Below are positions 1 to 64,000 of a stretch of 64,000 bases of DNA, in pieces. Origin of the DNA: Pirellulales bacterium (lineage in GTDB: Bacteria; Planctomycetota; Planctomycetia; Pirellulales; JALHPA01); the NCBI GenBank assembly GCA_033762255.1, contig JANRLT010000014.1:1-64000 (forward strand), given 5' to 3'. How positions within the stretch are numbered: position 1 is the first letter of the stretch; each line of letters begins with the position of its first letter. The notes below the pieces were generated by a model. It worked only from the letters and a program-made list of their open reading frames with translations. It ran no database searches and was not told the DNA's origin. Both the position numbers and the translations under genes were made by a program.

Positions 1-12
1 CTAGAGCGCTTT

Positions 13-618
13 TCATGCTAGTGTCAAATTGTAACCACAGTGGCGTAGGTAGCGGGTACATTCTGCTGGCTTGAATTGATCTTCGATGAGTCCCACTCTA
101 TCCCACAAGCCTTCGACCGTTCTTTCAGCGGCGCTTGCTAGCAGCCATTTGATCTTGGAAAAAACCATTTCAATAGGGTTCAGATCGGGACTGTACGGCG
201 GCAGATAAGCCAACTCCGCGCCGGCCGCTTCGATCAGTTGCCGCACTTTGGGCGACTTGTGGCTGGAAAGATTATCCATGATGACGATGTCGCCCGGCTG
301 AAGCGTTTTCGCCAACACTTGCTCGACGTACGCCAGAAAGATCGTCGTATCGATGGGCCCGTCCACGACCATCGGCGCGGTGAGTCGATCATGCCTCAGC
401 GCCGCGACGTAGGTGGTCGTTTTCCAGTGGCCGTGCGGAGCATAATCGATCAGCCGTTGGCCGCAAGGAGCACGCCCGTACCGTCGCACCATGTTGGTAC
501 GCAAACCGGTCTCGTCGATGAAGACTAAACGTTCAAGAGGTAGCCCACGTTGTCGAGCTTGCCACTCTCGACGTTGAACCTGTACATGGGCACGCCGTTG
601 CTCGGCAGCGTAAAGTAC
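13..618 (-). CDS. IS630 transposase, catalytic frame (made by -1 frameshift)
   Basis: This frame supplies the DDE catalytic domain. Continuous reading from the slippery site at 618 gives a KKVLYAAEQ segment, then VFIDET with the first catalytic Asp. These are followed by DNLSSHKS with the second Asp and [15 protein letters not shown] with the third acidic residue (Glu). The stretch before position 504, including VFIDET, has no start codon of its own, so a protein initiated at the TTG at 504 would lack the first Asp and be inactive. The functional product must therefore come from frameshifting out of the upstream frame. IS630-type transposases are usually about 310-350 aa, matching the fused length of about 312 aa. 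Confidence 0.88.
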
Positions 619-950
619 TTTTTTTTGAAGGTGAATTTCAGCCGCCGGAGAGCACGCCAGAGCGTACTCACGCCGACGGCGAGGCCTAGCTTATCGCGTA
701 GTTCTTTGAGCGTCGCGTCGGGATGCCGTTCCGCCAGTTGTTTGAGCTGCGGCAGTGCATCGTCGAGTTTGCCACGCTGTACGGTCCGTTGTTGTCGCGG
801 GCCAAAGCTGCCCGTCTCGCGGCGCAGGCGTTTGAGTTTATAAATCCAATCCTTACTAACACGAAACTTGATGGCAACGTCTTTGACCAGCATGCCAGCA
901 TCCACGTCCGCCATCACGCGAACGCGTAAATCATTGGAATAAGCGTGCAT
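525..950 (-). CDS. IS630 transposase, N-terminal frame (helix-turn-helix)
   Basis: This frame gives the DNA-binding half of an IS630 transposase. It has an N-terminal helix-turn-helix of the Tc1/IS630 kind ([13 protein letters not shown]... [18 protein letters not shown]), then a second winged-helix-like part ([20 protein letters not shown]), ending at a stop shortly after a run of eight A. The ATG at 950 is chosen because AAAAGGAGG lies just upstream on the minus strand; an in-frame start at 989 would lie upstream of that ribosome-binding site. The classic slippery heptamer A AAA AAG lies in frame at 618-624. Slipping back one base there joins this frame to the catalytic frame, giving about 312 aa. 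Read without the shift, the last 30 or so residues do not resemble the family and are probably not functional sequence. Confidence 0.88.
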
Positions 951-1127
951 CGAAAATCCTCCTTTTGGGATTCTACGCCCGGCACGCACATTTGGTCAAA
1001 AAAAACAAAGATGCTAGCAAAGGATTTCCGCCAGTTGTTAGCTAGCTAAAAAGCGCTCTAGTTCTTTGTGATTCACTGAGAACACTTAAACTATGCCTAC
1101 TTATTTACGCAACGCATGGAAAGTTAA

Positions 1128-1652
1128 ATGGATCAGTTTACAAATCCTTATGAAGCCCCTCAGTCAGATGTCTCAACCTCCTCAAGTGTGAATGTAAAGG
1201 CACTAGGAAGTCGAGGTATTTGGGTGACATTGAATGTTCTATTTGCGCTGAATGCAATTTTTCCAGTCTTTGATGGAGTGTTATTTTCAAATCATTACGC
1301 AAGATTCGGCGTAGTTGCCGGGCTGATTCTGCTGTACGGAATTGGTACTTATGTGTGCTTTCAAAAACCACGATTTAGAGCATGGCTGATAATTGGAGGC
1401 AAATTGGTCGCGGCAACACAAGTATTGCCATTACTTCAACTATATATAGTATTTATTGGTTCACATGCATCATCATACCTAGAGAGCCATTTAGTTGAAG
1501 AAGAGATTTTGTATAATGGCACTGTCCTAATTTCCCAAACATTCCTAACGGGTTTCGTAAAAACGATGATCTCGGGTGGCATGATTATGATGCTAAGCTT
1601 ATGTATTGGTTGGGTTTACACTTACATTAAGCAACTGCGACGCGGCGCATAA
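1128..1652 (+). CDS. Small integral membrane protein with N-terminal NPYEAP motif
   Basis: The protein (174 aa) opens with MDQFTNPYEAP, a short motif found at the start of many planctomycete membrane proteins whose role is unknown. About four hydrophobic segments follow: roughly residues 28-46, 52-75, 84-110 and 140-166. No enzymatic motif is visible. The gene lies 66 bp beyond the right end of the insertion sequence and is alone on this strand. Codon use is noticeably AT-richer than in the genes to its right. A second protein of the same style lies at 32283-32501. Function unknown; the reading frame is convincing because of the motif and the regular membrane segments. Confidence 0.75.
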   Translation: MDQFTNPYEAPQSDVSTSSSVNVKALGSRGIWVTLNVLFALNAIFPVFDGVLFSNHYARFGVVAGLILLYGIGTYVCFQKPRFRAWLIIGGKLVAATQVLPLLQLYIVFIGSHASSYLESHLVEEEILYNGTVLISQTFLTGFVKTMISGGMIMMLSLCIGWVYTYIKQLRRGA

Positions 1653-1898
1653 CCGCCCGCCGCACCCTGTGCCAAAATTCATGCAGCAGGTAGCACCGGT
1701 TGGCGCAGCCTACCGGTGTCGCGCAGCGACCAGAGGGAGTTGTGAGAGGGTAGAAACCTCAATCAAGGTTTATTCCCCTTTTTATTCCCTCTTGCGGCTG
1801 CGCCGCCGTGGTTGACAAGCCATCTGGGCCACCCGCGATGGATGTGGCCAAAAAACCAAATACCAGCAACCAAAAACCATTCTTCCATACTCCTGTCC

Positions 1899-1966
1899 CC
1901 TCACCCCGGCCCTCTCCCGATAAGAAGATTTTATTAATAGGGAACGTCGCAATCGGGAGAGGGGGA
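1899..1966. repeat. REP-like palindrome, copy 1
   Basis: The block CCTCACCCCGGCCCTCTCCC leads into an 11-bp inverted pair: CCCTCTCCCGA at 1910-1920 and TCGGGAGAGGG at 1953-1963, separated by 32 nt. The same arms recur at 2415-2466 and 60626-60678, and a shortened form occurs at 18211-18242. Confidence 0.8.
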
Positions 1967-2402
1967 AGACAACCCTTCTCCCGCAGGGTGGCACTGACGA
2001 TTTCTATATTTTATTATAGCCTTGCCCTGTTCTTGCTGACAGCTATTTTCTTGCACTCACAGGAACAGCCAAGCAAGTTGGCCATCTTGAAACACTGTCG
2101 AGTGCCACTGGCGTCCCGCCAGTGCTGAGACGTGAGCTTGATGAATTGAAACGGACGATACTTCGGAAAAATTTCGATTATAAATTTCCTAGCTAGTAGT
2201 TACTGCAGGCCCTTTGGCTAGCACTGTCGGAACGACAGTGGCACACCATGTTTGTCATAATGGATAGGTCTGGAGCAAGGAAAATGGAACCGGCAAGAAC
2301 AGGGCGAAGGCTAGCTGAAAAGGGAAACTGCGAAAGTGCCACCCCACCATTATCTTGGTAGGCATGCAACCACACCCACACCTCAAAACCAGTTATCCAT
2401 TT

Positions 2403-2469
2403 CCCTCACCCCGGCCCTCTCCCGATAAGACGTTATCACAAATGGGAAGCCACTGTCGGGAGAGGGAGA
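2403..2469. repeat. REP-like palindrome, copy 2
   Basis: The arms CCCTCTCCCGA (2415-2425) and TCGGGAGAGGG (2456-2466) are identical to copy 1, with a 30-nt spacer. The spacer starts TAAGA as in copy 1 and then diverges, so the arms are conserved while the loop drifts. Confidence 0.8.
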
Positions 2470-2564
2470 AATGCGGAAGGCAGAATTCAATTGCAGTAAT
2501 TCTGACTTCTTCATTCTGAATTCTTACTTTGTCCCCAGCCCTCTCCCGCCTCCCATCTCCCCTC

Positions 2565-4121
2565 CTAGGGCAGTTCCTCGATTTGCAAATGGTCAAACAG
2601 CGCCGCGCCGCCGGTTCGACCGCTACGGATCAGCATGATGCGGCTCAAGGGGCCGGTGATTTCCCGTTCTAGCACGATTTCGTGCGTAAAGATTTTGCCG
2701 CTGCCGTTTCCCTCTTCGATGCTAATCAAAAATTTAACCTCTTGGTCCTTGAGTTGCCGGATCTCGAGCGTCATTTCGTGCAGCACATTCGGCGCGGGCG
2801 TAAAGCCCATCTCGACATTTTCGCTGAGGAAATGATGCGAATCATCCCGCTCCACCCGAAACAACCCCCCGGCCTGACCCGGATGAAATAAGAATTTGGC
2901 GTTGCCGACCGCCACCGCGCAGTGCCAGGCCCCGTTGCTATGTTCTTCGCCCCCTAGTTCCACCCGCACGCGGCTGTTGGTCGGCAACTCCACCCCGCCA
3001 AACAGGTCGGTCGCGGTGATCATCAGGCGTTGGTCGGTCTCGGGATGATCGCCAAACAGCCGCAGCCGCCCATCGACAATTTTGGCCGTGGTGGGGATCG
3101 GCGAAAGATACTCAAACAGGCCGTATTTTTTTTCGATTGTCTGGTCAAGTTGAAATTCCTCGACAAAAGCGGCCACATTTCCCCAAAAATAACGTTGCTG
3201 GTCCGGCAGTTGCAGAAATTTGGTGGCGGCGGTCAACTCGGCGATTTCCCGGCCCCAGGCTTCCGCCGATTGATTTCTTTTTAAGCGGGAAAACTGATGC
3301 CCAATCATCAGCGTCAAAAATTTTAGGCTTTCCTGCTTGAATTCCTGGTCGGCGGTGGCCGTCAGTTCCACCAGGACCGGCAGGCAAGCCCGCGGCTGCG
3401 AATTGCACAGCACGCGGCAGGCGGCCAGTCGTACCTCGGCACTGGAGTCCGCCAGGGCCGCTTCTGCCAGCGGCAAGTTTTGTTCCCGGGATAATTTGCA
3501 CAGGCCCACCAGGGCCGCGGCGCGCAGTTCCTCGGGGGGGCCGCGCCAGGCTTTTTCTAGCAGGGGCAGGTCGGCGGGTTGGGCGCATTCATAAATGGTC
3601 TCTTGGGCGGCCCGCCGGAGGCTGGCGGACTCGAGATTGGGAAAAACCAGAATAGCCCGCGGGGTTCCGCCGGGGACGCGTTGCAGGGCCAATTCGCGAA
3701 AGACGGCTTTTAGCTGCAATTCATCAACCTGGCGGTTCTCTCCGGATTTTATGGAGCTAATAAGCAGTTTGGCCCGGTAGGTTACCTCGGCATCGGGGGA
3801 TTTGGCCGCGTCATATAATCGGCCCAGCGCGAGCGCGCCCGCGGAAAGCAGGGTTTTGGTCGCGGCTTCTCGCTGGTCAAAAATCCCGCTCCCCAGATCC
3901 TGGATCGCCTGCTCTATTTCCGCTGCTTTGTCCGCGGTCATAACCCGCGTTTCCAGCCGGGCTAGCAAATCCGCGGGCTTTCCCGAGATGTCATAGGTTT
4001 TAAGCACTTGCTGCTGCCAGGGAGCCTGCGCGGCGGGGGAAGCGGCAAATATGGATAATGGCGCGAGCGCACACAAGGCTGCCGCAGCGAGTAAGATAAC
4101 TATCCGCCAAGCGATCCGCAT
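2565..4121 (-). CDS. Secreted HEAT-repeat-like protein, planctomycete type
   Basis: The protein (518 aa) begins with a clear signal peptide: MRIAWR, then a hydrophobic stretch ending near AASPAAQA. Residues about 70-300 are alpha-helical repeats of HEAT/armadillo style, including LGSGIFDQREAATKTLLSAG and later LAEAALADSSAEVRLAACRVL. That arrangement, opening with a region that counts dividing or weakening units, is common in secreted planctomycete proteins of unknown role. The last 200 residues look beta-rich and resemble a concanavalin-like or DUF1583-like ligand-binding domain, but I cannot assign it. No catalytic motif was seen. The gene is convergent with nothing on its left and divergent from the photolyase gene on its right. 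Likely exported to the periplasm or cell surface; a scaffold or binding role is inferred from the repeats only. Confidence 0.75.
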   Translation of the reverse strand: MRIAWRIVILLAAAALCALAPLSIFAASPAAQAPWQQQVLKTYDISGKPADLLARLETRVMTADKAAEIEQAIQDLGSGIFDQREAATKTLLSAGALALGRLYDAAKSPDAEVTYRAKLLISSIKSGENRQVDELQLKAVFRELALQRVPGGTPRAILVFPNLESASLRRAAQETIYECAQPADLPLLEKAWRGPPEELRAAALVGLCKLSREQNLPLAEAALADSSAEVRLAACRVLCNSQPRACLPVLVELTATADQEFKQESLKFLTLMIGHQFSRLKRNQSAEAWGREIAELTAATKFLQLPDQQRYFWGNVAAFVEEFQLDQTIEKKYGLFEYLSPIPTTAKIVDGRLRLFGDHPETDQRLMITATDLFGGVELPTNSRVRVELGGEEHSNGAWHCAVAVGNAKFLFHPGQAGGLFRVERDDSHHFLSENVEMGFTPAPNVLHEMTLEIRQLKDQEVKFLISIEEGNGSGKIFTHEIVLEREITGPLSRIMLIRSGRTGGAALFDHLQIEELP

Positions 4122-4421
4122 GCCAGAAATCCTGTGCGAAAACAGCAGCAGTAAATTCGATGAATCGCTCCTGATTGTAGCAGCGCGGAATACTGAATTA
4201 CAAATTACAAATTACGAATTAGGTAGGCAGCATTGTCGATTGAACTACACTGCCAAAAATCAAAAACCAGAAACCAAACTCCATCCTAGCCCCTGTTCGG
4301 CGACGAATTCCCCTCCTACAGTCAAAGAAATTGCCGTTTTTATTGCTCCGCTGCGCGTCGCGGCTTTCCGCGTGCGCACTACGCACCCCCCGTCCACCCG
4401 CACCCCAGCCACTCTGCACCC

Positions 4422-5903
4422 ATGCCTGCGCCCACGATAGTCTGGTTTCGCTTGGATTTGCGCTTGGCGGATAATCCCGCGTTGGTTGCCGCGTGCGAGC
4501 AGGGGGGCCCGGTGGTTCCGGTGTTTATTTGGGCGCCTGAGGAAGAGGCCCCCTGGCAGCCGGGAGGGGCCAGCCGCTGGTGGCTGCATCATTCGTTAGC
4601 CGCGCTCGAGCGAGAGTTGCAAGCCCGCGGCTCGCGGCTGGTGATTCGCCGGGTGGATAGCTCCACGGGACAGAGTAGCTTGACTATTTTGCAAGAATTA
4701 GTTGCTGACACCGGCGCGGCGGCCGTTTATTGGAATCGCCGTTACGAAAAGGAGATCATTGAGCGTGACTCGTCCATTAAGAGCGAGCTGCGAGGGGTGG
4801 GCCGAGAGGCGGAAAGTTTTAACGCGAGCTTGCTGTTTGAACCGTTTGAGGTGGCCAATCTGCAGGGCAAACCGTTTCAGGTCTATACGCCTTTTTGGAA
4901 GCACTGCGTCGCCCGCGCCGCGCCGCCGCTAGCCACGCCTGCGCCCAACGCGCTTCCCGCGCCCGTTGATTGGCCAAAGAGCCTGCCCCTTAAAGAGTTA
5001 AATTTGCTCCCGCGCATTCCCTGGGATCGTCAGTTTTATGCCGCCTGGCAACCGGGAGAGCAGGGGGCGACGGCCCAATACAACCGCTTTGTCGAGAACT
5101 GCCTCAATGAATATAAGGACGCGCGGGACTTTCCAGGGGAAGCAACCACGTCGCGGTTATCGCCGCACCTGCACTTTGGCGAGATCAGCCCGCGATCCAT
5201 TTGGCATGAGATCTGGGGGATGATCCGCGAACAAGGGGGCGCCAAAACCTTGTTTGGCGCGCAGGCCGAGCATTTCCTCAAGGAACTTGTATGGCGGGAG
5301 TTTGGCTATCACCTGTTGTATCATTTTCCGCATACCGACTTGCGGCCCCTGCGTCCCCAATACGAAAATTTTCCGTGGAAAGATCCGCAGCAGGCCCAAA
5401 CCGAATTGCGCGCGTGGCAGCGCGGCCAGACCGGCTACCCGATCATCGACGCCGGGATGCGGCAACTATGGCAAATAGGCTGGCAGCATAACCGTGTGCG
5501 GATGATTACCGCCTCGTTTTTGGTAAAGGACCTTTTGATCTCTTGGCAAGAAGGAGCCAAATGGTTTTGGGATACGCTGGTCGATGCCGACTTGGCTAGT
5601 AATACATTGGGCTGGCAATGGACCGCCGGTTGCGGTGCGGACGCGGCCCCGTATTTTCGTATTTTTAATCCGATCACCCAGGGTGAGCGGTTTGACGCGG
5701 CGGGGCACTATGTGCGGCAATATGTACCCGAACTGGCCCAACTTCCCGATGAGTGGTTGCATCGCCCCTGGGAGGCTCCAGCAGGGGTCCTATCCACCGC
5801 CGGAGTAACGTTGGGAAAGACCTATCCCCACCCGATTGTCGATCATAGCGCCGCGCGAACTGCCGCCCTGGCCGCATTGGCAACGATAAGTGCCGAAAAG
5901 TAA
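4422..5903 (+). CDS. phr: Deoxyribodipyrimidine photolyase / cryptochrome family
   Basis: This is a class I photolyase-type flavoprotein (493 aa), which uses light energy absorbed by FAD to split UV-induced pyrimidine dimers. The N-terminal antenna domain opens with IVWFRLDLRLADNPAL. The C-terminal FAD domain includes TRLSPHLHFGEISPR, WREFGYHLLYHFP, GYPIIDAGMRQLW and the hallmark TAGCGADAAPYFRIFNP. The length is typical (450-500 aa). The ATG at 4422 lies directly before the first antenna strand. The gene stands alone, divergent from the HEAT-repeat protein. A DNA-repair role is the default; a cryptochrome sensor role cannot be excluded from sequence. Confidence 0.95.
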   Translation: MPAPTIVWFRLDLRLADNPALVAACEQGGPVVPVFIWAPEEEAPWQPGGASRWWLHHSLAALERELQARGSRLVIRRVDSSTGQSSLTILQELVADTGAAAVYWNRRYEKEIIERDSSIKSELRGVGREAESFNASLLFEPFEVANLQGKPFQVYTPFWKHCVARAAPPLATPAPNALPAPVDWPKSLPLKELNLLPRIPWDRQFYAAWQPGEQGATAQYNRFVENCLNEYKDARDFPGEATTSRLSPHLHFGEISPRSIWHEIWGMIREQGGAKTLFGAQAEHFLKELVWREFGYHLLYHFPHTDLRPLRPQYENFPWKDPQQAQTELRAWQRGQTGYPIIDAGMRQLWQIGWQHNRVRMITASFLVKDLLISWQEGAKWFWDTLVDADLASNTLGWQWTAGCGADAAPYFRIFNPITQGERFDAAGHYVRQYVPELAQLPDEWLHRPWEAPAGVLSTAGVTLGKTYPHPIVDHSAARTAALAALATISAEK

Positions 5904-6168
5904 CAGCCGTACAGTAGTTCCGCCAAATGTAATTTCTGTGAGACGTATTTTATGTTTTCGGATTGTCGGATCACGATCCGACCTACAAAAAATTGAAATT
6001 GCCTAAATTCGCTGAATTTGCTATTTACTCGCTTTAACGTTTGCAGGGACGTACATATTGATATCCCAGAACGAGCCAACAGCCCGATTCATGGCGTTGT
6101 CCGCCATCCATTCAAAGACACTTTATGGCGATCGAGCCTTGGCCCGTGCCGCATAGATTCGTAAACCC

Positions 6169-7260
6169 ATGCTATCAATTTCCCTACCCCCGCAACCCCG
6201 ATTCTTGATCGTGCGGCTCAGCGCTATTGGCGATTGCGTGCATGGACTGCCGGTGGCTTGTGCCTTGCGGCGGGCGTTTCCCGCCTGTCACATCGGTTGG
6301 GTGGTGGAGGGTCGGACGGCCAATCTATTACAGCGGCATCCGGTGATTGATCAAGTTTTGGCCGTTCCCCGCGGTTGGTATCGTAGTCCCGGGCAAATCT
6401 GGCATTTGCGCCACCTGGTGCGGGCGTTTGAACCAACCTTGACGCTGGATTTACAGGGTTTGACCAAAAGCGCGGCGGTGGCGTGGCTAAGCGGTTGCCG
6501 TACGAGGATCGGATTTGCGGGTGCCGAAGGGCGGGAACTCAGTCCCTGGCTCAACACGCATAAAGTTGCTTCCTCCATCACGCACGTGGTGGATAAAAAT
6601 TTGCAATTGCTGCAGCCGTTGGGCATTGACCCGGCGCCAGTGGAATTTCAGTTGCCGCACGATCAAGCGGCGGCCGTGAGCATGTCCGCATATTTGCAGT
6701 CGCGGCTCACACCTTCTGGCGTAACGCAAGTTAAGAATGCGTTCGTTACCCCCCGTTTTGCCCTCTTGAATCCAGGGGCGGGTTGGGGATCAAAGCGTTG
6801 GCCCCGCGCGCGATTTGCCGCCGTGGCCCGGGAATTGGCTAGTCGTTTTGACCTAAAAAGCGTTATTGCCTGGGCACCTGGCGAAGAGCAGGGCTGGGCA
6901 ACGGAAATCACGCGGGAATCGGCCGGAGCGGCGGTGCTGGCACCGCCAACGGACCTGCAGGAGTTTATCGAACTGGCGCGCCTGGCAACCGTGGTGATCA
7001 GCGGCGATACAGGCCCACTGCATTTGGCGGCAGCTGCAGGAACCCCCTGTGTCGCGCTTTTTGGGCCCAGCGATGGCCAGCGCAATGGCCCCTATGGCAC
7101 GGGTCACATCACATTGCAAAAGACTAGGCTCATTGGTTCTAGCCGGGAAAGGCGTCATGCCGACGATGCGGCGATCCGCGCAATACAAGTGACGGACGTC
7201 ATGGCGGCGTGTCAGCAGTTATTGGCGGTGGAGGCCACTATAAAACCAATCGCCGCATGA
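6169..7260 (+). CDS. Glycosyltransferase family 9 (heptosyltransferase-like)
   Basis: This GT-B fold enzyme (363 aa) belongs to the ADP-heptose:LPS heptosyltransferase family, which adds sugars to the lipopolysaccharide core at the inner membrane. The N-terminus has FLIVRLSAIGDCVHGLPVA, the usual first beta-strand and loop. The C-terminal nucleotide-sugar domain shows LNPGAGWGSKRWP and VISGDTGPLHLAAAAGTPCVALFGPS, both diagnostic. The next gene is a DUF4254 protein, a pairing seen repeatedly in planctomycetes, which suggests both act in envelope glycan assembly. Donor and acceptor cannot be read from the sequence. A run of about 340 bases with nothing recognisable separates the two genes, so joint transcription is not assured. 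Confidence 0.93.
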   Translation: MLSISLPPQPRFLIVRLSAIGDCVHGLPVACALRRAFPACHIGWVVEGRTANLLQRHPVIDQVLAVPRGWYRSPGQIWHLRHLVRAFEPTLTLDLQGLTKSAAVAWLSGCRTRIGFAGAEGRELSPWLNTHKVASSITHVVDKNLQLLQPLGIDPAPVEFQLPHDQAAAVSMSAYLQSRLTPSGVTQVKNAFVTPRFALLNPGAGWGSKRWPRARFAAVARELASRFDLKSVIAWAPGEEQGWATEITRESAGAAVLAPPTDLQEFIELARLATVVISGDTGPLHLAAAAGTPCVALFGPSDGQRNGPYGTGHITLQKTRLIGSSRERRHADDAAIRAIQVTDVMAACQQLLAVEATIKPIAA

Positions 7261-7601
7261 AGTTAGCGAGAATTCTTAGTTAAGAAAAAGCTTGTAACAA
7301 CAGTTAACGAAGGCAGCTTAGCTGTTATTCCGGCTATCCTGTCTATCTCCGTTTTATCCTGTGCACATCCAAGCCGATTCGTTTCTATAAAAGGTAGCAA
7401 AGTTAACGAAATTTGCTTTTTGTGCTTAACGTGAGTTACGGGCTAAATCCACCCTGCTTTTTCCTTTCCTAATTTCCGTATTCCTCCTAGTTTCTCTTGT
7501 CAGGGAGGGGAAGTTTTTCTTACAATCCCGCTCCAATTTTTGGCCATTCCCCATTCACTGGCAGCCGCACTGGCGGACCAGGGTTATTTCCCATAGTTAT
7601 T
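7261..7601. other. Intergenic gap, nothing recognised
   Basis: The 341 bases between the glycosyltransferase and DUF4254 genes show no gene, no clear hairpin terminator and no repeat shared with other gaps. Confidence 0.5.
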
Positions 7602-8234
7602 ATGCCCACGATGATTTCGCGTTCGCGTTCGTTAAGTTTGATTGATGTGCGTTTGATTACATCACTGCATGCCACCACGGTAAAGCTGTGGCATCATCAA
7701 GCGTTGGAAAATACGCACCGTGATTTTTTGTTTCAGGTTTGCGAGCAGCACAAATACAATTTTTTGCTGTGGCACGAGGAAGACAAAGCCCGTTCCTCGT
7801 CCGCGTCGGATCTGGAGATCGCCGCGGTTAAGCGCGCGATCGATAAGCTGAACCAAAAGCGCAACGACGCGATCGAGCGGCTGGATGACATGCTCAAAGC
7901 GCTGTTGGAAGAGCGGGGCATCACGCCGCAACCAGGGGCCCGGCATAACTCGGAAACGCCAGGCAGCATCATCGACCGGCTCTCAATTTTGGCGCTGCGG
8001 ATTTACCACATGCAGGAACAAGCCGACCGCGCGGACGCGACGAGTGAACACGTCGCGAAGGCCCAAGATCGGTTGGGCATCCTGCATAATCAGCACGACG
8101 ATCTGACGACGGCTTTGGCGGAACTACTGGCGGACCTGCAAACCGGCCGCAAACGACTAAAGCTGTACCGTCAAATGAAGATGTACAACGACCCGACGCT
8201 CAATCCCTACTTGTACAAACGGGCGGCGGCATAA
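7602..8234 (+). CDS. DUF4254 domain protein
   Basis: The protein (210 aa from the ATG at 7602) matches the DUF4254 family. It is a soluble, mostly helical protein with the family blocks LHQ-like [31 protein letters not shown] and [17 protein letters not shown]. Members are typically found beside GT9 glycosyltransferases in planctomycetes, as here, so a role in envelope glycan synthesis is inferred; no biochemistry can be read off. The frame is open upstream to 7497, but the family-like sequence starts at [10 protein letters not shown], so I prefer 7602; 7611 is an equally possible start. Confidence 0.85.
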
Positions 8235-8293
8235 ACGTGGTTTGTCCAGCGCGCCTTTGGCAAAGGATAAATAGCCGGGGGGAACCTCCCTTT

Positions 8294-9094
8294 TTACATT
8301 CCGCCTAAGGCCTGCTTTAAGTCGGAAATTTCCTGCTCGGCGGCGGTTAGCCGCTGGGCGAGTTGCGCGCACTCGGCGCGCAAATCCGCCAGTTCATTGC
8401 GCAGGGTGGATAGCTGGGCCAAGTCCGCTGACGGAGCCAACTCTGCCGCGGCGACGTTTCTGCCCGCCGAGGGGGACTGGCTAAGATCGTCGCGATCATG
8501 CGCCGCTTGCCGGAAAGGTGAGCCGCCCCCATCGATCTCACTCGCCCGCACGGCCCCCAATGAGGCGCGTTCCCTTTCTAGTTCGGCGGCGTCGTACAGG
8601 TTATGGGTGACCACCTGGCCCCGTCCGGCGGGGGTCAGTTCCACCAGCAGTTTACGCAGCCGCAGTTTTTCCAGATGTCCCGCCAAGGCTTCTTGGTCGG
8701 GGATGTTGTCCATGCGGCTGACCCGCGTGCGCAATTCGCCCAACGTTTGCGAGCCGCGCAAAAGCAACTCGGTCATAATCGACAGTTCGGCCTTGTCGAC
8801 ACCGAGCCACTCGTGGGCATAATGCCTGTACCGGGGAACGCGACCCCCTCCCTGGACTTCGGCAACGACCGCCATCGAGCGCAGGCGATCGACAGCACGG
8901 ATCACCGCTTCTTCGTCCAGATCCATGATGGGATGCCGGTTGGATTTTTGGTTGCAGCCGGTGATCAGCGCATTCAGCGACAGCGGATATTGGTCGGGCG
9001 TGGTTTTGGCTTTTTCGATCAGCACGCCCAAGACCCGCCGATCGATGGCGTTCAGGGGTTTCCACTTTGCGGCGGGGGATTCTCCGGAAGTCAT
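8294..9094 (-). CDS. YceH-type DUF480 protein
   Basis: This 266-aa protein belongs to the YceH/DUF480 family, which folds as two winged helices and is of unconfirmed function. Diagnostic blocks are RRVLGVLIEKAKTTPDQYP, LNALITGCNQKSNR and AELSIMTELLLRGSQTLGELR. The C-terminal 45 residues (about 220-266) form a leucine/glutamate-rich coiled coil (LSTLRNELADLRAECAQLAQ and following), an extra found in many planctomycete and proteobacterial members. The protein is cytosolic. It is convergent with the DUF4254 gene on its left and divergent from the DJ-1/PfpI gene on its right. DNA binding is suggested by the fold but not shown. Confidence 0.93.
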   Translation of the reverse strand: MTSGESPAAKWKPLNAIDRRVLGVLIEKAKTTPDQYPLSLNALITGCNQKSNRHPIMDLDEEAVIRAVDRLRSMAVVAEVQGGGRVPRYRHYAHEWLGVDKAELSIMTELLLRGSQTLGELRTRVSRMDNIPDQEALAGHLEKLRLRKLLVELTPAGRGQVVTHNLYDAAELERERASLGAVRASEIDGGGSPFRQAAHDRDDLSQSPSAGRNVAAAELAPSADLAQLSTLRNELADLRAECAQLAQRLTAAEQEISDLKQALGGM

Positions 9095-9264
9095 ACGCGC
9101 GGGCCCTAGGGGAACAACGAAAGGTGGAATGTCAAGGAAGTTTTACTGTATCAAAATAGTTGGATTTTGCCCAGTAAATTACCGCCTACCAAAGCGGGGA
9201 CTGTTTGTTAAGATAAATGGGGACTACGGGAAAGTTGCGGCTACTTTTTTTACCTGGACCTGCC

Positions 9265-9795
9265 ATGCAGCCACTACTCGACAAACGTTTTTTGATGTTT
9301 GTGGATGACATTTATGAAGATCTGGAATTGTGGTATCCCAAGCTGCGACTGGAAGAGGCAGGCGCGCATGTGACCTTGGCGGGCCCCAGGGAAAATCATA
9401 TTTATCAAGGAAAGCATGGTTATCCCTGCAAGTCGGACGCCGCCCTTGGCGATATGGTGGCCGCGGATTTTCATGGGCTGGTCATACCTGGCGGATTTAG
9501 CCCGGATAAGCTGCGCCGCGATCACAAGGTCTTGGCCCTGACGGGCGAATTTGCCACCGCCGGCAAGCTGGTTGCCGCGATTTGCCACGGGGGGTGGATT
9601 CCCATCTCCGCCGGTGTGTACCGCGGTGTGCGGGTAACGGGGTCGCTGGGAATCAAGGATGATTTAATCAATGCCGGCGCGATCTGGCAGGACGCGCCGG
9701 TCGTGATTGATCGCAACTTTGTCAGCAGCCGCAAGCCCGACGATTTGCCCCAATTTTGCCAGGGAATTTTACAGGTCATGCTGGGGAAGGGGTAG
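9265..9795 (+). CDS. DJ-1/PfpI family protein
   Basis: This is a DJ-1/PfpI-fold protein (176 aa). It shows the family start FVDDIYEDLELWYPKLRLEE, the glycine-rich strand GLVIPGGFSPDKLRRD and the nucleophile elbow VAAICHGGW with the reactive cysteine. The family includes stress-associated deglycases, chaperones and peptidases; which of these applies is unknown. The ATG at 9265 begins just before the first beta-strand and is preferred; an in-frame ATG at 9217 adds 16 residues that do not look like family sequence. The gene stands alone, divergent from yceH-like and convergent with the next gene. Confidence 0.92.
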   Translation: MQPLLDKRFLMFVDDIYEDLELWYPKLRLEEAGAHVTLAGPRENHIYQGKHGYPCKSDAALGDMVAADFHGLVIPGGFSPDKLRRDHKVLALTGEFATAGKLVAAICHGGWIPISAGVYRGVRVTGSLGIKDDLINAGAIWQDAPVVIDRNFVSSRKPDDLPQFCQGILQVMLGKG

Positions 9796-9812
9796 CAGCC
9801 TAATCACTGCGC

Positions 9813-10388
9813 TCAGGGGGGATCCACCGCAAATTTGGTGACCCGCCACTGGATTTCCCGCCCGGTGCTCCAATCAGTGCGCTGGTATTGCGCCGGAAAA
9901 CCCCACTGGGGATCAAACGTGGCCCGCATGACGATGTTCGCTGCGGGCTGATCAAGGTCTTTATCCGCGTTGTGCGGCGGAGGGACAGCGGGAGGGGCAA
10001 AAGCCGATAGCTCGTCGTCGATCACGCGCAGTAGCCCCCCCACTGTCCAGTATTCCCAGGTGTGGCGACGCAGTTCCTGGCCATTGCGAGTGACGGAAAC
10101 GGGCTTCCCCCCTGCGACTCGGGTTTGATATTCTCCCGCTTGTGTGCCTGTGACGGTCAATTCCAGCGTATAAGCCGCCGGATTGCGGGTTTCCCACAAT
10201 TGGCGGGCTTGGTTCAGTTGCGCGCGGGTAAGTTCTGGCAAACGGGGGGGCCGCAGCATCCAGCCGGTAAATAACGCTCCCGCCACCCCGCACACAAGTA
10301 TCAATGCCCAAAACCTCCACCGCTGGCTAATCGTGACACGGGAAGGGGGAGTTATTCGTGAATTGTCAGGATCATTTGTGCTTTGCAT
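9813..10388 (-). CDS. Hypothetical membrane-anchored protein (DUF6174-like)
   Basis: From the ATG at 10388 the protein is 191 aa. It has a short N-terminal tail, one hydrophobic segment (WALILVCGVAGALFTGWML, about residues 23-42), then an outside domain of about 150 residues. The domain has the pattern LNQARQLWETRNPAAYTLELTV and later VMRATFDPQWGFPAQYQRTD, resembling the DUF6174 family (a small lipoprotein-like beta domain). No catalytic residues are evident. It is convergent with the DJ-1/PfpI gene, whose stop is 18 bases away. Upstream in-frame starts exist at 10478 but precede a strand of unlikely composition. Confidence 0.65.
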   Translation of the reverse strand: MQSTNDPDNSRITPPSRVTISQRWRFWALILVCGVAGALFTGWMLRPPRLPELTRAQLNQARQLWETRNPAAYTLELTVTGTQAGEYQTRVAGGKPVSVTRNGQELRRHTWEYWTVGGLLRVIDDELSAFAPPAVPPPHNADKDLDQPAANIVMRATFDPQWGFPAQYQRTDWSTGREIQWRVTKFAVDPP

Positions 10389-10679
10389 GATAAATTTTAC
10401 TAATAGTGGCGGGACTATCCCCCAGACAAGAAAGAACTTGGATAAAAAGCAAACTTCCTCTCGCGAATTTTCGTGCAAGAAGGTAGTTTGATGATACTAG
10501 GTGCGCGGTATTTTGGCGAATCACAAATACCCCGCCCCTCCGCCGCGCACTCTATTCCCCCAACGCGCCTGGCGGCACACACGGATTGTTCATCACATTC
10601 GACCATCGTGGTCACGAAGTGGCAGACATTTTTTTGTCTCTCGTTTATCCGCATATTTTTTTGGTAAGGAACGGAAACT

Positions 10680-12125
10680 ATGAGTACGGGGATACTGCCT
10701 TTGATCCAAACCCGCACAAAAATTGTCGCCACCGTCGGTCCCGCCTGTCGGAGCGAAGCGCTTCTAACCGAGTTGGTCCAGGCCGGGGTCGATGTGTTCC
10801 GCCTCAATATGGCCCACGCCAGCCGCGATGAGCATTTGGAAGTCGTCCGTTGGGTGCGGCAAATCAGCAAAAACATCGGGCGGCCCCTGGCTTTATTGGC
10901 CGACCTGGCAGGTCCCAAAATCCGCTTGGGGGAAATCCCCAATGACGTACTCGATCTGCGTGAAGGGCAGCAAATCCGATTTGTGCGGGGGCTGACTTCC
11001 GCCAATCCCCATGAATTGACCACCACGTATCAGCCGTTGGTGGATGAGTTGCAGGTGGGAAACGCCGTCATGCTGGCGGACGGGACCGTCGGCTTGGTGG
11101 TGGAGGAAAAAGCCGCCGATTCCGCGCTTTGCCGCGTCGTGCAGTCCGGTGAAATCCGTTCTCGGCAGGGGGTCAATCTGCCAGGCGCAAAACTCAGCGT
11201 CCCCTCGATGAGCGACGAGGATTGGGCCAATGCCGTGTGGGCGGCCGAAGTCGGCATCGACTTTGTCAGTCTCAGCTTTGTGCGCTCGCCCGTGGAAGTA
11301 CGCCTGCTGAAGGAACTCTTGCGCACCCGCGGATCAAAGGCCAAGGTCGTGGCAAAAATTGAAAAACCCGAAGCCCTCGAACAATTGGAGGCCATTGTCG
11401 AGGCAACCGACTGCGTGATGGTGGCCCGGGGCGATCTCGGGGTCGAAATTGACGTGGCCCGCATGCCCATCGTGCAAAAGCAAATCGTGGCGGTTTGTCA
11501 TCGCTATCAGCGGCCGGTGATTTGCGCCACGCAAATGCTGGACAGCATGCAAACTTCCAAGCGCCCCACGCGCGCGGAAGTGACTGACGTGGCCAACGCG
11601 ATATTAGATGGCTGCGACGCCACCATGCTGTCTGGGGAGACGGCTATCGGCAAAAACCCCAGATTGGCCGTGGAAATGATGAACCGCATCGCCCAGGCGA
11701 CGGAACAAGCGTTCTTGGGCAAATCCACGCTGCCCGATCCGGATAAGCTGCCAGAAGGGTTGTTGCAGGTCACTCAGGCGGTGGTGCGGGGAGCAGACTC
11801 CATCGCGCTGGAACTTAATGCGCGGCTGCTCGTGGCAGCCAGCAAGACCGGCGCCACTGCGCTGGCGTTGTCCAAGTTGCGGGGGGCCACGCCCATCATC
11901 GGCGTTAGCGATTCCGAATCCACCTTGCGGCAAATGTGCCTGTATTGGGGAGTTACACCGCTCAATGGCGTCAACGCCAAGGACTTTTTGCAAATTAGCG
12001 AACATGTCAGTAAATGGGGCTTACTGCAGGGGCGGCTAAAAACCGGGGACAAGATTGTCCTGGTGGCAGGGCACGGCCTCGGTACCGGCGGACATAATAT
12101 GGCGATCGTCCACGAGGTGACGTAG
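10680..12125 (+). CDS. pyk: Pyruvate kinase
   Basis: This enzyme (481 aa) makes pyruvate and ATP from phosphoenolpyruvate and ADP, the last step of glycolysis. Seen in order: TRTKIVATVGPACRS at the N-terminus, NMAHASRDEH (the usual form is NFSHG), the catalytic loop KIEKPEALEQLE, MVARGDLGVEI, CATQMLDSM and TRAEVTDVANAILDGCDATM, then a C-terminal regulatory domain. All main active-site blocks are present and the length is normal. AAGGA at 10666-10670, ten bases before the ATG, is a good ribosome-binding site. The gene stands alone, so it is probably expressed from its own promoter. Confidence 0.97.
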   Translation: MSTGILPLIQTRTKIVATVGPACRSEALLTELVQAGVDVFRLNMAHASRDEHLEVVRWVRQISKNIGRPLALLADLAGPKIRLGEIPNDVLDLREGQQIRFVRGLTSANPHELTTTYQPLVDELQVGNAVMLADGTVGLVVEEKAADSALCRVVQSGEIRSRQGVNLPGAKLSVPSMSDEDWANAVWAAEVGIDFVSLSFVRSPVEVRLLKELLRTRGSKAKVVAKIEKPEALEQLEAIVEATDCVMVARGDLGVEIDVARMPIVQKQIVAVCHRYQRPVICATQMLDSMQTSKRPTRAEVTDVANAILDGCDATMLSGETAIGKNPRLAVEMMNRIAQATEQAFLGKSTLPDPDKLPEGLLQVTQAVVRGADSIALELNARLLVAASKTGATALALSKLRGATPIIGVSDSESTLRQMCLYWGVTPLNGVNAKDFLQISEHVSKWGLLQGRLKTGDKIVLVAGHGLGTGGHNMAIVHEVT

Positions 12126-12252
12126 GAGAAGGTGGAGTGCTGGAGTAATGGAGAGGTGTAAAAACCTGGCACAACTTTTGAAACGGATCATGTAATAGCG
12201 GGGTTCAAAATCTCAAATCTAAAAACCAAACACCAACAACTAAAAACCAATC

Positions 12253-14556
12253 TCACCCCCGCCAAAGCCGTACCAGCCAGCGTCTGGTCCGTTCCGCCAG
12301 CGATTGCCAACCGACGTTCATGCGGGCTTCTCCCGTCTGGCCATACACCAATTCCCCGGCGGGAGCGTCCAACTCAATTCGCACATAATAATGGGGGATC
12401 AGGGGTTGCGCGAGGCTGTTCCGGAACGGTTCGTTAGCGGCGAGGGAGGGAACATCTGTTTGAAACTTTGCTCGTTCCCGCCGTACCAGCTCGGGAGGGG
12501 GATCGCGAGTGGGGTTGTGGGAAATTTCGGCCACCGTGCCCAAAAAGATTTTTCCTGGATCTGCCGCCAGCATGACCTGCACGGCTTGGCCTGGCTGGAC
12601 CAAGGGGACTTCGGACTCGGCGATCAGGCCCCAAAGCTCGGCCTTGATTCGTTGATCATCCGCGGATACCGCAACGACCGCCCCTAGGTCAGTTCCAGCC
12701 CGCAGCCAAGCTCCTAAATTTTGCTGATCCAACGGAAGTCCCTGCCATTCCAGGGAGTGATCGGTAGGGGCCGCGCGGGGCACGCCAGAACTTGAAAGGC
12801 CAAGGTTCTTTGGCCATGTGCCGCGGGGCGGGACCAAAACCCCCGCTTGGTCGGCTTTGATCGTCAATCGCTCTTGCTCGGTTTGTGCTTGCCGGAGCGC
12901 CGAGGCTTTTTCCCGTAAGGCGGTTTCGATCGCAGGCAACTGCGCTGTGGCCTGGGGATCGTGGGGTTGTCGTTTTAACACATCGGCGCGTTGTTGCAGT
13001 TGTCGCAATTCTCCCGCCAGCCGTTCCACGCTTTGGCGTAATTCGGGGTTATCCAGTTTGGCTAAAATTTGTCCCGCGGTTACCCGTTCGCCAGGCGTCG
13101 CGCTATAAAGTAATTTTCCCGCCACGCTGGTGACCACGGGCTGCGCGGCGGCGGTTTCAACATAGACCGTGGTGTATATTCTCACTGGCCAGGGAATCAA
13201 TAAGATCCCCGCCAACAATCCCGCTAATATCGCCAATCGCCATCGGGCCCGCTGGCGTTGCGCGGCGGGGGAGGCTTGCTCGCTGGCGGCTAGTTTGGCG
13301 ATCATTTGCAATGGCGGTCCTAAAAATAACACTAAAAACAGCCCCCCCAGCAACCACGCCACGCTACGAATACCCCGTGGAGCTAAATACTGGCCAACCA
13401 ACCACACCATCCCCCACGCCAGCGTCCACCTGTAAACCGCGCTGGCCAAGCTATATAAGATTAGTAACATTCTGCCGGGCCAGGCATGCGCGTGCCACCA
13501 AGCCCGACCCCGCAAGTCGGGAGCATAGCCCAAGAATCCCCGCGCGGCGTGCCAGGTCACGCTGGCGGCTTGCTCACGCAGGTTGGGCAAATTCAAGCTG
13601 TCCGCCAGTAAATAGTATCCATCATATCGCAGCAGGGGATTTCCGTTCAAAAAGAGCGTGTTGACACCGGCCAAGAGCGCGACTTGCCACGCCAAATCCC
13701 GCATAAGTCCGGGGGTCAATGCGCTCCACAATAAAATCCCCCCTCCGACCAGCCACAGTTCCACTAAAATCCCCGCTCCATTCACCCACAGGCGGGTCCC
13801 GCGCGGCGCTCGCCAGAGGTGGTTGACCTGACAATAAAGGGTCGGCACGCCCAAGAGCAAAAGGACTCCGCATCGGCGGGGGGGGTAACCCAGTCCGGTC
13901 GCCACCAAGGCGTGTCCCGCCTCGTGCAATCCTTTGACAGCGGCCAACAGCGCCAGCCAGCCACCCCAGGACATCAAGGGCAAAAGGATCGTTAATCGTT
14001 GGGAATCGATCACCGCCGCTTCCCAATTTTTCCACAGGGCCATACTTGCCAGAATTAAACAGCCCAATAATCCCGCCAGCATGGTGGAAGTCGCAAAGGC
14101 CCGGCCCCATCCGGCCAGCGGTTGCAGCCAGGGGGTGGGGTCAAACCCCGGTCCCCGCCAAGCCAGAATGTTTTGCCACCATGGTCCGCGCTCGGTCGGC
14201 GCGGGTTCGGACCGTTGCCGCAGTAATTCAGAGACAAAGCCCGACTTGGTGGAACTGACCAGGCCTTCTTGGGCTAATTGGCCCAACCACGGGATTAAGG
14301 CTTCCGCCGTCAGTTTTTGCGGGGCAAATCGCCGTTCCCAGGCCCTTTGCAAATCCCGGACGGACGCTTCCGGCTGTAACAGCTGGCACAGGTGTGCTTC
14401 TTCTCCGCGCAAAATCCAGTGCCGTTCGGAAATGGGATCATAGACCATTTGCCAGACATCCCCCCCGCGGGCTGGCAACGCTTGCCACCGCAAATCGGGC
14501 CGCAACAGCAATCCTAGCGGCCGTTGATCCGAAGCTATTAGGCTGCCAGCGGGCAT
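12253..14556 (-). CDS. M50 zinc protease fused to HlyD-type adaptor
   Basis: The 767-aa protein combines three parts. Residues 55-105 resemble a PqqD-like peptide-recognition region. Residues 150-450 are a polytopic membrane domain with the site-2 protease zinc motif HEAGH at 211-215 and a later block NPLLRYDGYYLLAD that supplies the other ligand region. Residues 470-767 are a periplasmic adaptor of the HlyD type, with a coiled coil (ERLAGELRQLQQRADVLK) and a lipoyl-like half. Similar fusions in planctomycetes sit with efflux ATP-binding proteins. Here the gene lies alone, next to a glycosyltransferase on the same strand. The design suggests membrane export coupled to cleavage; the substrate is unknown. 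Confidence 0.82.
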   Translation of the reverse strand: MPAGSLIASDQRPLGLLLRPDLRWQALPARGGDVWQMVYDPISERHWILRGEEAHLCQLLQPEASVRDLQRAWERRFAPQKLTAEALIPWLGQLAQEGLVSSTKSGFVSELLRQRSEPAPTERGPWWQNILAWRGPGFDPTPWLQPLAGWGRAFATSTMLAGLLGCLILASMALWKNWEAAVIDSQRLTILLPLMSWGGWLALLAAVKGLHEAGHALVATGLGYPPRRCGVLLLLGVPTLYCQVNHLWRAPRGTRLWVNGAGILVELWLVGGGILLWSALTPGLMRDLAWQVALLAGVNTLFLNGNPLLRYDGYYLLADSLNLPNLREQAASVTWHAARGFLGYAPDLRGRAWWHAHAWPGRMLLILYSLASAVYRWTLAWGMVWLVGQYLAPRGIRSVAWLLGGLFLVLFLGPPLQMIAKLAASEQASPAAQRQRARWRLAILAGLLAGILLIPWPVRIYTTVYVETAAAQPVVTSVAGKLLYSATPGERVTAGQILAKLDNPELRQSVERLAGELRQLQQRADVLKRQPHDPQATAQLPAIETALREKASALRQAQTEQERLTIKADQAGVLVPPRGTWPKNLGLSSSGVPRAAPTDHSLEWQGLPLDQQNLGAWLRAGTDLGAVVAVSADDQRIKAELWGLIAESEVPLVQPGQAVQVMLAADPGKIFLGTVAEISHNPTRDPPPELVRRERAKFQTDVPSLAANEPFRNSLAQPLIPHYYVRIELDAPAGELVYGQTGEARMNVGWQSLAERTRRWLVRLWRG

Positions 14557-14613
14557 TTCCAGGTTTTAGTAAGGATATTTGGTGTTGCGCAGCCGCGCGG
14601 GGCCTCTGCCCGA

Positions 14614-15888
14614 CTACTTTAACGGCGCCCGGACCGCGCGGCGATAGTACGCGCCTTCCACATGGCTTTTTTGATTATGCAGGGGAATCGTCCGAACCGC
14701 CAGCAGTTCCTTGTAGAGGCGGGAATAACCTTCGGCGTACGCTTCCCAGGCTTGCTGTCGGGGGGGCAAGCCGCCGATCTTGCTGGCGGCGGCACGCAAC
14801 TGCGCGTATTTTTCGGGATGGGATAACAATCGGTAAAGCGCGCCGGCCAGTTCCGCGCGCATGTCGCTGCGGCACAAAATAGCGTCCACTCCGGGCCGGC
14901 ACAGTCGGCGCAGTTCTGGCTGATCATGGCCGATAATGGGCAGCCCGGCGTCTTGGGCTTCCATGATCGCCTGCTTTGGTCCTAGTTGCGGATCAGCCGT
15001 GAGATAGAGATCCGCCGCCGCCAGGGGGGGATCCAAGTTCGGTTGATAATCTAAAAACCTGACGCGCTGATCAATGTGAAAGAGTCGCGCGTATTTGCTT
15101 ATTAAGTCTCGCGCGGGACCCTCACCGACAATCAGCAAATAGACCTCCGACAGGACGCAATTCACTTGATCGAGCGACCAAAGCAATTCCACGATTCGTT
15201 TTTCCGCGGTCAACGGACCCACCGTCAACAGCACCGGGGCCGTGGGGGGGATATTCAGTTTTTGCCGCAGCAACAGCCGTTGCTCTGTGTGCGCCTGGTG
15301 GTTAGCTGCTGCGGAGTCGAGCCTGGGGGGGGCCGCCGCGGGGATCACGCGCACGGAAAACGCCGCTGAGCGTTGAATATTCTGGCCCGAGGAAATGTAG
15401 CGTTCCGCTAGGCACTCGCTTTCAATAGCCACTTCATCTGGCAAGTAGGATCTTGCCCACGGCCAGGGGACGCGTTTGTCCAATTGAGACAATTCCGTGG
15501 CTTGATTGCAGGTGGCGATGATTTGGACACCCGGAACGATCTGCCGGGCCAGCCAGATCGCCCGTGAATTTGTCCCTCCCCAAAAATGGATCAGATCCGG
15601 CCGTATTTTGCGCAAAATCTGCCCGTATCGCCACCAGGCGGTTCCGTCGTGTGTTCTATCGCAGGCCGCCCAGGTGGGTGCCGTTTGTAAAAATCGCTGT
15701 CGCCAGGGACCGACTCCCCGCCACGCCAGGAATTCAGGTTGGGGAAAGTCCCTGGTAGCTTCACGGGATAAGCCTAAAAGCCGGGACCCCATGCCACTGC
15801 AGCTAAACTGGGGCAGGATGTGCAAAATTCGATCTTGGCGGGAATCCGTTCGCACGTTCTGACTCCTGTTTCGTTCGCGGGGCGTCAT
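14614..15888 (-). CDS. Glycosyltransferase, GT4-like
   Basis: The protein (424 aa) has the two-domain GT-B shape of family 4. The acceptor half includes RILHILPQFSCSGMGSRL and the donor half VLLTVGPLTAEKRIVELLWSL, RVRFLDYQPNLDPPLAAADLYLTADPQLGPKQ and ELRRLCRPGVDAILC. The normal EX7E region is read as ADPQLGPKQAIMEAQDAGLPIIG, with the second Glu in the expected place. It probably builds an exopolysaccharide or envelope glycan; the sugar is not evident. The start at 15888 is tentative, since no strong ribosome-binding site precedes it. Upstream on the minus strand is the adjacent gap at 15889-16264. Confidence 0.85.
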   Translation of the reverse strand: MTPRERNRSQNVRTDSRQDRILHILPQFSCSGMGSRLLGLSREATRDFPQPEFLAWRGVGPWRQRFLQTAPTWAACDRTHDGTAWWRYGQILRKIRPDLIHFWGGTNSRAIWLARQIVPGVQIIATCNQATELSQLDKRVPWPWARSYLPDEVAIESECLAERYISSGQNIQRSAAFSVRVIPAAAPPRLDSAAANHQAHTEQRLLLRQKLNIPPTAPVLLTVGPLTAEKRIVELLWSLDQVNCVLSEVYLLIVGEGPARDLISKYARLFHIDQRVRFLDYQPNLDPPLAAADLYLTADPQLGPKQAIMEAQDAGLPIIGHDQPELRRLCRPGVDAILCRSDMRAELAGALYRLLSHPEKYAQLRAAASKIGGLPPRQQAWEAYAEGYSRLYKELLAVRTIPLHNQKSHVEGAYYRRAVRAPLK

Positions 15889-16264
15889 GTATTGCCCTAA
15901 CTGCTAGATATTACACAACTTACAGACGGGGGAATATCCCCCTTCGGTGGGGAATCCGGCACAAAATAAGCTAGTCACCGGGGGGGAAGTGGGGCTGTAA
16001 TGACCGCATTTCATTTGTTCCCGGCTATTTTGTGCAAAACGAAGGCATTTTTGTGAAACTTGGTCAAACTTGGCAGGTATAGGTAAAAAGCGGATTCTGA
16101 CAGGTAGTAACTGCTGAAATATCCACAGTTTGTGTCGCATGTCCCTGGTTACGAGCCCGCAATTTGTTAATAGTAGTGGCAGTTATGCCTTGCGCTTGGT
16201 GATGGCGAACTGCCCTGCCATCCACTCGTAAACCGTTTTTCAAGTATTCCTTGAGGAGTTTTTT
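15889..16264. other. Intergenic region between divergent genes
   Basis: This gap separates the glycosyltransferase (minus) from the secreted protein (plus), so it should carry both promoters. I see no strong palindrome or repeat. The plus-strand gene has GAGGAG at 16253-16258, a good ribosome-binding site for the GTG at 16265. Confidence 0.5.
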
Positions 16265-17914
16265 GTGAAGAAGTTTAGCCTGTATGCCCTGTTGTGTGGC
16301 CTTTTTTGGGCGTGTGGTTTTCCCGCCGCCGCCGCCGATAAGCCCGTGGCCGTGATCACGCTAGCGGGAATTGACGCAATCATGTCGGATGTCGACTACA
16401 TCGGCACCGTCACCAACAATCCCGTTGTCAAGGGAGAAAAGCTGGAGGGAGTGTTGCTGTTGCCGACCAATGGCATCGGCCTGAATGCCTTTGACAAAAG
16501 CAAGCCCTGGGGCGTTGCGGTGTTTGCCGCCGATGGAGAGTATTACGGCATTGGCATGCTCCCCATCAAAAGCCTGGATGATCTGATGACCGCTACCAAG
16601 AACTTTGTCCAGGGTCCCACGGATGAAGGGAACGGTGTGCAATCCGTGCAGCTTCAAAATGGCGCCACGCTAATGATTAAGGAAGTGACCGGCTATTTGT
16701 TTATCTCGGACAAGGCCGAGCATCTGGCTGATTTGCCCGCCGATCCGGTCGCTTTGCTGGGCACCCTGCCCAAGGAATACGACTTTGGCATGCGGGGCTT
16801 TATGCAAAACGTGCCCGAGAAAGACCGCGAGGAAATTGTCAGCCAGCTCAAGATTGGCATGGATCAAAGCCTGCAGCAGCGCGAAGGGGAGGACGACAAC
16901 GCCTTTGAATTGCGCAAAAAGTACGTCGAAAAGATGAGCGCCGACTTTGAGCAAGCAGTCAACGAGCTAGAGACAATCACCATTGGCCTGAATATCGACA
17001 GCGCCAAGCGGGCCGCGTATCTGGACTTTGCCGCCACGGCCAAGCCGGGCAGCAAAAGCGCCCAACAAGCCGCCACCCTGGTCAATGTCACCAGCCTGTT
17101 TACCGGCTTTATTAATCCCGACGCAGGCATCACCGGCAATATGTCCAGCCAATTGTCCAGCGAGGATATCGAGACCGCCAGCATGCTGATCAAGTCCGGC
17201 AGCGAGGCCCTCAAGAAAGAACTGGAAAAGGATGGCGAATTGTCCGAGGACAAATTGGCGATGGCCAAGGAAATTGTCAACGAACTGGTCGAGGTCGCGA
17301 TCAAAACCGTCCAAGGGGGCCAACTGGATACCGCGGGGAATGTGGCCATGGGCGAAAAATCGCTCTCCGTGGCCCTGGCGGGTTTGGTGGCGGATGGCAC
17401 CGCCGTGGAAAATGTGGTCAAAAAAGTCGTGGACTTTGCCAAGGAAGACATTACCGATGTCAAACTGAACAGCGAAACCTACAAGGATGTCCGCTTTCAC
17501 TCCTTGGGAATTCCCCTTCCCGAACCCGAATTGCAGGATGTCTTTGGCGAGAACATGCCGATTGTCGTCGGCATCGGACCCAAGGCGGTCTATTTGGGCG
17601 TGGGAAAAGATGGCGCAAAGCTGATTAAGGAAGGCTTGGATGCATCCGCCGCCGCGGGACCAAAACCGGTCGACCCCGTCGCGATCAATTCCGCGTTGAC
17701 CCCCGTGGTCACATTTGCCCATTCCATGAAGCCCGATCCCATGGGCGAAGTGTTGAAGGAAACCCTGTCGAATTCGAGTGGCAAGGACCACGTGCAGTTC
17801 TATATCAAGGCCATCCCCAATGGCTCCCAAGGACGCTTTCAAATTGACGAAGGAGTGATCCAACTCATTGGCGTGGGGGCTAGCCAGGCCGCTGATTTGG
17901 CACCGGGTTTGTAA
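16265..17914 (+). CDS. Secreted planctomycete protein, function unknown
   Basis: The protein (549 aa) begins at GTG, preceded by a good ribosome-binding site, and has a classic signal peptide (KKFSLYALLCGLFWACGFPAAAA, cleaved near AAADKP; about 24 residues). The mature part is acidic and rich in Asp, Glu and Lys, with no transmembrane segments. It contains repeated stretches such as DGELSEDKLAMAKEIVNEL. I recognise no domain; proteins of this style are common in planctomycetes. The gene ends 60 bases before a perfect rho-independent terminator, so it is probably a separate transcript and may be abundant. Codon use is highly GC-biased and regular. Confidence 0.7.
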   Translation: MKKFSLYALLCGLFWACGFPAAAADKPVAVITLAGIDAIMSDVDYIGTVTNNPVVKGEKLEGVLLLPTNGIGLNAFDKSKPWGVAVFAADGEYYGIGMLPIKSLDDLMTATKNFVQGPTDEGNGVQSVQLQNGATLMIKEVTGYLFISDKAEHLADLPADPVALLGTLPKEYDFGMRGFMQNVPEKDREEIVSQLKIGMDQSLQQREGEDDNAFELRKKYVEKMSADFEQAVNELETITIGLNIDSAKRAAYLDFAATAKPGSKSAQQAATLVNVTSLFTGFINPDAGITGNMSSQLSSEDIETASMLIKSGSEALKKELEKDGELSEDKLAMAKEIVNELVEVAIKTVQGGQLDTAGNVAMGEKSLSVALAGLVADGTAVENVVKKVVDFAKEDITDVKLNSETYKDVRFHSLGIPLPEPELQDVFGENMPIVVGIGPKAVYLGVGKDGAKLIKEGLDASAAAGPKPVDPVAINSALTPVVTFAHSMKPDPMGEVLKETLSNSSGKDHVQFYIKAIPNGSQGRFQIDEGVIQLIGVGASQAADLAPGL

Positions 17915-17973
17915 TTTTATTGCATGTTTGTTACGGGAATGTTAATTCCCGTTACTATAATTAAGCGCGACGA

Positions 17974-18006
17974 CAGGGAACTTGTGCCAACAAGTTCCCT
18001 GTTTTT
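17974..18006 (+). terminator. Rho-independent terminator
   Basis: The 11-bp perfect stem CAGGGAACTTG / CAAGTTCCCTG (17974-17984 and 17991-18001) has a 6-nt loop and is followed by five T. It closes the secreted-protein gene at 16265-17914. Confidence 0.93.
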
Positions 18007-18148
18007 GTTGAGGAATTGATTCGTTGGATGTAATACGCTTTCTAGCTAAACGTAGCGCGGCTAGCAATTTATGAAGGCATGCAGTATTACTGGGTTATTT
18101 CCGCATGACGCAACCGCGTTGTGGTAGAATTTTTTGGCTTGCGGTATT

Positions 18149-18179
18149 CCCAGGGTAGCCGCTTCGCGGCAACCCTGGG
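18149..18179. repeat. Nested palindrome CCCAGGGT/ACCCTGGG, copy 1
   Basis: Outer arms CCCAGGGT and ACCCTGGG (18149-18156, 18172-18179) enclose GCCGC-ttc-GCGGC. The same architecture recurs at 33444-33474 with the loop gca. The phrase ACCGCGTTGCGGT nearby also recurs in both places. Confidence 0.75.
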
Positions 18180-18210
18180 CTGAGTTATATAACCGCGTTG
18201 CGGTAGATTC

Positions 18211-18242
18211 CCTCACCCCGGCCCTCTCCCAGAGGGAGAGGG
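18211..18242. repeat. REP-like palindrome, short form
   Basis: CCTCACCCCGGCCCTCTCCC, then AGA, then GGGAGAGGG. It has the arms of the REP-like family at 1899 and 2403, but the central 30-nt spacer is missing and the loop is three bases. Confidence 0.75.
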
Positions 18243-18531
18243 GGTACCGCGAAGCGGTTTCGGAATATAGCCCAGTGGTTACAGCGCAGCGAACAACCCT
18301 GGGAAAAGAACAAAACCAGTGAACTCCTACTCCAACGGAGTTGCGGAATCCTTTGGTAAACTGGGTGAATACCGCGCTATAATTACTTTAAATTAGTATA
18401 AAAAGCTAGTTTCTTCCATTAATATGTGGCATCCAGGCTGAAATTTGTGGTAAATATTCAATGACTGGTTGGGGAATGATTTTCGTATTCCCAAACATAC
18501 TTGCCATCGCAATCGTGGTTTTTTAGGACTC

Positions 18532-19458
18532 ATGCCCACATCGACTCCTCCGCAGCCTTCCTCGGCTCTTACCCAATCTTTTTTTCAATGGGCAGGGTAT
18601 TTCAGCCGTCAACTTCCCAGCAAGCGCGTGCAAAAGGCGATAGTCGCCCGCATCTTGCGCTGGCGTGAATGCAAGCTGGATTTCCCGTTTTATTGCGCGG
18701 GGGCGGGCGTGACCTGGTCCGCCAGCGGATTTCCCGACTTGCTTACCCGCGTCATGCTCTTTGAGGGGGCCTACCAACAGGACGTGCTCTGGGCATTGCG
18801 GACGTTTATCCAGCCCGGCGACACGGTGTTTGATATCGGCGGTCATCACGGACTGATGAGCGTGGTCAGTGGACAGGCGGCGGGACCAACCGGGCGGGTG
18901 TTTACCTTTGAGCCTAATCCGCATGCGCGCGAACACATACGTCGGCATTTAGAGCTGAATAAACTGCGCAATGTAACGATCGAGGAAATTGCCTTGTCGG
19001 ATCAGGTGGGGGAGTTTCCGTTTTACATCCAATCCGGCAATTTGTCGTGGAATTCGACCTTGGTCAAGGACTTTGCCAATTTTAAAAACCGCGAGGCGAT
19101 CACTGTCAGGACGGAGCCGCTAGATGCGTATGTCGAACGGACGGGTCGCATCCCGCGCGTGATGAAAATTGACACCGAGGGGTCGGAGTTTATGGTGCTC
19201 CAAGGGGCCAGGGGGGCCATTGCCGCCCACCAGCCACTGATGATTATGGAGTTTAACCCGGCCTCGGCCACGTCCGCGGGCACCACCCTGGAGGAGTACG
19301 CGGAGTTTTTACGTTCGCTGGGTTATGCCCTACGCGTTCCGATTTACGCGGGAGGCCAATACTCGCGCGAGCGAATGGAAGAATTTTCGGTAGAGCGGCA
19401 CACGGCGGATGATTTGGTTAATGTGATCTGCATTCCAGCGGCCACCCGGGGAAAGTAG
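18532..19458 (+). CDS. FkbM family methyltransferase
   Basis: This SAM-dependent methyltransferase (308 aa from the ATG at 18532) is of the FkbM type, which O-methylates sugars or polyketides. It shows motif I as DTVFDIGGHHGLMSVV, the acidic end of strand 2 (GRVFTFEPNPHAREHIRRHL), and the C-terminal RVMKIDTEGSEFMVLQGA that is very characteristic of the family. The frame is open back to 18469, but the family-like region starts after the ATG at 18532. The gene is alone; its glycan substrate is not indicated by context. Confidence 0.9.
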   Translation: MPTSTPPQPSSALTQSFFQWAGYFSRQLPSKRVQKAIVARILRWRECKLDFPFYCAGAGVTWSASGFPDLLTRVMLFEGAYQQDVLWALRTFIQPGDTVFDIGGHHGLMSVVSGQAAGPTGRVFTFEPNPHAREHIRRHLELNKLRNVTIEEIALSDQVGEFPFYIQSGNLSWNSTLVKDFANFKNREAITVRTEPLDAYVERTGRIPRVMKIDTEGSEFMVLQGARGAIAAHQPLMIMEFNPASATSAGTTLEEYAEFLRSLGYALRVPIYAGGQYSRERMEEFSVERHTADDLVNVICIPAATRGK

Positions 19459-19486
19459 CAACAGAACGCGAGGCGTATTAGCGGAC

Positions 19487-19658
19487 GTTGGACCCGCGTC
19501 CCTTGTCCCTGGCTGACGCCTCGCCCCTGTCCCTTGCTGAAGTAATGTCCCTTGCTGACGCTGCGGGCTGAGTGGTGTCACTCGCCCTCGCCCCCTAGTC
19601 CCGTCCGGCGGACGAGACCTACTTTCCCTCGCCCCTGTCCCTGGCTGACGCTGCGGGC
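19487..19658. repeat. Dispersed phrase TGTCCCTGGCTGACGC, several copies
   Basis: Four near-copies of the phrase TGTCCCT(G/T)GCTGA(CGC) appear at 19504, 19525, 19546 and 19636, two of them followed by TGCGGGCT. A hairpin CCGTCCGGCGGACGAG lies between them at about 19600, a core also seen in the inverted repeats around corA. The last copy reaches the stop codon of the DUF1570 gene. Confidence 0.6.
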
Positions 19659-20867
19659 TTATTTGAGCTTGGACACATAGGCTAATAGCCCCTTTTCCAC
19701 GGCGGAAAATTCCCCTAAATGTTTCGTGAATTCCTGGTGACGGATACCGGGTTCATCCCACAAAAATGGCTCTTTCTGGCCCAATGTCGCCAGATATGCC
19801 GCGTATTCCTTGGGCTTTTGCTTCAGCAGGTAATGATTGAGCGCCCAGGCTTCGGCATAGGCGGCCAGCGATTGCTTGGGCTGTAAAAAGCGCTGATTAT
19901 CCGCGGTCAGGGTTTTGAGCGATTCCCCCGGCCGCGTCGGCAGGTACTCGCGAAATTGGGCCAGTCGCGCGTGATGCACCGCGCCGATCGTTTGCCAGCC
20001 TTTGGAACTGCGCAGGTCCGGCGACTCAAAAAACACCGCCAGCCCCTCGCTTACCCATAAGGGAATGTCCGCATAGCGTTGGTGCATGCCGCTATTATAA
20101 GCCAGTTGATGGGTCGCCTCATGAATGACGGTCGAAACCATAGGCAAAGCGGCTGGACGGGTCATGATGGCGTTGATCTGACCGACCGTGGACCGCTGGT
20201 CGCTGGCCTGGCGCAGACTGTCCACCCCCGTCAGGTCGTACAGGCAGACGCGATTGCTGGCCAAACTATAAAACGCGGCTATCTGGCGCGCGTCCCCCGC
20301 CAGTTCTGATTTGGTAAACGTGGCATAGCTATCCGCGTCGCTAAAGACCACCACGACCAGCGGCAACTCCGGCGGTTTCAGCTTTAGCCCCAGGCGCGTC
20401 CAGTAATTATAAAAGCCGGTATATAGCCGTTCCAATAAGGCCCCGCACCATTGTGCGTAGGCTTTGGTTGTGTTGTACATAATCACATAATGCGCCGTCG
20501 AATGCACCGCAAATCCGTCGGGCAATTCGCGCAGGATTTCTTCCGCGGCGGCAGCGGGCGTCAACGGCACAAATTCCCGCTCGTCGGTCGCGCGCCGCAC
20601 AACCTCCGCCGCTTGGATCGTCCAAATCCGACCATCCGGCCCTAATAGCAAGATTCCCCCGTCCCGCGCGGTGCTCAATATTTTTCCACTGACGGTTCGT
20701 TCCGAATCGGCATTTTTCCAAGTGACGGTCTCGAGCGCGGCGACTGGCCCGACGCAAAGCAATAAAGACGCCAATGAGATGGCCGTGGTCCCCGCAAATC
20801 CCGGCCAACGACGGATGGCGGCAATCCGCGTCATGAGAAACAAGGAAAACATGATAAACCAGGTCAT
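19659..20867 (-). CDS. DUF1570 gluzincin-type peptidase, secreted
   Basis: This protein (402 aa) belongs to the DUF1570 family of planctomycete putative zinc peptidases. It has a signal-type N-terminus (residues about 1-35), a beta-rich section to about residue 95 and an alpha-beta region with the zinc motif HEATHQLAYNSGM, followed by WVSEGLAVFFESPD, which supplies the third ligand. Later helices (SLAAYAEAWALNHYLL) fit the fold. The ATG at 20867 is preferred because GGGGGAG lies just upstream and the MFS gene stops five bases earlier. It forms an operon with that MFS gene. Confidence 0.85.
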   Translation of the reverse strand: MTWFIMFSLFLMTRIAAIRRWPGFAGTTAISLASLLLCVGPVAALETVTWKNADSERTVSGKILSTARDGGILLLGPDGRIWTIQAAEVVRRATDEREFVPLTPAAAAEEILRELPDGFAVHSTAHYVIMYNTTKAYAQWCGALLERLYTGFYNYWTRLGLKLKPPELPLVVVVFSDADSYATFTKSELAGDARQIAAFYSLASNRVCLYDLTGVDSLRQASDQRSTVGQINAIMTRPAALPMVSTVIHEATHQLAYNSGMHQRYADIPLWVSEGLAVFFESPDLRSSKGWQTIGAVHHARLAQFREYLPTRPGESLKTLTADNQRFLQPKQSLAAYAEAWALNHYLLKQKPKEYAAYLATLGQKEPFLWDEPGIRHQEFTKHLGEFSAVEKGLLAYVSKLK

Positions 20868-20872
20868 ATGTG

Positions 20873-22240
20873 TTAAATCTCCCCCGGATAATCCCGCCCT
20901 TCGCGTGTCGCCCAGGCCAAAAGTCCAAAACCCAATCCGCACAGCACCACCGCCGCCAGATAGGGGTAGGCCACCTGCCGTTTGAGCAAGACCGCCCCCA
21001 TGATCGGCCCCAAAATCCGCGCCAAAGAACTAACACTGGCCGACACGCCCAAAATGCGCCCCTGCTGGGTGGGATCGCTCCAGCGGGAGACCAGGCTGTT
21101 GAGTGACGGCGTAACAAACGAAAAACCGATCACGACGCCGGTGAGGGCGACAAACAGGATGATCCAGGATTGCGCGGTGATCGCGGCCATCAGTCCGCCG
21201 TAGGCAAGCATTTGGATCAGCACGCCGGCGGCGGCCAGTTTACTTTCCGCGACCAGGGGGGCCAGACGCCGGACGATCAGCCCCTGCACCACAAGCAGTG
21301 TAAATCCAACATACGCATAGCAAAGCAACACCTGCCCATAGGTTGCCTGAAAAGGGGAGACAAAACTTTCGCCGCGAATTTCTCCCTTGAGCAGCATCGA
21401 TAACGTGCTTTCAAAGTTGGCGAACGCCAAAACACAAATAAGCAGCGTCAAGAGCAGCTTGCCCATGCCGGGAATTTGCCAGGCCGCCCGCCAAGAGTGT
21501 AAATTCCACCAGCCGCCATCCCGCCGGGAGTGATGATTTGCGACCAAGGATTCCGGCAAGAGATACCAGGCCAGCACTAACGCCAACGCCGACAAGGCCG
21601 CAGCGGCGTATCCCGGCCCGGGTCCCGGCAGGTCCTGCTCGTTGGTCACGGCAAAATATCCAAACAGGGGTCCAAACGTAAAACCTAGCCCAAACGCCGC
21701 GCCAATGAGCGCCATGCCCCGCGCGCGGCCCCCCAGGCTGGTGCAATCGGCAATATAAGCCTGGGCGGTGGGAATGGTCGCCCCGGCGATCCCCGCCCCG
21801 ATGCGCGCGACAAAGAGCAGCCACAAACTGGATTGCAGGGTGGCCACGCTAAAGAGCGAGTACGAGACCACCGACCCAGCCAGACCAATCAGTAGTACCG
21901 GCCGCCGGCCAATTTTGTCCGACCAGCGTCCCCAGAGCGGGGCACACAGGAACTGCATCAACGAAAAGCTGGACATCAACAGCCCGATTAGTAAGCCGCT
22001 TTCGTCATGTTGAAATTGCCGAGCGTAATTGGGCAAGAGCGGCATAATCATGCCAAAGCCCAACAGATCGATAAACACAATCAAAAACAGCACCACCAGC
22101 GATCCGCGTGACGGTTCCGCCAGGCCGTCCGACGGGGAGGAGGCCACTGGGGCAATCTCGTCTGACAGGCTGGCCGGGAATCTGGGTTCCGCTGATTCCG
22201 TGGAAAGGCCGCCAATGCTGGTGTTCAATCGCTCGGTCAT
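20873..22240 (-). CDS. MFS efflux transporter (TetA-like)
   Basis: The protein (455 aa) has twelve predicted membrane segments of the major facilitator superfamily. The conserved inter-helix motif is readable as LWGRWSDKIGRRPVLLIG, followed by ARIGAGIAGATIPTAQAYIADCT, typical of the TetA/drug-efflux branch. The N-terminal 50 residues are a hydrophilic tail. Substrate unknown; a proton-coupled drug or metabolite exporter is likely. The stop is five bases from the start of the DUF1570 gene, which suggests co-transcription. The start at 22240 (MTERLN) is preferred over 22261, though both are in frame. Confidence 0.92.
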   Translation of the reverse strand: MTERLNTSIGGLSTESAEPRFPASLSDEIAPVASSPSDGLAEPSRGSLVVLFLIVFIDLLGFGMIMPLLPNYARQFQHDESGLLIGLLMSSFSLMQFLCAPLWGRWSDKIGRRPVLLIGLAGSVVSYSLFSVATLQSSLWLLFVARIGAGIAGATIPTAQAYIADCTSLGGRARGMALIGAAFGLGFTFGPLFGYFAVTNEQDLPGPGPGYAAAALSALALVLAWYLLPESLVANHHSRRDGGWWNLHSWRAAWQIPGMGKLLLTLLICVLAFANFESTLSMLLKGEIRGESFVSPFQATYGQVLLCYAYVGFTLLVVQGLIVRRLAPLVAESKLAAAGVLIQMLAYGGLMAAITAQSWIILFVALTGVVIGFSFVTPSLNSLVSRWSDPTQQGRILGVSASVSSLARILGPIMGAVLLKRQVAYPYLAAVVLCGLGFGLLAWATREGRDYPGEI

Positions 22241-22475
22241 ATGCAAATCTACCGGGGCCAAGCCCCGTAACCTGTGTCAAAAACTGGAAAAATACCAACC
22301 CCCGTGGAGGAATGTTGCCCCACATTCTATCATAATTAAAAGTTCAGGGTGGTGATTGCGGGCTATGTCCGCTTTTCTGGCGGGGATAATCGATGTTTGT
22401 TCCCGTTTGCCCGGTGTGTAGTCGCGGGTGATCGTTTTTCCGCGTGATCCGCTGTTGGTTTTGCATGTTTAAACC

Positions 22476-23777
22476 ATGTCTGAGTTTGCCGCAAATTACG
22501 CCCAACGCCAAAGCCTGCGCAAGTTGCCGCGCGCGGATTTGAGCGCATTGCAGCTCACGCGGCTCAATCAGTTGCTGGCGGAAATATCGCCCCAGAATGT
22601 GTTTTACCGTCAAAAACTGGGGGAACCGCGGCTACCGCTTGCTTCCTTGGATGAATTTACCCGCTGGCCGACAACCCACAAAGAGGAATTGGCCGCTCCC
22701 CCCGCTCCCGGGCAGTTGGCCGTTAACCAGACCTGGCCCACGAACCAATACGCGCGCTACCATCAAACCAGCGGCACTAGCGGTCGCCCCCAAGCGGTGC
22801 TCGAGACCCGCGCCGACTGGCAATGGTGGATGGATGTTTGGCAAACGATCTATGACGCGGCGGATGTCCGTCCCGGCGATCGCGTGCTTTTGGCGTTTTC
22901 ATTTGGGCCGTTTATCGGTTTTTGGAGCGCGTTTGACGCGGCGGTCGCGCGGGGGTGTCTGCTGCTACCCGCCGGAGGAATGTCCAGCGCCGCCCGCCTG
23001 GAAATGGCCCAAGCCAACCAGGTCAACGTCATTTTGTGTACGCCCAGCTATGCCCTGCATCTGGCCGAAGTCGGTCGGCGGCACCATCTGCCGGTAGCCG
23101 CGTTGGGCGTGCGGCAGTTAGTCCTGGCGGGCGAGCCGGGGGGGTCCATCCCCAGCGTGCGGGCTAAAATATCCGCTGAATGGCAGGCCGCCGTGCATGA
23201 CCACGCGGGCGCGACCGAGGTCGGCCCCTGGGGCGTGGGTGATGCCGCGGGAGAAGGTCTATTTGTGATTGAAAGCGATTTTATTGCGGAGTTTTTTACT
23301 CCCGGGACGGATGAACCCGCACCAGAGGGGGAATTGGCCGAGTTGGTATTGAGTTGCCTGGGTCGCGCGGGCTGCCCGATTTTGCGCTATCGCACGCGGG
23401 ATTTGGTCCGGCCCGTCTGGCGGCATGGCAAAGATTGCGGTTGGGTGTTTTTGCCAGGGGGGATATTAGGCCGGGCGGATGACATGCTGGTGGTGCGGGG
23501 CGTGAATATCTTTCCCAGTTCGGTGGAGGCGATCCTGCGGGAATTCGCCGGAGTGGAGGAATTTCGCGTGACGGTCACCACGGCGGAGGCCATGGATCAA
23601 CTAGCTATCGAAGTCGAGGATGCCAACCAGCAACACGAAGTCATCGCCGAGACCCTGCGCAGCCGCCTGGGCCTCAAGGTGCTGGTCCATCCCGCCCCCG
23701 CCGGAAGTCTGCCCCGGTTTGAGGGAAAAGGAAAACGTTGGGTGGACTTGCGTGGGAAGAATAACACAAGTCTGTGA
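22476..23777 (+). CDS. Acyl-CoA ligase-like enzyme (phenylacetate-CoA ligase family)
   Basis: This adenylate-forming enzyme (433 aa) is related to PaaK-type ligases. Seen: the phosphate-binding loop HQTSGTSGRPQAVLETRADW, the LLAFSFGPFIGFWSAFDAA helix region, VHDHAGATEVGPWG (the usual YGxTE-like position) and the C-terminal ILRYRTRDLVRP and GRADDMLVVRGVNIFPSSVE. It activates a carboxylic acid as the acyl-AMP and transfers it to CoA. The acid is not evident. The gene stands alone, divergent from the MFS transporter. The ATG at 22476 starts immediately before the family-like helix. Confidence 0.9.
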   Translation: MSEFAANYAQRQSLRKLPRADLSALQLTRLNQLLAEISPQNVFYRQKLGEPRLPLASLDEFTRWPTTHKEELAAPPAPGQLAVNQTWPTNQYARYHQTSGTSGRPQAVLETRADWQWWMDVWQTIYDAADVRPGDRVLLAFSFGPFIGFWSAFDAAVARGCLLLPAGGMSSAARLEMAQANQVNVILCTPSYALHLAEVGRRHHLPVAALGVRQLVLAGEPGGSIPSVRAKISAEWQAAVHDHAGATEVGPWGVGDAAGEGLFVIESDFIAEFFTPGTDEPAPEGELAELVLSCLGRAGCPILRYRTRDLVRPVWRHGKDCGWVFLPGGILGRADDMLVVRGVNIFPSSVEAILREFAGVEEFRVTVTTAEAMDQLAIEVEDANQQHEVIAETLRSRLGLKVLVHPAPAGSLPRFEGKGKRWVDLRGKNNTSL

Positions 23778-24046
23778 ATGTAGCCATTCAAATCTTTGCA
23801 ACCTGCAAGGATTATTCGTTGACTAAACATTTACATGCCAAAGGCGTTTAATTCTTTGCGGGCCACAGGCCCGACCTATCACAGCCTAGGGCAAGCGCAG
23901 CGTCGCCCTAGGTTGTTAGATAACTCAAACAGGAAGGGCCAACGGCCCGATTCAGACGCTTAGACAAACCATTAAACAGTCCCTTGGGTTTCGGGCTGAA
24001 ACACGAACTACGATAGTAGTACACCGTTAGAATAAGGATACGCTAA

Positions 24047-24364
24047 ATGGCCAACACGCCCACACCGATTGCGGTATCCCGGACGGAGTCCGGTGGTTTA
24101 CAAATATCCTGGTCCGACGGCGCGGAGAAACGCTACACTATCCGGGGACTGCGCGAGGCGTGTCCCTGCGCGCATTGCCAGACGGAACGTCTACGGCCCA
24201 AGCCGGCGGTACTCTTGCCGGTGATCAGCGCCGCCGAAGCGCGGCCGCTGGCCTTGACGCTGTTTGAACCTGTGGGAAATTACGCCTACGCGATCCACTT
24301 TAACGATGGGCATAATTCGGGAATTTACACGCTGGCGCAGTTGTACGCGTGCGGGACGGGGTAG
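24047..24364 (+). CDS. DUF971 family protein
   Basis: This small protein (105 aa) matches DUF971, the domain also found at the N-terminus of gamma-butyrobetaine hydroxylases. Conserved features are the WSDGAEKRYTIRGLREACPC block with a CPCAHC zinc-like cluster, then EPVGNYAYAIHFNDGHNSGIYTLAQL. Stand-alone members sit near iron-sulfur and central-metabolism genes in many bacteria, but their function is unsettled. The gene is alone here, followed directly by two long palindromes. Confidence 0.9.
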   Translation: MANTPTPIAVSRTESGGLQISWSDGAEKRYTIRGLREACPCAHCQTERLRPKPAVLLPVISAAEARPLALTLFEPVGNYAYAIHFNDGHNSGIYTLAQLYACGTG

Positions 24365-24669
24365 GATGCGATTTTTTAGCCACGGATGGTTGCTGTTATT
24401 ATTTAGCCACGGATAAACACTGACGGAACACGGATAAATCATGTAATATCTCGCTATAATTTTGACGCATGTGTTTTCTATCCGCGATTATCCGTGCAAA
24501 TCCGTGGCTCAATCCCCACCGCTGATTTTTTAGCCACTGATTAACACTAATGAAACACGGATTTATATCGTGTAGCGGCACGCAAGAATTTTGACACATA
24601 GAATTTTCATCCGTGGCGATCCGAGAAAATCCGTGGCTCAATTGTATACAAATTGCTCCTAGCGCAACC
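24365..24669. repeat. Two tandem long palindromic repeats
   Basis: Unit A (24405-24509) runs from AGCCACGGAT to ATCCGTGGCT, with an inner pair CACGGATAA (24429-24437) and TTATCCGTG (24488-24496). Unit B (24532-24638) runs from AGCCACTGAT to ATCCGTGGCT and repeats unit A with scattered changes. A partial third copy of the AGCCACGGAT arm is at 24378-24387. Each unit would fold as a long interrupted hairpin of about 105 bases. Confidence 0.8.
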
Positions 24670-26886
24670 TTAATTCCCTTTTTGCAATCCTTCTTGCAAT
24701 TGCCTTAAAATTTCGGGATTTAACCCCGGCGGCGGGGAAATGCCATTCAGTCCGTCGGCTCCGCCGAATCCCGGCGGCGCGCTCCCGTCCGCGGCATTCA
24801 TCCCTTTCATTTGAATCAAGTCGTCTTTGGTGAGGTGGATTTGTTTGTAAACGTCATCGGAAATGACGTAATACCACTGGGCAAAGCGATCGTTGAGTTG
24901 TTTCGCCAGATTGCGCCCCGCTTGCAGTTCCTCGTTGTACTTTTTGAGCTTTTCCGCATTGCGTGCTTCGACTTGCTTGCGTTGCAATTCCCACAACTGC
25001 TCCGCCTCGGCGGAAGTTGTTTTCGCGGGTTCGGTGGTGGCCGCCGGAACGGGTGCAGGCGCTGTCGTCGCGGGACCTGTCGTCGCGGGCGCCTTCTCGG
25101 TATCTGGCGGCGCTGCCGTGGTCGTGGCGGGCGGGGATTTTTCCGTCGTGGTGTCAGTTTCGGCTTTGTCAGCCGCGGGGGTTTCTGTTTTGGGCTGCGC
25201 CGCGCTTTCCGCCTGAAACTTTACCGGTTGCAACCGCAGGCGGCGCGGCGCGACGGCCTGCTGATCCTGTTTGGCCTCCTGGCTTTTAGGTTGGGCGGGA
25301 GCTGGCTCCGTCGCGGGAGTTTTTTCCGTGGCAGGCTTTTCCTGGGTATTATCGGCGGCGGGCGCGGCCGCTGGTTTGTCATCTGTAGCGGTCGCGGGCG
25401 CATCCGCGGGGGGCTGGGGGGACGTTTTTTCTGCCGGGGGAACCGCAGGTGTATCGGTCATGGGAGCCGGCTCCGCGGGCTGCTCTCCCGGTTTGGGTGG
25501 AATCGGCTCCAGCTCGGGCTTTTTGATCAGATCCGGGTTAAAGCGGGTCGAGACCATGATCAGCCGCTGGCGAGTCGTGTTGGACGCCAGTGGATTCCCC
25601 TCGGCGCCAGCGTTAGTGGCCGCGCCGGTCCCCTCGGTGCGGGATTCGCCAAACCGCAAGATATATTCCACCCCGTTTTGCAAGCGGGCAATCACTTCGC
25701 CATCCTTGCCCCCCAACTCCAGGCGATTTTGCTCATTGGGTATGAGATAAAATCCCAAGATCGCCATATCCTCGGCGACGGCGGCGTGTTCGACCTCGTT
25801 AATCTGGGTGATATCCTTGGACTGCAAAATGTTAATTAATTCCTGCGGCTTGCGCTTGACGTCGATGATTTGCAAATTACGCAGGGCGGACTTAAGATCG
25901 CCCGCCTTGGCGGTGTTCAGCTCTTGATCCTCCGCTAGTTTGATCTCTTGTGGCTTGCCGTCGGTGTATTCGGTCGCGGAGCGAATCTTCCAGTCCGCCT
26001 GGGCGTCCGGCAAGTCCAAGACGATGGTGCTTTTCGCCGCCCGTTCCGGCTGGAGCAGCGTGACCCCCTGGTAGGGAATGCGCTTGATCGTGTAGTTGTA
26101 ATCCTGCAATTCGACATTCGCCAATTTCCCGTCCCCAAACTTCAGCAGGTCGGTCTCGATCCAATCGACAAAGTTGGTCGTGAATTCGTCCGATTTCAGG
26201 TCCACCACATAGACCGGATCCTCGTCCTGAATGCGCACATAGCGCTGAGTGGTTTGCTGCGCGGTAAAGTCCAGGGGATTGGGCGTTTTGCCCGCGACAT
26301 CCTGAACTTTGTTCCCCAGGATAATCTGTGCCAGGGGCTTGTTGCCCGCGTCGCGAATGACGACCAGCTTGCCCACGGCGGGGTCGGTGGGGGACTTGGC
26401 TGGGGAAAGCGCCGCTTTGGCGTCTTTGGCGTTGGCATCTTTAGAGTTGGCGGCTTTGCCAGCGGCGGTTTTATACAGCGCGAGCTGTTCCTGCAGTTTG
26501 GCGGAGTCGGTCGCGGGGTCCAACACGCCAAATTCAGCATGTTGTTTGGGATTTTCACTGGCGAGGCGCAGCGGCTCCAGATTGACCAGGCTGGTGGCGG
26601 CGGCGTACAGCCGCTCCTTACCATCGGCGGGATAATTATCCTTGGAAGGCAGCGTCCATTTATCATTGACGCGTTCGACTTTGAATTCGTCACGCTTGCC
26701 TTGACGCTCGTCAAAAGTCACCACCTCCAGGCTGGCGGCCTTATCGGGCTTGCATTCGGGAAAAAGGGGCTGGCCGATCTTGGAGGCTTGATCCACGCGC
26801 GGCGGCGCGGGAAGCGTGGCATAGCCTACGGCTAGCAGGACTAGGCCAATCGCGACAAAAGTGGAGGTGCGTAAAAGTTCGGGCAT
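24670..26886 (-). CDS. DUF4340 domain protein, membrane-anchored
   Basis: The protein (738 aa) has one N-terminal membrane segment (TFVAIGLVLLAVGYATLP), a DUF4340 region repeated over residues about 40-500 (for example VTFDERQGKRDEFKVERV and LPSKDNYPADGKERLYAAA), then a low-complexity Ala/Pro/Thr/Glu tail of roughly 150 residues, and a short C-terminal helix. DUF4340 proteins are companions of GldG-type ABC transporters, as here: the three minus-strand genes gldA-like, gldFG-like and this one are in that order. The long tail suggests an outer-envelope spacer. The ATG at 26886 is chosen over 26931 because it starts the family sequence. Confidence 0.85.
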   Translation of the reverse strand: MPELLRTSTFVAIGLVLLAVGYATLPAPPRVDQASKIGQPLFPECKPDKAASLEVVTFDERQGKRDEFKVERVNDKWTLPSKDNYPADGKERLYAAATSLVNLEPLRLASENPKQHAEFGVLDPATDSAKLQEQLALYKTAAGKAANSKDANAKDAKAALSPAKSPTDPAVGKLVVIRDAGNKPLAQIILGNKVQDVAGKTPNPLDFTAQQTTQRYVRIQDEDPVYVVDLKSDEFTTNFVDWIETDLLKFGDGKLANVELQDYNYTIKRIPYQGVTLLQPERAAKSTIVLDLPDAQADWKIRSATEYTDGKPQEIKLAEDQELNTAKAGDLKSALRNLQIIDVKRKPQELINILQSKDITQINEVEHAAVAEDMAILGFYLIPNEQNRLELGGKDGEVIARLQNGVEYILRFGESRTEGTGAATNAGAEGNPLASNTTRQRLIMVSTRFNPDLIKKPELEPIPPKPGEQPAEPAPMTDTPAVPPAEKTSPQPPADAPATATDDKPAAAPAADNTQEKPATEKTPATEPAPAQPKSQEAKQDQQAVAPRRLRLQPVKFQAESAAQPKTETPAADKAETDTTTEKSPPATTTAAPPDTEKAPATTGPATTAPAPVPAATTEPAKTTSAEAEQLWELQRKQVEARNAEKLKKYNEELQAGRNLAKQLNDRFAQWYYVISDDVYKQIHLTKDDLIQMKGMNAADGSAPPGFGGADGLNGISPPPGLNPEILRQLQEGLQKGN

Positions 26887-26977
26887 AACGGTAATCCTGA
26901 TTGTCTTTTGGAAATATTCGTAAAAATTCAATCAACAAAAATCCACGCGGCCCAAAAATGCAACGCGGAACAGCCGC

Positions 26978-29900
26978 CTAGCGCAGGCGGTTGCGGCTGA
27001 CACCTTCTTGTTCCTGGGCCTTGCGGCGGAAGTAAACAAAGAACGCCACCACCAGGGGAAAGATCGGCGGCAGGATGATCGCCATCGCCTTGTATTTGTT
27101 TTGGATCCCCTCCAACTGTTGCAGGCTCTTGCGTTGCAAATCGCCAATTTCGCGGTTGTACTGGCTTTCCAGTTGCTTAAACGTGGTCTGCGCGGCGTTG
27201 GATTCAATCCGATCCACATACTCCAACTGCTCATCCAGCGCATTCAGCTTATCCTGATATGCGGTCGGGTCGATTTGATTATTATCCAGTAGCGCGCGTA
27301 ATTGTTTCTTGGCCGCGGTAATGCCGTCCACCTTGCCGCGAATTTCGTTGCGAATCTGGTTTTTGGTGTTCTCAAAACTCTCTTTGGCGGCTTCGGTCGC
27401 AGCTTTCATTTCATCGGCATTGGCCCGGTTTTGCTCCTCGATGGTCCGCAGCGTATTCGGCTTGAGCGTGCGCTTGCGCACATCGACAAAGCGGTCATCC
27501 CCGGCCAAATTGTCAACCATGTTGAGCGCGAGGGTGACATTATCCAGTTGCAAGTCGATCCCCGGAAAAACCTCGTTATTTTCACGGGTCGCAAAAAACA
27601 AATTGTGCAATAAATCCACGTCCGTCACCACAATCACATGCAACGGAGCGGCAGTCGCCGTCGCGGAATTGGTCAGCTTGTCCAGGGCCGCGGCGTTCTG
27701 GGCGGCGACCGCGTTGCCAGGGTTTGGCTCTGGCGTGGAGGCTGTTGGCGACATTGGCGGAGCCGGGGGGACCGCGTCGGCCGACTTACCCGCGGAATCA
27801 GCCGCTGGGGCCGAGCCATTCGCGGGCGTCGCCTGCGCCAGGCGAATTGCCCGCCGCGCGCGCTCGGGGGAATCCCGCCGCGCGCGCTCGGGGGAATCAC
27901 TGTCCTCCATCGGCAGGATGGCGGCCCCGGACTGGCTTTGATTGCCGCGAATCATCGCCGCCACCACAAAAGCCCCCGGACGGGGAACCTCAAAGCGACT
28001 CAATCCCGATCCCGCCCGTCGCAGTTGCTGCTGCAACGCCTCCCGCGCGTCCCCCGCAGTGATATAGCCCCCCGCTTCGCTGGTTCGGACCAGATATTGC
28101 ATATTTGTCGTCCCTTCTTGGTCCTTGACCAGCGAACCGACAAACGGCAAGAACACCTTGTCCAGTCCAGCCGTGACCGGACTAGCGGGATTGAATGGAT
28201 TGTTGGCCGTTTGATCCTGGCTGCTCACAAATAGCATCTGGCGATAGATCTGATTGACCAGCCGCTTTTCCGGCAGGTAGTCGCTCCACACGATAAACGT
28301 GCCATCCAATAGCGGATCTTGCTTGCGCCGTTCCCGCAGTTGAAACGGGTCCGGCTCGTCCTGGGGCAATAAGTTGAATTCTTGCTCTTTTAGGCGTTTC
28401 TCCTTGGCCTCCACCCAGCCGGGGGGAGCGTTCTCGAGCCGCACGCCCAAGGTTTGCCAGAGGGTCTCGATCGGCTGATCGGCGGTGACCATGCCGGGAT
28501 GCGTGCTTTGCAACGATCTGCCAAAATAAAAGGGAAAGGGATCCTCAAAGACGAGTGTTTTTTGGCCCGCTTTGATCGCCGCAGCCAGGTTGTCCATTTG
28601 CGGCTGGGTCAGGGTGGAGGGCTGAATGGCAATCAGAGCCGCAAACTTGGGCTCGCCGTCCAGCTTTAATTCGATCGGTTGCGTGGGATCGACAGAGATC
28701 ACTTCGTACTGTTTTTTAAGCTCGTTGACGAACAGTTCAAAACCAGTCCCCCGTTGCGGGCCGCGTTCTGGCTGGGATGGGCCTAGCACCTCGGCTTGGG
28801 TCTTGACAATGCCGATCCGCTTTTTCTCTGGCTGGGTGACGGCGCTGATCGAATGGATCAGTTCATATTCCAGCGGCAGATCCTTGTCAAAAAAGGGCTT
28901 GACCAGTTTGCGCGGGCCGCAGGTAAACGCCATGCCCAAAAAGATTTCCTCTTCCTTGATTTTTCCCCGTTCGCGAATTTCCTGCAGCACGGGCCGAATG
29001 TCGTAGGTATCCTCCGCGCGGGCGGCTTCCTCGGTGTCGGGTTCGACGGTGATAATCCGGGTAGAGACCTTGCGGTCGCTGCGCTGTTCGATCTCGCGCA
29101 AAAAATTCTCTAGCGACAGCCGCTGCTGTTGATAGGCTTCGGGCAATACCGGACTGACAAAGGCCTCGACCAGGACCGGTTTGTCCCCCGGCAAGTCCCT
29201 CAATATAGCCAGCGTGCTGGCTGACAACGAATTGAGCTGTTTATCGCTGGCGTCAAACCGGCCCAGGGAATGGCCGGTAAAGAACAGGTTGATCCCCGCC
29301 ACCGCCGCGGCCAGACCCCCAAAACGCAGCAAATAATGCCACCACAGCGACTGCCCGTCCCGCCCGCCGCTCCAGTGGCGGCGGCCAATCAGCACCATGC
29401 ATAAATACAGTCCCAACACGGTGATGCCCAAAAAATAGACCATCCCCGGCAGGCTGACCACGCCCCGCCCAAAATCATGAAAATGATTGGCAAACGAAAA
29501 ACTTTTGATTAGCTTCGCGGTGGTCTCGTCAGTGTTAAAGGAGTTGGCCCATTGGGCGATGACAAACGGAGCGTTAAACAGAGCGCCCAAGATAAACGAC
29601 ACCGTCAGGTTGTTGCTCAGGAATGACGCCACCATGCCGATGGAGAGCATCGCCACGCCCAAAAGCAGGTAGCCCAAATAATTAGTAAAGAACAGTCCGT
29701 AGTCCATGTAGCCGTCGGACAGCAGGTACAGCACCGAAAAGCTGCAAAACAGCGAAAACAAGAGCGACACGGCGTAGATTCCCGTCGCGGCCAGAAACTT
29801 GCCCATTACGACATCCAGATCCCCAGCGGGAATCGTGAGCAGCAGTTCATCCGTCCCCTGGCGGCGTTCTTCGGTCCAAATGCTCATGGTGATCGCCGGA

Positions 29901-30100
29901 ATAAACACCAGCAAAATCCAGGGCATGTAGAGGTTCAATTGTTCCAGATTGGCCAGGTTGGCGTTAAAAAAATCATCCGGCCAAAACGCCGCAAAACTGC
30001 TCAGCAGCACAAACAGGCAGATAAAGACATATCCCGTCGGCGTGCTAAAGTAGCTCACCAAGTTGCGATTGAAAATTGCCGAGACGACGTTCCAGTTCAT
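26978..30100 (-). CDS. Fused GldF-GldG-type ABC transporter subunit
   Basis: This 1040-aa protein fuses two parts. The N-terminal third is an ABC-2 permease with six membrane segments (starting FSTPTGYVFICLFVLLSSFA, then TEERRQGTDELLLTIP). The rest is a GldG-like auxiliary domain with PVLVEAFVSPVLPEAYQQQR and IGIVKTQAEVLG, ending in one C-terminal membrane segment (AIILPPIFPLVVAFFVYF). In Bacteroidetes the separate GldF and GldG proteins are linked to gliding; planctomycete versions have unknown substrates. A perfect 24-bp tandem duplication (27851-27898) inside the gene repeats SPERARRD in a low-complexity linker. It lies downstream of gldA-like, with DUF4340 next. Confidence 0.88.
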   Translation of the reverse strand: MNWNVVSAIFNRNLVSYFSTPTGYVFICLFVLLSSFAAFWPDDFFNANLANLEQLNLYMPWILLVFIPAITMSIWTEERRQGTDELLLTIPAGDLDVVMGKFLAATGIYAVSLLFSLFCSFSVLYLLSDGYMDYGLFFTNYLGYLLLGVAMLSIGMVASFLSNNLTVSFILGALFNAPFVIAQWANSFNTDETTAKLIKSFSFANHFHDFGRGVVSLPGMVYFLGITVLGLYLCMVLIGRRHWSGGRDGQSLWWHYLLRFGGLAAAVAGINLFFTGHSLGRFDASDKQLNSLSASTLAILRDLPGDKPVLVEAFVSPVLPEAYQQQRLSLENFLREIEQRSDRKVSTRIITVEPDTEEAARAEDTYDIRPVLQEIRERGKIKEEEIFLGMAFTCGPRKLVKPFFDKDLPLEYELIHSISAVTQPEKKRIGIVKTQAEVLGPSQPERGPQRGTGFELFVNELKKQYEVISVDPTQPIELKLDGEPKFAALIAIQPSTLTQPQMDNLAAAIKAGQKTLVFEDPFPFYFGRSLQSTHPGMVTADQPIETLWQTLGVRLENAPPGWVEAKEKRLKEQEFNLLPQDEPDPFQLRERRKQDPLLDGTFIVWSDYLPEKRLVNQIYRQMLFVSSQDQTANNPFNPASPVTAGLDKVFLPFVGSLVKDQEGTTNMQYLVRTSEAGGYITAGDAREALQQQLRRAGSGLSRFEVPRPGAFVVAAMIRGNQSQSGAAILPMEDSDSPERARRDSPERARRAIRLAQATPANGSAPAADSAGKSADAVPPAPPMSPTASTPEPNPGNAVAAQNAAALDKLTNSATATAAPLHVIVVTDVDLLHNLFFATRENNEVFPGIDLQLDNVTLALNMVDNLAGDDRFVDVRKRTLKPNTLRTIEEQNRANADEMKAATEAAKESFENTKNQIRNEIRGKVDGITAAKKQLRALLDNNQIDPTAYQDKLNALDEQLEYVDRIESNAAQTTFKQLESQYNREIGDLQRKSLQQLEGIQNKYKAMAIILPPIFPLVVAFFVYFRRKAQEQEGVSRNRLR
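27851..27898. repeat. 24-bp perfect tandem duplication inside the GldFG gene
   Basis: The 24-base unit starting ccgccgcgcgcgctcggggg occurs twice, back to back. It keeps frame and duplicates SPERARR in a disordered linker, so it looks like slippage. Confidence 0.95.
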
Positions 30101-30132
30101 ATATCAACACCTAATGGCTAACGTGGCTGGGT

Positions 30133-30169
30133 AAAAAACTGCCCGGGCCGCGCACTAACCGCGCGGCCC
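30133..30169 (-). terminator. Hairpin plus T-run between gldA-like and gldFG-like genes
   Basis: On the minus strand a 9-bp perfect stem (30161-30169 with 30145-30153; loop seven bases) is followed within six bases by TTTTTT (30138-30133). It lies inside the presumed operon, so it could reduce read-through into the large permease gene rather than end the unit. Confidence 0.6.
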
Positions 30170-30189
30170 CCATAAGTTTTGTAAATGGC

Positions 30190-30945
30190 CTAGGCCCGCG
30201 CCCCGGCCAGGGGATTTGGCCCCTTGGTCCAGTTTTGCGCGGCGCGGGTCAGCGACAAAAACTGATCATCCAGGCTCTGGCCGCTGGCTTTGAGCTCTTC
30301 GACCGGGCCATCGAACATTTTCCGCCCCTCGGCGATAAAGATCACGCGATTGGCAATCGCCTCCACCTCTTGCAAAATATGCGTTGACAGCAAAATCGTT
30401 TTGTTCTGGCCCAGACGGCGGATGGCCTCGCGCACTTCGCGGATTTGGTTGGGATCCAGGCCCGCCGTTGGCTCGTCTAGTATTAGCACATCCGGTTCGT
30501 GCAAGAGCGCCTGCGCCATGCCCACGCGCTGGCGGTACCCTTTGGATAATTTGGAGATTGATTTGCCGATGACCGCCTTTAAGTCGCATTGCTCGATGAC
30601 GGCGGCGATGCGGGCAGCCTTGTAAGAGCTGTCCAGCCCCCGCGCGTCGGCAAAAAACTCGAGCAGCGTCCGGGGGGTCATGTCGGGATAGAGGGGGCCG
30701 TTTTCGGGGAGGTAGCCCAAATGCCGGGCACCGGCCAGGCGTTCGGTCGCCATGTCATAACCGGCGATTTTGGCCGTGCCGGTGGAGGGGCTTAGGTAAC
30801 CGGTCAGCAGCTTCATGGTGGTGCTTTTTCCGGCGCCATTCGGCCCTAAAAATGCCACCACCTCTCCTCGATTGAGCGTAAAGCTGACGTCCCGCGTCGC
30901 CGCAAAATCCCCATAAAATTTGGAGAGCCCCAGGGCTTCGATCAT
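30190..30945 (-). CDS. ABC transporter ATP-binding protein (GldA-like)
   Basis: This 251-aa ATPase has all the ABC motifs: Walker A as GPNGAGKSTTMKLL, the signature as LSKGYRQRVGMAQALL, Walker B as VLILDEPTAGLDPNQ and the switch His in LLSTHILQEVEA. It would pair with the fused permease downstream. The frame is open to 31008, but the family sequence starts MIEALGLSKFYGDF, so the ATG at 30945 is preferred. First gene of the three-gene Gld-type set. Confidence 0.95.
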   Translation of the reverse strand: MIEALGLSKFYGDFAATRDVSFTLNRGEVVAFLGPNGAGKSTTMKLLTGYLSPSTGTAKIAGYDMATERLAGARHLGYLPENGPLYPDMTPRTLLEFFADARGLDSSYKAARIAAVIEQCDLKAVIGKSISKLSKGYRQRVGMAQALLHEPDVLILDEPTAGLDPNQIREVREAIRRLGQNKTILLSTHILQEVEAIANRVIFIAEGRKMFDGPVEELKASGQSLDDQFLSLTRAAQNWTKGPNPLAGARA

Positions 30946-31190
30946 TGGTTGTTCGCGGCTGGCGACCATACAAAAAATCCCGCAAGAAAAAGATGAGCAA
31001 TCCGGCAAAGGACGGTTTTACGTCCTTTTAGCCCGGTTTGCTTGTTCTACGAAGCAAAACCACAATTTGCTCAGTCCGGTGGGGCCTGGCATGTTCAAAA
31101 CTTACACAGAAAATGGCTTTTTTTCTAGGGTGCGGGGGGCGTGCGGTTTGTGCCGCGGGTGGATTGGCCCGCGTGAAGGTAGAACTCTCA

Positions 31191-32207
31191 TCATAAAGAG
31201 ACGATCTGCCCGCTGGCCACGCTCGCTTCTTCCGCTTCGAGAATTTCCAGGCACTGCACTGGATCCTCTAGTGTTACCACCGTCGGTCGCTCCCCTGCGT
31301 GGATACAATCCACAAAATACCGCAATTCGCACAAATAACCGGTTTCCTCCGGCAAATGAATCGGCTGCAAAACCCCATTTTGGCTGACCTGCAGCGCGGG
31401 TGTACGACCCAGGCGATAATCCAAGGTGGCCTCCTCGCAATTAACGGTGTACGCCATTTCAAAGCCGAACCCCGGTGCCAGCGACCAGGACCCCTCCGCC
31501 ACGACCAGTTCCGGGCCGCTTCCCGCCGGATAGAGATACTGTGTCACCAAATGATCCACCGCGCCGCTGGTTTTGCTATACCCCCGGCTAAACACGCCCG
31601 CCGGCCTGCCAAACAGATAATACACAAAATCGGTGTCATGAATGTGCAAATCCAACAGCGCCCCGCCGGAAAGCTCTCCCTTGCTGTACCAACCCGCGGG
31701 CATGCTGGTCACCCGTCGAAACGTGGCGCTGCGCACCCGGCCATAGCGATTGGCCGTGATGGCATGTTTTAGCCACGCCCATTCCGGCCAAAACCGCAGG
31801 CACATCGCCGTCATAAACAGCCCCGGACTGGCCGCGGCCGCCGCCACCATTTGCCGCGCCGCCGCCGCTGTGCGGGCGAGCGGTTTTTCACACAATACGT
31901 GCTTTCCGGTCGCCAGTGCCGCCGCCACCAACTCGGGATGCGTGGGCGTGGCGGTGCAAATATCAATCAGTTGCAGTTCGGGGTTATTGAACACATCCGC
32001 CATCTGGGTGGTCCCGGTGATGTTGGTCATGTCCAACCGCTGTATCCCCGCCCCCAGGACGTTCCCCTCGGTCCCGACCATATTGCCGCTGGCCCGCTGG
32101 GGATTGCGGTCGCAGATCATGGTGACCTGGACATTGGGCAGCAGTTGGTACGCCTCAAAGTGCGTGCGGCCCATCATGCCCATACCGATAATGCCGACGT
32201 TGATCAT
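31191..32207 (-). CDS. Gfo/Idh/MocA family oxidoreductase
   Basis: This NAD(P)-dependent enzyme (338 aa) has the Rossmann signature NVGIIGMGMMGRTHFEAY and the family catalytic region ATGKHVLCEKPLARTAAAARQM, with the conserved EKP. Beyond residue 130 lies the alpha/beta domain with GGALLDLHIHDTDFVYYLFG, also characteristic. It oxidises or reduces a sugar or inositol-like substrate that cannot be told from sequence. The neighbours to the right on the same strand include a sugar isomerase-like gene, in keeping with sugar metabolism. The C-terminus (ASGQIVSL) looks complete. Confidence 0.93.
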   Translation of the reverse strand: MINVGIIGMGMMGRTHFEAYQLLPNVQVTMICDRNPQRASGNMVGTEGNVLGAGIQRLDMTNITGTTQMADVFNNPELQLIDICTATPTHPELVAAALATGKHVLCEKPLARTAAAARQMVAAAAASPGLFMTAMCLRFWPEWAWLKHAITANRYGRVRSATFRRVTSMPAGWYSKGELSGGALLDLHIHDTDFVYYLFGRPAGVFSRGYSKTSGAVDHLVTQYLYPAGSGPELVVAEGSWSLAPGFGFEMAYTVNCEEATLDYRLGRTPALQVSQNGVLQPIHLPEETGYLCELRYFVDCIHAGERPTVVTLEDPVQCLEILEAEEASVASGQIVSL

Positions 32208-32282
32208 GGGGTGGTGGAGGATGGAGTTTAGAGGAGTGGAGTTTGGTTTTTGGGTTTGGGAGAAGAGGAGTTTTTTAAATCA

Positions 32283-32501
32283 TCACCATCGTGGACGATT
32301 GTCAAAAAAGGACATTATGAGCGCAAATATGATAATAACAATAAGCGGTATTGTCACAGCCATCACAAATGAGAATACTGGCGACCATAAAGCGAGCGAA
32401 ATATGCTTTTGTTCAGGGTCCACTTCATGGTCTGCTAGAAACTCGGCCTGATGCTCTTGTTTTAAATCCGACAACGGTGATTCATAGGGATTAAATTGCA
32501 T
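32283..32501 (-). CDS. Small membrane protein with NPYESP motif
   Basis: From the ATG at 32501 this is 72 aa. It starts MQFNPYESPLSDL, the same style of N-terminus as the 174-aa protein at 1128, then has a charged region and one or two hydrophobic stretches (about residues 38-64, including VTIPLIVIIIFALIMSFF). Function unknown. It lies 40 bases after the stop of the TIM-barrel isomerase-like gene, on the same strand. The upstream in-frame start at 32540 would overlap that gene's stop and is less likely. Confidence 0.65.
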   Translation of the reverse strand: MQFNPYESPLSDLKQEHQAEFLADHEVDPEQKHISLALWSPVFSFVMAVTIPLIVIIIFALIMSFFDNRPRW

Positions 32502-32541
32502 GAGCAATGTTGCTAGGCGTTTGCCGCGGGCATGGCTCACT

Positions 32542-33390
32542 CTAAGCCGCCGCTACGACCTTTGCAATTTTATCCACCGCGGTGCGAATATCCGCAATGC
32601 GCTGGTCCCCCGCCTCACGTTCGATCATCAAGTTCCCTTGAAATGCCTGCCGTTCCAAAATGCCAAAAAACCCATTCCAATTGACTTCTCCCTGGCCCAC
32701 GGGGACCTCGGTTCCCCATTCTCCCTTGACCGGCGAGCGGATCGCGTCCTTGATATGACAACTGCGCACATGGGGCAACAACAGCTCGAGCGCGGAGAGA
32801 GGGTCGCCACTGCCGTACAGGAGCATATTCGCGGGGTCAAAGTTGATCCCCACATTCGGCCGTTTTAATCGCTGTAAAAAAGCCAACAGCGTCTCCGCTG
32901 CTTCCTGGCCAGTTTCTAGGCAGATCACAATGCCGCGCGTGGCAAACAGATCCGCTACCTGGGTCATCCGGTCTAAAATTTTAGCATAGATCGGGTCGCC
33001 GGAATCAGGGGGAATAAAGCCCGCGTGCATCGTGATTTGGGTGATACCCGCCGAGGCGGCCAGCGGCAACACAGTTTGAAAATTCTTCCAACTGGCGGGC
33101 CAGGTCTCGTCGGGCAAGACGCCGCCGGTCCGGTGAATCGCCGCGATACTGCTATAGTCCTCACCCACGCAGCCGACCATGCCGCTGGCGATCTTGACTT
33201 CGGCCACGCGCAGGGCCTCCCAGCCGGTTTCCCATACGCGGGGTTGCTCGTGAAAGGGGTCCAGGGCTAATTGCACCTGGCCCAGGCCGATGTCGTGCGC
33301 GGCCTGAACCAAGTCCGCGGGGTGCCGGGGGCGAACCGACCAACTGCAAAAACCCAATCGTGGCTGTAACAGCATGAATTTGGTGTTCAT
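32542..33390 (-). CDS. Sugar phosphate isomerase/epimerase-like TIM barrel
   Basis: This protein (282 aa) is of the AP-endonuclease-2/xylose-isomerase-like TIM-barrel type. Blocks seen are ITQITMHAGFIPP, ICLETGQEAAETLLAFLQ (with catalytic Glu), VGINFDPANMLLYG, VRSCHIKDAI and GNLMIEREAGDQR (metal ligands). Members isomerise or epimerise sugars or inositol derivatives, usually with a divalent metal. The long open frame to 33564 reads through repeat DNA, so the ATG at 33390 (MNTKFMLLQP) is the likely start. It is beside an oxidoreductase of a family that often shares such pathways. Confidence 0.87.
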   Translation of the reverse strand: MNTKFMLLQPRLGFCSWSVRPRHPADLVQAAHDIGLGQVQLALDPFHEQPRVWETGWEALRVAEVKIASGMVGCVGEDYSSIAAIHRTGGVLPDETWPASWKNFQTVLPLAASAGITQITMHAGFIPPDSGDPIYAKILDRMTQVADLFATRGIVICLETGQEAAETLLAFLQRLKRPNVGINFDPANMLLYGSGDPLSALELLLPHVRSCHIKDAIRSPVKGEWGTEVPVGQGEVNWNGFFGILERQAFQGNLMIEREAGDQRIADIRTAVDKIAKVVAAA

Positions 33391-33443
33391 AACTTTGTTC
33401 GGGCTTAATATGAATTTAACCGCAACGCGGTTATGGAACGTAG

Positions 33444-33474
33444 CCCAGGGTTGCCGCGCAGCGGCTACCCTGGG
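33444..33474. repeat. Nested palindrome CCCAGGGT/ACCCTGGG, copy 2
   Basis: Outer arms CCCAGGGT (33444-33451) and ACCCTGGG (33467-33474) enclose GCCGC-gca-GCGGC. It is the same structure as at 18149-18179, and both are next to ACCGCAACGCGG-like phrases. Confidence 0.75.
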
Positions 33475-33584
33475 TAAGGATTGATATAAAAACACTATAC
33501 CGCAATGCGGTTTCGGAAGTTCGTTGCAGTTCAAGCAATGCCTTGGGAAATCCTTGCAAGGCAATCACCTGATTAACCTACTTA

Positions 33585-34751
33585 TCATAACGGATTCCAA
33601 CCCGCCTGGTACAACCCCGCTAGGGCCAGCCAGCCGGCGCTTTCCGCCGACACCGCCCCGGGCTGGTCCCACGCGTCGATCCGGATGTGATTGACCAATT
33701 GATAGAGTAAGTTCGCCCGTATCTCGCGCATTAACTCATCCGAAAACGCCGCATACCGGGTAAGCTCGCTTACCAAAACCAGCCGATTGGGCCGCATAAA
33801 GTTGACCGCATTGGCGATGCCCATGGCCAACAGCCGCAGCATCTGCCGCATCCGTTCGTCCGTCGGCGAATACTGCGCCGCCCGGTCAAACAGCGCGCTT
33901 TGCGACGTGGTTTCGTTCGCCGATTCCCATTCTTTGTTATGCGCCGCTTGGCCATTGGCGCCGCTGGCAGGCTGGTTTGCCGTCAAAAACGCCGAACTAC
34001 AGATACGCTCAAGGCAGCCGATATGACCGCAGTAACAAGGCTCGGTCTCGACCGGCAGTCGGGTATGTCCCAGCTCGTTCGCACCGGATAGACAACCGCG
34101 GTTGGGGCGACCGTCAATCAACATGGCCGCCCCCAAACGTCCATCCCCGGCATAGACCAACAGCACGTCTTCTCGCTCTTCGGCCAAATGCGTGAGCAAC
34201 CACCGCACCGCCAAGGCGTGCATGTCATTTTCAAAGACGATTGGTTTGCCCGCCGCGGCCGTAAAAATCCCCTCTAAATTCAAAGGATGCGGCGTTCGGT
34301 TGAGCGCGCTAAAGAGAATCGATTTGTTCGCCTGGTCTAAAAAACCCCGGGAACTGATGCCTATGGCCAAGGTTTGGTCCTTGACCGTCTGTCGTAGCAG
34401 CCGGGCCGCGGTTTGCAGGGCTTCCTGTGGCAAGTCCGTCGCCTGGACCTGCGATTTTCCCAGCATCTGGCCCCGTAAATTTAACCTGGCCAGTTCCACC
34501 TGCCCCTGGCCAAACGACAGGCCCAGCACGTGGCGGGTGGCCATGTCAATTTCTAATGGAATGCGGGGCCGCCCCTGGCCGACTGATTCGGGGGAGCCTT
34601 CCTTGAGAATGCCCAATTGCAATAGGGCCGCCGCTTCGCTGCCGATGGCGTTGGGATTCACGCCGGTCCGTTCGTGCAGTTCCCAGCGGCTGAGGCGGCT
34701 TTCGCGCCAAATTAAGCGTAAAATTTCTTTTTGGCGTAATTCCAGCAGCAT
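33585..34751 (-). CDS. ROK family transcriptional regulator (NagC-like)
   Basis: The protein (388 aa) has an N-terminal winged helix (LRQKEILRLIWRESRLSRWELHERTGVNP) and a C-terminal ROK sugar-binding domain. The ROK signature is clear in GCLSGANELGHTRLP and the zinc-binding CYCGHIGCLERICS. Such regulators usually repress amino-sugar genes and are relieved by a sugar phosphate. It is divergently transcribed from nagB, and the 220-base gap between them holds a candidate operator. The ATG at 34751 begins the helix-turn-helix; an in-frame start at 34820 would reach into the control region. Confidence 0.92.
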   Translation of the reverse strand: MLLELRQKEILRLIWRESRLSRWELHERTGVNPNAIGSEAAALLQLGILKEGSPESVGQGRPRIPLEIDMATRHVLGLSFGQGQVELARLNLRGQMLGKSQVQATDLPQEALQTAARLLRQTVKDQTLAIGISSRGFLDQANKSILFSALNRTPHPLNLEGIFTAAAGKPIVFENDMHALAVRWLLTHLAEEREDVLLVYAGDGRLGAAMLIDGRPNRGCLSGANELGHTRLPVETEPCYCGHIGCLERICSSAFLTANQPASGANGQAAHNKEWESANETTSQSALFDRAAQYSPTDERMRQMLRLLAMGIANAVNFMRPNRLVLVSELTRYAAFSDELMREIRANLLYQLVNHIRIDAWDQPGAVSAESAGWLALAGLYQAGWNPL

Positions 34752-34843
34752 GCGAATTAAATCCCTGGTTTTGAATAAAGCCGCCGCAATTTTAGCAGAA
34801 GATTCGCAGAAAACCAGCACTTTATGCGAATCAGAATTGACAA

Positions 34844-34865
34844 TTATTGTAAATCAATACAATAA
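34844..34865. promoter_or_regulatory. Candidate operator between the ROK gene and nagB
   Basis: A perfect palindrome with arms TTATTGTA and TACAATAA (8 bp) and a 6-base centre lies between the divergent genes. A further half-site ACAATAA follows at 34911-34917, and TTGTG-N5-CACAA overlaps it (34900-34914). Five GCGAAT/ATTCGC words (34750, 34802, 34824, 34868, 34891) also stand out. Binding by the ROK protein is inferred. Confidence 0.65.
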
Positions 34866-34971
34866 ACATTCGCATTTCAAAATTCCATTGGCGAATTCTT
34901 TGTGATTTGCACAATAAGGGTGGCCAACACCGCCACCCTGGGCCTATCTTTCTTTGCTGGAGCCGCACCGC

Positions 34972-36885
34972 ATGTCCCAACTTCCCCTGGCCACCGAACG
35001 CATTCCCGTTCAGGTTTTTCCACAATCCACCGCCGTCAACCGCGCCGTGGCCGCGGAAATTGCCCAATTAATCCGGGAACGTGCCCAGGCGGGACGACAA
35101 TGCGTCCTAGGTTTGGCCACGGGTTCCACGCCGACGGGCGTCTATGCCGAGTTGATCATGCTGCACCAGACAGAGGGGCTAAGCTTTAAAAATGTCATCA
35201 CATTCAACCTGGATGAATATTACCCAATGCAGCCGCTGGAACTGCAAAGCTATGTCCGGTTCATGCGGGAACATTTGTTCGACCATGTGGATATATTACC
35301 GGAAAACGTGCATATCCCCGATGGGACCCTCCCGCGCGAGGGGGTCAACGAATTTTGCCTCGACTACGAACGCCAGATTACCGCGGCGGGGGGGATCGAC
35401 ATTCAAATCCTGGGGATTGGCCGGACGGGGCATATCGGCTTTAACGAGCCAGGCTCGGGCCGCGACAGCCGCACCCGCATGATCACGCTGGACGGAGTCA
35501 CGCGGTTGGACGCCGCCAGCGACTTCTTTGGCGAACAGTACGTCCCCCGCCGGGCCATCACCATGGGCGTGGGGACAATTTTAGCCGCGCGGCGGGTCAT
35601 CTTGATCGCCTTTGGGGAACACAAAGCGCCGATTGTCGCCACGGCGGTCGAACAACCGATCACCGATGCCGTGGCGGCCAGCTTCTTACAGCTCCACCCT
35701 AACGCCACGCTGATGCTGGACGAAGCGGCCGCGGCGGAACTAGCGCGGGTTAAAACCCCCTGGCGGTTTGGCGTGGTCGAATGGTCCCCCACCATGATCC
35801 GCCGGGCGGTCATTTGGCTAGCTCGATTGCTAAACAAGCCTATCCTTAAACTGACCGACGAGGATTACAACGAACACGCCCTGCAGGACCTGCTCGCGGA
35901 TCATGGGCCGGCCTACCGGATCAATATCGATGTCTTTCGCACCCTGCAAGAAACCATCACCGGCTGGCCCGGCGGCAAACCCGACGAAAAGAAGCGGCCG
36001 GGGGATATTCGCCGCAAAACCGACACCATTTTTCCCAAACGTTGTTTGATCTTTTCTCCCCATCCCGATGACGACGTCATTAGCATGGGGGGGACGCTGA
36101 TTCGGCTGGTTGATCAGGGACACGAGGTGCATATCGCTTATCAAACGTCGGGCAATATCGCGGTCTTTGACGCCGACGCCCTGCGATTTGTCGATTTTTC
36201 CTTGGAATTTAATCGCCTGTTTCATATCTCCCCCGAACATACCCAAAGGATTGAACGGCATATTGAGGAATTTCTGCGTAATAAGCAGCCCGGCCAAGTG
36301 GACAGCCCCGAAGTCCAGCAAATCAAAGGGATGATCCGCCGGGGAGAAGCCCGCGCCGCCAGCCGCGATTGCCGCGTCCCGATGGACAATCTGCACTTTT
36401 TGGACATGCCCTTTTATGAAACGGGCAAGGTCAAAAAGAAACCGTTGGGTGAGGAAGACATTCTGATAACCCAGCGTCTGCTGGAGCAAATCAAACCGCA
36501 CCAGATTTACGCGGCGGGGGATCTGACCGACCCGCACGGGACGCACCGGGTTTGCCTGGCGGCGGTGCTGGCAGCGGTCGAGCGGGTGCGCGATCAAGAA
36601 TGGTTTAGCCAGTGCGAAGTTTGGTTGTACCGCGGCGCCTGGCAGGAATGGGAACCGGAAAAAATTGAAATGGCGGTTCCCATTAGCCCCGAGGAACTGC
36701 TGCGCAAGCGGACCGCGATCTTTAAGCATCAATCACAAAAGGACCGGGCCATGTTTCCTGGCAGCGATAGCCGCGAATTTTGGCAGCGGGCCGAAGACCG
36801 CAACCGCGCCACCGCCCGCCTGTACGACCAACTAGGCCTAGCGGAATACGAGGCGATCGAGGGGTTTGTGCGCTGGCGCGGCTAA
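34972..36885 (+). CDS. nagB: Glucosamine-6-phosphate deaminase fused to PIG-L-like domain
   Basis: This long protein (637 aa) has two domains. Residues 1-260 are a NagB-type deaminase, which converts glucosamine-6-phosphate to fructose-6-phosphate and ammonia. Blocks are VLGLATGSTPTGVYAEL, TFNLDEYYPM and LGIGRTGHIGFNEPGSG. In E. coli NagB the last block reads NDGHIAFNEP, so here the catalytic Asp is Thr. Residues 355-590 are a PIG-L/LmbE-type deacetylase-like domain with FSPHPDDDVISMGGTL and later DLTDPHGTHRVC, the usual zinc ligands. Long NagB proteins of this kind occur in planctomycetes and Bacteroidetes. The ATG at 34972 starts the family sequence; a ROK regulator is divergent. Confidence 0.92.
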   Translation: MSQLPLATERIPVQVFPQSTAVNRAVAAEIAQLIRERAQAGRQCVLGLATGSTPTGVYAELIMLHQTEGLSFKNVITFNLDEYYPMQPLELQSYVRFMREHLFDHVDILPENVHIPDGTLPREGVNEFCLDYERQITAAGGIDIQILGIGRTGHIGFNEPGSGRDSRTRMITLDGVTRLDAASDFFGEQYVPRRAITMGVGTILAARRVILIAFGEHKAPIVATAVEQPITDAVAASFLQLHPNATLMLDEAAAAELARVKTPWRFGVVEWSPTMIRRAVIWLARLLNKPILKLTDEDYNEHALQDLLADHGPAYRINIDVFRTLQETITGWPGGKPDEKKRPGDIRRKTDTIFPKRCLIFSPHPDDDVISMGGTLIRLVDQGHEVHIAYQTSGNIAVFDADALRFVDFSLEFNRLFHISPEHTQRIERHIEEFLRNKQPGQVDSPEVQQIKGMIRRGEARAASRDCRVPMDNLHFLDMPFYETGKVKKKPLGEEDILITQRLLEQIKPHQIYAAGDLTDPHGTHRVCLAAVLAAVERVRDQEWFSQCEVWLYRGAWQEWEPEKIEMAVPISPEELLRKRTAIFKHQSQKDRAMFPGSDSREFWQRAEDRNRATARLYDQLGLAEYEAIEGFVRWRG

Positions 36886-36892
36886 TGTAGCA

Positions 36893-36928
36893 GGCACCGT
36901 CCCGGTGCCGTTTGGTTTTTGGGTTTTG
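36893..36928 (+). terminator. Probable terminator after nagB
   Basis: The stem GGCACCG / CGGTGCC (36893-36899, 36903-36909) with loop TCC is followed by GTTTGGTTTTT, eight bases after the nagB stop. Confidence 0.75.
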
Positions 36929-37394
36929 GTGGAATAAAATTCCTACCGCAGCAAGATGGCTGGAATAGCTGGGTGGCTGGGGTCGAGCCTAGGCGAGCCC
37001 CCAGTTGGGGAGAAGTGTAGCTCCTGAGGAGAGCAATCTTTATAGTAAGATTAGTCAATATTAATTGATTCCTCCCCCTTAGCGGAGTGATATTGTAGCT
37101 GCGGACGCAAGTCCTCGGACAGCAATTATTACAACAGCAAAGCCATGTAATGCTGGGGCAACGCGCAGCGTGCCCCCATCTTGTGGCGAGTTTCTCTGGC
37201 GGAATGCGTTGCTGGTTTTTTGCAAATGGTTACACGCGACTCTTAGCGGCAAGTTTTACTCGCTGATTTGGAGTTTAAAAGCTTGATATATTAGTTTGTC
37301 CCCTAGGTCGCAATATGATCCGTCGTTCCCTGGATCCCGGTGCTGGTTTGTCGTTCTGGGTCAATACCCGGCGTTAATTCTAGGGGCCAATATC

Positions 37395-37515
37395 CTAGTG
37401 TAGTGTCTCTGAATTAAGTGAACCACAAATTATAACCGAGAACTGATTTTTCTGAGTACTGGACCGGGATTTCCAAATTTCTAAAAGTAGCCATCAGTGA
37501 GAGACACTACACTAG
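37395..37515. mobile_element. MITE-like element, IS630/Tc1-type ends
   Basis: Perfect 15-bp inverted ends, CTAGTGTAGTGTCTC (37395-37409) and GAGACACTACACTAG (37501-37515), bracket 91 bases with no reading frame. The CTAG termini match the style of the IS630 element at 1-1061, in which TA is the duplicated target, but the sequence is otherwise different. It is probably a non-autonomous derivative moved by another IS630-type transposase. Confidence 0.8.
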
Positions 37516-37768
37516 CCTATCCCAACCATAAGTCCCGCAGATAACAAATGCACTGATTCAGGGATTTAGTCTCTCAAAGAGAAAAGGGAATCATCAAGCC
37601 TCCAAAAATGATAAAAATACGCTATTCCTTGCTAGCATAATCTATGGCAACCAGCGACTTTATCGCTTGGGTAGTCTATGTTACCGCATTCCGTAATTTC
37701 AGCCCCACGGTGCATAATCTCCGATTAATATCAATAATAAGCCAAAAGGATTTGGCTCATAACATAAA

Positions 37769-39049
37769 ATGGAGTTTTCCATGCGCTGGTTGACGCTGTG
37801 GGGCGGGGTGTTGCTGGCTTTGCACGGTGCGGCTACCGGGGCGCGGGCACAATCGTTCGGCGTAGAACTCCACAACACGCTAATGCCCGCTTCTGGCGGG
37901 ATGGGGGGGGTTAGCATCGCCCAACCCCAAGACCTAACCAGCGCCATCAATGGCAATCCCGCGGCCCTAACTCAATTTCAGGGAACGCAATTTCTATTTA
38001 GCGGAGCCTGGGCCGAGCCGACTTTTAACCTGACCCAAACAGGCAATATTCCACCGGTTGGACCGCCACTTATCGAACCTTATTCGGCCAAATCCACCGC
38101 GCCCGGCACTCCGGTGGGGAATATCGGTGTAACCCAGGATCTAAGCGAATTGGGCTTGCCCGCCACACTGGGGATCGGATTTATCACGAGCGCCGGGGGG
38201 TTTGTGGATTTTCGCCAAATTCCCGAGAGCTACGGCACAAACACCGGGCAAGTGATTTTTAATCTGCCGGTCATGGTCGGGATGGACTTGACGGACCGGC
38301 TGTCGGTGGGCGGGGGGATGGGCCTGGGGATCGCGTTTTTTGACGGGCCTTTTGTAGGGGTGGGGGGAATGACCCCCGATTACGCGCTGCGGGGGACACT
38401 CGGGGCAAATTATCTGCTGAACACCACGACCACCGTCGGGGCGTATTATCAGACCGAGCAGTCCTACACTTTTGATAACGCGTTTTTGCTCAATCCCGGC
38501 CCGGGACAATCGGCGTTCGATGTCGACATGGACTTGCCACAGAATCTGGGATTTGGCATTGCCAATACATCGCTGATGGAGGGCAAGTTGCTCGTGGGGA
38601 TGGACGTGTTGTACAAATTGTGGGACGAAGCGGATTTGTACCGTGCAATCTATGAAAACCAATGGGTGTTGCAGTTTGGGGCGCAATATACGCGCGGCAA
38701 ATACCGTTTGCGGGCGGGCTATGTCTGGGCCGAAAATCCCCTTGATCAAGATCCTGGTTCCAATATTGGCGGTGTCGTCCAGCCCGGAGGGCTGCGGTCT
38801 GTACGTTACACGCAGGGACTCTTAGCCATTACCAGCCAACACCGGATCACCATGGGGATTGGCGTGGTCGATGTGCTACCCGGGATCGACTTGGACTTTA
38901 TGGCCGGGGGAATGTTCCGTGACAGTGAGCAATTGGGAGACTTTACCCGGACTTCAATCGAAAGTTATTGGATTGGCACGGGGTTGACTTGGCGGTTTGG
39001 GCGCGGATCGTGCGAACGCCTGCCGGTCCCCGCCACCTGGAGCGGCTAA
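37769..39049 (+). CDS. FadL-like outer-membrane beta-barrel protein
   Basis: The protein (426 aa) has a signal peptide (MRWLTLWGGVLLALHGAATGARAQ or the alternative one after an earlier Met) and a mature part starting QSFGVELHNT. It has the FadL/TodX-family plug region SAINGNPAALTQFQGTQF and alternating beta-strands to the end, with many aromatic and Gly residues. FadL-type channels pass hydrophobic substrates across the outer membrane. A lone gene, preceded by the MITE-like region and followed by a divergent gap before the sulfatase. Substrate unknown. Confidence 0.85.
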   Translation: MEFSMRWLTLWGGVLLALHGAATGARAQSFGVELHNTLMPASGGMGGVSIAQPQDLTSAINGNPAALTQFQGTQFLFSGAWAEPTFNLTQTGNIPPVGPPLIEPYSAKSTAPGTPVGNIGVTQDLSELGLPATLGIGFITSAGGFVDFRQIPESYGTNTGQVIFNLPVMVGMDLTDRLSVGGGMGLGIAFFDGPFVGVGGMTPDYALRGTLGANYLLNTTTTVGAYYQTEQSYTFDNAFLLNPGPGQSAFDVDMDLPQNLGFGIANTSLMEGKLLVGMDVLYKLWDEADLYRAIYENQWVLQFGAQYTRGKYRLRAGYVWAENPLDQDPGSNIGGVVQPGGLRSVRYTQGLLAITSQHRITMGIGVVDVLPGIDLDFMAGGMFRDSEQLGDFTRTSIESYWIGTGLTWRFGRGSCERLPVPATWSG

Positions 39050-39171
39050 TAGTGTTTGTCCGAGAAACGGTAAATGATAAACAGCGACGGGGCGGCGGAT
39101 CAGGCCGACCGCCAGGCTCGCTTTTTTAAAAAATCCATAAAACCAGGGAAAAGCAGCCTCCCTCCCCTGCG

Positions 39172-41790
39172 CTATTTACCTTCTGCTGCCTGTTTAGCGG
39201 CTTCCTCCAATTGACGGATATCCGCCGGTGTTAGCACCGGACGATTGATCGTCAGTGTGATATCGAGAAGCTTTCCAGTAAAGGCAAATGGCACTTTGTA
39301 ATCCGAGTCGTCCACGGGGGTGCCGGTGTCGGAGCCAACATCGAGATTTTCGTCCCATTGCAGGATGAGTGGTATTGTTCGTTCCATGGCATGTTCGGCC
39401 ACGACATTGCCGTCCACCTTCAAGGTGCCGAAGCCGCCGCGTCCCACCCCGCTCAAACTATTAAACGCCAAGGTCTCCATACCCAGGCCATCATATTTAA
39501 AGTCGAATTCCAGCGTGTGCTTTCCTGGCGCGAGCGATTCTTTACCTTCCCACTTTACCCGCATTAAATCGACCAAATTCCAGGTAAAGACAGGTTTACC
39601 TTCCAGCAGATAAAATCCGTAACCGCCAAACCGGCCCCCTTGGGTGATGAGGACGCCGGAAGCCCCATTTTCGGGCACTTCGATCTCGGCCACAAATTTA
39701 TAGGACGAGTTAAGAATACTGGGGGCGTCACCATTGGGAGTTCCCGTGAGGGGACGTTTCCAAGTAAAGACATTACGGCCAGCGGTGATGCTGGGGCGCG
39801 GGGTTATTAAGCGCGTGGCCACCGTGGAATCTAGCGGGAGAACATTGTACTTTTGCGCTTCTTGCCAAAAAATCGCTTGTAGTTCTTGTACTTTTTCCGG
39901 GTGCTTCTGGGCAAGGTCGTTTGACTGTGTCCAGTCACTTCGCAGGTCATACAATTCCCAGGGATACTCTGCTGGATTGGAGCCCACGCCTCCCATGACC
40001 ACCCATGGTGGACGCATGACCTTGGTGCTGGCGATCCAGCCATCATGGTAAATCGCGTGGTCCCCCATCATTTCAAAGTACTGCGTTTTTCGCGCGGACG
40101 GGGCGTCGGCGTTTTTCTGGTCAAAGGTGTACAGCATGCTGACACCTTGGATCGGCCGCTGGGGAATGCCGTCCACAACTTGCGGTTGGGAAATGCCCGC
40201 CGCCTCCAAAATAGTGGGAACAATGTCGATAAAGTGATGAAATTGATGACGCAGGCCCCCTTTGTCCTTGATTACTTTGGGCCAAGAAATAGCCATTCCT
40301 TGCCGTGTCCCGCCAAAGTGCGAAGCAACCTGCTTTGTCCAAGAAAAAGGCGTGCAAAACGCCCAAGTCCACGGCACGGTCATGTGGTTGTATGTTTGGT
40401 CCGACCCCCACACGTTGTAAAACCGCGCTAATTGCAATTCAATGGGCACCTGCACGCCATTAAACATGGCCACTTCATTAGGCGTGCCAAAGAGTGTCCC
40501 CTCCGCACTGCTACCATTATCCCCGCTGATATAAATGATCAGGGTGTTATCCAATTTTCCCATGTCCTCGACAGCTTGGATCACACGGCCGATTTCGTGG
40601 TCGGTGTACATTAAATAGGCGGCATACACTTCCACTTGCCGCAGATACATTTTCTTTTCGGCTTCCGTGCACTGGTCCCAATCTTTGAGCAGATCTTTGG
40701 GCCAGGGGGTGAGTTTGGCATTTTGTGGAATGACTCCCAGTTTTTTCTGGTTGGCGAAGATCCGTTCCCGCAGTTCGTTCCAGCCGTCGTCAAACAAGTG
40801 CAGGTCTTGGGCTTTTTTGATCCATTCCTGGGTGGGATGGTGGGGGGCATGCGTTCCGCCCGGTACGTAATACACAAAAAATGGTTGCTCTGGCGTTAGC
40901 GTGTTTATCTGGTTCATATAGCTAATAGCGTCGTCAGCCATCGCGGTTATCAAATTGAAGTTTGGATTATCTTTGAATGGATAAATGTAGGTCGTATTGC
41001 GGGCCAGATTGGCCGGTTGCCACTGGTTGGTATCCCCCCCCATAAAGCCATAGAAATATTCAAAGCCCATGCCAATTGGCCATTGATCAAATGGCCCAAT
41101 AGCGGTCGCTTGAAATGAAGGTGTGTTGTGGTTCTTGCCGAACCAGGAAGTACGGTAACCGTTATCCTTTAAAATTTTGCCGACGGTAGCCTGATCCCGC
41201 GTGATAATGCTGTTGTATCCCGGAAAACCCGTTGCTTGCTCCGCAATGACACCATATCCGACGGAATGGTGATTGCGGCCGGTGATCAGCGCGGCGCGCG
41301 AAGGAGAGCACAACGCCGTGGAATGAAAACAAGTATAACGCAAGCCGTTCTTGGCGATGCGGTCCAATGCAGGTGTGGGAATGACTCCCCCAAATGTGCT
41401 GGGTGCGCCGTATCCCACGTCATCCGTCATAATTAAGAGCACATTGGGAGCTTCCGCCGGTGGAACAATACGCGAAGGCCAGTAGGGCTTTGACTGGGCG
41501 GCATTCTTTTCGATCACACCTCCAAACGGGGCGGGGGGCGCGGGCAACTGTTGGCCAGAGATTGTGGTCGTGGCGTTAGGCGCGCCCGGTTGTCCGGTTG
41601 TTTGCGGCACAAACTTAGAGGATTGACCAGGCTCCGTTGTGGACTTTTCGGAAGTCACGGCGGGGCGCGATTTAGCCGGCAGTTGCGCAACAGCCTGTCG
41701 TGGGGGCATTCCCTGAAACCAAGCGGTGATCACGCCCAGCACCACACAGACTCCCACGAATGTCGTGCATTGTAATATCTTGTGTCTCAT
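39172..41790 (-). CDS. Arylsulfatase-type sulfatase, secreted
   Basis: This is a large sulfatase (872 aa from the ATG at 41790) that hydrolyses sulfate esters. It has a hydrophobic signal anchor (about residues 9-27), a Pro/Thr-rich stretch and then the catalytic domain beginning NVLLIMTDDVGYGAP (metal-binding Asp pair). CSPSRAALITGRN at about residues 161-173 holds the cysteine that becomes formylglycine. Further blocks WFGKNHNTP and YISGDNGSS complete the active site. The C-terminal 200 residues resemble a jelly-roll carbohydrate-binding-like domain. Planctomycetes carry many such enzymes for sulfated polysaccharides. No maturase gene is seen nearby. Confidence 0.93.
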   Translation of the reverse strand: MRHKILQCTTFVGVCVVLGVITAWFQGMPPRQAVAQLPAKSRPAVTSEKSTTEPGQSSKFVPQTTGQPGAPNATTTISGQQLPAPPAPFGGVIEKNAAQSKPYWPSRIVPPAEAPNVLLIMTDDVGYGAPSTFGGVIPTPALDRIAKNGLRYTCFHSTALCSPSRAALITGRNHHSVGYGVIAEQATGFPGYNSIITRDQATVGKILKDNGYRTSWFGKNHNTPSFQATAIGPFDQWPIGMGFEYFYGFMGGDTNQWQPANLARNTTYIYPFKDNPNFNLITAMADDAISYMNQINTLTPEQPFFVYYVPGGTHAPHHPTQEWIKKAQDLHLFDDGWNELRERIFANQKKLGVIPQNAKLTPWPKDLLKDWDQCTEAEKKMYLRQVEVYAAYLMYTDHEIGRVIQAVEDMGKLDNTLIIYISGDNGSSAEGTLFGTPNEVAMFNGVQVPIELQLARFYNVWGSDQTYNHMTVPWTWAFCTPFSWTKQVASHFGGTRQGMAISWPKVIKDKGGLRHQFHHFIDIVPTILEAAGISQPQVVDGIPQRPIQGVSMLYTFDQKNADAPSARKTQYFEMMGDHAIYHDGWIASTKVMRPPWVVMGGVGSNPAEYPWELYDLRSDWTQSNDLAQKHPEKVQELQAIFWQEAQKYNVLPLDSTVATRLITPRPSITAGRNVFTWKRPLTGTPNGDAPSILNSSYKFVAEIEVPENGASGVLITQGGRFGGYGFYLLEGKPVFTWNLVDLMRVKWEGKESLAPGKHTLEFDFKYDGLGMETLAFNSLSGVGRGGFGTLKVDGNVVAEHAMERTIPLILQWDENLDVGSDTGTPVDDSDYKVPFAFTGKLLDITLTINRPVLTPADIRQLEEAAKQAAEGK

Positions 41791-42395
41791 CAATGATCTC
41801 TTTGGTAAAAAGTGATTTCCTGAAAGCCGCAAATATACCTGAAAAAAATCAGCATGCTGTATATTTTAATTTTTTCAAATTAAAAATGTACTACCATACT
41901 CCAAATCTTCTTTCGCAAGTACGAGTTTTGGCAATCATTAAAAAGTAAATGTTACAATAACGCCATTCGGGAATATTGCAATAACTATTTAAAAGCCACA
42001 TTCAATAAAATACAATTATAATAAAAAAGTTGTTCGACAAATGCGCAATGCATATCCTGGACTTTGTTTACACGTGCTAGAGGAACTGGTTAGTAGGGCG
42101 CATCATAGGGGGAAGGAAATACTTGCCAAAGTTCTTCACCCGGCATTCACGCAGCTTGATTTTTAGCCCCCCATTATCTAGATGCTATCCTGGTAATACA
42201 GTCCGGGCTAATAAGAGGCACCGTTGAGGGATAGCCCCGACTAGGCTGCAAAACCGATTTGCGATAGGAAGTCATTCAATCTAATAAAACAAAGCCCAGC
42301 AACTAATAGCTTTACCCACGCGTTCCGCTGCGCGGTGGCAGATTAGCGAAATCCAAAATTCCCGCGCTCAGTTCCCCATCCCCCGTTCCCTCCTC
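41791..42395. other. AT-rich intergenic region, nothing recognised
   Basis: This 600-base gap upstream of the sulfatase gene is unusually AT-rich, especially about 41840-42050, and should contain that gene's promoter. No gene, hairpin or shared repeat was found. Confidence 0.5.
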
Positions 42396-43838
42396 CTACC
42401 AAAAGAACACCACCGTCACCACCACAAAGATCGGGATGAGGATTCCCACTGAATACGCCATATAACCAAAGAAGCTGGGCATGCGCACCCCGTTTTCCTC
42501 GGCGATGGCCTTGACCATAAAGTTTGGCCCGTTGCCGATGTAGGTGTTGGCCCCCATGAGGACCGAACCGCAGGAAATCGCCATCAGCAGCGCCGGTCCT
42601 TGCGCAGTTTTTAATAGCTCGGCCAGGTACCCCGGCTGGTTGACATCGACGTGTAACATCCCGCTGGCCGCGGCGGCAAACGTCAGGTACGTCGGGGCAT
42701 TGTCCAAAAAGCTGGATAAAATCCCGCTCGCCCAAAAGAATTCCCACGGCTGGTCCAGGCCCAGTTCTCCCCCTCGTACGCCCAGGATTTGCAGGGCGGG
42801 AATCATCGTGATAAAGATTCCAGCAAAGAGGACCGCGACTTCGATGATCGGCCCAAAGCCAAAATTATTTTTTTGTCGGATCACGGGGCTGGTGACCAAA
42901 TAGGCGGCCACGGCGATTAATGCCATGAGTCCCTCTTGCGGGCCAAAACCCTTCCCCAATAAGCCGCTTCCCTTGGCAATGATCACGCCGACGATTCCTA
43001 GCAGAAATAGCACATTATGCAGGCCGATGATCCGCAGCGGCTCATTATCCATCAATCGTTCGAGCTGGCTTCCCTCGCGGGCTGCTTCCTCGCGATTGAG
43101 CGCGATCTGGTCCCAAATGTTAAACACCACCAGCAGGATCACATTTACCATGAGCCACTGCGGCCAGAGATGTTCCAATGTCCAAAAAAACGGCACCCCT
43201 TTCATAAATCCCAAAAAGAGCGGTGGATCGCCAATCGGCGTGAGCAAACCGCCGGCATTCGACACAATAAAAATAAAGAACACGACCACATGGACCATGT
43301 TTTGCCGCGGTGCGTTCGCGCGAATGAGGGGCCGGATGAGAACCATCGAGGCCCCCGTGGTGCCGATCACACTGGCGAGCAGCGCGCCTATGCCCAAGAG
43401 CGCGGTATTGACAATTGGCGTGCCGTCCAGCGATCCCTGGATGTAGATCCCGCCGCTAATGACAAAAAGCGCCCCCAACAAAATCAAAAACGTAATATAT
43501 TCCAGCAGGGCCTCTTGCAGCAGCTCTCCCCCCGAATGGTGGTAACCAGTGGCAAATTGGGTGGCCAGATAGATAGCGATAGGAACGCCCAGGATTGCCA
43601 CGATGATCCCTTTGTTGCGGTTGGCTTCCCACCAATGGCCCGCCGTCAAGGGGAGAATGGCAATACAGCCCAACAGGATGGCAAAGGGGGCGACGCTCCA
43701 AAGTGGCAGATCCGCGCCGACCTCTTTGGCATGTCCCGCCGCTTCGGCGGCCCAGGCCCCCGCGGGAAATGCAAAGATAGCCAATACACCCAGCCCAAAA
43801 GACCAACAACCCCGCGCCCCGATGCCAAACAGTTGCAT
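42396..43838 (-). CDS. Na+/H+ antiporter-like membrane protein (NhaD/ArsB type)
   Basis: This protein (480 aa) has 11-12 hydrophobic segments and belongs to the ion-transporter superfamily that includes NhaD, ArsB and CitM. Characteristic blocks are FIFIVSNAGGLLTPIGDPPLFLGF, read as the SNxGGxxTPIGDP signature, and ILSSFLDNAPTYLTFAAA, the second half-site. It likely exchanges sodium for protons, controlling cytoplasmic pH and salt. The N-terminus has a signal-like segment, then AAEAAGHAKEV. It stands alone in a convergent position to none; the sulfatase upstream gap and corA lie on either side. Confidence 0.9.
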   Translation of the reverse strand: MQLFGIGARGCWSFGLGVLAIFAFPAGAWAAEAAGHAKEVGADLPLWSVAPFAILLGCIAILPLTAGHWWEANRNKGIIVAILGVPIAIYLATQFATGYHHSGGELLQEALLEYITFLILLGALFVISGGIYIQGSLDGTPIVNTALLGIGALLASVIGTTGASMVLIRPLIRANAPRQNMVHVVVFFIFIVSNAGGLLTPIGDPPLFLGFMKGVPFFWTLEHLWPQWLMVNVILLVVFNIWDQIALNREEAAREGSQLERLMDNEPLRIIGLHNVLFLLGIVGVIIAKGSGLLGKGFGPQEGLMALIAVAAYLVTSPVIRQKNNFGFGPIIEVAVLFAGIFITMIPALQILGVRGGELGLDQPWEFFWASGILSSFLDNAPTYLTFAAAASGMLHVDVNQPGYLAELLKTAQGPALLMAISCGSVLMGANTYIGNGPNFMVKAIAEENGVRMPSFFGYMAYSVGILIPIFVVVTVVFFW

Positions 43839-44219
43839 GCCAACCCTCGAATTTGAAAAAAGACCCAGTGTTTTGCAAACTTTGCTCGCCTGTGTGTCGA
43901 CGTTGGGCAGTCGTAGTGCGGTGTCAATATTTTGTTATGGATGAGCAATCGGGCGCAAGCCCGCGGTTGGAGCGGCAAAAACCGTGGGCATGCGCCCAGC
44001 GGCCGATCAGCCCGCTCAAATCTTTAACTATGACACAGCCTTAGGCTAAATGACGGCGCGGGGCCTGCCAAGGTCTAAGTGGGGGAGTGAGGAGGAAAAA
44101 TTGAAGTTCGTGGTAAAATTCCAGTCTTTACGGACCTCGCTCGATTCTCGACAATCAATGCCAAAATGAGGTAAAGGGATTTTCCCCGTTCCTCCACTGA
44201 TATTGGCGACAGATTAAGT

Positions 44220-44282
44220 ACCGCCGATACCATTGGCGGCTTTGTTTATTACGCCCGTTCCATCCGGCGGACGGGACCTACT
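44220..44282 (+). repeat. 63-bp inverted repeat, left arm before corA
   Basis: This 63-base block, beginning ACCGCCGATACCATTGGCGG, is mirrored after corA at 45524-45586 with 55 of 63 positions the same. It holds two small hairpins, CCGCCGAT-ACC-ATTGGCGG and a GTCCG/CGGAC core. Confidence 0.9.
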
Positions 44283-44310
44283 CGCCACCACCCCCCCTCT
44301 CCATCGCCCC

Positions 44311-45528
44311 ATGGCACAAAACCGCAAATCCCGCCGCAAGAAAGCGTTTCAGCGCCGCACTCCCCCCGGAGCACAGCCGGGGACGATTGCCGTTGATCCG
44401 GCGGCGGGGCAGCCCGTGGTCGAAGTCTGGGCGATCGGGACCGGAAAGACGCTGGACACCACGGTTAAGAATTTGGACGAACTGCCGGAGATTGTGGCGC
44501 GGCACACGGTGACTTGGATCAATGTGGATGGTTTGGGGGATGCCCGGACGCTACAACGCCTGGGGAGTTTGTTTCGATTGCATCCGCTGGCTCTGGAGGA
44601 TGTGGTCAATGTGCATCAGCGGGCCAAGGTCGACCATTATGAAAACTCGCTATTTATTGTGACGCGCATGCTGCGGCTGAATCGTCCAGAAGAGTGCGCC
44701 GTGGAAGGGGACGGATCTACTGAAACAGAGTCTCCCGATAGGTCGCAGCTTGATAAGCCTGCAAATGGCCACCACGAACCAGCCGCGCGCCTGGGGAACG
44801 AGCAACTGAGCATGTTTCTGATGGATAAGGTGGTGATCACGTTTCAAGATTCCCAGCCGGGGGACTGTTTTAGCGGCATTCGGGACCGCCTGCGCAAAGG
44901 GGACGAAAATTACGCCGCGCACGGGGCCGACTACTTTGCGTACCGGCTGTTGGACGCGGTGATCGATAGCTACTTTCCCATTTTGGAGGCGTATGGCGAA
45001 CGGATCGAAAACCTCGAGGAAGAACTGCTGGAATCACAACAGCCCGTCAAGCTGCAAAAAATTCACGAGATCAAACAGGACTTGCTGCTGATCCGTCGGG
45101 CGATTTGGCCCGCGCGAGAAATGCTGCACAGCCTGGCCCGTGATATCAATCCGCTTATCAAGGAAGAGACCCGCATTTACCTGCGTGATTGTTATGACCA
45201 CACGGTGCAAATTTTGGATCTATTGGAGACTTATCGCGAGTTAGGCTCCGACCTGCGGGATTTGTACCTCTCCAGCGTCAGCCAGCGGATGAATGAAATC
45301 ATGAAAGTGCTGACGATCATTTCGACGCTGTTCATTCCGCTGACATTTATCGCGGGCGTGTACGGCATGAACTTTCAGTACGATCCCGAGACGGCTCCAT
45401 TTAACATGCCGGAACTGTACTGGTACTGGGGTTATCCGGCCTTCTGGACGCTCATGATTGTTATTACGCTGGGCATGCTGTGGTACTTTGTGCGTAAAGG
45501 CTGGATTGGCAGCGGCTGGTGGCGGTAG
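44311..45528 (+). CDS. corA: CorA-type magnesium/divalent cation transporter
   Basis: The protein (405 aa) is a CorA magnesium channel subunit that forms a pentamer. It has a large cytoplasmic N-terminal domain, a long helical stalk (TRIYLRDCYDHTVQILDLLE and following), and two C-terminal membrane helices, the first ending at the hallmark YGMNF (VYGMNFQYDPE), the second in TLMIVITLGMLWYFVRKGW. The N-terminal 30 residues are Arg/Lys/Gln-rich. The ATG at 44311 is preferred; the open frame to 44233 runs through the left repeat. The stop codon TAG (45526-45528) lies inside the right-hand repeat, so a repeat unit now forms the gene's end. Confidence 0.95.
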   Translation: MAQNRKSRRKKAFQRRTPPGAQPGTIAVDPAAGQPVVEVWAIGTGKTLDTTVKNLDELPEIVARHTVTWINVDGLGDARTLQRLGSLFRLHPLALEDVVNVHQRAKVDHYENSLFIVTRMLRLNRPEECAVEGDGSTETESPDRSQLDKPANGHHEPAARLGNEQLSMFLMDKVVITFQDSQPGDCFSGIRDRLRKGDENYAAHGADYFAYRLLDAVIDSYFPILEAYGERIENLEEELLESQQPVKLQKIHEIKQDLLLIRRAIWPAREMLHSLARDINPLIKEETRIYLRDCYDHTVQILDLLETYRELGSDLRDLYLSSVSQRMNEIMKVLTIISTLFIPLTFIAGVYGMNFQYDPETAPFNMPELYWYWGYPAFWTLMIVITLGMLWYFVRKGWIGSGWWR

Positions 45529-45586
45529 GTCCTGTCCGCCGGACGGGACCTGGGTAATAAACAAAGCCGCCGATGGTATCGGCGGT
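45524..45586 (-). repeat. 63-bp inverted repeat, right arm after corA
   Basis: This is the mirrored copy of 44220-44282, differing at eight positions; the changes are concentrated in the middle. Its first bases provide the last codon and stop of corA. Confidence 0.9.
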
Positions 45587-45603
45587 CTGTGGGGGGGAGC
45601 GGT

Positions 45604-45664
45604 GGGGCAGGGGTGCGGAGGGGCAGGGGTGCGGAGGGGCAGGGGAGCGGAGGGGCAGGGGTGA
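45604..45664. repeat. 16-bp tandem repeat, about 3.7 copies
   Basis: The unit GGGGCAGGGGTGCGGA is repeated at 45604, 45620 and 45636 (third copy with one change), then partly at 45652. It lies between corA and trpE, which converge here. Confidence 0.9.
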
Positions 45665-45706
45665 CTCCAAACTCAATCCTCCACTACTCCAAACTCCATT
45701 TCTCCA

Positions 45707-47227
45707 CTACTCCACCCCTAGTCGTTGTTCCGTTAACTCGATCGCCTTGAGCACGCCGCGGGCCTTATTCAATGTTTCTTGGTATTCCAGCTCCGGCACG
45801 CTATCGGCCACGATCCCCGCCCCGGCCTGCACATACGCCTGGCCATTGCAAATGACAATCGTCCGCAGGGCAATGCAGCAGTCGAGATTTCCTGTGTAGT
45901 CAAAATACCCCACCGCGCCGGCGTACGGTCCGCGACGATGCGGTTCTAACTCGTCGATGATCTGCATCGCCCGCACTTTGGGCGCGCCCGAGACCGTCCC
46001 CGCCGGCAGGCACGCGGCCAGCGCGGCAAACGCGTCTTGTCCCTCCGCCAGTTGTCCGGTGACGTTGCTGGTGATGTGCATGACATGGCTGTACCGTTCG
46101 ATCACCATGACATCGCTTAGTTCCACCGTGCCAAACCGCGCCACCCGGCCCACGTCGTTGCGGCCCAGATCGACCAGCATGACATGTTCGGCCCGTTCCT
46201 TGGGATCTGCCAGCAGTTCCTCGGCCAATTCGCGGTCCTCGTGTTCATCGGCCCCCCGTTTGCGCGTGCCAGCCAAAGGCCGCACGGTGATTTCGCCATC
46301 GACCACTCGCACCAGCACCTCGGGCGAGCTCCCCACCAGCGTGACGGTGGGCATGCGTAAAAAGAACATAAACGGGCTGGGATTGACCACCCGCAGCGTC
46401 CGGTAAATTTCCAGTGGCGGCACCCGCGCGGGCAAATTCAGCCGCTGGCTAAGGACCACCTGAAAAATATCCCCCGCGCGGATATATTCCACGCACTTTT
46501 CCACCGCAGCGCAAAATCCCGCTGGGGTAAAGTTTGACTCATACGCAATTTGGGGGTCGCCGCTGATGCTAATCTCGTCGAGCTTGGTCGCCGCCAGGGG
46601 AGATTCCAGCCGCTCGGTCAACTCTTTGATGGCGGCCTGGGCCGCTTCATACGCCGTGCGGGCATCCACCCGCGTTCCATCTTCCCGGACCAAGCTGGCC
46701 AGCGCGATCACTTCGATTGTTTTGCGAATATTATCAAAAACGACCAAGCGGTCAAAAAAGCCAAACGAATAATCGGGCAATTCCCGGTCATCCGGGGGGG
46801 AGTTGGGCAGATGCTCGGTAAAGCGGACCACGTCATATCCGGCATAGCCCACGGCTCCGCCGGTAAAAGGGGGCAATCCGGGAATTTTGGCCGCTTGGCG
46901 CGCTTGCACCCGGGTCCGCAGGGTGGCAAGCGGGTTTTCCACGGTGATCCGTTCGACCACAGGCTGACTGGCGGCAAAGCGGGTGATGGTCACCTCCGTC
47001 CCGCGGGCCTCCCAGATTTCCGCCGGGTCCGCCAGCAAAAAAGTGTACCGCCCAATTCGTTCTCCCCCCACCACGCTTTCAAAGAGTGCCACGCCGTTGC
47101 CGGTGTCCAGCTTTTGGAGGGCGGTGACCGGCGTCAGTTGATCGCTCAGCAGACTGCGCGCGACGGGGATCAGGGTGGCCGTGGCGGCCAAACGGTCAAA
47201 TTCCGCAAAATCGGGTAGGTTCGGCAT
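45707..47227 (-). CDS. trpE: Anthranilate synthase component I
   Basis: TrpE (506 aa) makes anthranilate from chorismate and ammonia, the first step of tryptophan synthesis; it normally works with TrpG. The C-terminal chorismate-binding domain is complete: VVLSQRLNLPARVPPLEIYRTL, PLAGTRKRGADEHED, VMLVDLGRNDVGRVARFG and AGTVSGAPKVRAMQIIDELE are all family-diagnostic. The N-terminal Trp-binding region includes ALFESVVGGERIGRYTFL. The ATG at 47227 (MPNLPDF) starts the family sequence, so the open stretch to 47392 is not counted. No trpG is seen in the window, so its partner is encoded elsewhere. PabB is the main alternative. Confidence 0.93.
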   Translation of the reverse strand: MPNLPDFAEFDRLAATATLIPVARSLLSDQLTPVTALQKLDTGNGVALFESVVGGERIGRYTFLLADPAEIWEARGTEVTITRFAASQPVVERITVENPLATLRTRVQARQAAKIPGLPPFTGGAVGYAGYDVVRFTEHLPNSPPDDRELPDYSFGFFDRLVVFDNIRKTIEVIALASLVREDGTRVDARTAYEAAQAAIKELTERLESPLAATKLDEISISGDPQIAYESNFTPAGFCAAVEKCVEYIRAGDIFQVVLSQRLNLPARVPPLEIYRTLRVVNPSPFMFFLRMPTVTLVGSSPEVLVRVVDGEITVRPLAGTRKRGADEHEDRELAEELLADPKERAEHVMLVDLGRNDVGRVARFGTVELSDVMVIERYSHVMHITSNVTGQLAEGQDAFAALAACLPAGTVSGAPKVRAMQIIDELEPHRRGPYAGAVGYFDYTGNLDCCIALRTIVICNGQAYVQAGAGIVADSVPELEYQETLNKARGVLKAIELTEQRLGVE

Positions 47228-47622
47228 AATAAATGGTAGGGGGACGGTCGGCAATGTGCCACGGCACTGGCGGCGGGTTTGGCCGTAGGGCGCGCGGTCA
47301 AATCCGTTGTAGATTAACACTCGGATCGGGAGGGGACAATTGCCCGTGGGGACTTTGCTTTTGGGGGAACACGCTCTTGAGCGGCTGGACAAAGTTCGGG
47401 AAATGCCACATCCCGGTTAGCGTGAGGGCCATTTGCCCGCCAAGTTCGCTTGACAGGCCGACCAGTGGGGATAGAATCCCTTGGGCCGCTTGAGTTTAGG
47501 GGATTTTATCGGCATCTTGGCCAGCACATTGCCCCTTTGGCTCAAATACGTGAAAATAGGTAGGCCGGCTCAATTTTTGTCCTGGCCCGGTTTGATAACT
47601 CCCCCGATTGAATGTGGCAACC
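47228..47622. other. Intergenic region between divergent trpE and mcsA
   Basis: Divergent promoters should lie in these 395 bases. No repeat family or palindrome stands out, and the frame extending trpE upstream has no family-like sequence. Confidence 0.5.
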
Positions 47623-48144
47623 ATGAAATGCCAAAAGTGTGAAAAACCGGCGACGTTTCATATCACCGAAATCGAAAGCGGCAAGCACCGCGAATTGCAT
47701 TTTTGTGAAGAATGCGCCCGGCTTTACCTGGCTCCCCAGGCTGCTAGCGAGCCCGAGCCCGCAACCTCCCTGGCGGGAGCCTTGGCCCAGCAATTGGCGT
47801 TGGGTCAGACCGCCGAGGAACTATCCAAGATCGATCAACTGACCTGCCCGGTCTGTGGGATTTCTTTTTTGGAATTTCGCAACCAGGGGCGTCTGGGCTG
47901 CCCGCATGATTACGTCAGCTTTGAAAAAGAGCTAGAACCGTTGATCATGAGCATTCACAATGAAACGCGGCACGTGGGCAAAAAGCCCGCCCGCTATGCC
48001 GAGGGGACCGAACCCCTGACCGACCTGATCCGCCTGCGCCGCGATATGAAAGAAGCCGTGACCGCCGAAGATTATGAACTGGCCAGCCGCCTGCGGGACC
48101 AGATTCGGCAGATCGAGGAAAAGTCGCGCAAAGCCTCCCCCTAA
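47623..48144 (+). CDS. mcsA: McsA-type activator with UvrB/UvrC motif
   Basis: The protein (173 aa) has zinc-finger-like cysteine pairs, MKCQKCEKPATFHITEI with HFCEECARLY, then TCPVCGISFLEFRNQGRLGCPHDY, followed by a C-terminal UvrB/UvrC helix (LRRDMKEAVTAEDYELASRL). McsA binds and activates the arginine kinase McsB, which tags proteins for ClpCP degradation in Firmicutes. The mcsB gene starts 86 bases on, so the pair is probably co-transcribed. The ATG at 47623 is preferred over the TTG at 47608. No clpC is visible nearby. Confidence 0.92.
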   Translation: MKCQKCEKPATFHITEIESGKHRELHFCEECARLYLAPQAASEPEPATSLAGALAQQLALGQTAEELSKIDQLTCPVCGISFLEFRNQGRLGCPHDYVSFEKELEPLIMSIHNETRHVGKKPARYAEGTEPLTDLIRLRRDMKEAVTAEDYELASRLRDQIRQIEEKSRKASP

Positions 48145-48230
48145 TTTTCCGCCTGAACCGATAATCAATCCGGCGCGCGATTCGCTTAGCCTGATTGATT
48201 CCAGCCGTTTTTTCCTGGGCATAAATTATC

Positions 48231-49304
48231 GTGAACTTGAACGAAATGACACAACGCCTAGGTGAATGGCTGCGGGCCAGCGGTCCGGAGTCGGACATTG
48301 TCATGAGCAGCCGGATTCGTCTGGCCCGCAACCTGGCCGAATTTCCGTTTATCAGTCGCGCCAGCGATAGCGACCGGGCGGAGATCGAAAAGCTGCTCCG
48401 TTCCGCCATCTTGCGGACGTCGTCGGCGGGCCCCTTGGAGCATGTCAACGTGACCCAGCTCGAGGCGATTGATCGGCAGTTTTTGGTCGAGCGGCAATTG
48501 ATTAGCAAGGAATTGGCCGAGGGGCGGGGGCAGCGGGGGGTGATCATCAACCCCGCCGAACAAATCAGCCTGATGGTCAACGAGGAAGACCACCTGCGAA
48601 TCCAATGCATGCATAGCGGCCTGGACCTGCATGGCGCGTGGCAACAAATCAATCAACTGGACGATGAACTGTCAGGGATGATCAATTACGCCTATCACCC
48701 CCGTTGGGGTTATTTGACCGCCTGTCCCACGAACGTGGGGACCGGCGTGCGGGTCAGCGTGATGTTGCACTTGCCCGCTCTGGCGATCACGCGGCAAATC
48801 GAAAAGGTCTTTCGCAGCTTGCAAAAAATCAGCCTGGCGGTGCGTGGCCTCTACGGCGAAGGCTCGCAGGCGATGGGGGATTTTTACCAGATATCCAACC
48901 AGATCACATTGGGAAGCAGCGAGGAAGACCTGGTCCAAAAAGTCAGCGATGTCGTGCCGATACTGATTAGCTATGAACGGCAGGCGCGCGAATTTTTAGT
49001 AAGCGAGCCGCAGCAAAATTTGCACGATCAGGTCAGCCGGGCGTATGGCATCTTACGCACCGCGCAGACGATCAGCTCGGAAGAGACCATGCATCTGCTG
49101 TCGCGCGTGCGGATGGGGATCAACCTGGGCCTGATCCGCGAATTGCAAATACCCGACCTGAATGAGCTGTTTTTGCAAACCCAGCCCGCCCACCTGCAAA
49201 AGCTGCGCGGGGTGGAGCTGGACACCGCCGACCGCAATATCGAGCGTGCCCGATATTTGCGGTCGCACCTGAACGGCGGCGGGCAACGGGGCGAAAAGAA
49301 CTAG
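48231..49304 (+). CDS. mcsB: Protein arginine kinase McsB
   Basis: This 357-aa phosphagen-kinase-fold enzyme phosphorylates arginines in proteins. Family blocks in order: DIVMSSRIRLARNLAEFPF, VIINPAEQISLMVNEEDHLR, ACPTNVGTGVRVSVMLHLPA with the catalytic loop cysteine, and YGEGSQAMGDFYQISNQ. The length equals that of Bacillus McsB. It starts at GTG with little upstream signal; the ATG at 48246 would remove five residues. In Firmicutes, McsB-marked proteins are degraded by ClpCP. Next to mcsA, so the pair likely forms the same quality-control module in this planctomycete. Confidence 0.95.
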   Translation: MNLNEMTQRLGEWLRASGPESDIVMSSRIRLARNLAEFPFISRASDSDRAEIEKLLRSAILRTSSAGPLEHVNVTQLEAIDRQFLVERQLISKELAEGRGQRGVIINPAEQISLMVNEEDHLRIQCMHSGLDLHGAWQQINQLDDELSGMINYAYHPRWGYLTACPTNVGTGVRVSVMLHLPALAITRQIEKVFRSLQKISLAVRGLYGEGSQAMGDFYQISNQITLGSSEEDLVQKVSDVVPILISYERQAREFLVSEPQQNLHDQVSRAYGILRTAQTISSEETMHLLSRVRMGINLGLIRELQIPDLNELFLQTQPAHLQKLRGVELDTADRNIERARYLRSHLNGGGQRGEKN

Positions 49305-49452
49305 GGCCATAAAAATGCAGCTAAGCCTGAGTTTTGCCGCAAATAAGCAAGAAATACAAGAATAATTTTAATGTAAAACTTTTTTCTTTTTTTGCGGCTA
49401 TATAATTAAACACTATTCTTGCAGCTAACGCTTGCATGCTGCACATTGCGAC

Positions 49453-51636
49453 CTATTGCGCATTGGCTTTTGGCGGCACACTTGCCATGGGAGCGTCCAT
49501 AGCGGCTGCTGCGGGATTTACTGCATCGGGATTTTCTTGCGGCGGATTTAACTTTGGCGCAGGAGCCGTGGGCATTTGCCCCGCCTTGGCCTCGTACAGT
49601 TTGTCGTACAACGGCATGTGGCGGTAATACACCTCCAGCATGTAAATACTAAAGCAGGTTGTGAACAAGCGTCCCCCGTTGGACCCCCATTCGTCCCCGT
49701 CGGGGTCCCAGCTCCCTTTTTCAGCGCCGGTCTTTACCTGCGCCGACGGCAACGCCTGCCGCATCACCGCGTTCCATTCCTTCCAATAATCCCCCTCCAT
49801 GTGGTGGCACACCTGAGTCGCATAATACCAGTAATAGACGTTCATCTTTTCCATGCTGACCGGATTTGCCACCAGCCGCCGCACGCCATTCACCAGCCGC
49901 TCGTCATCCCGCTGCCAACCCAGGTACTGCCGCATGAGCAGCCCCTCCGCGGTCATCGCGGCGGTCGGGCTGCCATAATTTGGCCGGTAATGGTAGGTGC
50001 TCCCCCCGTCACCCTGCGCGGCATCCAGATAGCGGGTGATATTTTGAAAAGCGGACTCCGGCACATCCAGCCCAGCGATTCGCCCGCTCATTAGCCCCAT
50101 GAGCAGCCAACCGGTAACGGAGGTGTCGGAATCGGGGGTCAAGGCATAGCGCCAGCCCCCCGCCTGGGGGTCTTGGTTTTTTACGGCGTAATCAATCGCC
50201 CGCTGCGCCGCGGCCTTGTATTTGGGATCTTTGGTCATGGCGTACATTTCGCACACCGCCATCAGGCACTGCCCATGCGTGTAAAAATGCTGCTGATTGC
50301 CATTGTCGATGGCGGCGCTGGTAAACAGCCCCTCCTCGGTCTGCATTTTGAGCAGTGCGTTCCACCCTCCGGCGACCACGGGGGTAAATTCCTTGCTGTA
50401 TTCGTTAGACAAATCGGGCTTATCGGTGATGCCAAATCCCTGGAACGCCAAGAGCGCCATCGCCGTGGCGGCGGTAGGATTTTCAAAGGTGCCACCCCCT
50501 TTATAAGGTCCCACCAGACTCCAAGCCTTGGTTTGGGGATTTTGCTGCCGCACAAGCCACCGCAGCCCGGCAATGACGGCCTCCTCGGTGGTTCTATTTC
50601 CGCCAAAACGTGCCAGCAAACCCTTTTTACTTCCCACTTGGCGGCCATCGGCAATGCCATTGACCGGGGCAATGATCGAACTGGTGGCCGTTACGCCATC
50701 CGGCACAATCTCCATCGGGGTGGGAGCGGCAAAGGGATCATCCACTGGCGGGAGGTCGTTGATCGAAATATCTTGTTCGGTGATTTCGGGATTTTTGGGA
50801 CCTTCGATAGTTGTCTCGGCAATCAGCTGATCCCCTAGGGCCTCGGCCCAAATATCCTCGGGCTCCTCCACACTGACCTGAATTTCGCGAAATTTTGGCA
50901 ACTCGATCGTGGTGATGCAAAGCGCCAATATCAGCACCAGCGCGATATGCAGGACCATGCTGATCAAAAACGGGGGCGTATTGCGAATCAGCACCTTTTG
51001 AGGTTCTTCTTCTTGTAACTCCTCTTCGGTGTGATCGCGCACGATCTCCGTCCCGGCATCTTTTTTAACCGGGATCGGCTTGGCCGGAATGGGGACCGGT
51101 TTTGGCACGGGCTGGGGCTTTGCCGTTTTGCCAATCGATGCCTGGATCTTTGGTATGCTGACCGGTGCCTGCGGATTTGCCACTGTGGCTATCGTGGCCC
51201 CGGTGGCTATCTTGGGCACAGGCAGGGGGACCGCCGCTGCGGGGCTGCCACTTTGGGGAAAAACTGGCACCGGTTGAGAAGCATTTGACTGCGGAGAATC
51301 TGGTTGTGGATAGGCTGGCACCGGTTGGGGATAGGCGGGATGCGCCGTCGCGCTGTTGCCGGCTGAAAATGTTGGTTGCCCGGGCCACAGGGGGGAACCT
51401 GTTCCGCTTGCCCCTCCTGACACGGGAAAAGGGGCTCCCTGCGCGGGATATGCCTGCCCAGGAAAGGAATTTCCACCCGGAGCATAAACTTGACCCTGGG
51501 GAAATACTGGCACGCCGCCAGTTGCGGCCTGCACGACCGGAACAGGGAACTGCCCCGGCTGGAGTGATTGCGGGGAATGGCCCAATGGCGTGGGTTGACC
51601 CGTCTGCGGCGGAAATTGGGGATTGGGGGGATTCAT
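49453..51636 (-). CDS. Membrane protein with squalene-cyclase/prenyltransferase-fold domain
   Basis: The protein (727 aa) begins with about 190 residues very rich in Pro, Gln, Gly and Ser, including repeated PQSG/PVPVFPQ phrases. It then has a charged stretch, one membrane segment (about 222-244, PPFLISMVLHIALVLILALC) and a large C-terminal domain. The domain has repeated helical QW-type motifs: AGLRWLVRQQNPQTKAWSLV, TAATAMALLAFQGFG and YALTPDSDTSVTGWLLMGLM, which are typical of alpha/alpha-toroid terpene cyclases and similar folds. The hopene-cyclase DXDD acid motif was not seen, so it is probably not an active cyclase. Common in planctomycetes; function unknown. Confidence 0.8.
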   Translation of the reverse strand: MNPPNPQFPPQTGQPTPLGHSPQSLQPGQFPVPVVQAATGGVPVFPQGQVYAPGGNSFPGQAYPAQGAPFPVSGGASGTGSPLWPGQPTFSAGNSATAHPAYPQPVPAYPQPDSPQSNASQPVPVFPQSGSPAAAVPLPVPKIATGATIATVANPQAPVSIPKIQASIGKTAKPQPVPKPVPIPAKPIPVKKDAGTEIVRDHTEEELQEEEPQKVLIRNTPPFLISMVLHIALVLILALCITTIELPKFREIQVSVEEPEDIWAEALGDQLIAETTIEGPKNPEITEQDISINDLPPVDDPFAAPTPMEIVPDGVTATSSIIAPVNGIADGRQVGSKKGLLARFGGNRTTEEAVIAGLRWLVRQQNPQTKAWSLVGPYKGGGTFENPTAATAMALLAFQGFGITDKPDLSNEYSKEFTPVVAGGWNALLKMQTEEGLFTSAAIDNGNQQHFYTHGQCLMAVCEMYAMTKDPKYKAAAQRAIDYAVKNQDPQAGGWRYALTPDSDTSVTGWLLMGLMSGRIAGLDVPESAFQNITRYLDAAQGDGGSTYHYRPNYGSPTAAMTAEGLLMRQYLGWQRDDERLVNGVRRLVANPVSMEKMNVYYWYYATQVCHHMEGDYWKEWNAVMRQALPSAQVKTGAEKGSWDPDGDEWGSNGGRLFTTCFSIYMLEVYYRHMPLYDKLYEAKAGQMPTAPAPKLNPPQENPDAVNPAAAAMDAPMASVPPKANAQ

Positions 51637-52311
51637 CCTAACTTCTCACCGAAAAGTACGGCCAGGTGGCTTACGTTGACTGCCAAACTAGATTTTTACC
51701 CTACTGGCGAGGCAAATACATTACAAGCGACTGGGCGAGGACCTCCCTCATTGCTGCCGACGATAGGTGAACCATCGGAAATAGGGCCCAGGTTCATATT
51801 GAATTTTAGCTGGGGAAAAGGGGTGGAGCAACAGAAGTGTATACAAATTCACAAGTTACGGGAAATTGCCGCAAATTGGGGGCATTTCCGGCGGTTGTGG
51901 AAAAGCGGACAAGTTGGGGGGGTAATGAGATCGAGATGAAGCGGAGGGAGCAGTCTGGTGGATGCAGCCTTGTATGCTAATTCGCCAAAAGTGGCCAGGA
52001 TATTCCGCAATGTCGCTGCAAACGGTGGAAGCAGCACTGTAGGGATTCGCTAGCGCGTTACCCAGATCGTCATCCGCCAGACGGCCCCTGATCAGCCCTA
52101 TTTCTAAAGCGTAATTCGTATCAGTAAATTGATTTGGCAGCGAAAGTATTGTGTGGGAAAGATAAACTTATTGAAAAAATTTGCGAACCTTACCCGCCGA
52201 ACATTGCACTTTACTTCATGAATTACAATTCATCATTCTGCCTTCATCATTCCGCATTGGAGAGCCCCCCTAGCCAGCGCTAGGCCAGACTGTTAAGATT
52301 GGATTTACTGA
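51637..52311. other. Intergenic region before the tRNA, nothing recognised
   Basis: The 675 bases hold no supported gene. The frames here are short and lack start signals. A stable hairpin or repeat family is not evident. The tRNA promoter should lie near the right end. Confidence 0.5.
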
Positions 52312-52385
<74 letters not shown>

Positions 52386-52431
52386 ATAGAATCGCTAGTA
52401 GCAATAATTTGTTACCCACAGTTTAATCGTG

Positions 52432-52463
52432 AAGCCAACATCATCCGATGTTGGCTTTTTTTT
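52432..52463 (+). terminator. Rho-independent terminator after tRNA-fMet
   Basis: The 11-bp perfect stem AAGCCAACATC / GATGTTGGCTT (52432-52442, 52447-52457) has loop ATCC and an eight-T run. It closes the tRNA transcript. Confidence 0.94.
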
Positions 52464-52955
52464 GTTAGAACGCGATTACTTTGTGGGAGGTTACGATGCG
52501 AGTTAGTGCACATGGCTTGGAATTGAGACACTTAAGAGACTGCCGCGGGTAATCAGGTTGCCAACTCGACTGATCCAATCGAGCAAAGTCCAAGCTGTCT
52601 CTGTCCTTGCTAATTGCTACGGTTTAAGAGTTTATTGCCTAGTTAAAAGTGAGATTTGAAGCTGCAGGGTATGGTAGCTTGTGGGAAAAAATTAAGCGGC
52701 ACGTGGCGAATGCGAAATTTTCTGTGCAATTGAGTGTAATTTTTGAAATGGCTTAGAGGATCGAGTAGCAAAATGCCCCAAGATTTGCCAAAGATGAGCT
52801 TGCTCATGTGTCAACCATACGTTTATTAGGGATTTATTTCTAAATGGATTTAGTTGCTTTTTCTTTAAAAAAAAGTAATATGAACTACTAATATCCATCA
52901 AGCATATAGGTTCATCGGCCTCTTTCCCAGCTCATTCTTAATTTAAGGTCAAAAA
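52464..52955. other. AT-rich leader before the seven-gene cassette
   Basis: No gene is convincing in these 490 bases. They lie between the tRNA terminator and the first gene of the cassette, so they should contain its promoter. A poly-A and AT-rich stretch (52855-52900) is suggestive, but I cannot place -35/-10 boxes. A 69-aa minus-strand frame at 52692-52901 has no recognisable content. Confidence 0.5.
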
Positions 52956-53261
52956 ATGCAACTCTATCGTCATGGCGATTTGTTAGTACAAAGCGATCAT
53001 CACTTGCCCTCTGAAGCCAAGCGATTGCAGCACTTGGTCTTGGCCGAAGGTGAACTGACAGGGCATTCGCATCGGATTGCCGAAAAGGATGCCGCTGTAC
53101 TTTATCGCACAGAGCTAGGAGAATTGTTTTTGCAAGTGACCGCCAAACAAGCCACCTTGGTCCATCAAGAGCATGGTCCGATCGTGCTTGGGACGGGTAT
53201 CTATTCCATTTGGCGTCAACGCGAATACTCGCCTCGCGAAATACGCGTTGTTCGTGACTAG
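52956..53261 (+). CDS. Small protein with conserved His motif, cassette gene 1
   Basis: The protein (101 aa) opens MQLYRHGDLLVQSD and contains LVLAEGELTGHSHRIAEKDA, HQEHGPIVLGTGIYSIWRQREYSPREIRVV. The His-rich spots (GHSHR, HQEH) and beta-strand-like pattern resemble a small cupin-like or double-psi fold, but I recognise no named family. Similar short proteins precede DUF6745-type LRR genes in other bacteria, from memory, so the pairing may be real. It is the first gene of a same-strand run and lies 23 bases before the next. Base composition is AT-richer than in most of the window. Confidence 0.65.
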   Translation: MQLYRHGDLLVQSDHHLPSEAKRLQHLVLAEGELTGHSHRIAEKDAAVLYRTELGELFLQVTAKQATLVHQEHGPIVLGTGIYSIWRQREYSPREIRVVRD

Positions 53262-53284
53262 GCTTATTTCTGAGATGGGCAACT

Positions 53285-54310
53285 ATGTCAGTTCATACGA
53301 TCACATCAGAAACTGCCCAAACACGTTGGCGGCAAGGTGACTTCACATCACATCAAGTCGTGAGTGGAATCATCGACTATTCCGTTGATAAGGGTGGTGA
53401 ATTACCTCCACGTTTCCCTGAGTACTTAACGGTTGATGTACTAAATCTGTCAGGCCGTAGCCAAGTCGTCTTACCCAAAGGGTTGACCTGTTATGAACTT
53501 GATCTAAGCCGTACGGATATTGCGAGTTTGCCCGATGATTTGAAAGTGGAATCGCGTCTTAACTTAAGTAATTGCGAGAACCTTGAGAAATTACCTCACG
53601 GACTTACCGTCGGGACGTTGATCCTTCGCGGTTGCACTGGATTAAAAGTTTTGCCGGAGGGACTTGATGTCTGGTTTTTGGACATGACAGGTTGCTGGGC
53701 CTTTGAGTATTGGCCTCAGTTCGCGCGGATTCGGACGGGCCAATTACAATTGCGCGGTTGCACCGCCATGCAAAAATTGCCAAAGTATCTGCAAAAACTC
53801 TCGGCTCTAAATGTGCGCGATTGCCCGAATTTGACCAGTCTACCAACTAATTTGTGCGTCAGCGGGTGGCTGGAGCTAGGACACAGTGGCTTAACGCGCG
53901 CAGAGCAATTACCCGTAGGCTGCCACCAAAGTCAACTGCGTTATGCGGGTGTCAATGTAGACAATCGCATCGCCTTTCATCCGGAAACTATTCGCGTAGA
54001 TGAGGTACTGCAAGAAACTAACGCTGAACGTCGCCGGGTGTTATTAGATCGCTATGGATTCAGGCGGTTTTTAATCAACGCCGGGGCGGATATCTTGGAT
54101 CGAGATACAGATCCCGGTGGGCAACGCGAATTGGTACGACTGAAATGGGAAGGGGACGAAGAGCTGGTCGCGTTATCATGTTTTTGCCCTTCGACCGGTC
54201 GGCACTATATGATTCGAGTTCCTCCGACGACCCCCACGTGTCGTCATGCGGCGGCATGGATTGCTGGCTTTGACGACCCCGACCAGTACCGACCCGTTCT
54301 AGAGACTTAA
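53285..54310 (+). CDS. Leucine-rich-repeat protein with DUF6745-like C-terminus, cassette gene 2
   Basis: The protein (341 aa) has about eight degenerate LRR units of roughly 20 residues from about residue 60 to 220. Their style is LPDDLKVESRLNLSNCENLE and LPEGLDVWFLDMTGC, close to bacterial LRR effectors and to the DUF6745 family. The C-terminus DPGGQRELVRLKWEGDEELV and YMIRVPPTTPTCRHAAAWIA is the DUF6745-like part. No signal peptide or catalytic Cys of an E3 ligase domain is seen, so a secreted effector role is not supported. It is the second gene of the cassette; a partner or specificity role is possible. Confidence 0.72.
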   Translation: MSVHTITSETAQTRWRQGDFTSHQVVSGIIDYSVDKGGELPPRFPEYLTVDVLNLSGRSQVVLPKGLTCYELDLSRTDIASLPDDLKVESRLNLSNCENLEKLPHGLTVGTLILRGCTGLKVLPEGLDVWFLDMTGCWAFEYWPQFARIRTGQLQLRGCTAMQKLPKYLQKLSALNVRDCPNLTSLPTNLCVSGWLELGHSGLTRAEQLPVGCHQSQLRYAGVNVDNRIAFHPETIRVDEVLQETNAERRRVLLDRYGFRRFLINAGADILDRDTDPGGQRELVRLKWEGDEELVALSCFCPSTGRHYMIRVPPTTPTCRHAAAWIAGFDDPDQYRPVLET

Positions 54311-54362
54311 TCCATTTGTTAATTTTGCCGAATCTTAACCTTGAATTCCAAAAGGAAAATTC

Positions 54363-55274
54363 ATGTACTCAAACTTGTTGACAAATTTTTGCGGCTTGCC
54401 CGTGACAGATTTCAATGATGTTTCTGATTGGCAAGGGGTCGAAACAGCGTATCGCTTGCGCTCTGAATACAATGACCAAGAAAGCATTGCCGACCGCCTC
54501 AAAAAATTGCTCTCGATCCCGGAATCAGCACAGCTTAAAAGCCTAATCATTGGTGCCTGGTCGGAAGCTTATGAAAGTGGTAGCAATAATACTATTGATA
54601 TACTAATTAACGCCGCTCCGAAGCTGCCTAACTTGCGCTCGATATTTATGGGGGATATCACTTATGAAGAGTGCGAAATCTCGTGGATCAATCAAGCCGA
54701 TATGTCGCCACTGCTGTCAAGCTTTCCGCAGTTGGAAGTCTTCCGCGTGCGCGGCGGGACGGGTTTGGCTTTTTCTAAGATTAAACACGCTCATTTAACC
54801 GAGTTGGGCGTTGAAACCGGCGGCTTATCTCGATCAACTATTCGAGAGATTTTTCAATGTGATTTCCCTGCCTTGGAACATTTGGAGTTGTTACTCGGTG
54901 AACCGAACTATGGCTTTGATGGCGGTGTCGAGGACCTGCAACCGCTGTTGTCGGGAAAACTCTTTCCAAAACTCAAGTTCCTCGGCTTGATGAACAGCCA
55001 GATCGCCAATGACATAGCCGCCGTGGTGGTGAACTCGCCGATTGTCGAAAGAATCGAAATTCTTGATTTATCGATGGGGACCATCGACGACGAAGGAATC
55101 AAGTCGCTACTAGGTTTGGCCGAATGTACGAATCTGAAACAACTCAATGTGTCGCACCATTATGCCACCCCGACGACGATTGAAGAACTCAAGAAAGCCC
55201 TACCTTTTCCAGTTATCGCCGATGAAGCCCAGGACCCCAACGAAGAATGGAGATCGGTAGTCCATGCCGAGTAG
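54363..55274 (+). CDS. STM4015-like LRR protein, cassette gene 3
   Basis: This 303-aa protein matches the STM4015 family in size, place and style: a Salmonella-named family of LRR-like proteins in a cassette with two radical-SAM enzymes. LRR-like units are seen as LKSLIIGAWSEAYESG, LPNLRSIFMGDITYEEC and PKLKFLGLMNSQIANDIAAV. No catalytic site is evident, so it may be a docking or recognition subunit. Its stop overlaps the start of the next gene by 11 bases. The ATG at 54363 has a usable ribosome-binding site (AAAAGGAAAA). The family call is from memory and not tested. Confidence 0.75.
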   Translation: MYSNLLTNFCGLPVTDFNDVSDWQGVETAYRLRSEYNDQESIADRLKKLLSIPESAQLKSLIIGAWSEAYESGSNNTIDILINAAPKLPNLRSIFMGDITYEECEISWINQADMSPLLSSFPQLEVFRVRGGTGLAFSKIKHAHLTELGVETGGLSRSTIREIFQCDFPALEHLELLLGEPNYGFDGGVEDLQPLLSGKLFPKLKFLGLMNSQIANDIAAVVVNSPIVERIEILDLSMGTIDDEGIKSLLGLAECTNLKQLNVSHHYATPTTIEELKKALPFPVIADEAQDPNEEWRSVVHAE

Positions 55275-56406
55275 TCCAGCGAGGTCGTTGACCATCATCG
55301 GTATTCCGGAGACTCGTCGTATCCAATCGATCCAGGCAGCGGCGACGCGGATGGGGTATGTTCAAGTGCAAGTCCTGAGCTATCTGGAACTTTTTGCGGA
55401 TGCCAGTCGGTTGCAACTTTGCGAGGGATGGATTCGACTCGAGCCTCCAAACGAATGTTGGGCCACTACCCGTTTAATTCTCCAAGCAGGCATTGCCGCT
55501 TGCCAAGCCGGGAATCGACCGTACTTAAGTCTCGCTGCATTGGAAACGTTAACCTATATTAAAGGCCAGATGCTAGCCCCGTGGCAATGGTATCACGGTT
55601 TTTGCCACTGGCTGCATATATTTGCCGCGGAGACACCGCATTTACAATGGCTGAATCATCCGCACCATATCATGATCGCCTTTGATAAACTACAAACATT
55701 AATAAGCTGGGATAAGATGTCGCTACCTACTCCGCCCCGTTATCCAGTGATTAGGGGTTATGACGAATTACGGTCACTGATAAAAGTGCGCCACGCGCGC
55801 CTTTTTTTAAAGCTGCGTTATGGTTACACGGCTTTAGGTGCGGTTGCCTTGGAATGGCACAATGAGAAAATCCGCGCATTGACCACCATGGAAACAGTTG
55901 AAACTGGCGGTCAAAAGAGATTATTTTTAAATAAACGCGTCCAGCGGTTGCGCGATGAAAGCCAGATCGCCTGGCTGGTTGACCGTCTAGCGCAAGAGGA
56001 GCTGCTGGTCGAGGAGTGGTTGCCCAAAGCTCGCTACCAAGGTAAAAACTTTGATTTACGGGTGGTTGTTTTTCAAGGTCGGCCCCAACATGTCGTTGGT
56101 CGAGCAACCGCAGGACCGTTCACAAATCTTAATTTAGATGGCGTGCGGTTGTCGCGTGAGGATGTCCAAGCATCGCTCGCAATGATATGGGGTCAAATCG
56201 AGGCCTTGGCCGGGCGGGCAGCCGACCAGTTTCCACTTTGCAAGATGCTCGGACTCGATATTTTAATTCATGCTGATTGCCAGCGCTGCTTCTTGTTGGA
56301 AGCGAATGCTTGTGGTGACTATCTACCGGGACTTTTGCATAAAGGCGAAACAACCCATGAGATGGAAATGCGTGAATTGCTGGCGACTCACGGGAGTCAC
56401 AACTGA
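55264..56406 (+). CDS. STM4014-like ATP-grasp protein, cassette gene 4
   Basis: The 380-aa protein resembles the STM4014 family, with an ATP-grasp-like layout. Seen: the lysine strand RHARLFLKLRYGYTALGA, then LLVEEWLPKARYQGKNFDLR with VVVFQGRPQHVVGRATAG, and the C-terminal metal-binding CFLLEANACGDYLPG. That arrangement is like RimK-type peptide ligases, which join an amine to a carboxylate with ATP. Substrate unknown. It overlaps the previous gene by 11 bases and the next by one base (stop TGA and start ATG share an A), so it is translationally coupled. It is a likely ligase step in a biosynthetic pathway. Confidence 0.78.
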   Translation: MPSSPARSLTIIGIPETRRIQSIQAAATRMGYVQVQVLSYLELFADASRLQLCEGWIRLEPPNECWATTRLILQAGIAACQAGNRPYLSLAALETLTYIKGQMLAPWQWYHGFCHWLHIFAAETPHLQWLNHPHHIMIAFDKLQTLISWDKMSLPTPPRYPVIRGYDELRSLIKVRHARLFLKLRYGYTALGAVALEWHNEKIRALTTMETVETGGQKRLFLNKRVQRLRDESQIAWLVDRLAQEELLVEEWLPKARYQGKNFDLRVVVFQGRPQHVVGRATAGPFTNLNLDGVRLSREDVQASLAMIWGQIEALAGRAADQFPLCKMLGLDILIHADCQRCFLLEANACGDYLPGLLHKGETTHEMEMRELLATHGSHN

Positions 56407-57200
56407 TGCCAACCGCAAACTTGCAAGACATTTTGATGATCACGTTTGACGCCCTGCGTTATGATGTGGCGGTCCAGGCTTGGGAACGGTGGCAGACACC
56501 ATACTTACGCGGTTTGATACCAGCGGGTTGGGAGCAAAGACACAGTCCCGGCAATTTTACATTCGCTGCACACGCGGCGTATTTCGCGGGATTTTGGCCT
56601 ACACCATTGCAACCTGGCAAGGATCGCCGACCGTTTACGTTACAATTTCCGGGGATGCGTCCAACGTTGGCCGAGACGATGGTACTGCATGGTCCGCATA
56701 TTATTGAGGGTTTGCGACGCGTAGATTATCAAACCATTTGCATCGGCGGAGTAGGTTTTTTTAATCCCAGTACGCCATTGGGGAGTCTCTTTCCCAGTTA
56801 CTTTGAACAGAGTTATTGGCAACCAGAATTTAGTGTAACAAATTACTCCTCGACCGCAGCGCAAGTACGCATGGCGTGCCAAACCTTGGAATCCGCGGAC
56901 CGTGAACGTCCCGTTATGCTATTTTTGAATGTTTCGGCAACGCATGCTCCGACGGTGGACTATGTGGCGGGAGCAAAGGCGGAATCTTGTGACACCCAAG
57001 CCGCGGCTTTAGCCTATGTAGATCGCTGCTTACCCGCTTTATTTGCCGCAATCCAAAAGCGTAAGCGCGTGGGAGTGGCATATCTGATGTCGGATCATGG
57101 TACGCTTTTTGGCGAAGATGGTTGGGTCGGCCATCGTGTCAGCCATCCTTTGGTCTGGAATATTCCCTATACAGAATATCACTGGGAACCGCAGTCTTGA
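56406..57200 (+). CDS. STM4013-like alkaline-phosphatase-superfamily hydrolase, cassette gene 5
   Basis: This 264-aa enzyme has the alkaline phosphatase superfamily layout. Residues 11-20 hold MITFDALRYD with the first metal-binding Asp, residues 49-56 GNFTFAAH with a possible Thr nucleophile, and residues 228-233 MSDHGT plus VGHRVSHP near 241-248 supply further metal ligands. It matches the STM4013/SEN3800 family. It would hydrolyse a phosphate or sulfate ester, or phosphonate, whose identity is unknown. No signal peptide is seen, so it is probably cytosolic. It overlaps gene 4 by one base and ends two bases before gene 6. Confidence 0.8.
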   Translation: MPTANLQDILMITFDALRYDVAVQAWERWQTPYLRGLIPAGWEQRHSPGNFTFAAHAAYFAGFWPTPLQPGKDRRPFTLQFPGMRPTLAETMVLHGPHIIEGLRRVDYQTICIGGVGFFNPSTPLGSLFPSYFEQSYWQPEFSVTNYSSTAAQVRMACQTLESADRERPVMLFLNVSATHAPTVDYVAGAKAESCDTQAAALAYVDRCLPALFAAIQKRKRVGVAYLMSDHGTLFGEDGWVGHRVSHPLVWNIPYTEYHWEPQS

Positions 57201-57202
57201 CT

Positions 57203-58537
57203 ATGAGCCTTCTTCAAACGACGACGTTGGGTGAGTTCGCGACTTACGCCTATTCTTATCCGCATAAATCGGCCTATGGTCGTTTAAGTCCGCCTATCAG
57301 TATAAATCAGATTTGGCAAGCAGAATCGACAGAGCAGTTATCGCTATACTTACACATGCCCTTTTGTGAAATGCGATGCGGCTTTTGCAATCTATTTACT
57401 CAGTCGCAGCCGGCGGGGGATCAAGTCGCTACATATTTGAAAGCCTTGGCTGTTCAAATGTCAGTCGTGTCGGATCAAATTCCAAATTTGCATTTTAGTC
57501 AATTCGCGATTGGCGGTGGCACGCCCACATTTTTAGCAGCAAATCAACTAGAAACGTTGTTCGAGCAATTGATTTATAGACTAAAGCTTGATTTTGCGCA
57601 AACACCTACTTCGATCGAAACTTCACCAGGGACCGTTACGAAAGAACGTTTGCAGCTACTCCGTGCTTACGGGATTCACCGCGTCAGTATTGGTATACAA
57701 TCTTTTGACAAACAGGCCGCCGGGCTATTGGGTCGGCCACAAGAAATATTAACTGTTCTACGTGCGTTAGAGTTGCTGTCAAAGTACAACTTTCCCGTGC
57801 TGAATATTGACTTGATCTATGGCCATCCGGAGCAATCTTTATCGACTTGGCTAGAAGATATCAGGCAAGCTTTAAGGTTTGCTCCCAACGAGTTATATCT
57901 TTATCCGTTATATATTCGGCCCCAGACTGGCTTGTCGAAAATTCTCCCGTACCAGCATACGCACCGTGTTGATTTATATCAATCAGCGCGAGGACTGTTG
58001 CTATCGGAGGGATACCGCCAGTTGTCGCTGCGCGCCTTTCAAAAGCCAAGCGCTGCCCGCCACTCGACTTATGCTTGCCAACGCGATGGTATGATTGGAT
58101 TAGGCTGCGGTGCTCGCTCTTATACACAGGAAATCCACTATGCGACACGTTTTGCGACGACACAAGCTGGCATCCAAACAGTGCTCGCTGAATGGATTCA
58201 GCAGACTCCAGCGGAGTTTGCATTAGCTACGCATGGTATCTGGTTGTCACGCGAGGAGCAGTTTCGTCGCTATTTGATTTTGAGCTTACTGCCCGTGGAA
58301 GGAGTTTTGTTAACTGAACTACAAAATCGTTTTCCCGATTTTGACTATCGTGACTTGTCTGGTATCAAACAACTCCAAGAGCGTAACTGGGCTGTGATTC
58401 AAGACCAGCGACTGCAATTGACACCTAAAGGTTTACAATACTCAGATCAAGTTGCTCCGCTGCTCTATTCGAATACAGTACTAGATAAACTCCAAGCTTT
58501 TGTGCAGTTTCAATCATCTCGCGAGCCGGTGATATGA
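57203..58537 (+). CDS. STM4012-like radical SAM enzyme (HemN-like), cassette gene 6
   Basis: This 444-aa protein has the radical-SAM cluster motif CEMRCGFC at 55-62 (CX3CX2C) in YLHMPFCEMRCGFCNLF. Downstream blocks are IGGGTPTFLAANQLETLFEQ and IHRVSIGIQSFDKQAAGLLG, as in HemN-type enzymes, and a C-terminal winged-helix-like part. It would generate a 5-deoxyadenosyl radical. It is clearly related to oxygen-independent coproporphyrinogen oxidase but sits in the STM4012 cassette, so porphyrin work is not implied. The ATG at 57203 lies two bases after the stop of the hydrolase gene. It overlaps the next gene by four bases (ATGA). Confidence 0.88.
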   Translation: MSLLQTTTLGEFATYAYSYPHKSAYGRLSPPISINQIWQAESTEQLSLYLHMPFCEMRCGFCNLFTQSQPAGDQVATYLKALAVQMSVVSDQIPNLHFSQFAIGGGTPTFLAANQLETLFEQLIYRLKLDFAQTPTSIETSPGTVTKERLQLLRAYGIHRVSIGIQSFDKQAAGLLGRPQEILTVLRALELLSKYNFPVLNIDLIYGHPEQSLSTWLEDIRQALRFAPNELYLYPLYIRPQTGLSKILPYQHTHRVDLYQSARGLLLSEGYRQLSLRAFQKPSAARHSTYACQRDGMIGLGCGARSYTQEIHYATRFATTQAGIQTVLAEWIQQTPAEFALATHGIWLSREEQFRRYLILSLLPVEGVLLTELQNRFPDFDYRDLSGIKQLQERNWAVIQDQRLQLTPKGLQYSDQVAPLLYSNTVLDKLQAFVQFQSSREPVI

Positions 58538-59406
58538 AACTGACCATTCTTTACCGCGGTGAATTGGCTAGTTGCAACTATGCTTGTGGCTATTGTCCGT
58601 TTGCCAAACGCCGTGATACACAAAAACAATTGCAACTCGACCGTGTGGAATTAGCCAGGTTTGTCACTTGGTTGAAGGAGCAAGACCAACATCAGTGGCA
58701 GTTACTGTTCACACCGTGGGGCGAAGCACTGATCCGTCCTTGGTATCGTCGCGCGATCAGTGAACTGACTTTTCAGCCTCACCTCCAATCGGTTACGGTA
58801 CAAACCAATTTGACTTGTCCATTACATTGGCTACTGGATTGTCAAAGCACGAAGCTTAATATTTTGGCCACTTTTCATCCAACTGAAACAACAATCCCGC
58901 AATTCCTGAAAAGAGTTTCGGCAGTTCAGTTGGCTGGCGTGCACATTACAGTGGGCATGGTAGCCGTGGCTGAGCAATTAACGTTGATCCACGAATTCCG
59001 TCGTCAATTACCCTCTGAAATCTACCTATGGCTAAACCCGCAGCAACCTCGCCGTCGGCCTTACACCACCAACGAGCTTGAGCAGTTTGAGCAGATTGAT
59101 CCCTACTATCAACTGTCAGCGCAACGCCTGCTGTCTCAGGGTCTTTATTGTCCCACGGGCGAAACCTCGTTTACGGTATCGGGCTCAGGGGCGATGCGTC
59201 GTTGCCATTTTATAGATCAAATAATTGGAAATATTTACGACTCTGACTGGTTCTCAGCGTTACAACCCCGCGCATGCACGCGTAAAACCTGTGATTGTTA
59301 CTTAGGCAAGTCTCAATTTTCCGCAAAGAAAATCGAGCCGATATTCGGAGAATTCACTTTGACGCGCACGCCCCTGCAGTGGCCTGCTCTGACTGGAATG
59401 ATTTAG
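58534..59406 (+). CDS. STM4011-like radical SAM enzyme, cassette gene 7
   Basis: The 290-aa protein starts MKLTILYRGELASCNYACGY, placing the CX3CX2C motif at C14, C18 and C21 in the family form CNYACGYC. The C-terminus has a further cysteine cluster, LYCPTGETSF, MRRCHFID and CTRKTCDCYLG, suggesting an extra iron-sulfur cluster as in SPASM-type radical SAM enzymes. It matches the STM4011 family. It probably works in tandem with the STM4012-like protein. It is the last gene of the cassette; no clear terminator follows within 100 bases. Confidence 0.86.
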   Translation: MKLTILYRGELASCNYACGYCPFAKRRDTQKQLQLDRVELARFVTWLKEQDQHQWQLLFTPWGEALIRPWYRRAISELTFQPHLQSVTVQTNLTCPLHWLLDCQSTKLNILATFHPTETTIPQFLKRVSAVQLAGVHITVGMVAVAEQLTLIHEFRRQLPSEIYLWLNPQQPRRRPYTTNELEQFEQIDPYYQLSAQRLLSQGLYCPTGETSFTVSGSGAMRRCHFIDQIIGNIYDSDWFSALQPRACTRKTCDCYLGKSQFSAKKIEPIFGEFTLTRTPLQWPALTGMI

Positions 59407-59731
59407 CATGTGCAGCTGAGTTGCTAAAGCAAGATTGCCTTGTTGCGTTATTCTAAAGCGATTCGTGGGACACAAAAATGATTCGTAAAGCAAATGGAAT
59501 GTGAAATGATCATTTCCAAAGGCATTTCTTTACCTAAGCAGTTTTAGCACCCCACGCAACCTCTGCGCCAGGGAGTTGAATACCCGGATTTGTTATATAA
59601 AGTGATCCCTATAAAACGATGACCTGAGTGCCGTTATGCGGTCCATGCTCCGCCATGGCACCGCAAAAAGTGACCCATACCAAGCTGGGGGGGAATGGTT
59701 CCCCTCTGGAATTTAACCCAGCAGCAAAAAC
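59407..59731. other. Intergenic gap after the cassette, nothing recognised
   Basis: These 325 bases hold no gene, terminator hairpin or direct repeat of the tRNA-fMet end that would mark an integration site. Confidence 0.5.
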
Positions 59732-60262
59732 ATGCGTCTGATTTTCCCCATTCTAGTCCTGTTGACTTTACCCGGTTTTACGGTGGTGGCTCATGCCGCC
59801 GACGTCGCGGGGCGTTCCCCCGAGTTGCAGGTATTGGACCGTTTTGTGGGGACCTGGGATTTTACCGTCACCGCCAAACCGCGCGACGGACAAGAGTCCA
59901 CCCACAAAACCTCTGAAACACGGCACTGGTCGCTGGGCGGAAAGTTTGTCCTGTTCGAGAACGCGCAGACAGAGAATCCGGACGAGCCCCATCTTCATTT
60001 GTTAGTGACCTACGATCCCTCCACCAAGTCGTATCCGGCGGTCATGATGATCGGCGCCACGCGTTGGCTGGTCGACGGCACGTGGGATGAACAGAAAAGC
60101 ACGATGACTTTTATGGGGAATTCGCCCGTGGATGGCCAAACCTTTGTCGTTCAGAATCGATTCGTCGACAAAGATCACTGCGAGACAACGGGAATGCTCA
60201 AAAACGCCAAAGGCGAGGTCTTTTTGGAACTGACGCAAAAGCAAACCCGCCGCGCGCAGTAA
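59732..60262 (+). CDS. Secreted DUF1579-like protein
   Basis: This 176-aa protein has a signal peptide (MRLIFPILVLLTLPGFTVVAHA, cut near AAD) and a domain with the pattern LDRFVGTWDFTVTAKPRDGQ, RHWSLGGKFVLFENAQTEN, VTYDPSTKSYPAVMMIG, TMTFMGNSP. This matches DUF1579, a small beta-barrel of lipocalin style with unknown ligand. Exported to the periplasm or beyond. The codon use returns to the GC-rich norm after the AT-richer cassette. It stands alone. Confidence 0.85.
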   Translation: MRLIFPILVLLTLPGFTVVAHAADVAGRSPELQVLDRFVGTWDFTVTAKPRDGQESTHKTSETRHWSLGGKFVLFENAQTENPDEPHLHLLVTYDPSTKSYPAVMMIGATRWLVDGTWDEQKSTMTFMGNSPVDGQTFVVQNRFVDKDHCETTGMLKNAKGEVFLELTQKQTRRAQ

Positions 60263-60625
60263 GTACCGCGACACACGCCACGCAACCGGGGCAATTGCCA
60301 TGGTGAAAGTGTGGGAGTGCGTGGCATGACCGCATCGCGGTCCAAAAAACCGCACAGCGATCCTGTGTCAACGCCCAAGGGGCCTTCAATTGTTCATGAG
60401 ATAATTCCTGCCCCGGGGCAAATGCAGGATACGGATTGAGGCCGTTTTGCGTTAGAAAGTGCCGTAGGGCAAAACGTGTCTCGCAAGTTAGCGTAGTTCC
60501 GACTTAGCACGGTAACAATGCCCCATAACATCGCCGCGATCTAAAACAACAGGACGTGATGCGCTGTACGGATTTGCTCCAGCCCTCCTTGTGTTGACAC
60601 CGCCCTGCACACTACTTCACTCCGG

Positions 60626-60678
60626 CCCTCTCCCGAGAGAGGGTTGGTTAAGAATAATTCGCAACCATCGGGAGAGGG
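60626..60678. repeat. REP-like palindrome, copy 4
   Basis: Arms CCCTCTCCCGA (60626-60636) and TCGGGAGAGGG (60668-60678) are the same as at 1910 and 2415, with a 31-nt spacer. CTCCGGCCCTCTCCC before it matches the leader of the other copies. Confidence 0.8.
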
Positions 60679-60768
60679 GGAAGAGTCGTGGGGCGGAACG
60701 TGTCTCGCCATAATGTCTGTCGGACCAGACATTACCGACACCAAGTGCTCGTTTCTTATTCACGCAAC

Positions 60769-60809
60769 AAAAATCGCCCCTGGTTCGAACGGATCGGACC
60801 AGGGGCGAT
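60769..60809 (-). terminator. Rho-independent terminator of the slipin transcript
   Basis: On the minus strand a 12-bp perfect stem (60798-60809 with 60773-60784, 13-base loop) is followed by a T-rich run (TTTTTGTTG), 15 bases after the slipin stop. Confidence 0.92.
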
Positions 60810-60823
60810 ACACCAGAAGGTTT

Positions 60824-61930
60824 TTAGATCAACTTGAGCACATGCTCGGCAAGGTTTTTCTCGCCCAGCACCACGCTCAAGCGTCCCGCCGAGGCGATTT
60901 TTTCCAGGATTTCCAGTTCCCGGAGGCGCATCAGCGTGGGATTATCGGCCAACAATTTGGCGGTGTTGGACTGGCTGCGCATGGCGGCGGTTTCCTCGCG
61001 GCGCATGATCAAGTTGGCTTCGGCCGCCTTGCGCGACTCGATCACCTTGTTCATGAGGTCCTTCATGTCCCCCGGCAGGATCACGTCGCGAATACCGACC
61101 GAGCGAATTTCGAGACCCAACACCAAAGACCGCGTTCGCAGCGCTTGCTCGATTTCCCGAGCCACTGTGTCCTTGTCACTCAGGAACGCATCGAGTTCGC
61201 GCATGCCGATCACGCCCCGCAAAACCAACTGCGTTTCCCTGTAGAGCGCCTGGCGCGCGTCCTCGGTTGCGCTGACCGCTTGGCGGGCATCGGCAATCCG
61301 GTATGTCACCAAGGCATTCAAGCGCAGGGTCACCTTGTCGGCGGTCATCAGTTCCTGGCCGCTCACCTCGGCGGTCAACTCGCGCAGATCGACCTCGACC
61401 ACCCTTGCGTCCGCCGTGCCGCGCCAAAACGCGTATAGCCCCGGCGAGAGGGTATCCGCGTACTTGCCGTCGATGTACAACACGCCGGCATGGTCTCGAT
61501 CCACCGCGCAAATATCCAGCGACACGCGGGCCTGCGGCCAGCGCGCGATGGTCTTGAAGTGTTCATGCTCGAAACGCGCCTGACGGGCATCGATCACTTC
61601 CACCGCCACCTGCTTGTGGCCCAGCCAGTATGCGTACAAGCCGGGCGCCAGGATTTGGCTAAAGCGGCCATCGATCCACACGAGTGCCCGCTGGTGATCC
61701 CGCAAATCGAGCACTTCGGCCTTGCCGGCCAAAGCCCCCGACTTGACGATCAGGTCGAGTTTTTCGTGCGTAATCCAGGGGTCGCGCCGCGAGACCACAT
61801 CCACCTTTACCTCGCCGAAGGGATCAAGCAGCCAATGCGCGCCGCTCCCCAGCACTCCGGCGAATTCGCGATCGCGAAAGCACAAACCATACTCGTCACT
61901 CCGCACCTTGATTCGCTTGACGCCGAACAT
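60824..61930 (-). CDS. Slipin/SPFH (band 7) family protein
   Basis: The 368-aa protein is a slipin-type SPFH protein. From the ATG at 61930, behind a strong AGTGGAGGTGTCGGT site, it runs MFGVKRIKVRSDEYGLCFRD and HWLLDPFGEVKVDVVSRRDP, a first SPFH-like part, then TADKVTLRLNALVTYRIADA with ALYRETQLVLRGVIGMRELDA. The tail is helical (KVIESRKAAEANLIMRREET, AKLLADNPTLMRLRELEILE). Unlike typical slipins it lacks an N-terminal membrane segment. In several bacteria such slipins lie in RNA-repair (RtcB) operons. It is the last gene of a minus-strand unit with tRNA-like sequences before it. Confidence 0.88.
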   Translation of the reverse strand: MFGVKRIKVRSDEYGLCFRDREFAGVLGSGAHWLLDPFGEVKVDVVSRRDPWITHEKLDLIVKSGALAGKAEVLDLRDHQRALVWIDGRFSQILAPGLYAYWLGHKQVAVEVIDARQARFEHEHFKTIARWPQARVSLDICAVDRDHAGVLYIDGKYADTLSPGLYAFWRGTADARVVEVDLRELTAEVSGQELMTADKVTLRLNALVTYRIADARQAVSATEDARQALYRETQLVLRGVIGMRELDAFLSDKDTVAREIEQALRTRSLVLGLEIRSVGIRDVILPGDMKDLMNKVIESRKAAEANLIMRREETAAMRSQSNTAKLLADNPTLMRLRELEILEKIASAGRLSVVLGEKNLAEHVLKLI

Positions 61931-62324
61931 ACCGACACCTCCACTTCCATCACTGCCACAAAAAAAACAGGAAATAATTTGCCGACATTCGTGCCGGCAA
62001 AGGAATAAATGCAACACCGTTGGATGACAAGACGTTTGCCAATCCCACGTTTTCCGGCGGAATGCCCTTAAGCCGCGACTGGTTGGCGAGGTTCGCTAGT
62101 TTTAGGCGTGGAACGCGCTCCGCCGTAGACAGAGCGTTGTTTCGCCGCCGTTCACAAGTTACTATTCACCGGCCAAGCACGGCGGTATTCAGGCATTGCA
62201 AGGCTGAAATTCATGTTGCCGCGCGTCATGCCCAGGGCAACGCGCGCGGCGGATCGAGCGATCGTATGTCATCCGCGGGTTTCAGGGTGGGCGCTTGCGC
62301 GCCCGCGGACCGGTTAGCAACCGG

Positions 62325-62396
62325 TTGTTGGTACGGGAGTCGAACCCGCGACACTCAGATTCTTAGTCTGATGCTCTGCCACTGAGCTAACCACGC
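62325..62396 (-). ncRNA. tRNA-like RNA 1
   Basis: Read on the minus strand: a D-arm (GCTCAGTGGCAGAGC), an anticodon-arm TCAGA-CTAAGAA-TCTGA, a short variable region and a T-arm (GCGGGTTCGACTCCCGT) are all regular. The acceptor stem has only four clear pairs (TGGT/ACCA); the three outer positions do not pair. The anticodon would be AAG, which is unusual in bacteria. Downstream on the same strand follow two hairpins (62309-62325, 62289-62304). It could be a decayed tRNA or a Y-RNA-type tRNA mimic. Confidence 0.72.
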
Positions 62397-62499
62397 TAGG
62401 ATACCCCGTCGTTAAAACCCATGTACGGAACACGGTCAAGGAAATGGAAACCATCCAGACCGCGCCGCTGGCCGGGAGTATCATTGCTTGCCTCTAAAA

Positions 62500-62569
62500 A
62501 ACGCCCGTGGGAGTCGAACCCACGTAGCCCTGGTCGCAGCAAAGCGCCTTGCTGGCTGACTCTGGCGTT
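62500..62569 (-). ncRNA. tRNA-like RNA 2 (no D-arm)
   Basis: On the minus strand the ends AACGCC/GGCGTT pair over six bases, and a standard T-arm GTGGGTTCGACTCCCAC sits at the 3' side. The middle holds a strong 6-bp hairpin CAGCAA-GGCGCT-TTGCTG, but there is no normal D-arm and no canonical anticodon loop. A run of T follows the 3' end. It fits a tRNA-like element rather than a working tRNA. Confidence 0.6.
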
Positions 62570-62795
62570 AAACAGTTTCCTGCCAGGATTTTTCAAACCA
62601 TGTCAGGCGGTTAAAGAGATTTCCAGCCCACCCGCCAGCGGACTGGTAAATTTCAAAAGAGAACGACTGTTTAGCGTTCCCATAGCTCCGCCGTGCCAGA
62701 GCGCCGCCTGCCCGTCGGACGATCAACCCTTTATGTAGATAACCAAGCCCCGCGCCGCGGAAAGGATCAAACCTTTTCGCGACGCGCGCTTGGCT

Positions 62796-63608
62796 TTAAT
62801 CGAGAAACGCCACGTGCCGCATGGCGGGCGCTTCGCTTTCTCGATTCATCAACACCTGGTGCCAATCGTGCAGGACGATCGTGGCGTGATCCGGATGGCG
62901 AACCCGTCCCCGGGCATATAAACCAGGGTTGCGAACCATGATTCGCCACTCCTGGTTTTTCTGGCGGGGACCGCGATTCATCAATTCGCGATATTTTGCC
63001 TCGGTGATTCCCGTGGGATAACGGGCCGAAACATACACGCGCTCTCCGCCCGTGCGATACGCATACTCCAGCCAATGCGATTTTCCGCGTCCGCGGGAAA
63101 GGCGTTCGTTATTCAGCACCGTCCGCGGATCGATCCGCAAACCGTTGACTGGCACGAAAAACCATTCCCCTTGACGCAGAAACGCCGCGTTATGCCGGGT
63201 ATGCCCCTGCGCCTGCGACAACCGCAACTGCGACTGACGCTCTCGTACCTGCGCGGGTTTCAGAGCCTCCATCGCGTTGCGGACCGTCGATGTTGCGCCG
63301 TCCGGAACCGCCGCCACAAACCAATGCCGCTCGTCATGCCCGCACAGGAACTTGTGTTTTTCCCGGATCGTGGCATGCTCGCGGGTCATGAGCAATAAAT
63401 GGCGCAGCTTGGGCTCCAGGTTGAGGACCAGCATTTCGGGCCGCGAACCCGGGGTAATCCGCACGTCAAAGTATTCACCCCGACGGTCATGCGCAATGTC
63501 CAGAGTCACCATACCCGAATCTTGTCCCCAATTGGGACGCGTTCGCTCATGCACCCGCACGCGGGCTCCAATGCGCGAAAACTGCCGTTCTAAAATGGAA
63601 ATATCCAT
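62796..63608 (-). CDS. Hypothetical protein, slipin-unit gene
   Basis: The 270-aa protein (from ATG at 63608) matches nothing I can name. It is soluble, rich in Arg, His and Trp, with recurring charged patterns such as HERTRPNWGQDSGMVTLDIA, REHATIREKHKFLCGHDERH, QAQGHTRHNAAFLRQGEWFF and HPDHATIVLHDWHQVL. The many basic and aromatic residues would suit RNA binding, but this is only an impression. It shares strand with the slipin gene and tRNA-like folds, and a 23-aa leader ORF precedes it by 25 bases. The frame is open to a TTG at 63665, overlapping the leader; I prefer 63608. Confidence 0.7.
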   Translation of the reverse strand: MDISILERQFSRIGARVRVHERTRPNWGQDSGMVTLDIAHDRRGEYFDVRITPGSRPEMLVLNLEPKLRHLLLMTREHATIREKHKFLCGHDERHWFVAAVPDGATSTVRNAMEALKPAQVRERQSQLRLSQAQGHTRHNAAFLRQGEWFFVPVNGLRIDPRTVLNNERLSRGRGKSHWLEYAYRTGGERVYVSARYPTGITEAKYRELMNRGPRQKNQEWRIMVRNPGLYARGRVRHPDHATIVLHDWHQVLMNRESEAPAMRHVAFLD

Positions 63609-64000
63609 AGAATTTTCCCGTGAAAAATTCGGATTAACCCTCTCGGACCATCCGAAAGGGAACAAAACAAAACCGTTGATACTTTTCCGCTAAACAACTT
63701 GGCATGAGTTCCCTCCTTTCACAAAAAAATGGGGATGAACGGCCGGATCGCTATTCTGTGTAACGCCTGGCCAACGAATGTGCCCGGGCCACTGGGCCGC
63801 GGGTTTTACCGTCAATTCTGGGAGAAAGGACAGTCGGGCGGGAACTCGGTTCGCGCAAGAAAAGACGAAATTTATTACAGACTCCCTGCGAATAGGCCGA
63901 TATTTTCACCGCTTGGGGGAAAACTTATTATCAGTACGCAATCCTAATTAACCGATCATAGTTGGATGGACCGGGAAACACGTTCCCGGTGAGGGTTTAG
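63609..64000. other. Right edge: short leader frame and untranslated DNA
   Basis: Apart from the small leader frame at 63634-63705 I see no gene in these bases. A perfect hairpin ACCGGGAA-ACACG-TTCCCGGT lies at 63970-63990 without a T-run. Any promoter for the minus-strand unit should be around 63720-64000; I could not place a sigma-54-type site with confidence. Confidence 0.5.
63634..63705 (-). CDS. Short leader ORF, 23 aa
   Basis: The minus-strand frame MPSCLAEKYQRFCFVPFRMV followed by three more residues is preceded by a strong AAAGGAGGGAACTC site just before its ATG (63705). It ends 25 bases before the start of the 270-aa gene. It could be a translated leader or simply a small protein; no match is known. 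Confidence 0.5.
   Translation of the reverse strand: MPSCLAEKYQRFCFVPFRMVREG

Follow-up and report, generated by a model that had tools for sequence, protein, structure and literature searches.

A NagB–PIG-L fusion protein from a planctomycete as a probable single-chain replacement for NagA and NagB, with Thr as an ordinary residue at the Asp141 site

In this study, we analyzed a 64,000-nucleotide stretch of planctomycete DNA (hereafter, the window) and identified a gene for a NagB–PIG-L fusion protein that is a member of a known, little-studied two-part family (NF002557). We consider it reasonably probable that the fusion is a cytoplasmic bifunctional amino-sugar-phosphate enzyme that takes GlcNAc-6P via GlcN-6P to Fru-6P, replacing NagA and NagB. 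Because MurQ produces GlcNAc-6P, a deacetylase fold is fused to a deaminase, and NagA is mostly absent, this reading explains the data best. In the proposed pathway, the C-terminal metal-dependent PIG-L domain would deacetylate GlcNAc-6-phosphate, and the N-terminal NagB domain, judging from its family and its intact active site, would isomerize and deaminate GlcN-6-phosphate to fructose-6-phosphate and ammonia. The chemistry would be performed by the equivalents of Asp72, His143, Glu148, and Lys208, while Thr, Ser, or Asn at the Asp141 position would be a tolerated variant beside the catalytic His. In the peptidoglycan recycling of many Bacteroidota, the fusion may take over the NagA and NagB steps that follow MurQ. 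For the planctomycete of the window, a role in an amino-sugar regulon under a divergently encoded ROK regulator is probable. The features discussed below are listed in Table 1.

Table 1. Positions of the fusion gene, its domains and motifs, and neighboring features in the window.
Feature	Position	Strand	Evidence or remark
Gfo/Idh/MocA oxidoreductase	31191..32207	-	Pfam; homologue near fusion in 5/80 other loci
Xylose-isomerase-like TIM barrel	32542..33564	-	Pfam; homologue near fusion in 5/80 other loci
Divergent ROK-family protein (PF00480), candidate repressor of fusion	33585..34820	-	Pfam, NCBIfam
Perfect palindrome TTATTGTA-N6-TACAATAA	34844..34865	.	Between divergent ROK and fusion genes
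NagB–PIG-L fusion gene, 637 aa	34972..36885	+	NCBIfam NF002557, Pfam
NagB (GlcN6P deaminase) domain, about residues 10–263	34999..35760	+	Alignment, structure match
Motif GIGRTGHIGFNEPGS, residues 148–162	35413..35457	+	Thr152 codon 35425–35427
PIG-L/LmbE-like deacetylase domain, about residues 355–637	36034..36882	+	Pfam, structure match
PIG-L metal/base motif HPDDD, residues 364–368	36061..36075	+	Alignment

Translation of the window gives the fusion protein from an ATG codon to the stop. A longer ORF from a TTG at 34954 is also listed, but the ATG at 34972 is the likelier start because GGAG lies 9 nt before it. Residues 7–636 match positions 25–651 of the 653-position NF002557 profile at 1027.5 bits (cut-off, 384), and the protein contains the Glucosamine_iso (PF01182; residues 19–230, 69.7 bits, above cut-off) and PIG-L (PF02585; residues 359–535, 65.4 bits against a gathering cut-off of 28.2) domains. 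It also passes the equivalog cut-off for nagB (TIGR00502; 252.9 vs. 236.9 bits). A 6-phosphogluconolactonase assignment (TIGR01198) was rejected, with 64.3 bits against an equivalog-domain cut-off of 124.45. The full-length match and an architecture common to 159 distinct proteins rule out a chance ORF or an assembly error as the origin of the fusion or its motif. Viral contigs contained no relative of the fusion protein (P0001), and PHROG matches were weak only. In the open-access PMC literature, we found no fusion of a GlcN6P deaminase with a PIG-L or LmbE domain and no bifunctional NagA–NagB, although either may be in print elsewhere.

Asp81, His154, Glu159, and Lys218 of the fusion correspond to Asp72, His143, Glu148, and Lys208 of E. 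coli NagB. In the PIG-L half, His364, Asp366, Asp367, and His525 are all present, both in a 41-sequence alignment and in the set of 159 fusions described below; His525, the third metal ligand, sits within DPHGTHR. The ligand and base roles were assigned after Table 1 of PMC4101496. An AF2 model built from 41 sequences (pLDDT 87.6, pTM 0.80) placed the N-terminal half on B. subtilis NagB (2bkv; Z 37.4, rmsd 1.1, 242 aligned residues), with other NagBs tying. The C-terminal half matched BshB (Z 20.7, rmsd 2.9, 209 aligned residues), diacetylchitobiose deacetylases (Z 19–20), and the hydratase GalB (5cgz; Z 18.9). Since a hydratase also matches, the PIG-L fold is no proof of deacetylation.

The solved PIG-L relatives, by sequence and fold, act on diacetylchitobiose or thiol precursors. 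Hence the NagB half might be an ordinary GlcN6P deaminase and the PIG-L substrate something else (another N-acetylated sugar, an amino-sugar conjugate, or a thiol precursor). The fusion would then pass one product on to the NagB step or simply bring two activities together. The distribution of the genes makes this alternative rather unlikely. Among 198 Bacteroidota genomes, the fusion scored above the cut-off in 77, NagA in 32, and MurQ in 141. MurQ was present in all 77 fusion carriers compared to 64 of the 121 other genomes. NagA was detected in 20 of the 77 carriers, which is compatible with a different PIG-L substrate, compared to 9 of the 16 genomes having only a stand-alone NagB (Fisher p 0.034; kinship ignored), and in 3 of the 105 fusion-free genomes outside the latter group. 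However, 57 of the 77 carriers encode MurQ with no NagA found, and GlcNAc-6P deacetylation would lack an enzyme there if the PIG-L half acted on another substrate; moreover, the synteny of the fusion is with MurQ, AnmK, AmpG, and NagZ. MurQ alone does not demand the fusion, since 45 Bacteroidota genomes with MurQ lack an NF002557 fusion and NagA as well as any stand-alone NagB at E 1e-40; two of these (G311 and G406) carry the second fusion family described below.

The 32 NagA-positive Bacteroidota genomes were identical by HMM and by tblastn with B. subtilis NagA over all 198 genomes. The nagA searches at E 1e-25 missed the B. subtilis control genome, whose NagA nevertheless reaches 603 bits with this model; the Bacteroidota search was therefore redone with a second alignment (A2) and with tblastn, and the tool may miss matches. 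The A2 repeat covered 45 genomes, of which 10 were positive, and recovered the same 9 positives among the 31 shared genomes. Above the cut-off, nagA was found in 7 of the 31 genomes of fusion loci from genome contigs. We also rejected a Rosetta-stone idea, in which genomes with stand-alone NagB would encode a separate protein related to the fused PIG-L half: no such protein was found in 41 genomes, where the PIG-L-half search yielded only the gene of the window itself, members of the second fusion family, and some short hits to PIG-L. Passages of PMC5127042 report that deletion of nagB in the chitin locus of F. johnsoniae, a gene that may or may not be the fusion, had no effect, and that this species has three further nagB-like genes and a predicted NagA.

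Of 246 Planctomycetota genomes, 23 carry the fusion, and 18 of these carriers have MurQ. NagA above the cut-off was found in none of the 23 carriers vs. 41 of the 223 other genomes (p 0.018; one search, kinship ignored), whereas NagA-like genes at 1e-25 showed the opposite direction (14 of 23 vs. 74 of 223, p 0.012; one search). In the window's own genome, MurQ was searched for and not found. This genome encodes a short NagA-like protein (L004; 154.5 bits, cut-off 225.65) and two more NagB paralogues (L002 and L003), and the fusion therefore need not be the sole route there. In two other planctomycete loci (L234 and L235, in two genomes), a short gene of the NagA-like type, about 300 aa long, adjoins a divergent NagB paralogue; in the window's genome, the two types occur on separate contigs.

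Gene neighborhoods were counted in the 80 nearest loci, taking in at most 6 kb of flanking DNA; many of the flanks stopped short at a contig end. Near the fusion were homologues of NagZ (10 loci), MurQ, DeoR, and GHL10 (8 each), AmpG (7), AnmK (6), and ROK (3). A flavobacterial gene order, in which MurQ–DeoR is divergent from fusion–(GHL10)–AmpG–NagZ–AnmK, occurs in L096, L100, and L106–L108. All eight MurQ-linked loci among the 80 lie in genomes with no nagA match reaching 40 bits. By eye from the coordinates, the fusion lies within 10 kb of MurQ in 8 of the 77 Bacteroidota carriers, against 0.49 expected from a rough model. Speaking against the proposed replacement, a fusion directly adjoins nagA in L091 and G343. 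Passages of PMC10199937 place murQ, nagB, ampG, and deoR at one locus of a Bacteroidota symbiont and do not mention a fusion, and those of PMC5583593 treat nagA and nagB as separate genes. In the window, the best NCBIfam matches of the ROK protein are Mlc/NagC regulators, below cut-off, and the protein is likely the repressor of the fusion gene. The palindrome is a candidate operator: its pattern has one match in the window, where 0.11 would be expected with up to three mismatches. It was absent from the other fusion loci searched, with matches only in copies of the window's own gene, and an operator motif common to fusion loci was rejected. A large sulfatase-like protein, which matches arylsulfatase models below their cut-offs, is encoded at 39172–41832 (-). 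The Phycisphaeraceae loci L046 and L051 have an operon-like arrangement of a ROK regulator, the fusion, and a stand-alone Asp-type NagB, which likewise counts against the replacement of NagB by the fusion.

The preliminary description had reported a NagB–PIG-L fusion with Thr in place of Asp141, and translation, Pfam, NF002557, and an alignment to 1cd5 confirm this: Thr152 lies opposite Asp141 of E. coli NagB (1cd5), which we take to be a catalytic residue in that enzyme. It had further supposed that the change may be typical of the long NagB family and proposed aligning the family at this site. The alignment bears this out, with Thr in 112, Ser in 29, Asn in 18, and Asp in none of 159 distinct fusions. 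This set was derived from 163 loci by removal of four duplicates and comprises 22 Planctomycetota sequences (that of the window among them), 77 of the top 80 genome-contig matches, and a Bacteroidota sample of 60 hand-chosen from the NF002557 match list. Neither HPDD nor HHDD was present in 48 aligned rows, of which three are decayed-PIG-L fusions and 45 are stand-alone NagBs. The latter, mostly picked via best NF002557 hits and a motif pattern and thus a non-random NagB sample, have Asn in 24, Asp in 17, Thr in 2, and Ser in 2. In a NagB-domain tree (143 rows; SH-aLRT only, with long-branch warnings), the residue states cluster, and the direction of change is not given.

Thr at the Asp141 site is thus ordinary for the fusion family. 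The preliminary description had suggested altered chemistry from the change. On the strongest form of such a reading, deaminase chemistry would be altered or abolished, and the NagB domain would have turned into a lyase, a different isomerase, or a sensor of GlcNAc-6P. The complete absence of Asp from the fusions and the separate Asp-type NagB beside the fusion in L046 and L051 are compatible with such a change, as is the placement of Asp141 among the residues binding the allosteric activator of E. coli NagB in passages of PMC4281351. We nevertheless regard it as very unlikely, since stand-alone NagBs more often have Asn than Asp, B. subtilis NagB, whose PDB entry is titled 'Structure and kinetics of a monomeric glucosamine-6-phosphate deaminase', itself has Asn by alignment, and the fusion retains the remaining catalytic residues and passes the nagB equivalog cut-off. 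Thr152 was accordingly rejected as a mark of changed chemistry: the site is Thr, Ser, or Asn in every fusion and mostly non-Asp in the stand-alone NagBs. Asp141 of E. coli NagB is unusable as a marker of deaminase activity.

The equivalents of Asp72, His143, Glu148, and Lys208 are kept in 158 of the 159 fusions, the PIG-L metal ligands and base Asp in 156, and every counted catalytic residue of both domains in 155, including the window protein. The PIG-L base Asp is replaced by Ala in L170, L172, and L174, and a metal His additionally by Tyr in L172 and L174; L186 has Ala at the Asp72 equivalent and an intact PIG-L site. The genomes of L170 (G382), L172 (G444), and L174 (G393) contain another fusion, and that of L186 (G440) contains a stand-alone NagB. 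Decay of one domain where the genome also holds an intact copy is consistent with two activities that can be separated. That one domain of the window protein is a non-catalytic passenger, as the decayed members might suggest, is scarcely credible given the 155 intact fusions and the other fusion or stand-alone NagB in the genomes of the decayed copies. The coupled deacetylase–deaminase that the preliminary description had offered as the other possibility gains indirect support from the intact sites in both domains, the gene neighborhoods, and the co-occurrence with MurQ where NagA is often missing.

The PIG-L-half search and the fetched regions also revealed a second, divergent and unannotated NagB–PIG-L fusion family of approximately 745–800 aa (L128–L135, L223, and L227–L233). 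Two of its proteins were tested; they scored 206–229 bits against NF002557, below the cut-off, and were also below the Pfam cut-offs. The motif GIGPDGHI(G/A)FN(V/I) occurs in 16 rows, some of which are one gene fetched twice. In this family, Asp141 is kept, Glu148 is replaced by Val or Ile, and the PIG-L motif is HHDD. Its genes adjoin a canonical NagB (L133) or sit near one (L223), and lie beside or near MurQ in L227, L229, and L232. It is quite possible, and we propose it tentatively, that NF002557 is a single-chain NagA-plus-NagB, that the GlcNAc-6P deacetylase missing from many Bacteroidota is its PIG-L half, and that the second family, with the opposite triad change, is a further solution. 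On that reading, the second family would probably serve as a deacetylase, with a NagB half of altered role, alongside a canonical NagB encoded separately. If the bifunctional reading is true, the second activity goes unannotated in a protein present in 77 of 198 sampled Bacteroidota genomes, and pipelines wrongly leave the GlcNAc-6P deacetylase step as a gap.

We saw nothing that distinguishes the window protein from the NF002557 family (NF002557/PRK02122, 'glucosamine-6-phosphate deaminase-like protein'), whose function is only 'like' by name and which has Thr, Ser, or Asn at the Asp141 site throughout. The NagB domain is about 40% identical to the monomeric B. subtilis NagB (2bkv/2bkx), with which it shares GRxGHIGFNEPG and the lack of Asp at the Asp141 site; the B. 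subtilis enzyme differs in having Asn instead of Thr and no PIG-L domain. E. coli NagB (1cd5/1dea) resembles the fusion in fold (Z 37.1) and in the equivalents of Asp72, His143, Glu148, and Lys208, but it is hexameric and allosteric, has Asp141 where the fusion has Thr, and is not joined to a PIG-L domain as the window protein is. The PIG-L/LmbE deacetylases BshB, MshB, and diacetylchitobiose deacetylase share the fold of the C-terminal half (Z 17–21) and its His-x-Asp-Asp plus His ligand/base set. Sequence similarity to the solved deacetylases is confined to about 45 residues, and the PIG-L half of the fusion is distinct from these enzymes in being joined to NagB.

Follow-up and report, generated by a model that had tools for sequence, protein, structure and literature searches.

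Dispersed REP-type hairpins very probably account for the inverted repeats that bracket a corA gene and hold its stop codon

Introduction

A corA gene in the genome of a Pirellulales bacterium (NCBI GenBank assembly GCA_033762255.1) lies between two inverted arms, the right one of which also holds its stop codon. The question raised by this locus is whether the arms delimit a mobile or invertible cassette, or whether they are two members of a repeat family that happen to stand in opposite orientation. Both readings had been offered in a preliminary description of the sequence. Here, we examined the arms within a stretch of 64,000 nucleotides (contig JANRLT010000014.1, positions 1 to 64,000; hereafter the window) and followed their components through the whole genome. 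The features on which the analysis rests are as follows, with positions given in the window.

44220..44282, minus strand: left arm, an R1 + R2 compound that lies in the corA leader in the opposite orientation
44221..44244, minus strand: R2 copy of the left arm, 1 mismatch
44257..44281, minus strand: R1 copy of the left arm, 2 mismatches that weaken the hairpin
44311..45528, plus strand: corA, gene for a CorA-like Mg2+ transporter of 405 aa (Pfam PF01544, 216.7 bits), between the two arms
45524..45586, plus strand: right arm, an R1 + R2 compound, sense to corA
45525..45549, plus strand: R1 copy of the right arm, a GTAG-tagged REP, 1 mismatch to the consensus, whose GTAG holds the corA stop TAG
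45562..45585, plus strand: R2 copy of the right arm, a CAAAG-tagged hairpin, exact consensus
19598..19622, minus strand: R1 copy standing alone outside the corA locus, 1 mismatch

Results

The two arms and the corA gene

The inverted arms are real, as the preliminary description had stated: direct comparison of 44220-44282 with 45524-45586 gave inverted identity at 55 of 63 positions, and a separate repeat search returned 62 nt at 89% identity as an inverted pair around corA. The window contains the 18-nt core shared by the arms two times, where shuffles would give 0.04 on average, so the match is far beyond chance; the longest perfect run common to both arms is also 18 bp. Each arm is made up of two unrelated dispersed hairpin repeats, named R1 and R2 here. 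Two strong hairpins are predicted for the right arm (RNA fold -36.8 kcal/mol, z -3.5; DNA fold z -4.8). In the left arm, whose R1 copy directs its GTAG at the corA start 29 bp away, both stems are partly lost and the DNA fold of its own strand is no better than that of shuffles (z -0.07); the left arm is decayed. Had the arms been maintained as a pair of recombination sites, such decay would not be expected. Directly 3' of the right arm, at 45594-45657, we also observed four copies of a G-rich 16-bp tandem unit, GGGGTGCGGAGGGGCA, and similar G-rich purine tracts stand behind many R1 and R2 copies genome-wide.

The corA stop codon does lie inside the right arm, the TAG at 45526-45528 being the last three bases of the GTAG (45525-45528) that opens this arm. 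The ATG at 44311 is a chosen start, and a longer open frame extends back to 44233, within the left arm. Relatives of corA were found in 24 of the 39 genomes searched, and Planctomycetota records are among the CorA relatives, which is the basis for calling the host planctomycete-like. The protein ends in ..RKGWIGSGWWR and the relatives in ..RRKGWLGNGR, each directly before the stop. Because these end points are about the same, no truncation of corA by the repeat is visible. A search of the corA leader up to E 1 gave no Mg2+ riboswitch or other Rfam element, one chance match aside, and in no relative did corA lie in synteny with trpE or the citrate transporter within the flanks compared.

R1 is a GTAG-tagged REP element

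R1 (consensus GTAGGTCCCGTCCGCCGGACGGGAC) was found at 57 genome sites at ≤3 mismatches and the 20-nt core of R2 (consensus CAAAGCCGCCGATGGYATCGGCGG) at 163 sites at ≤2 mismatches, while the reversed control patterns gave none; both are near-palindromic hairpins, so a few sites in these totals may be counted on both strands. The genome counts rest on pattern searches and on the stretches around the copies, in which genes were called with a home-made codon score. The counts of orientation and position draw on 59 R1 and 114 R2 copies, all of them distinct, together with their flanking sequence.

Structurally, R1 consists of an unpaired GTAG at the 5' foot, a perfect 9-bp stem and a 3-nt loop, and changes in the stem are compensated in variants such as GTCCCGCTCGCCGAGCGGGAC and GTAGGTCCCGCTCGCCGAGCGGGAC, as judged by eye without a formal count. 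R1 is intergenic in 54 of the 57 copies examined, the window being about 74% coding. Its tag end points toward the nearest gene in 44 of 49 copies (p 8e-9). This orientation was seen at gene 3' ends (31/32) and also tended to occur at gene starts (13/17), where a role in mRNA alone would not account for it. All 19 copies that lie ≤15 nt from a stop are in the sense orientation. Furthermore, a long coding frame terminates in 9 of 58 intact copies, each time at the TAG of GTAG; among these 58 copies, no coding frame enters R1 in either of the other two frames. If the frame were random, nine such cases out of nine would have a chance of about (1/3)^9 = 5e-5. The supply of a stop codon by R1 is not peculiar to corA, and a 2013 survey has reported that the ends of GTAG REPs often supply a TAG stop and that Planctomycetes are among the hosts of these elements (PMC3733652). 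We class R1 as a GTAG-tagged REP element. Beside R1 copies at C16:12.1 kb and C21:185.2 kb stands another hairpin with a GTAG tag, GTAGGCACCGTCCCGGTGCCG, apparently one more REP family.

R2 is a REP-like repeat with a different tag

The foot of the R2 stem carries AAAG, usually CAAAG, and the GTAG and CGTC tags of the two published REP super-families are absent. Almost all of the R2 copies examined (105/106) are intergenic, and 71 of 93 have the tag end directed at the nearest gene (p 3.5e-7). R2 is REP-like in its conserved tag and hairpin, high copy number and intergenic position, and is differently tagged. Among 396 genomes of the order, R2 was detected at ≤1 mismatch in this genome and one other only; a related form, CAYAAAGCCGGCGATGGYATCGCCGG, has 8 and 12 copies in two genomes that belong to the same genus as that other one. 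Relatives of R2 in another family of the order keep the tag and the loop while the stem is changed on both sides (CCGGCGATGGYATCGCCGG), and many of them also lie close behind stop codons; in family f19 the tag of the relatives reads CAYAAAG. In two congeneric genomes, an R2-like element was observed at the same place within apparently the same gene, which suggests that those copies were probably inherited vertically.

Read from its tail side, R2 resembles an intrinsic terminator. At the corA locus, the R2 hairpin followed by CTTTGTTTATT might act as one: in the right arm it would serve trpE, on the minus strand, and in the left arm it would stand ahead of corA on the plus strand. Both were detected by a terminator scan, and the right one lies about 120 bp beyond the trpE stop. 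However, 56 of the 70 R2 copies at gene 3' ends genome-wide point their tag toward the gene and are thus oriented the opposite way, which argues that termination of the adjacent gene is not the general role of R2, and conservation on the T-run side is limited to CAAAG. We consider a terminator role unlikely; it would be compatible with arms built from dispersed REP-type hairpins.

Copies facing genes form inverted pairs

When the 5.47-Mb genome was searched with the right arm, 58 matches were returned, and the majority spanned just one half of the arm. Alignment over the greater part of the R1-R2 compound was seen at only about five places, including the two corA arms; the bracket thus consists of two compound copies that belong to a small subset. 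R1 and R2 mostly occur separately, at well over 100 places. Many solitary copies elsewhere are part of what the preliminary description had named as speaking against a cassette, and its suggestion of two repeat-family members in opposite orientation is borne out.

Neighbouring copies ≤300 nt apart point in the same direction in 47 cases and in opposed directions in none (clusters being counted more than once), and R1-R2 pairs defined by coordinates do so in 16/16. Given that tags face genes, two copies that flank a gene automatically form an inverted pair with tags inward; the same tags-toward-gene layout as at corA recurs in three more R1 pairs within 6 kb. Two candidate causes of the polarity were tried and rejected: the G-skew of 3' UTRs, which is weak and confined to the first 50 nt, and a replication-strand bias, as copies 0.5-4 kb apart were opposed in 20 cases and alike in 12.

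These data also bear on the possibility that recombination between the arms flips corA and thereby switches its expression. The 63-bp inverted arms bracket corA exactly and at high identity, and the corA frame and stop would survive a flip because both lie at or inside the inner edge of the arms. However, the arms are dispersed repeats with well over 100 other sites, their identity is broken into perfect runs of ≤18 bp, the left one is decayed, and no recombinase was found among the eight proteins scanned (corA and seven neighbours). An invertible cassette is highly improbable, and the mobile one that had been proposed along with it is not supported either.

Y1 transposase genes and the repeats

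For REPs, a cognate RAYT gene flanked by its own repeat is usual, but this is not required of every family. Ten Y1-transposase matches were found in the genome, one of which (C17:56080) is above the NCBIfam RAYT cut-off. Neither R1 nor R2 was detected within about 1.5 kb of these ten loci, except for one six-mismatch match at chance level; the assembly comprises 72 contigs and is about 97% complete, and an R1-linked RAYT gene could be missing from it. The RAYT gene at C17:56080 was rejected as a partner of R1 or R2, since R2 is about 1.75 kb and an R1 + R2 compound about 7.5 kb off, which is too far. No AAAG-tagged R2-like hairpins were found at the ends of IS200-type genes. At C65:129918, a Y1/RAYT-like gene below the NCBIfam cut-off has GTAG-tagged hairpins of a non-R1 family on both sides (GTAGTGGCGACTTTYAGTCGCCA and GTAGCGGCGAGGTTYCCTCGCCG, C65:129.6-130.8 kb). 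The GTAGTGGCGACTTTYAGTCGCCA type occurs at 43 genome sites at ≤2 mismatches, and the gene with its hairpins looks like a REPtron.

That corA itself was carried between two REPs as a compound mobile unit, in the way of a RAYT gene in a REPtron, is scarcely credible: the inverted bracket resembles a REPtron and the genome does have one RAYT-type gene with GTAG hairpins on both sides, but the corA bracket is without a transposase, the corA search gave a single match in this genome, and the arms differ from each other and are unequally decayed.

Discussion

We conclude that the corA arms are very probably compounds of dispersed REP-type hairpins, R1 and then R2, which are placed with their tags toward the gene and of which the right copy supplies the stop codon and the 3' UTR. 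The identity of the repeats, their copy number, the orientation rule and the stop codon are matters of direct observation. Any gene with an R1 or R2 copy on each side, tags facing it, would be bracketed by inverted repeats. At corA, the right copy abuts the gene end in such a way that the TAG in GTAG serves as the stop, and the two hairpins would become the 3' UTR of the corA mRNA; the right arm is most likely a sense-strand 3'-UTR double hairpin. As an mRNA element just past the stop, it may protect the 3' end and perhaps slow the last ribosome; such slowing has been reported for REPs of E. coli that lie no more than 15 nt from a stop (PMC12306157). The left arm would be a decaying passenger in the corA leader, and R1 may have been dispersed in trans by a RAYT-type single-strand transposase.

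What looked like an invertible cassette at corA is thereby reduced to REP repeats of a routine kind, and tag ends that face genes offer a simple reason why REPs can mimic inverted brackets around single genes. The analysis adds one GTAG REP family and one differently tagged REP-like family from a planctomycete-like genome. That GTAG REPs provide stop codons is already known (PMC3733652); for R1 this association is frame-exact, and its cause, which may be selection or targeted insertion, can be tested. On a more speculative note, R2 might belong to an undescribed (CAY)AAAG-tagged class of REPs that occurs in two families of a single order and owes its spread to an enzyme whose guide resembles that of IS608, and the strictly unidirectional arrangement of R1 and R2 relative to genes might reflect insertion directed to stop codons, with GTAG landing there, beyond mere tolerance; we regard this extension as doubtful.

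Compared with known systems, R2 resembles the ends of IS200/IS605 elements in that AAAG, the left guide of IS608 (PMC5934647), stands directly at the foot of the hairpin, but differs from them in having no transposase linked to it, and the four-letter match may be a coincidence. The corA bracket resembles a REPtron, in which a RAYT gene is accompanied by its REPs, in that a single gene has inverted hairpins on both flanks, whereas the gene enclosed here is corA and not a transposase gene. R1 is like the GTAG REPs described by Di Nocera et al. (2013, PMC3733652) in its GTAG-footed stem, its dozens of copies, its intergenic location near stops and its provision of TAG. Unlike in most of the published GTAG REP families, among which head-to-head dimers predominate (Di Nocera et al. 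2013, PMC3733652), neighbouring copies of R1 are all arranged head-to-tail.
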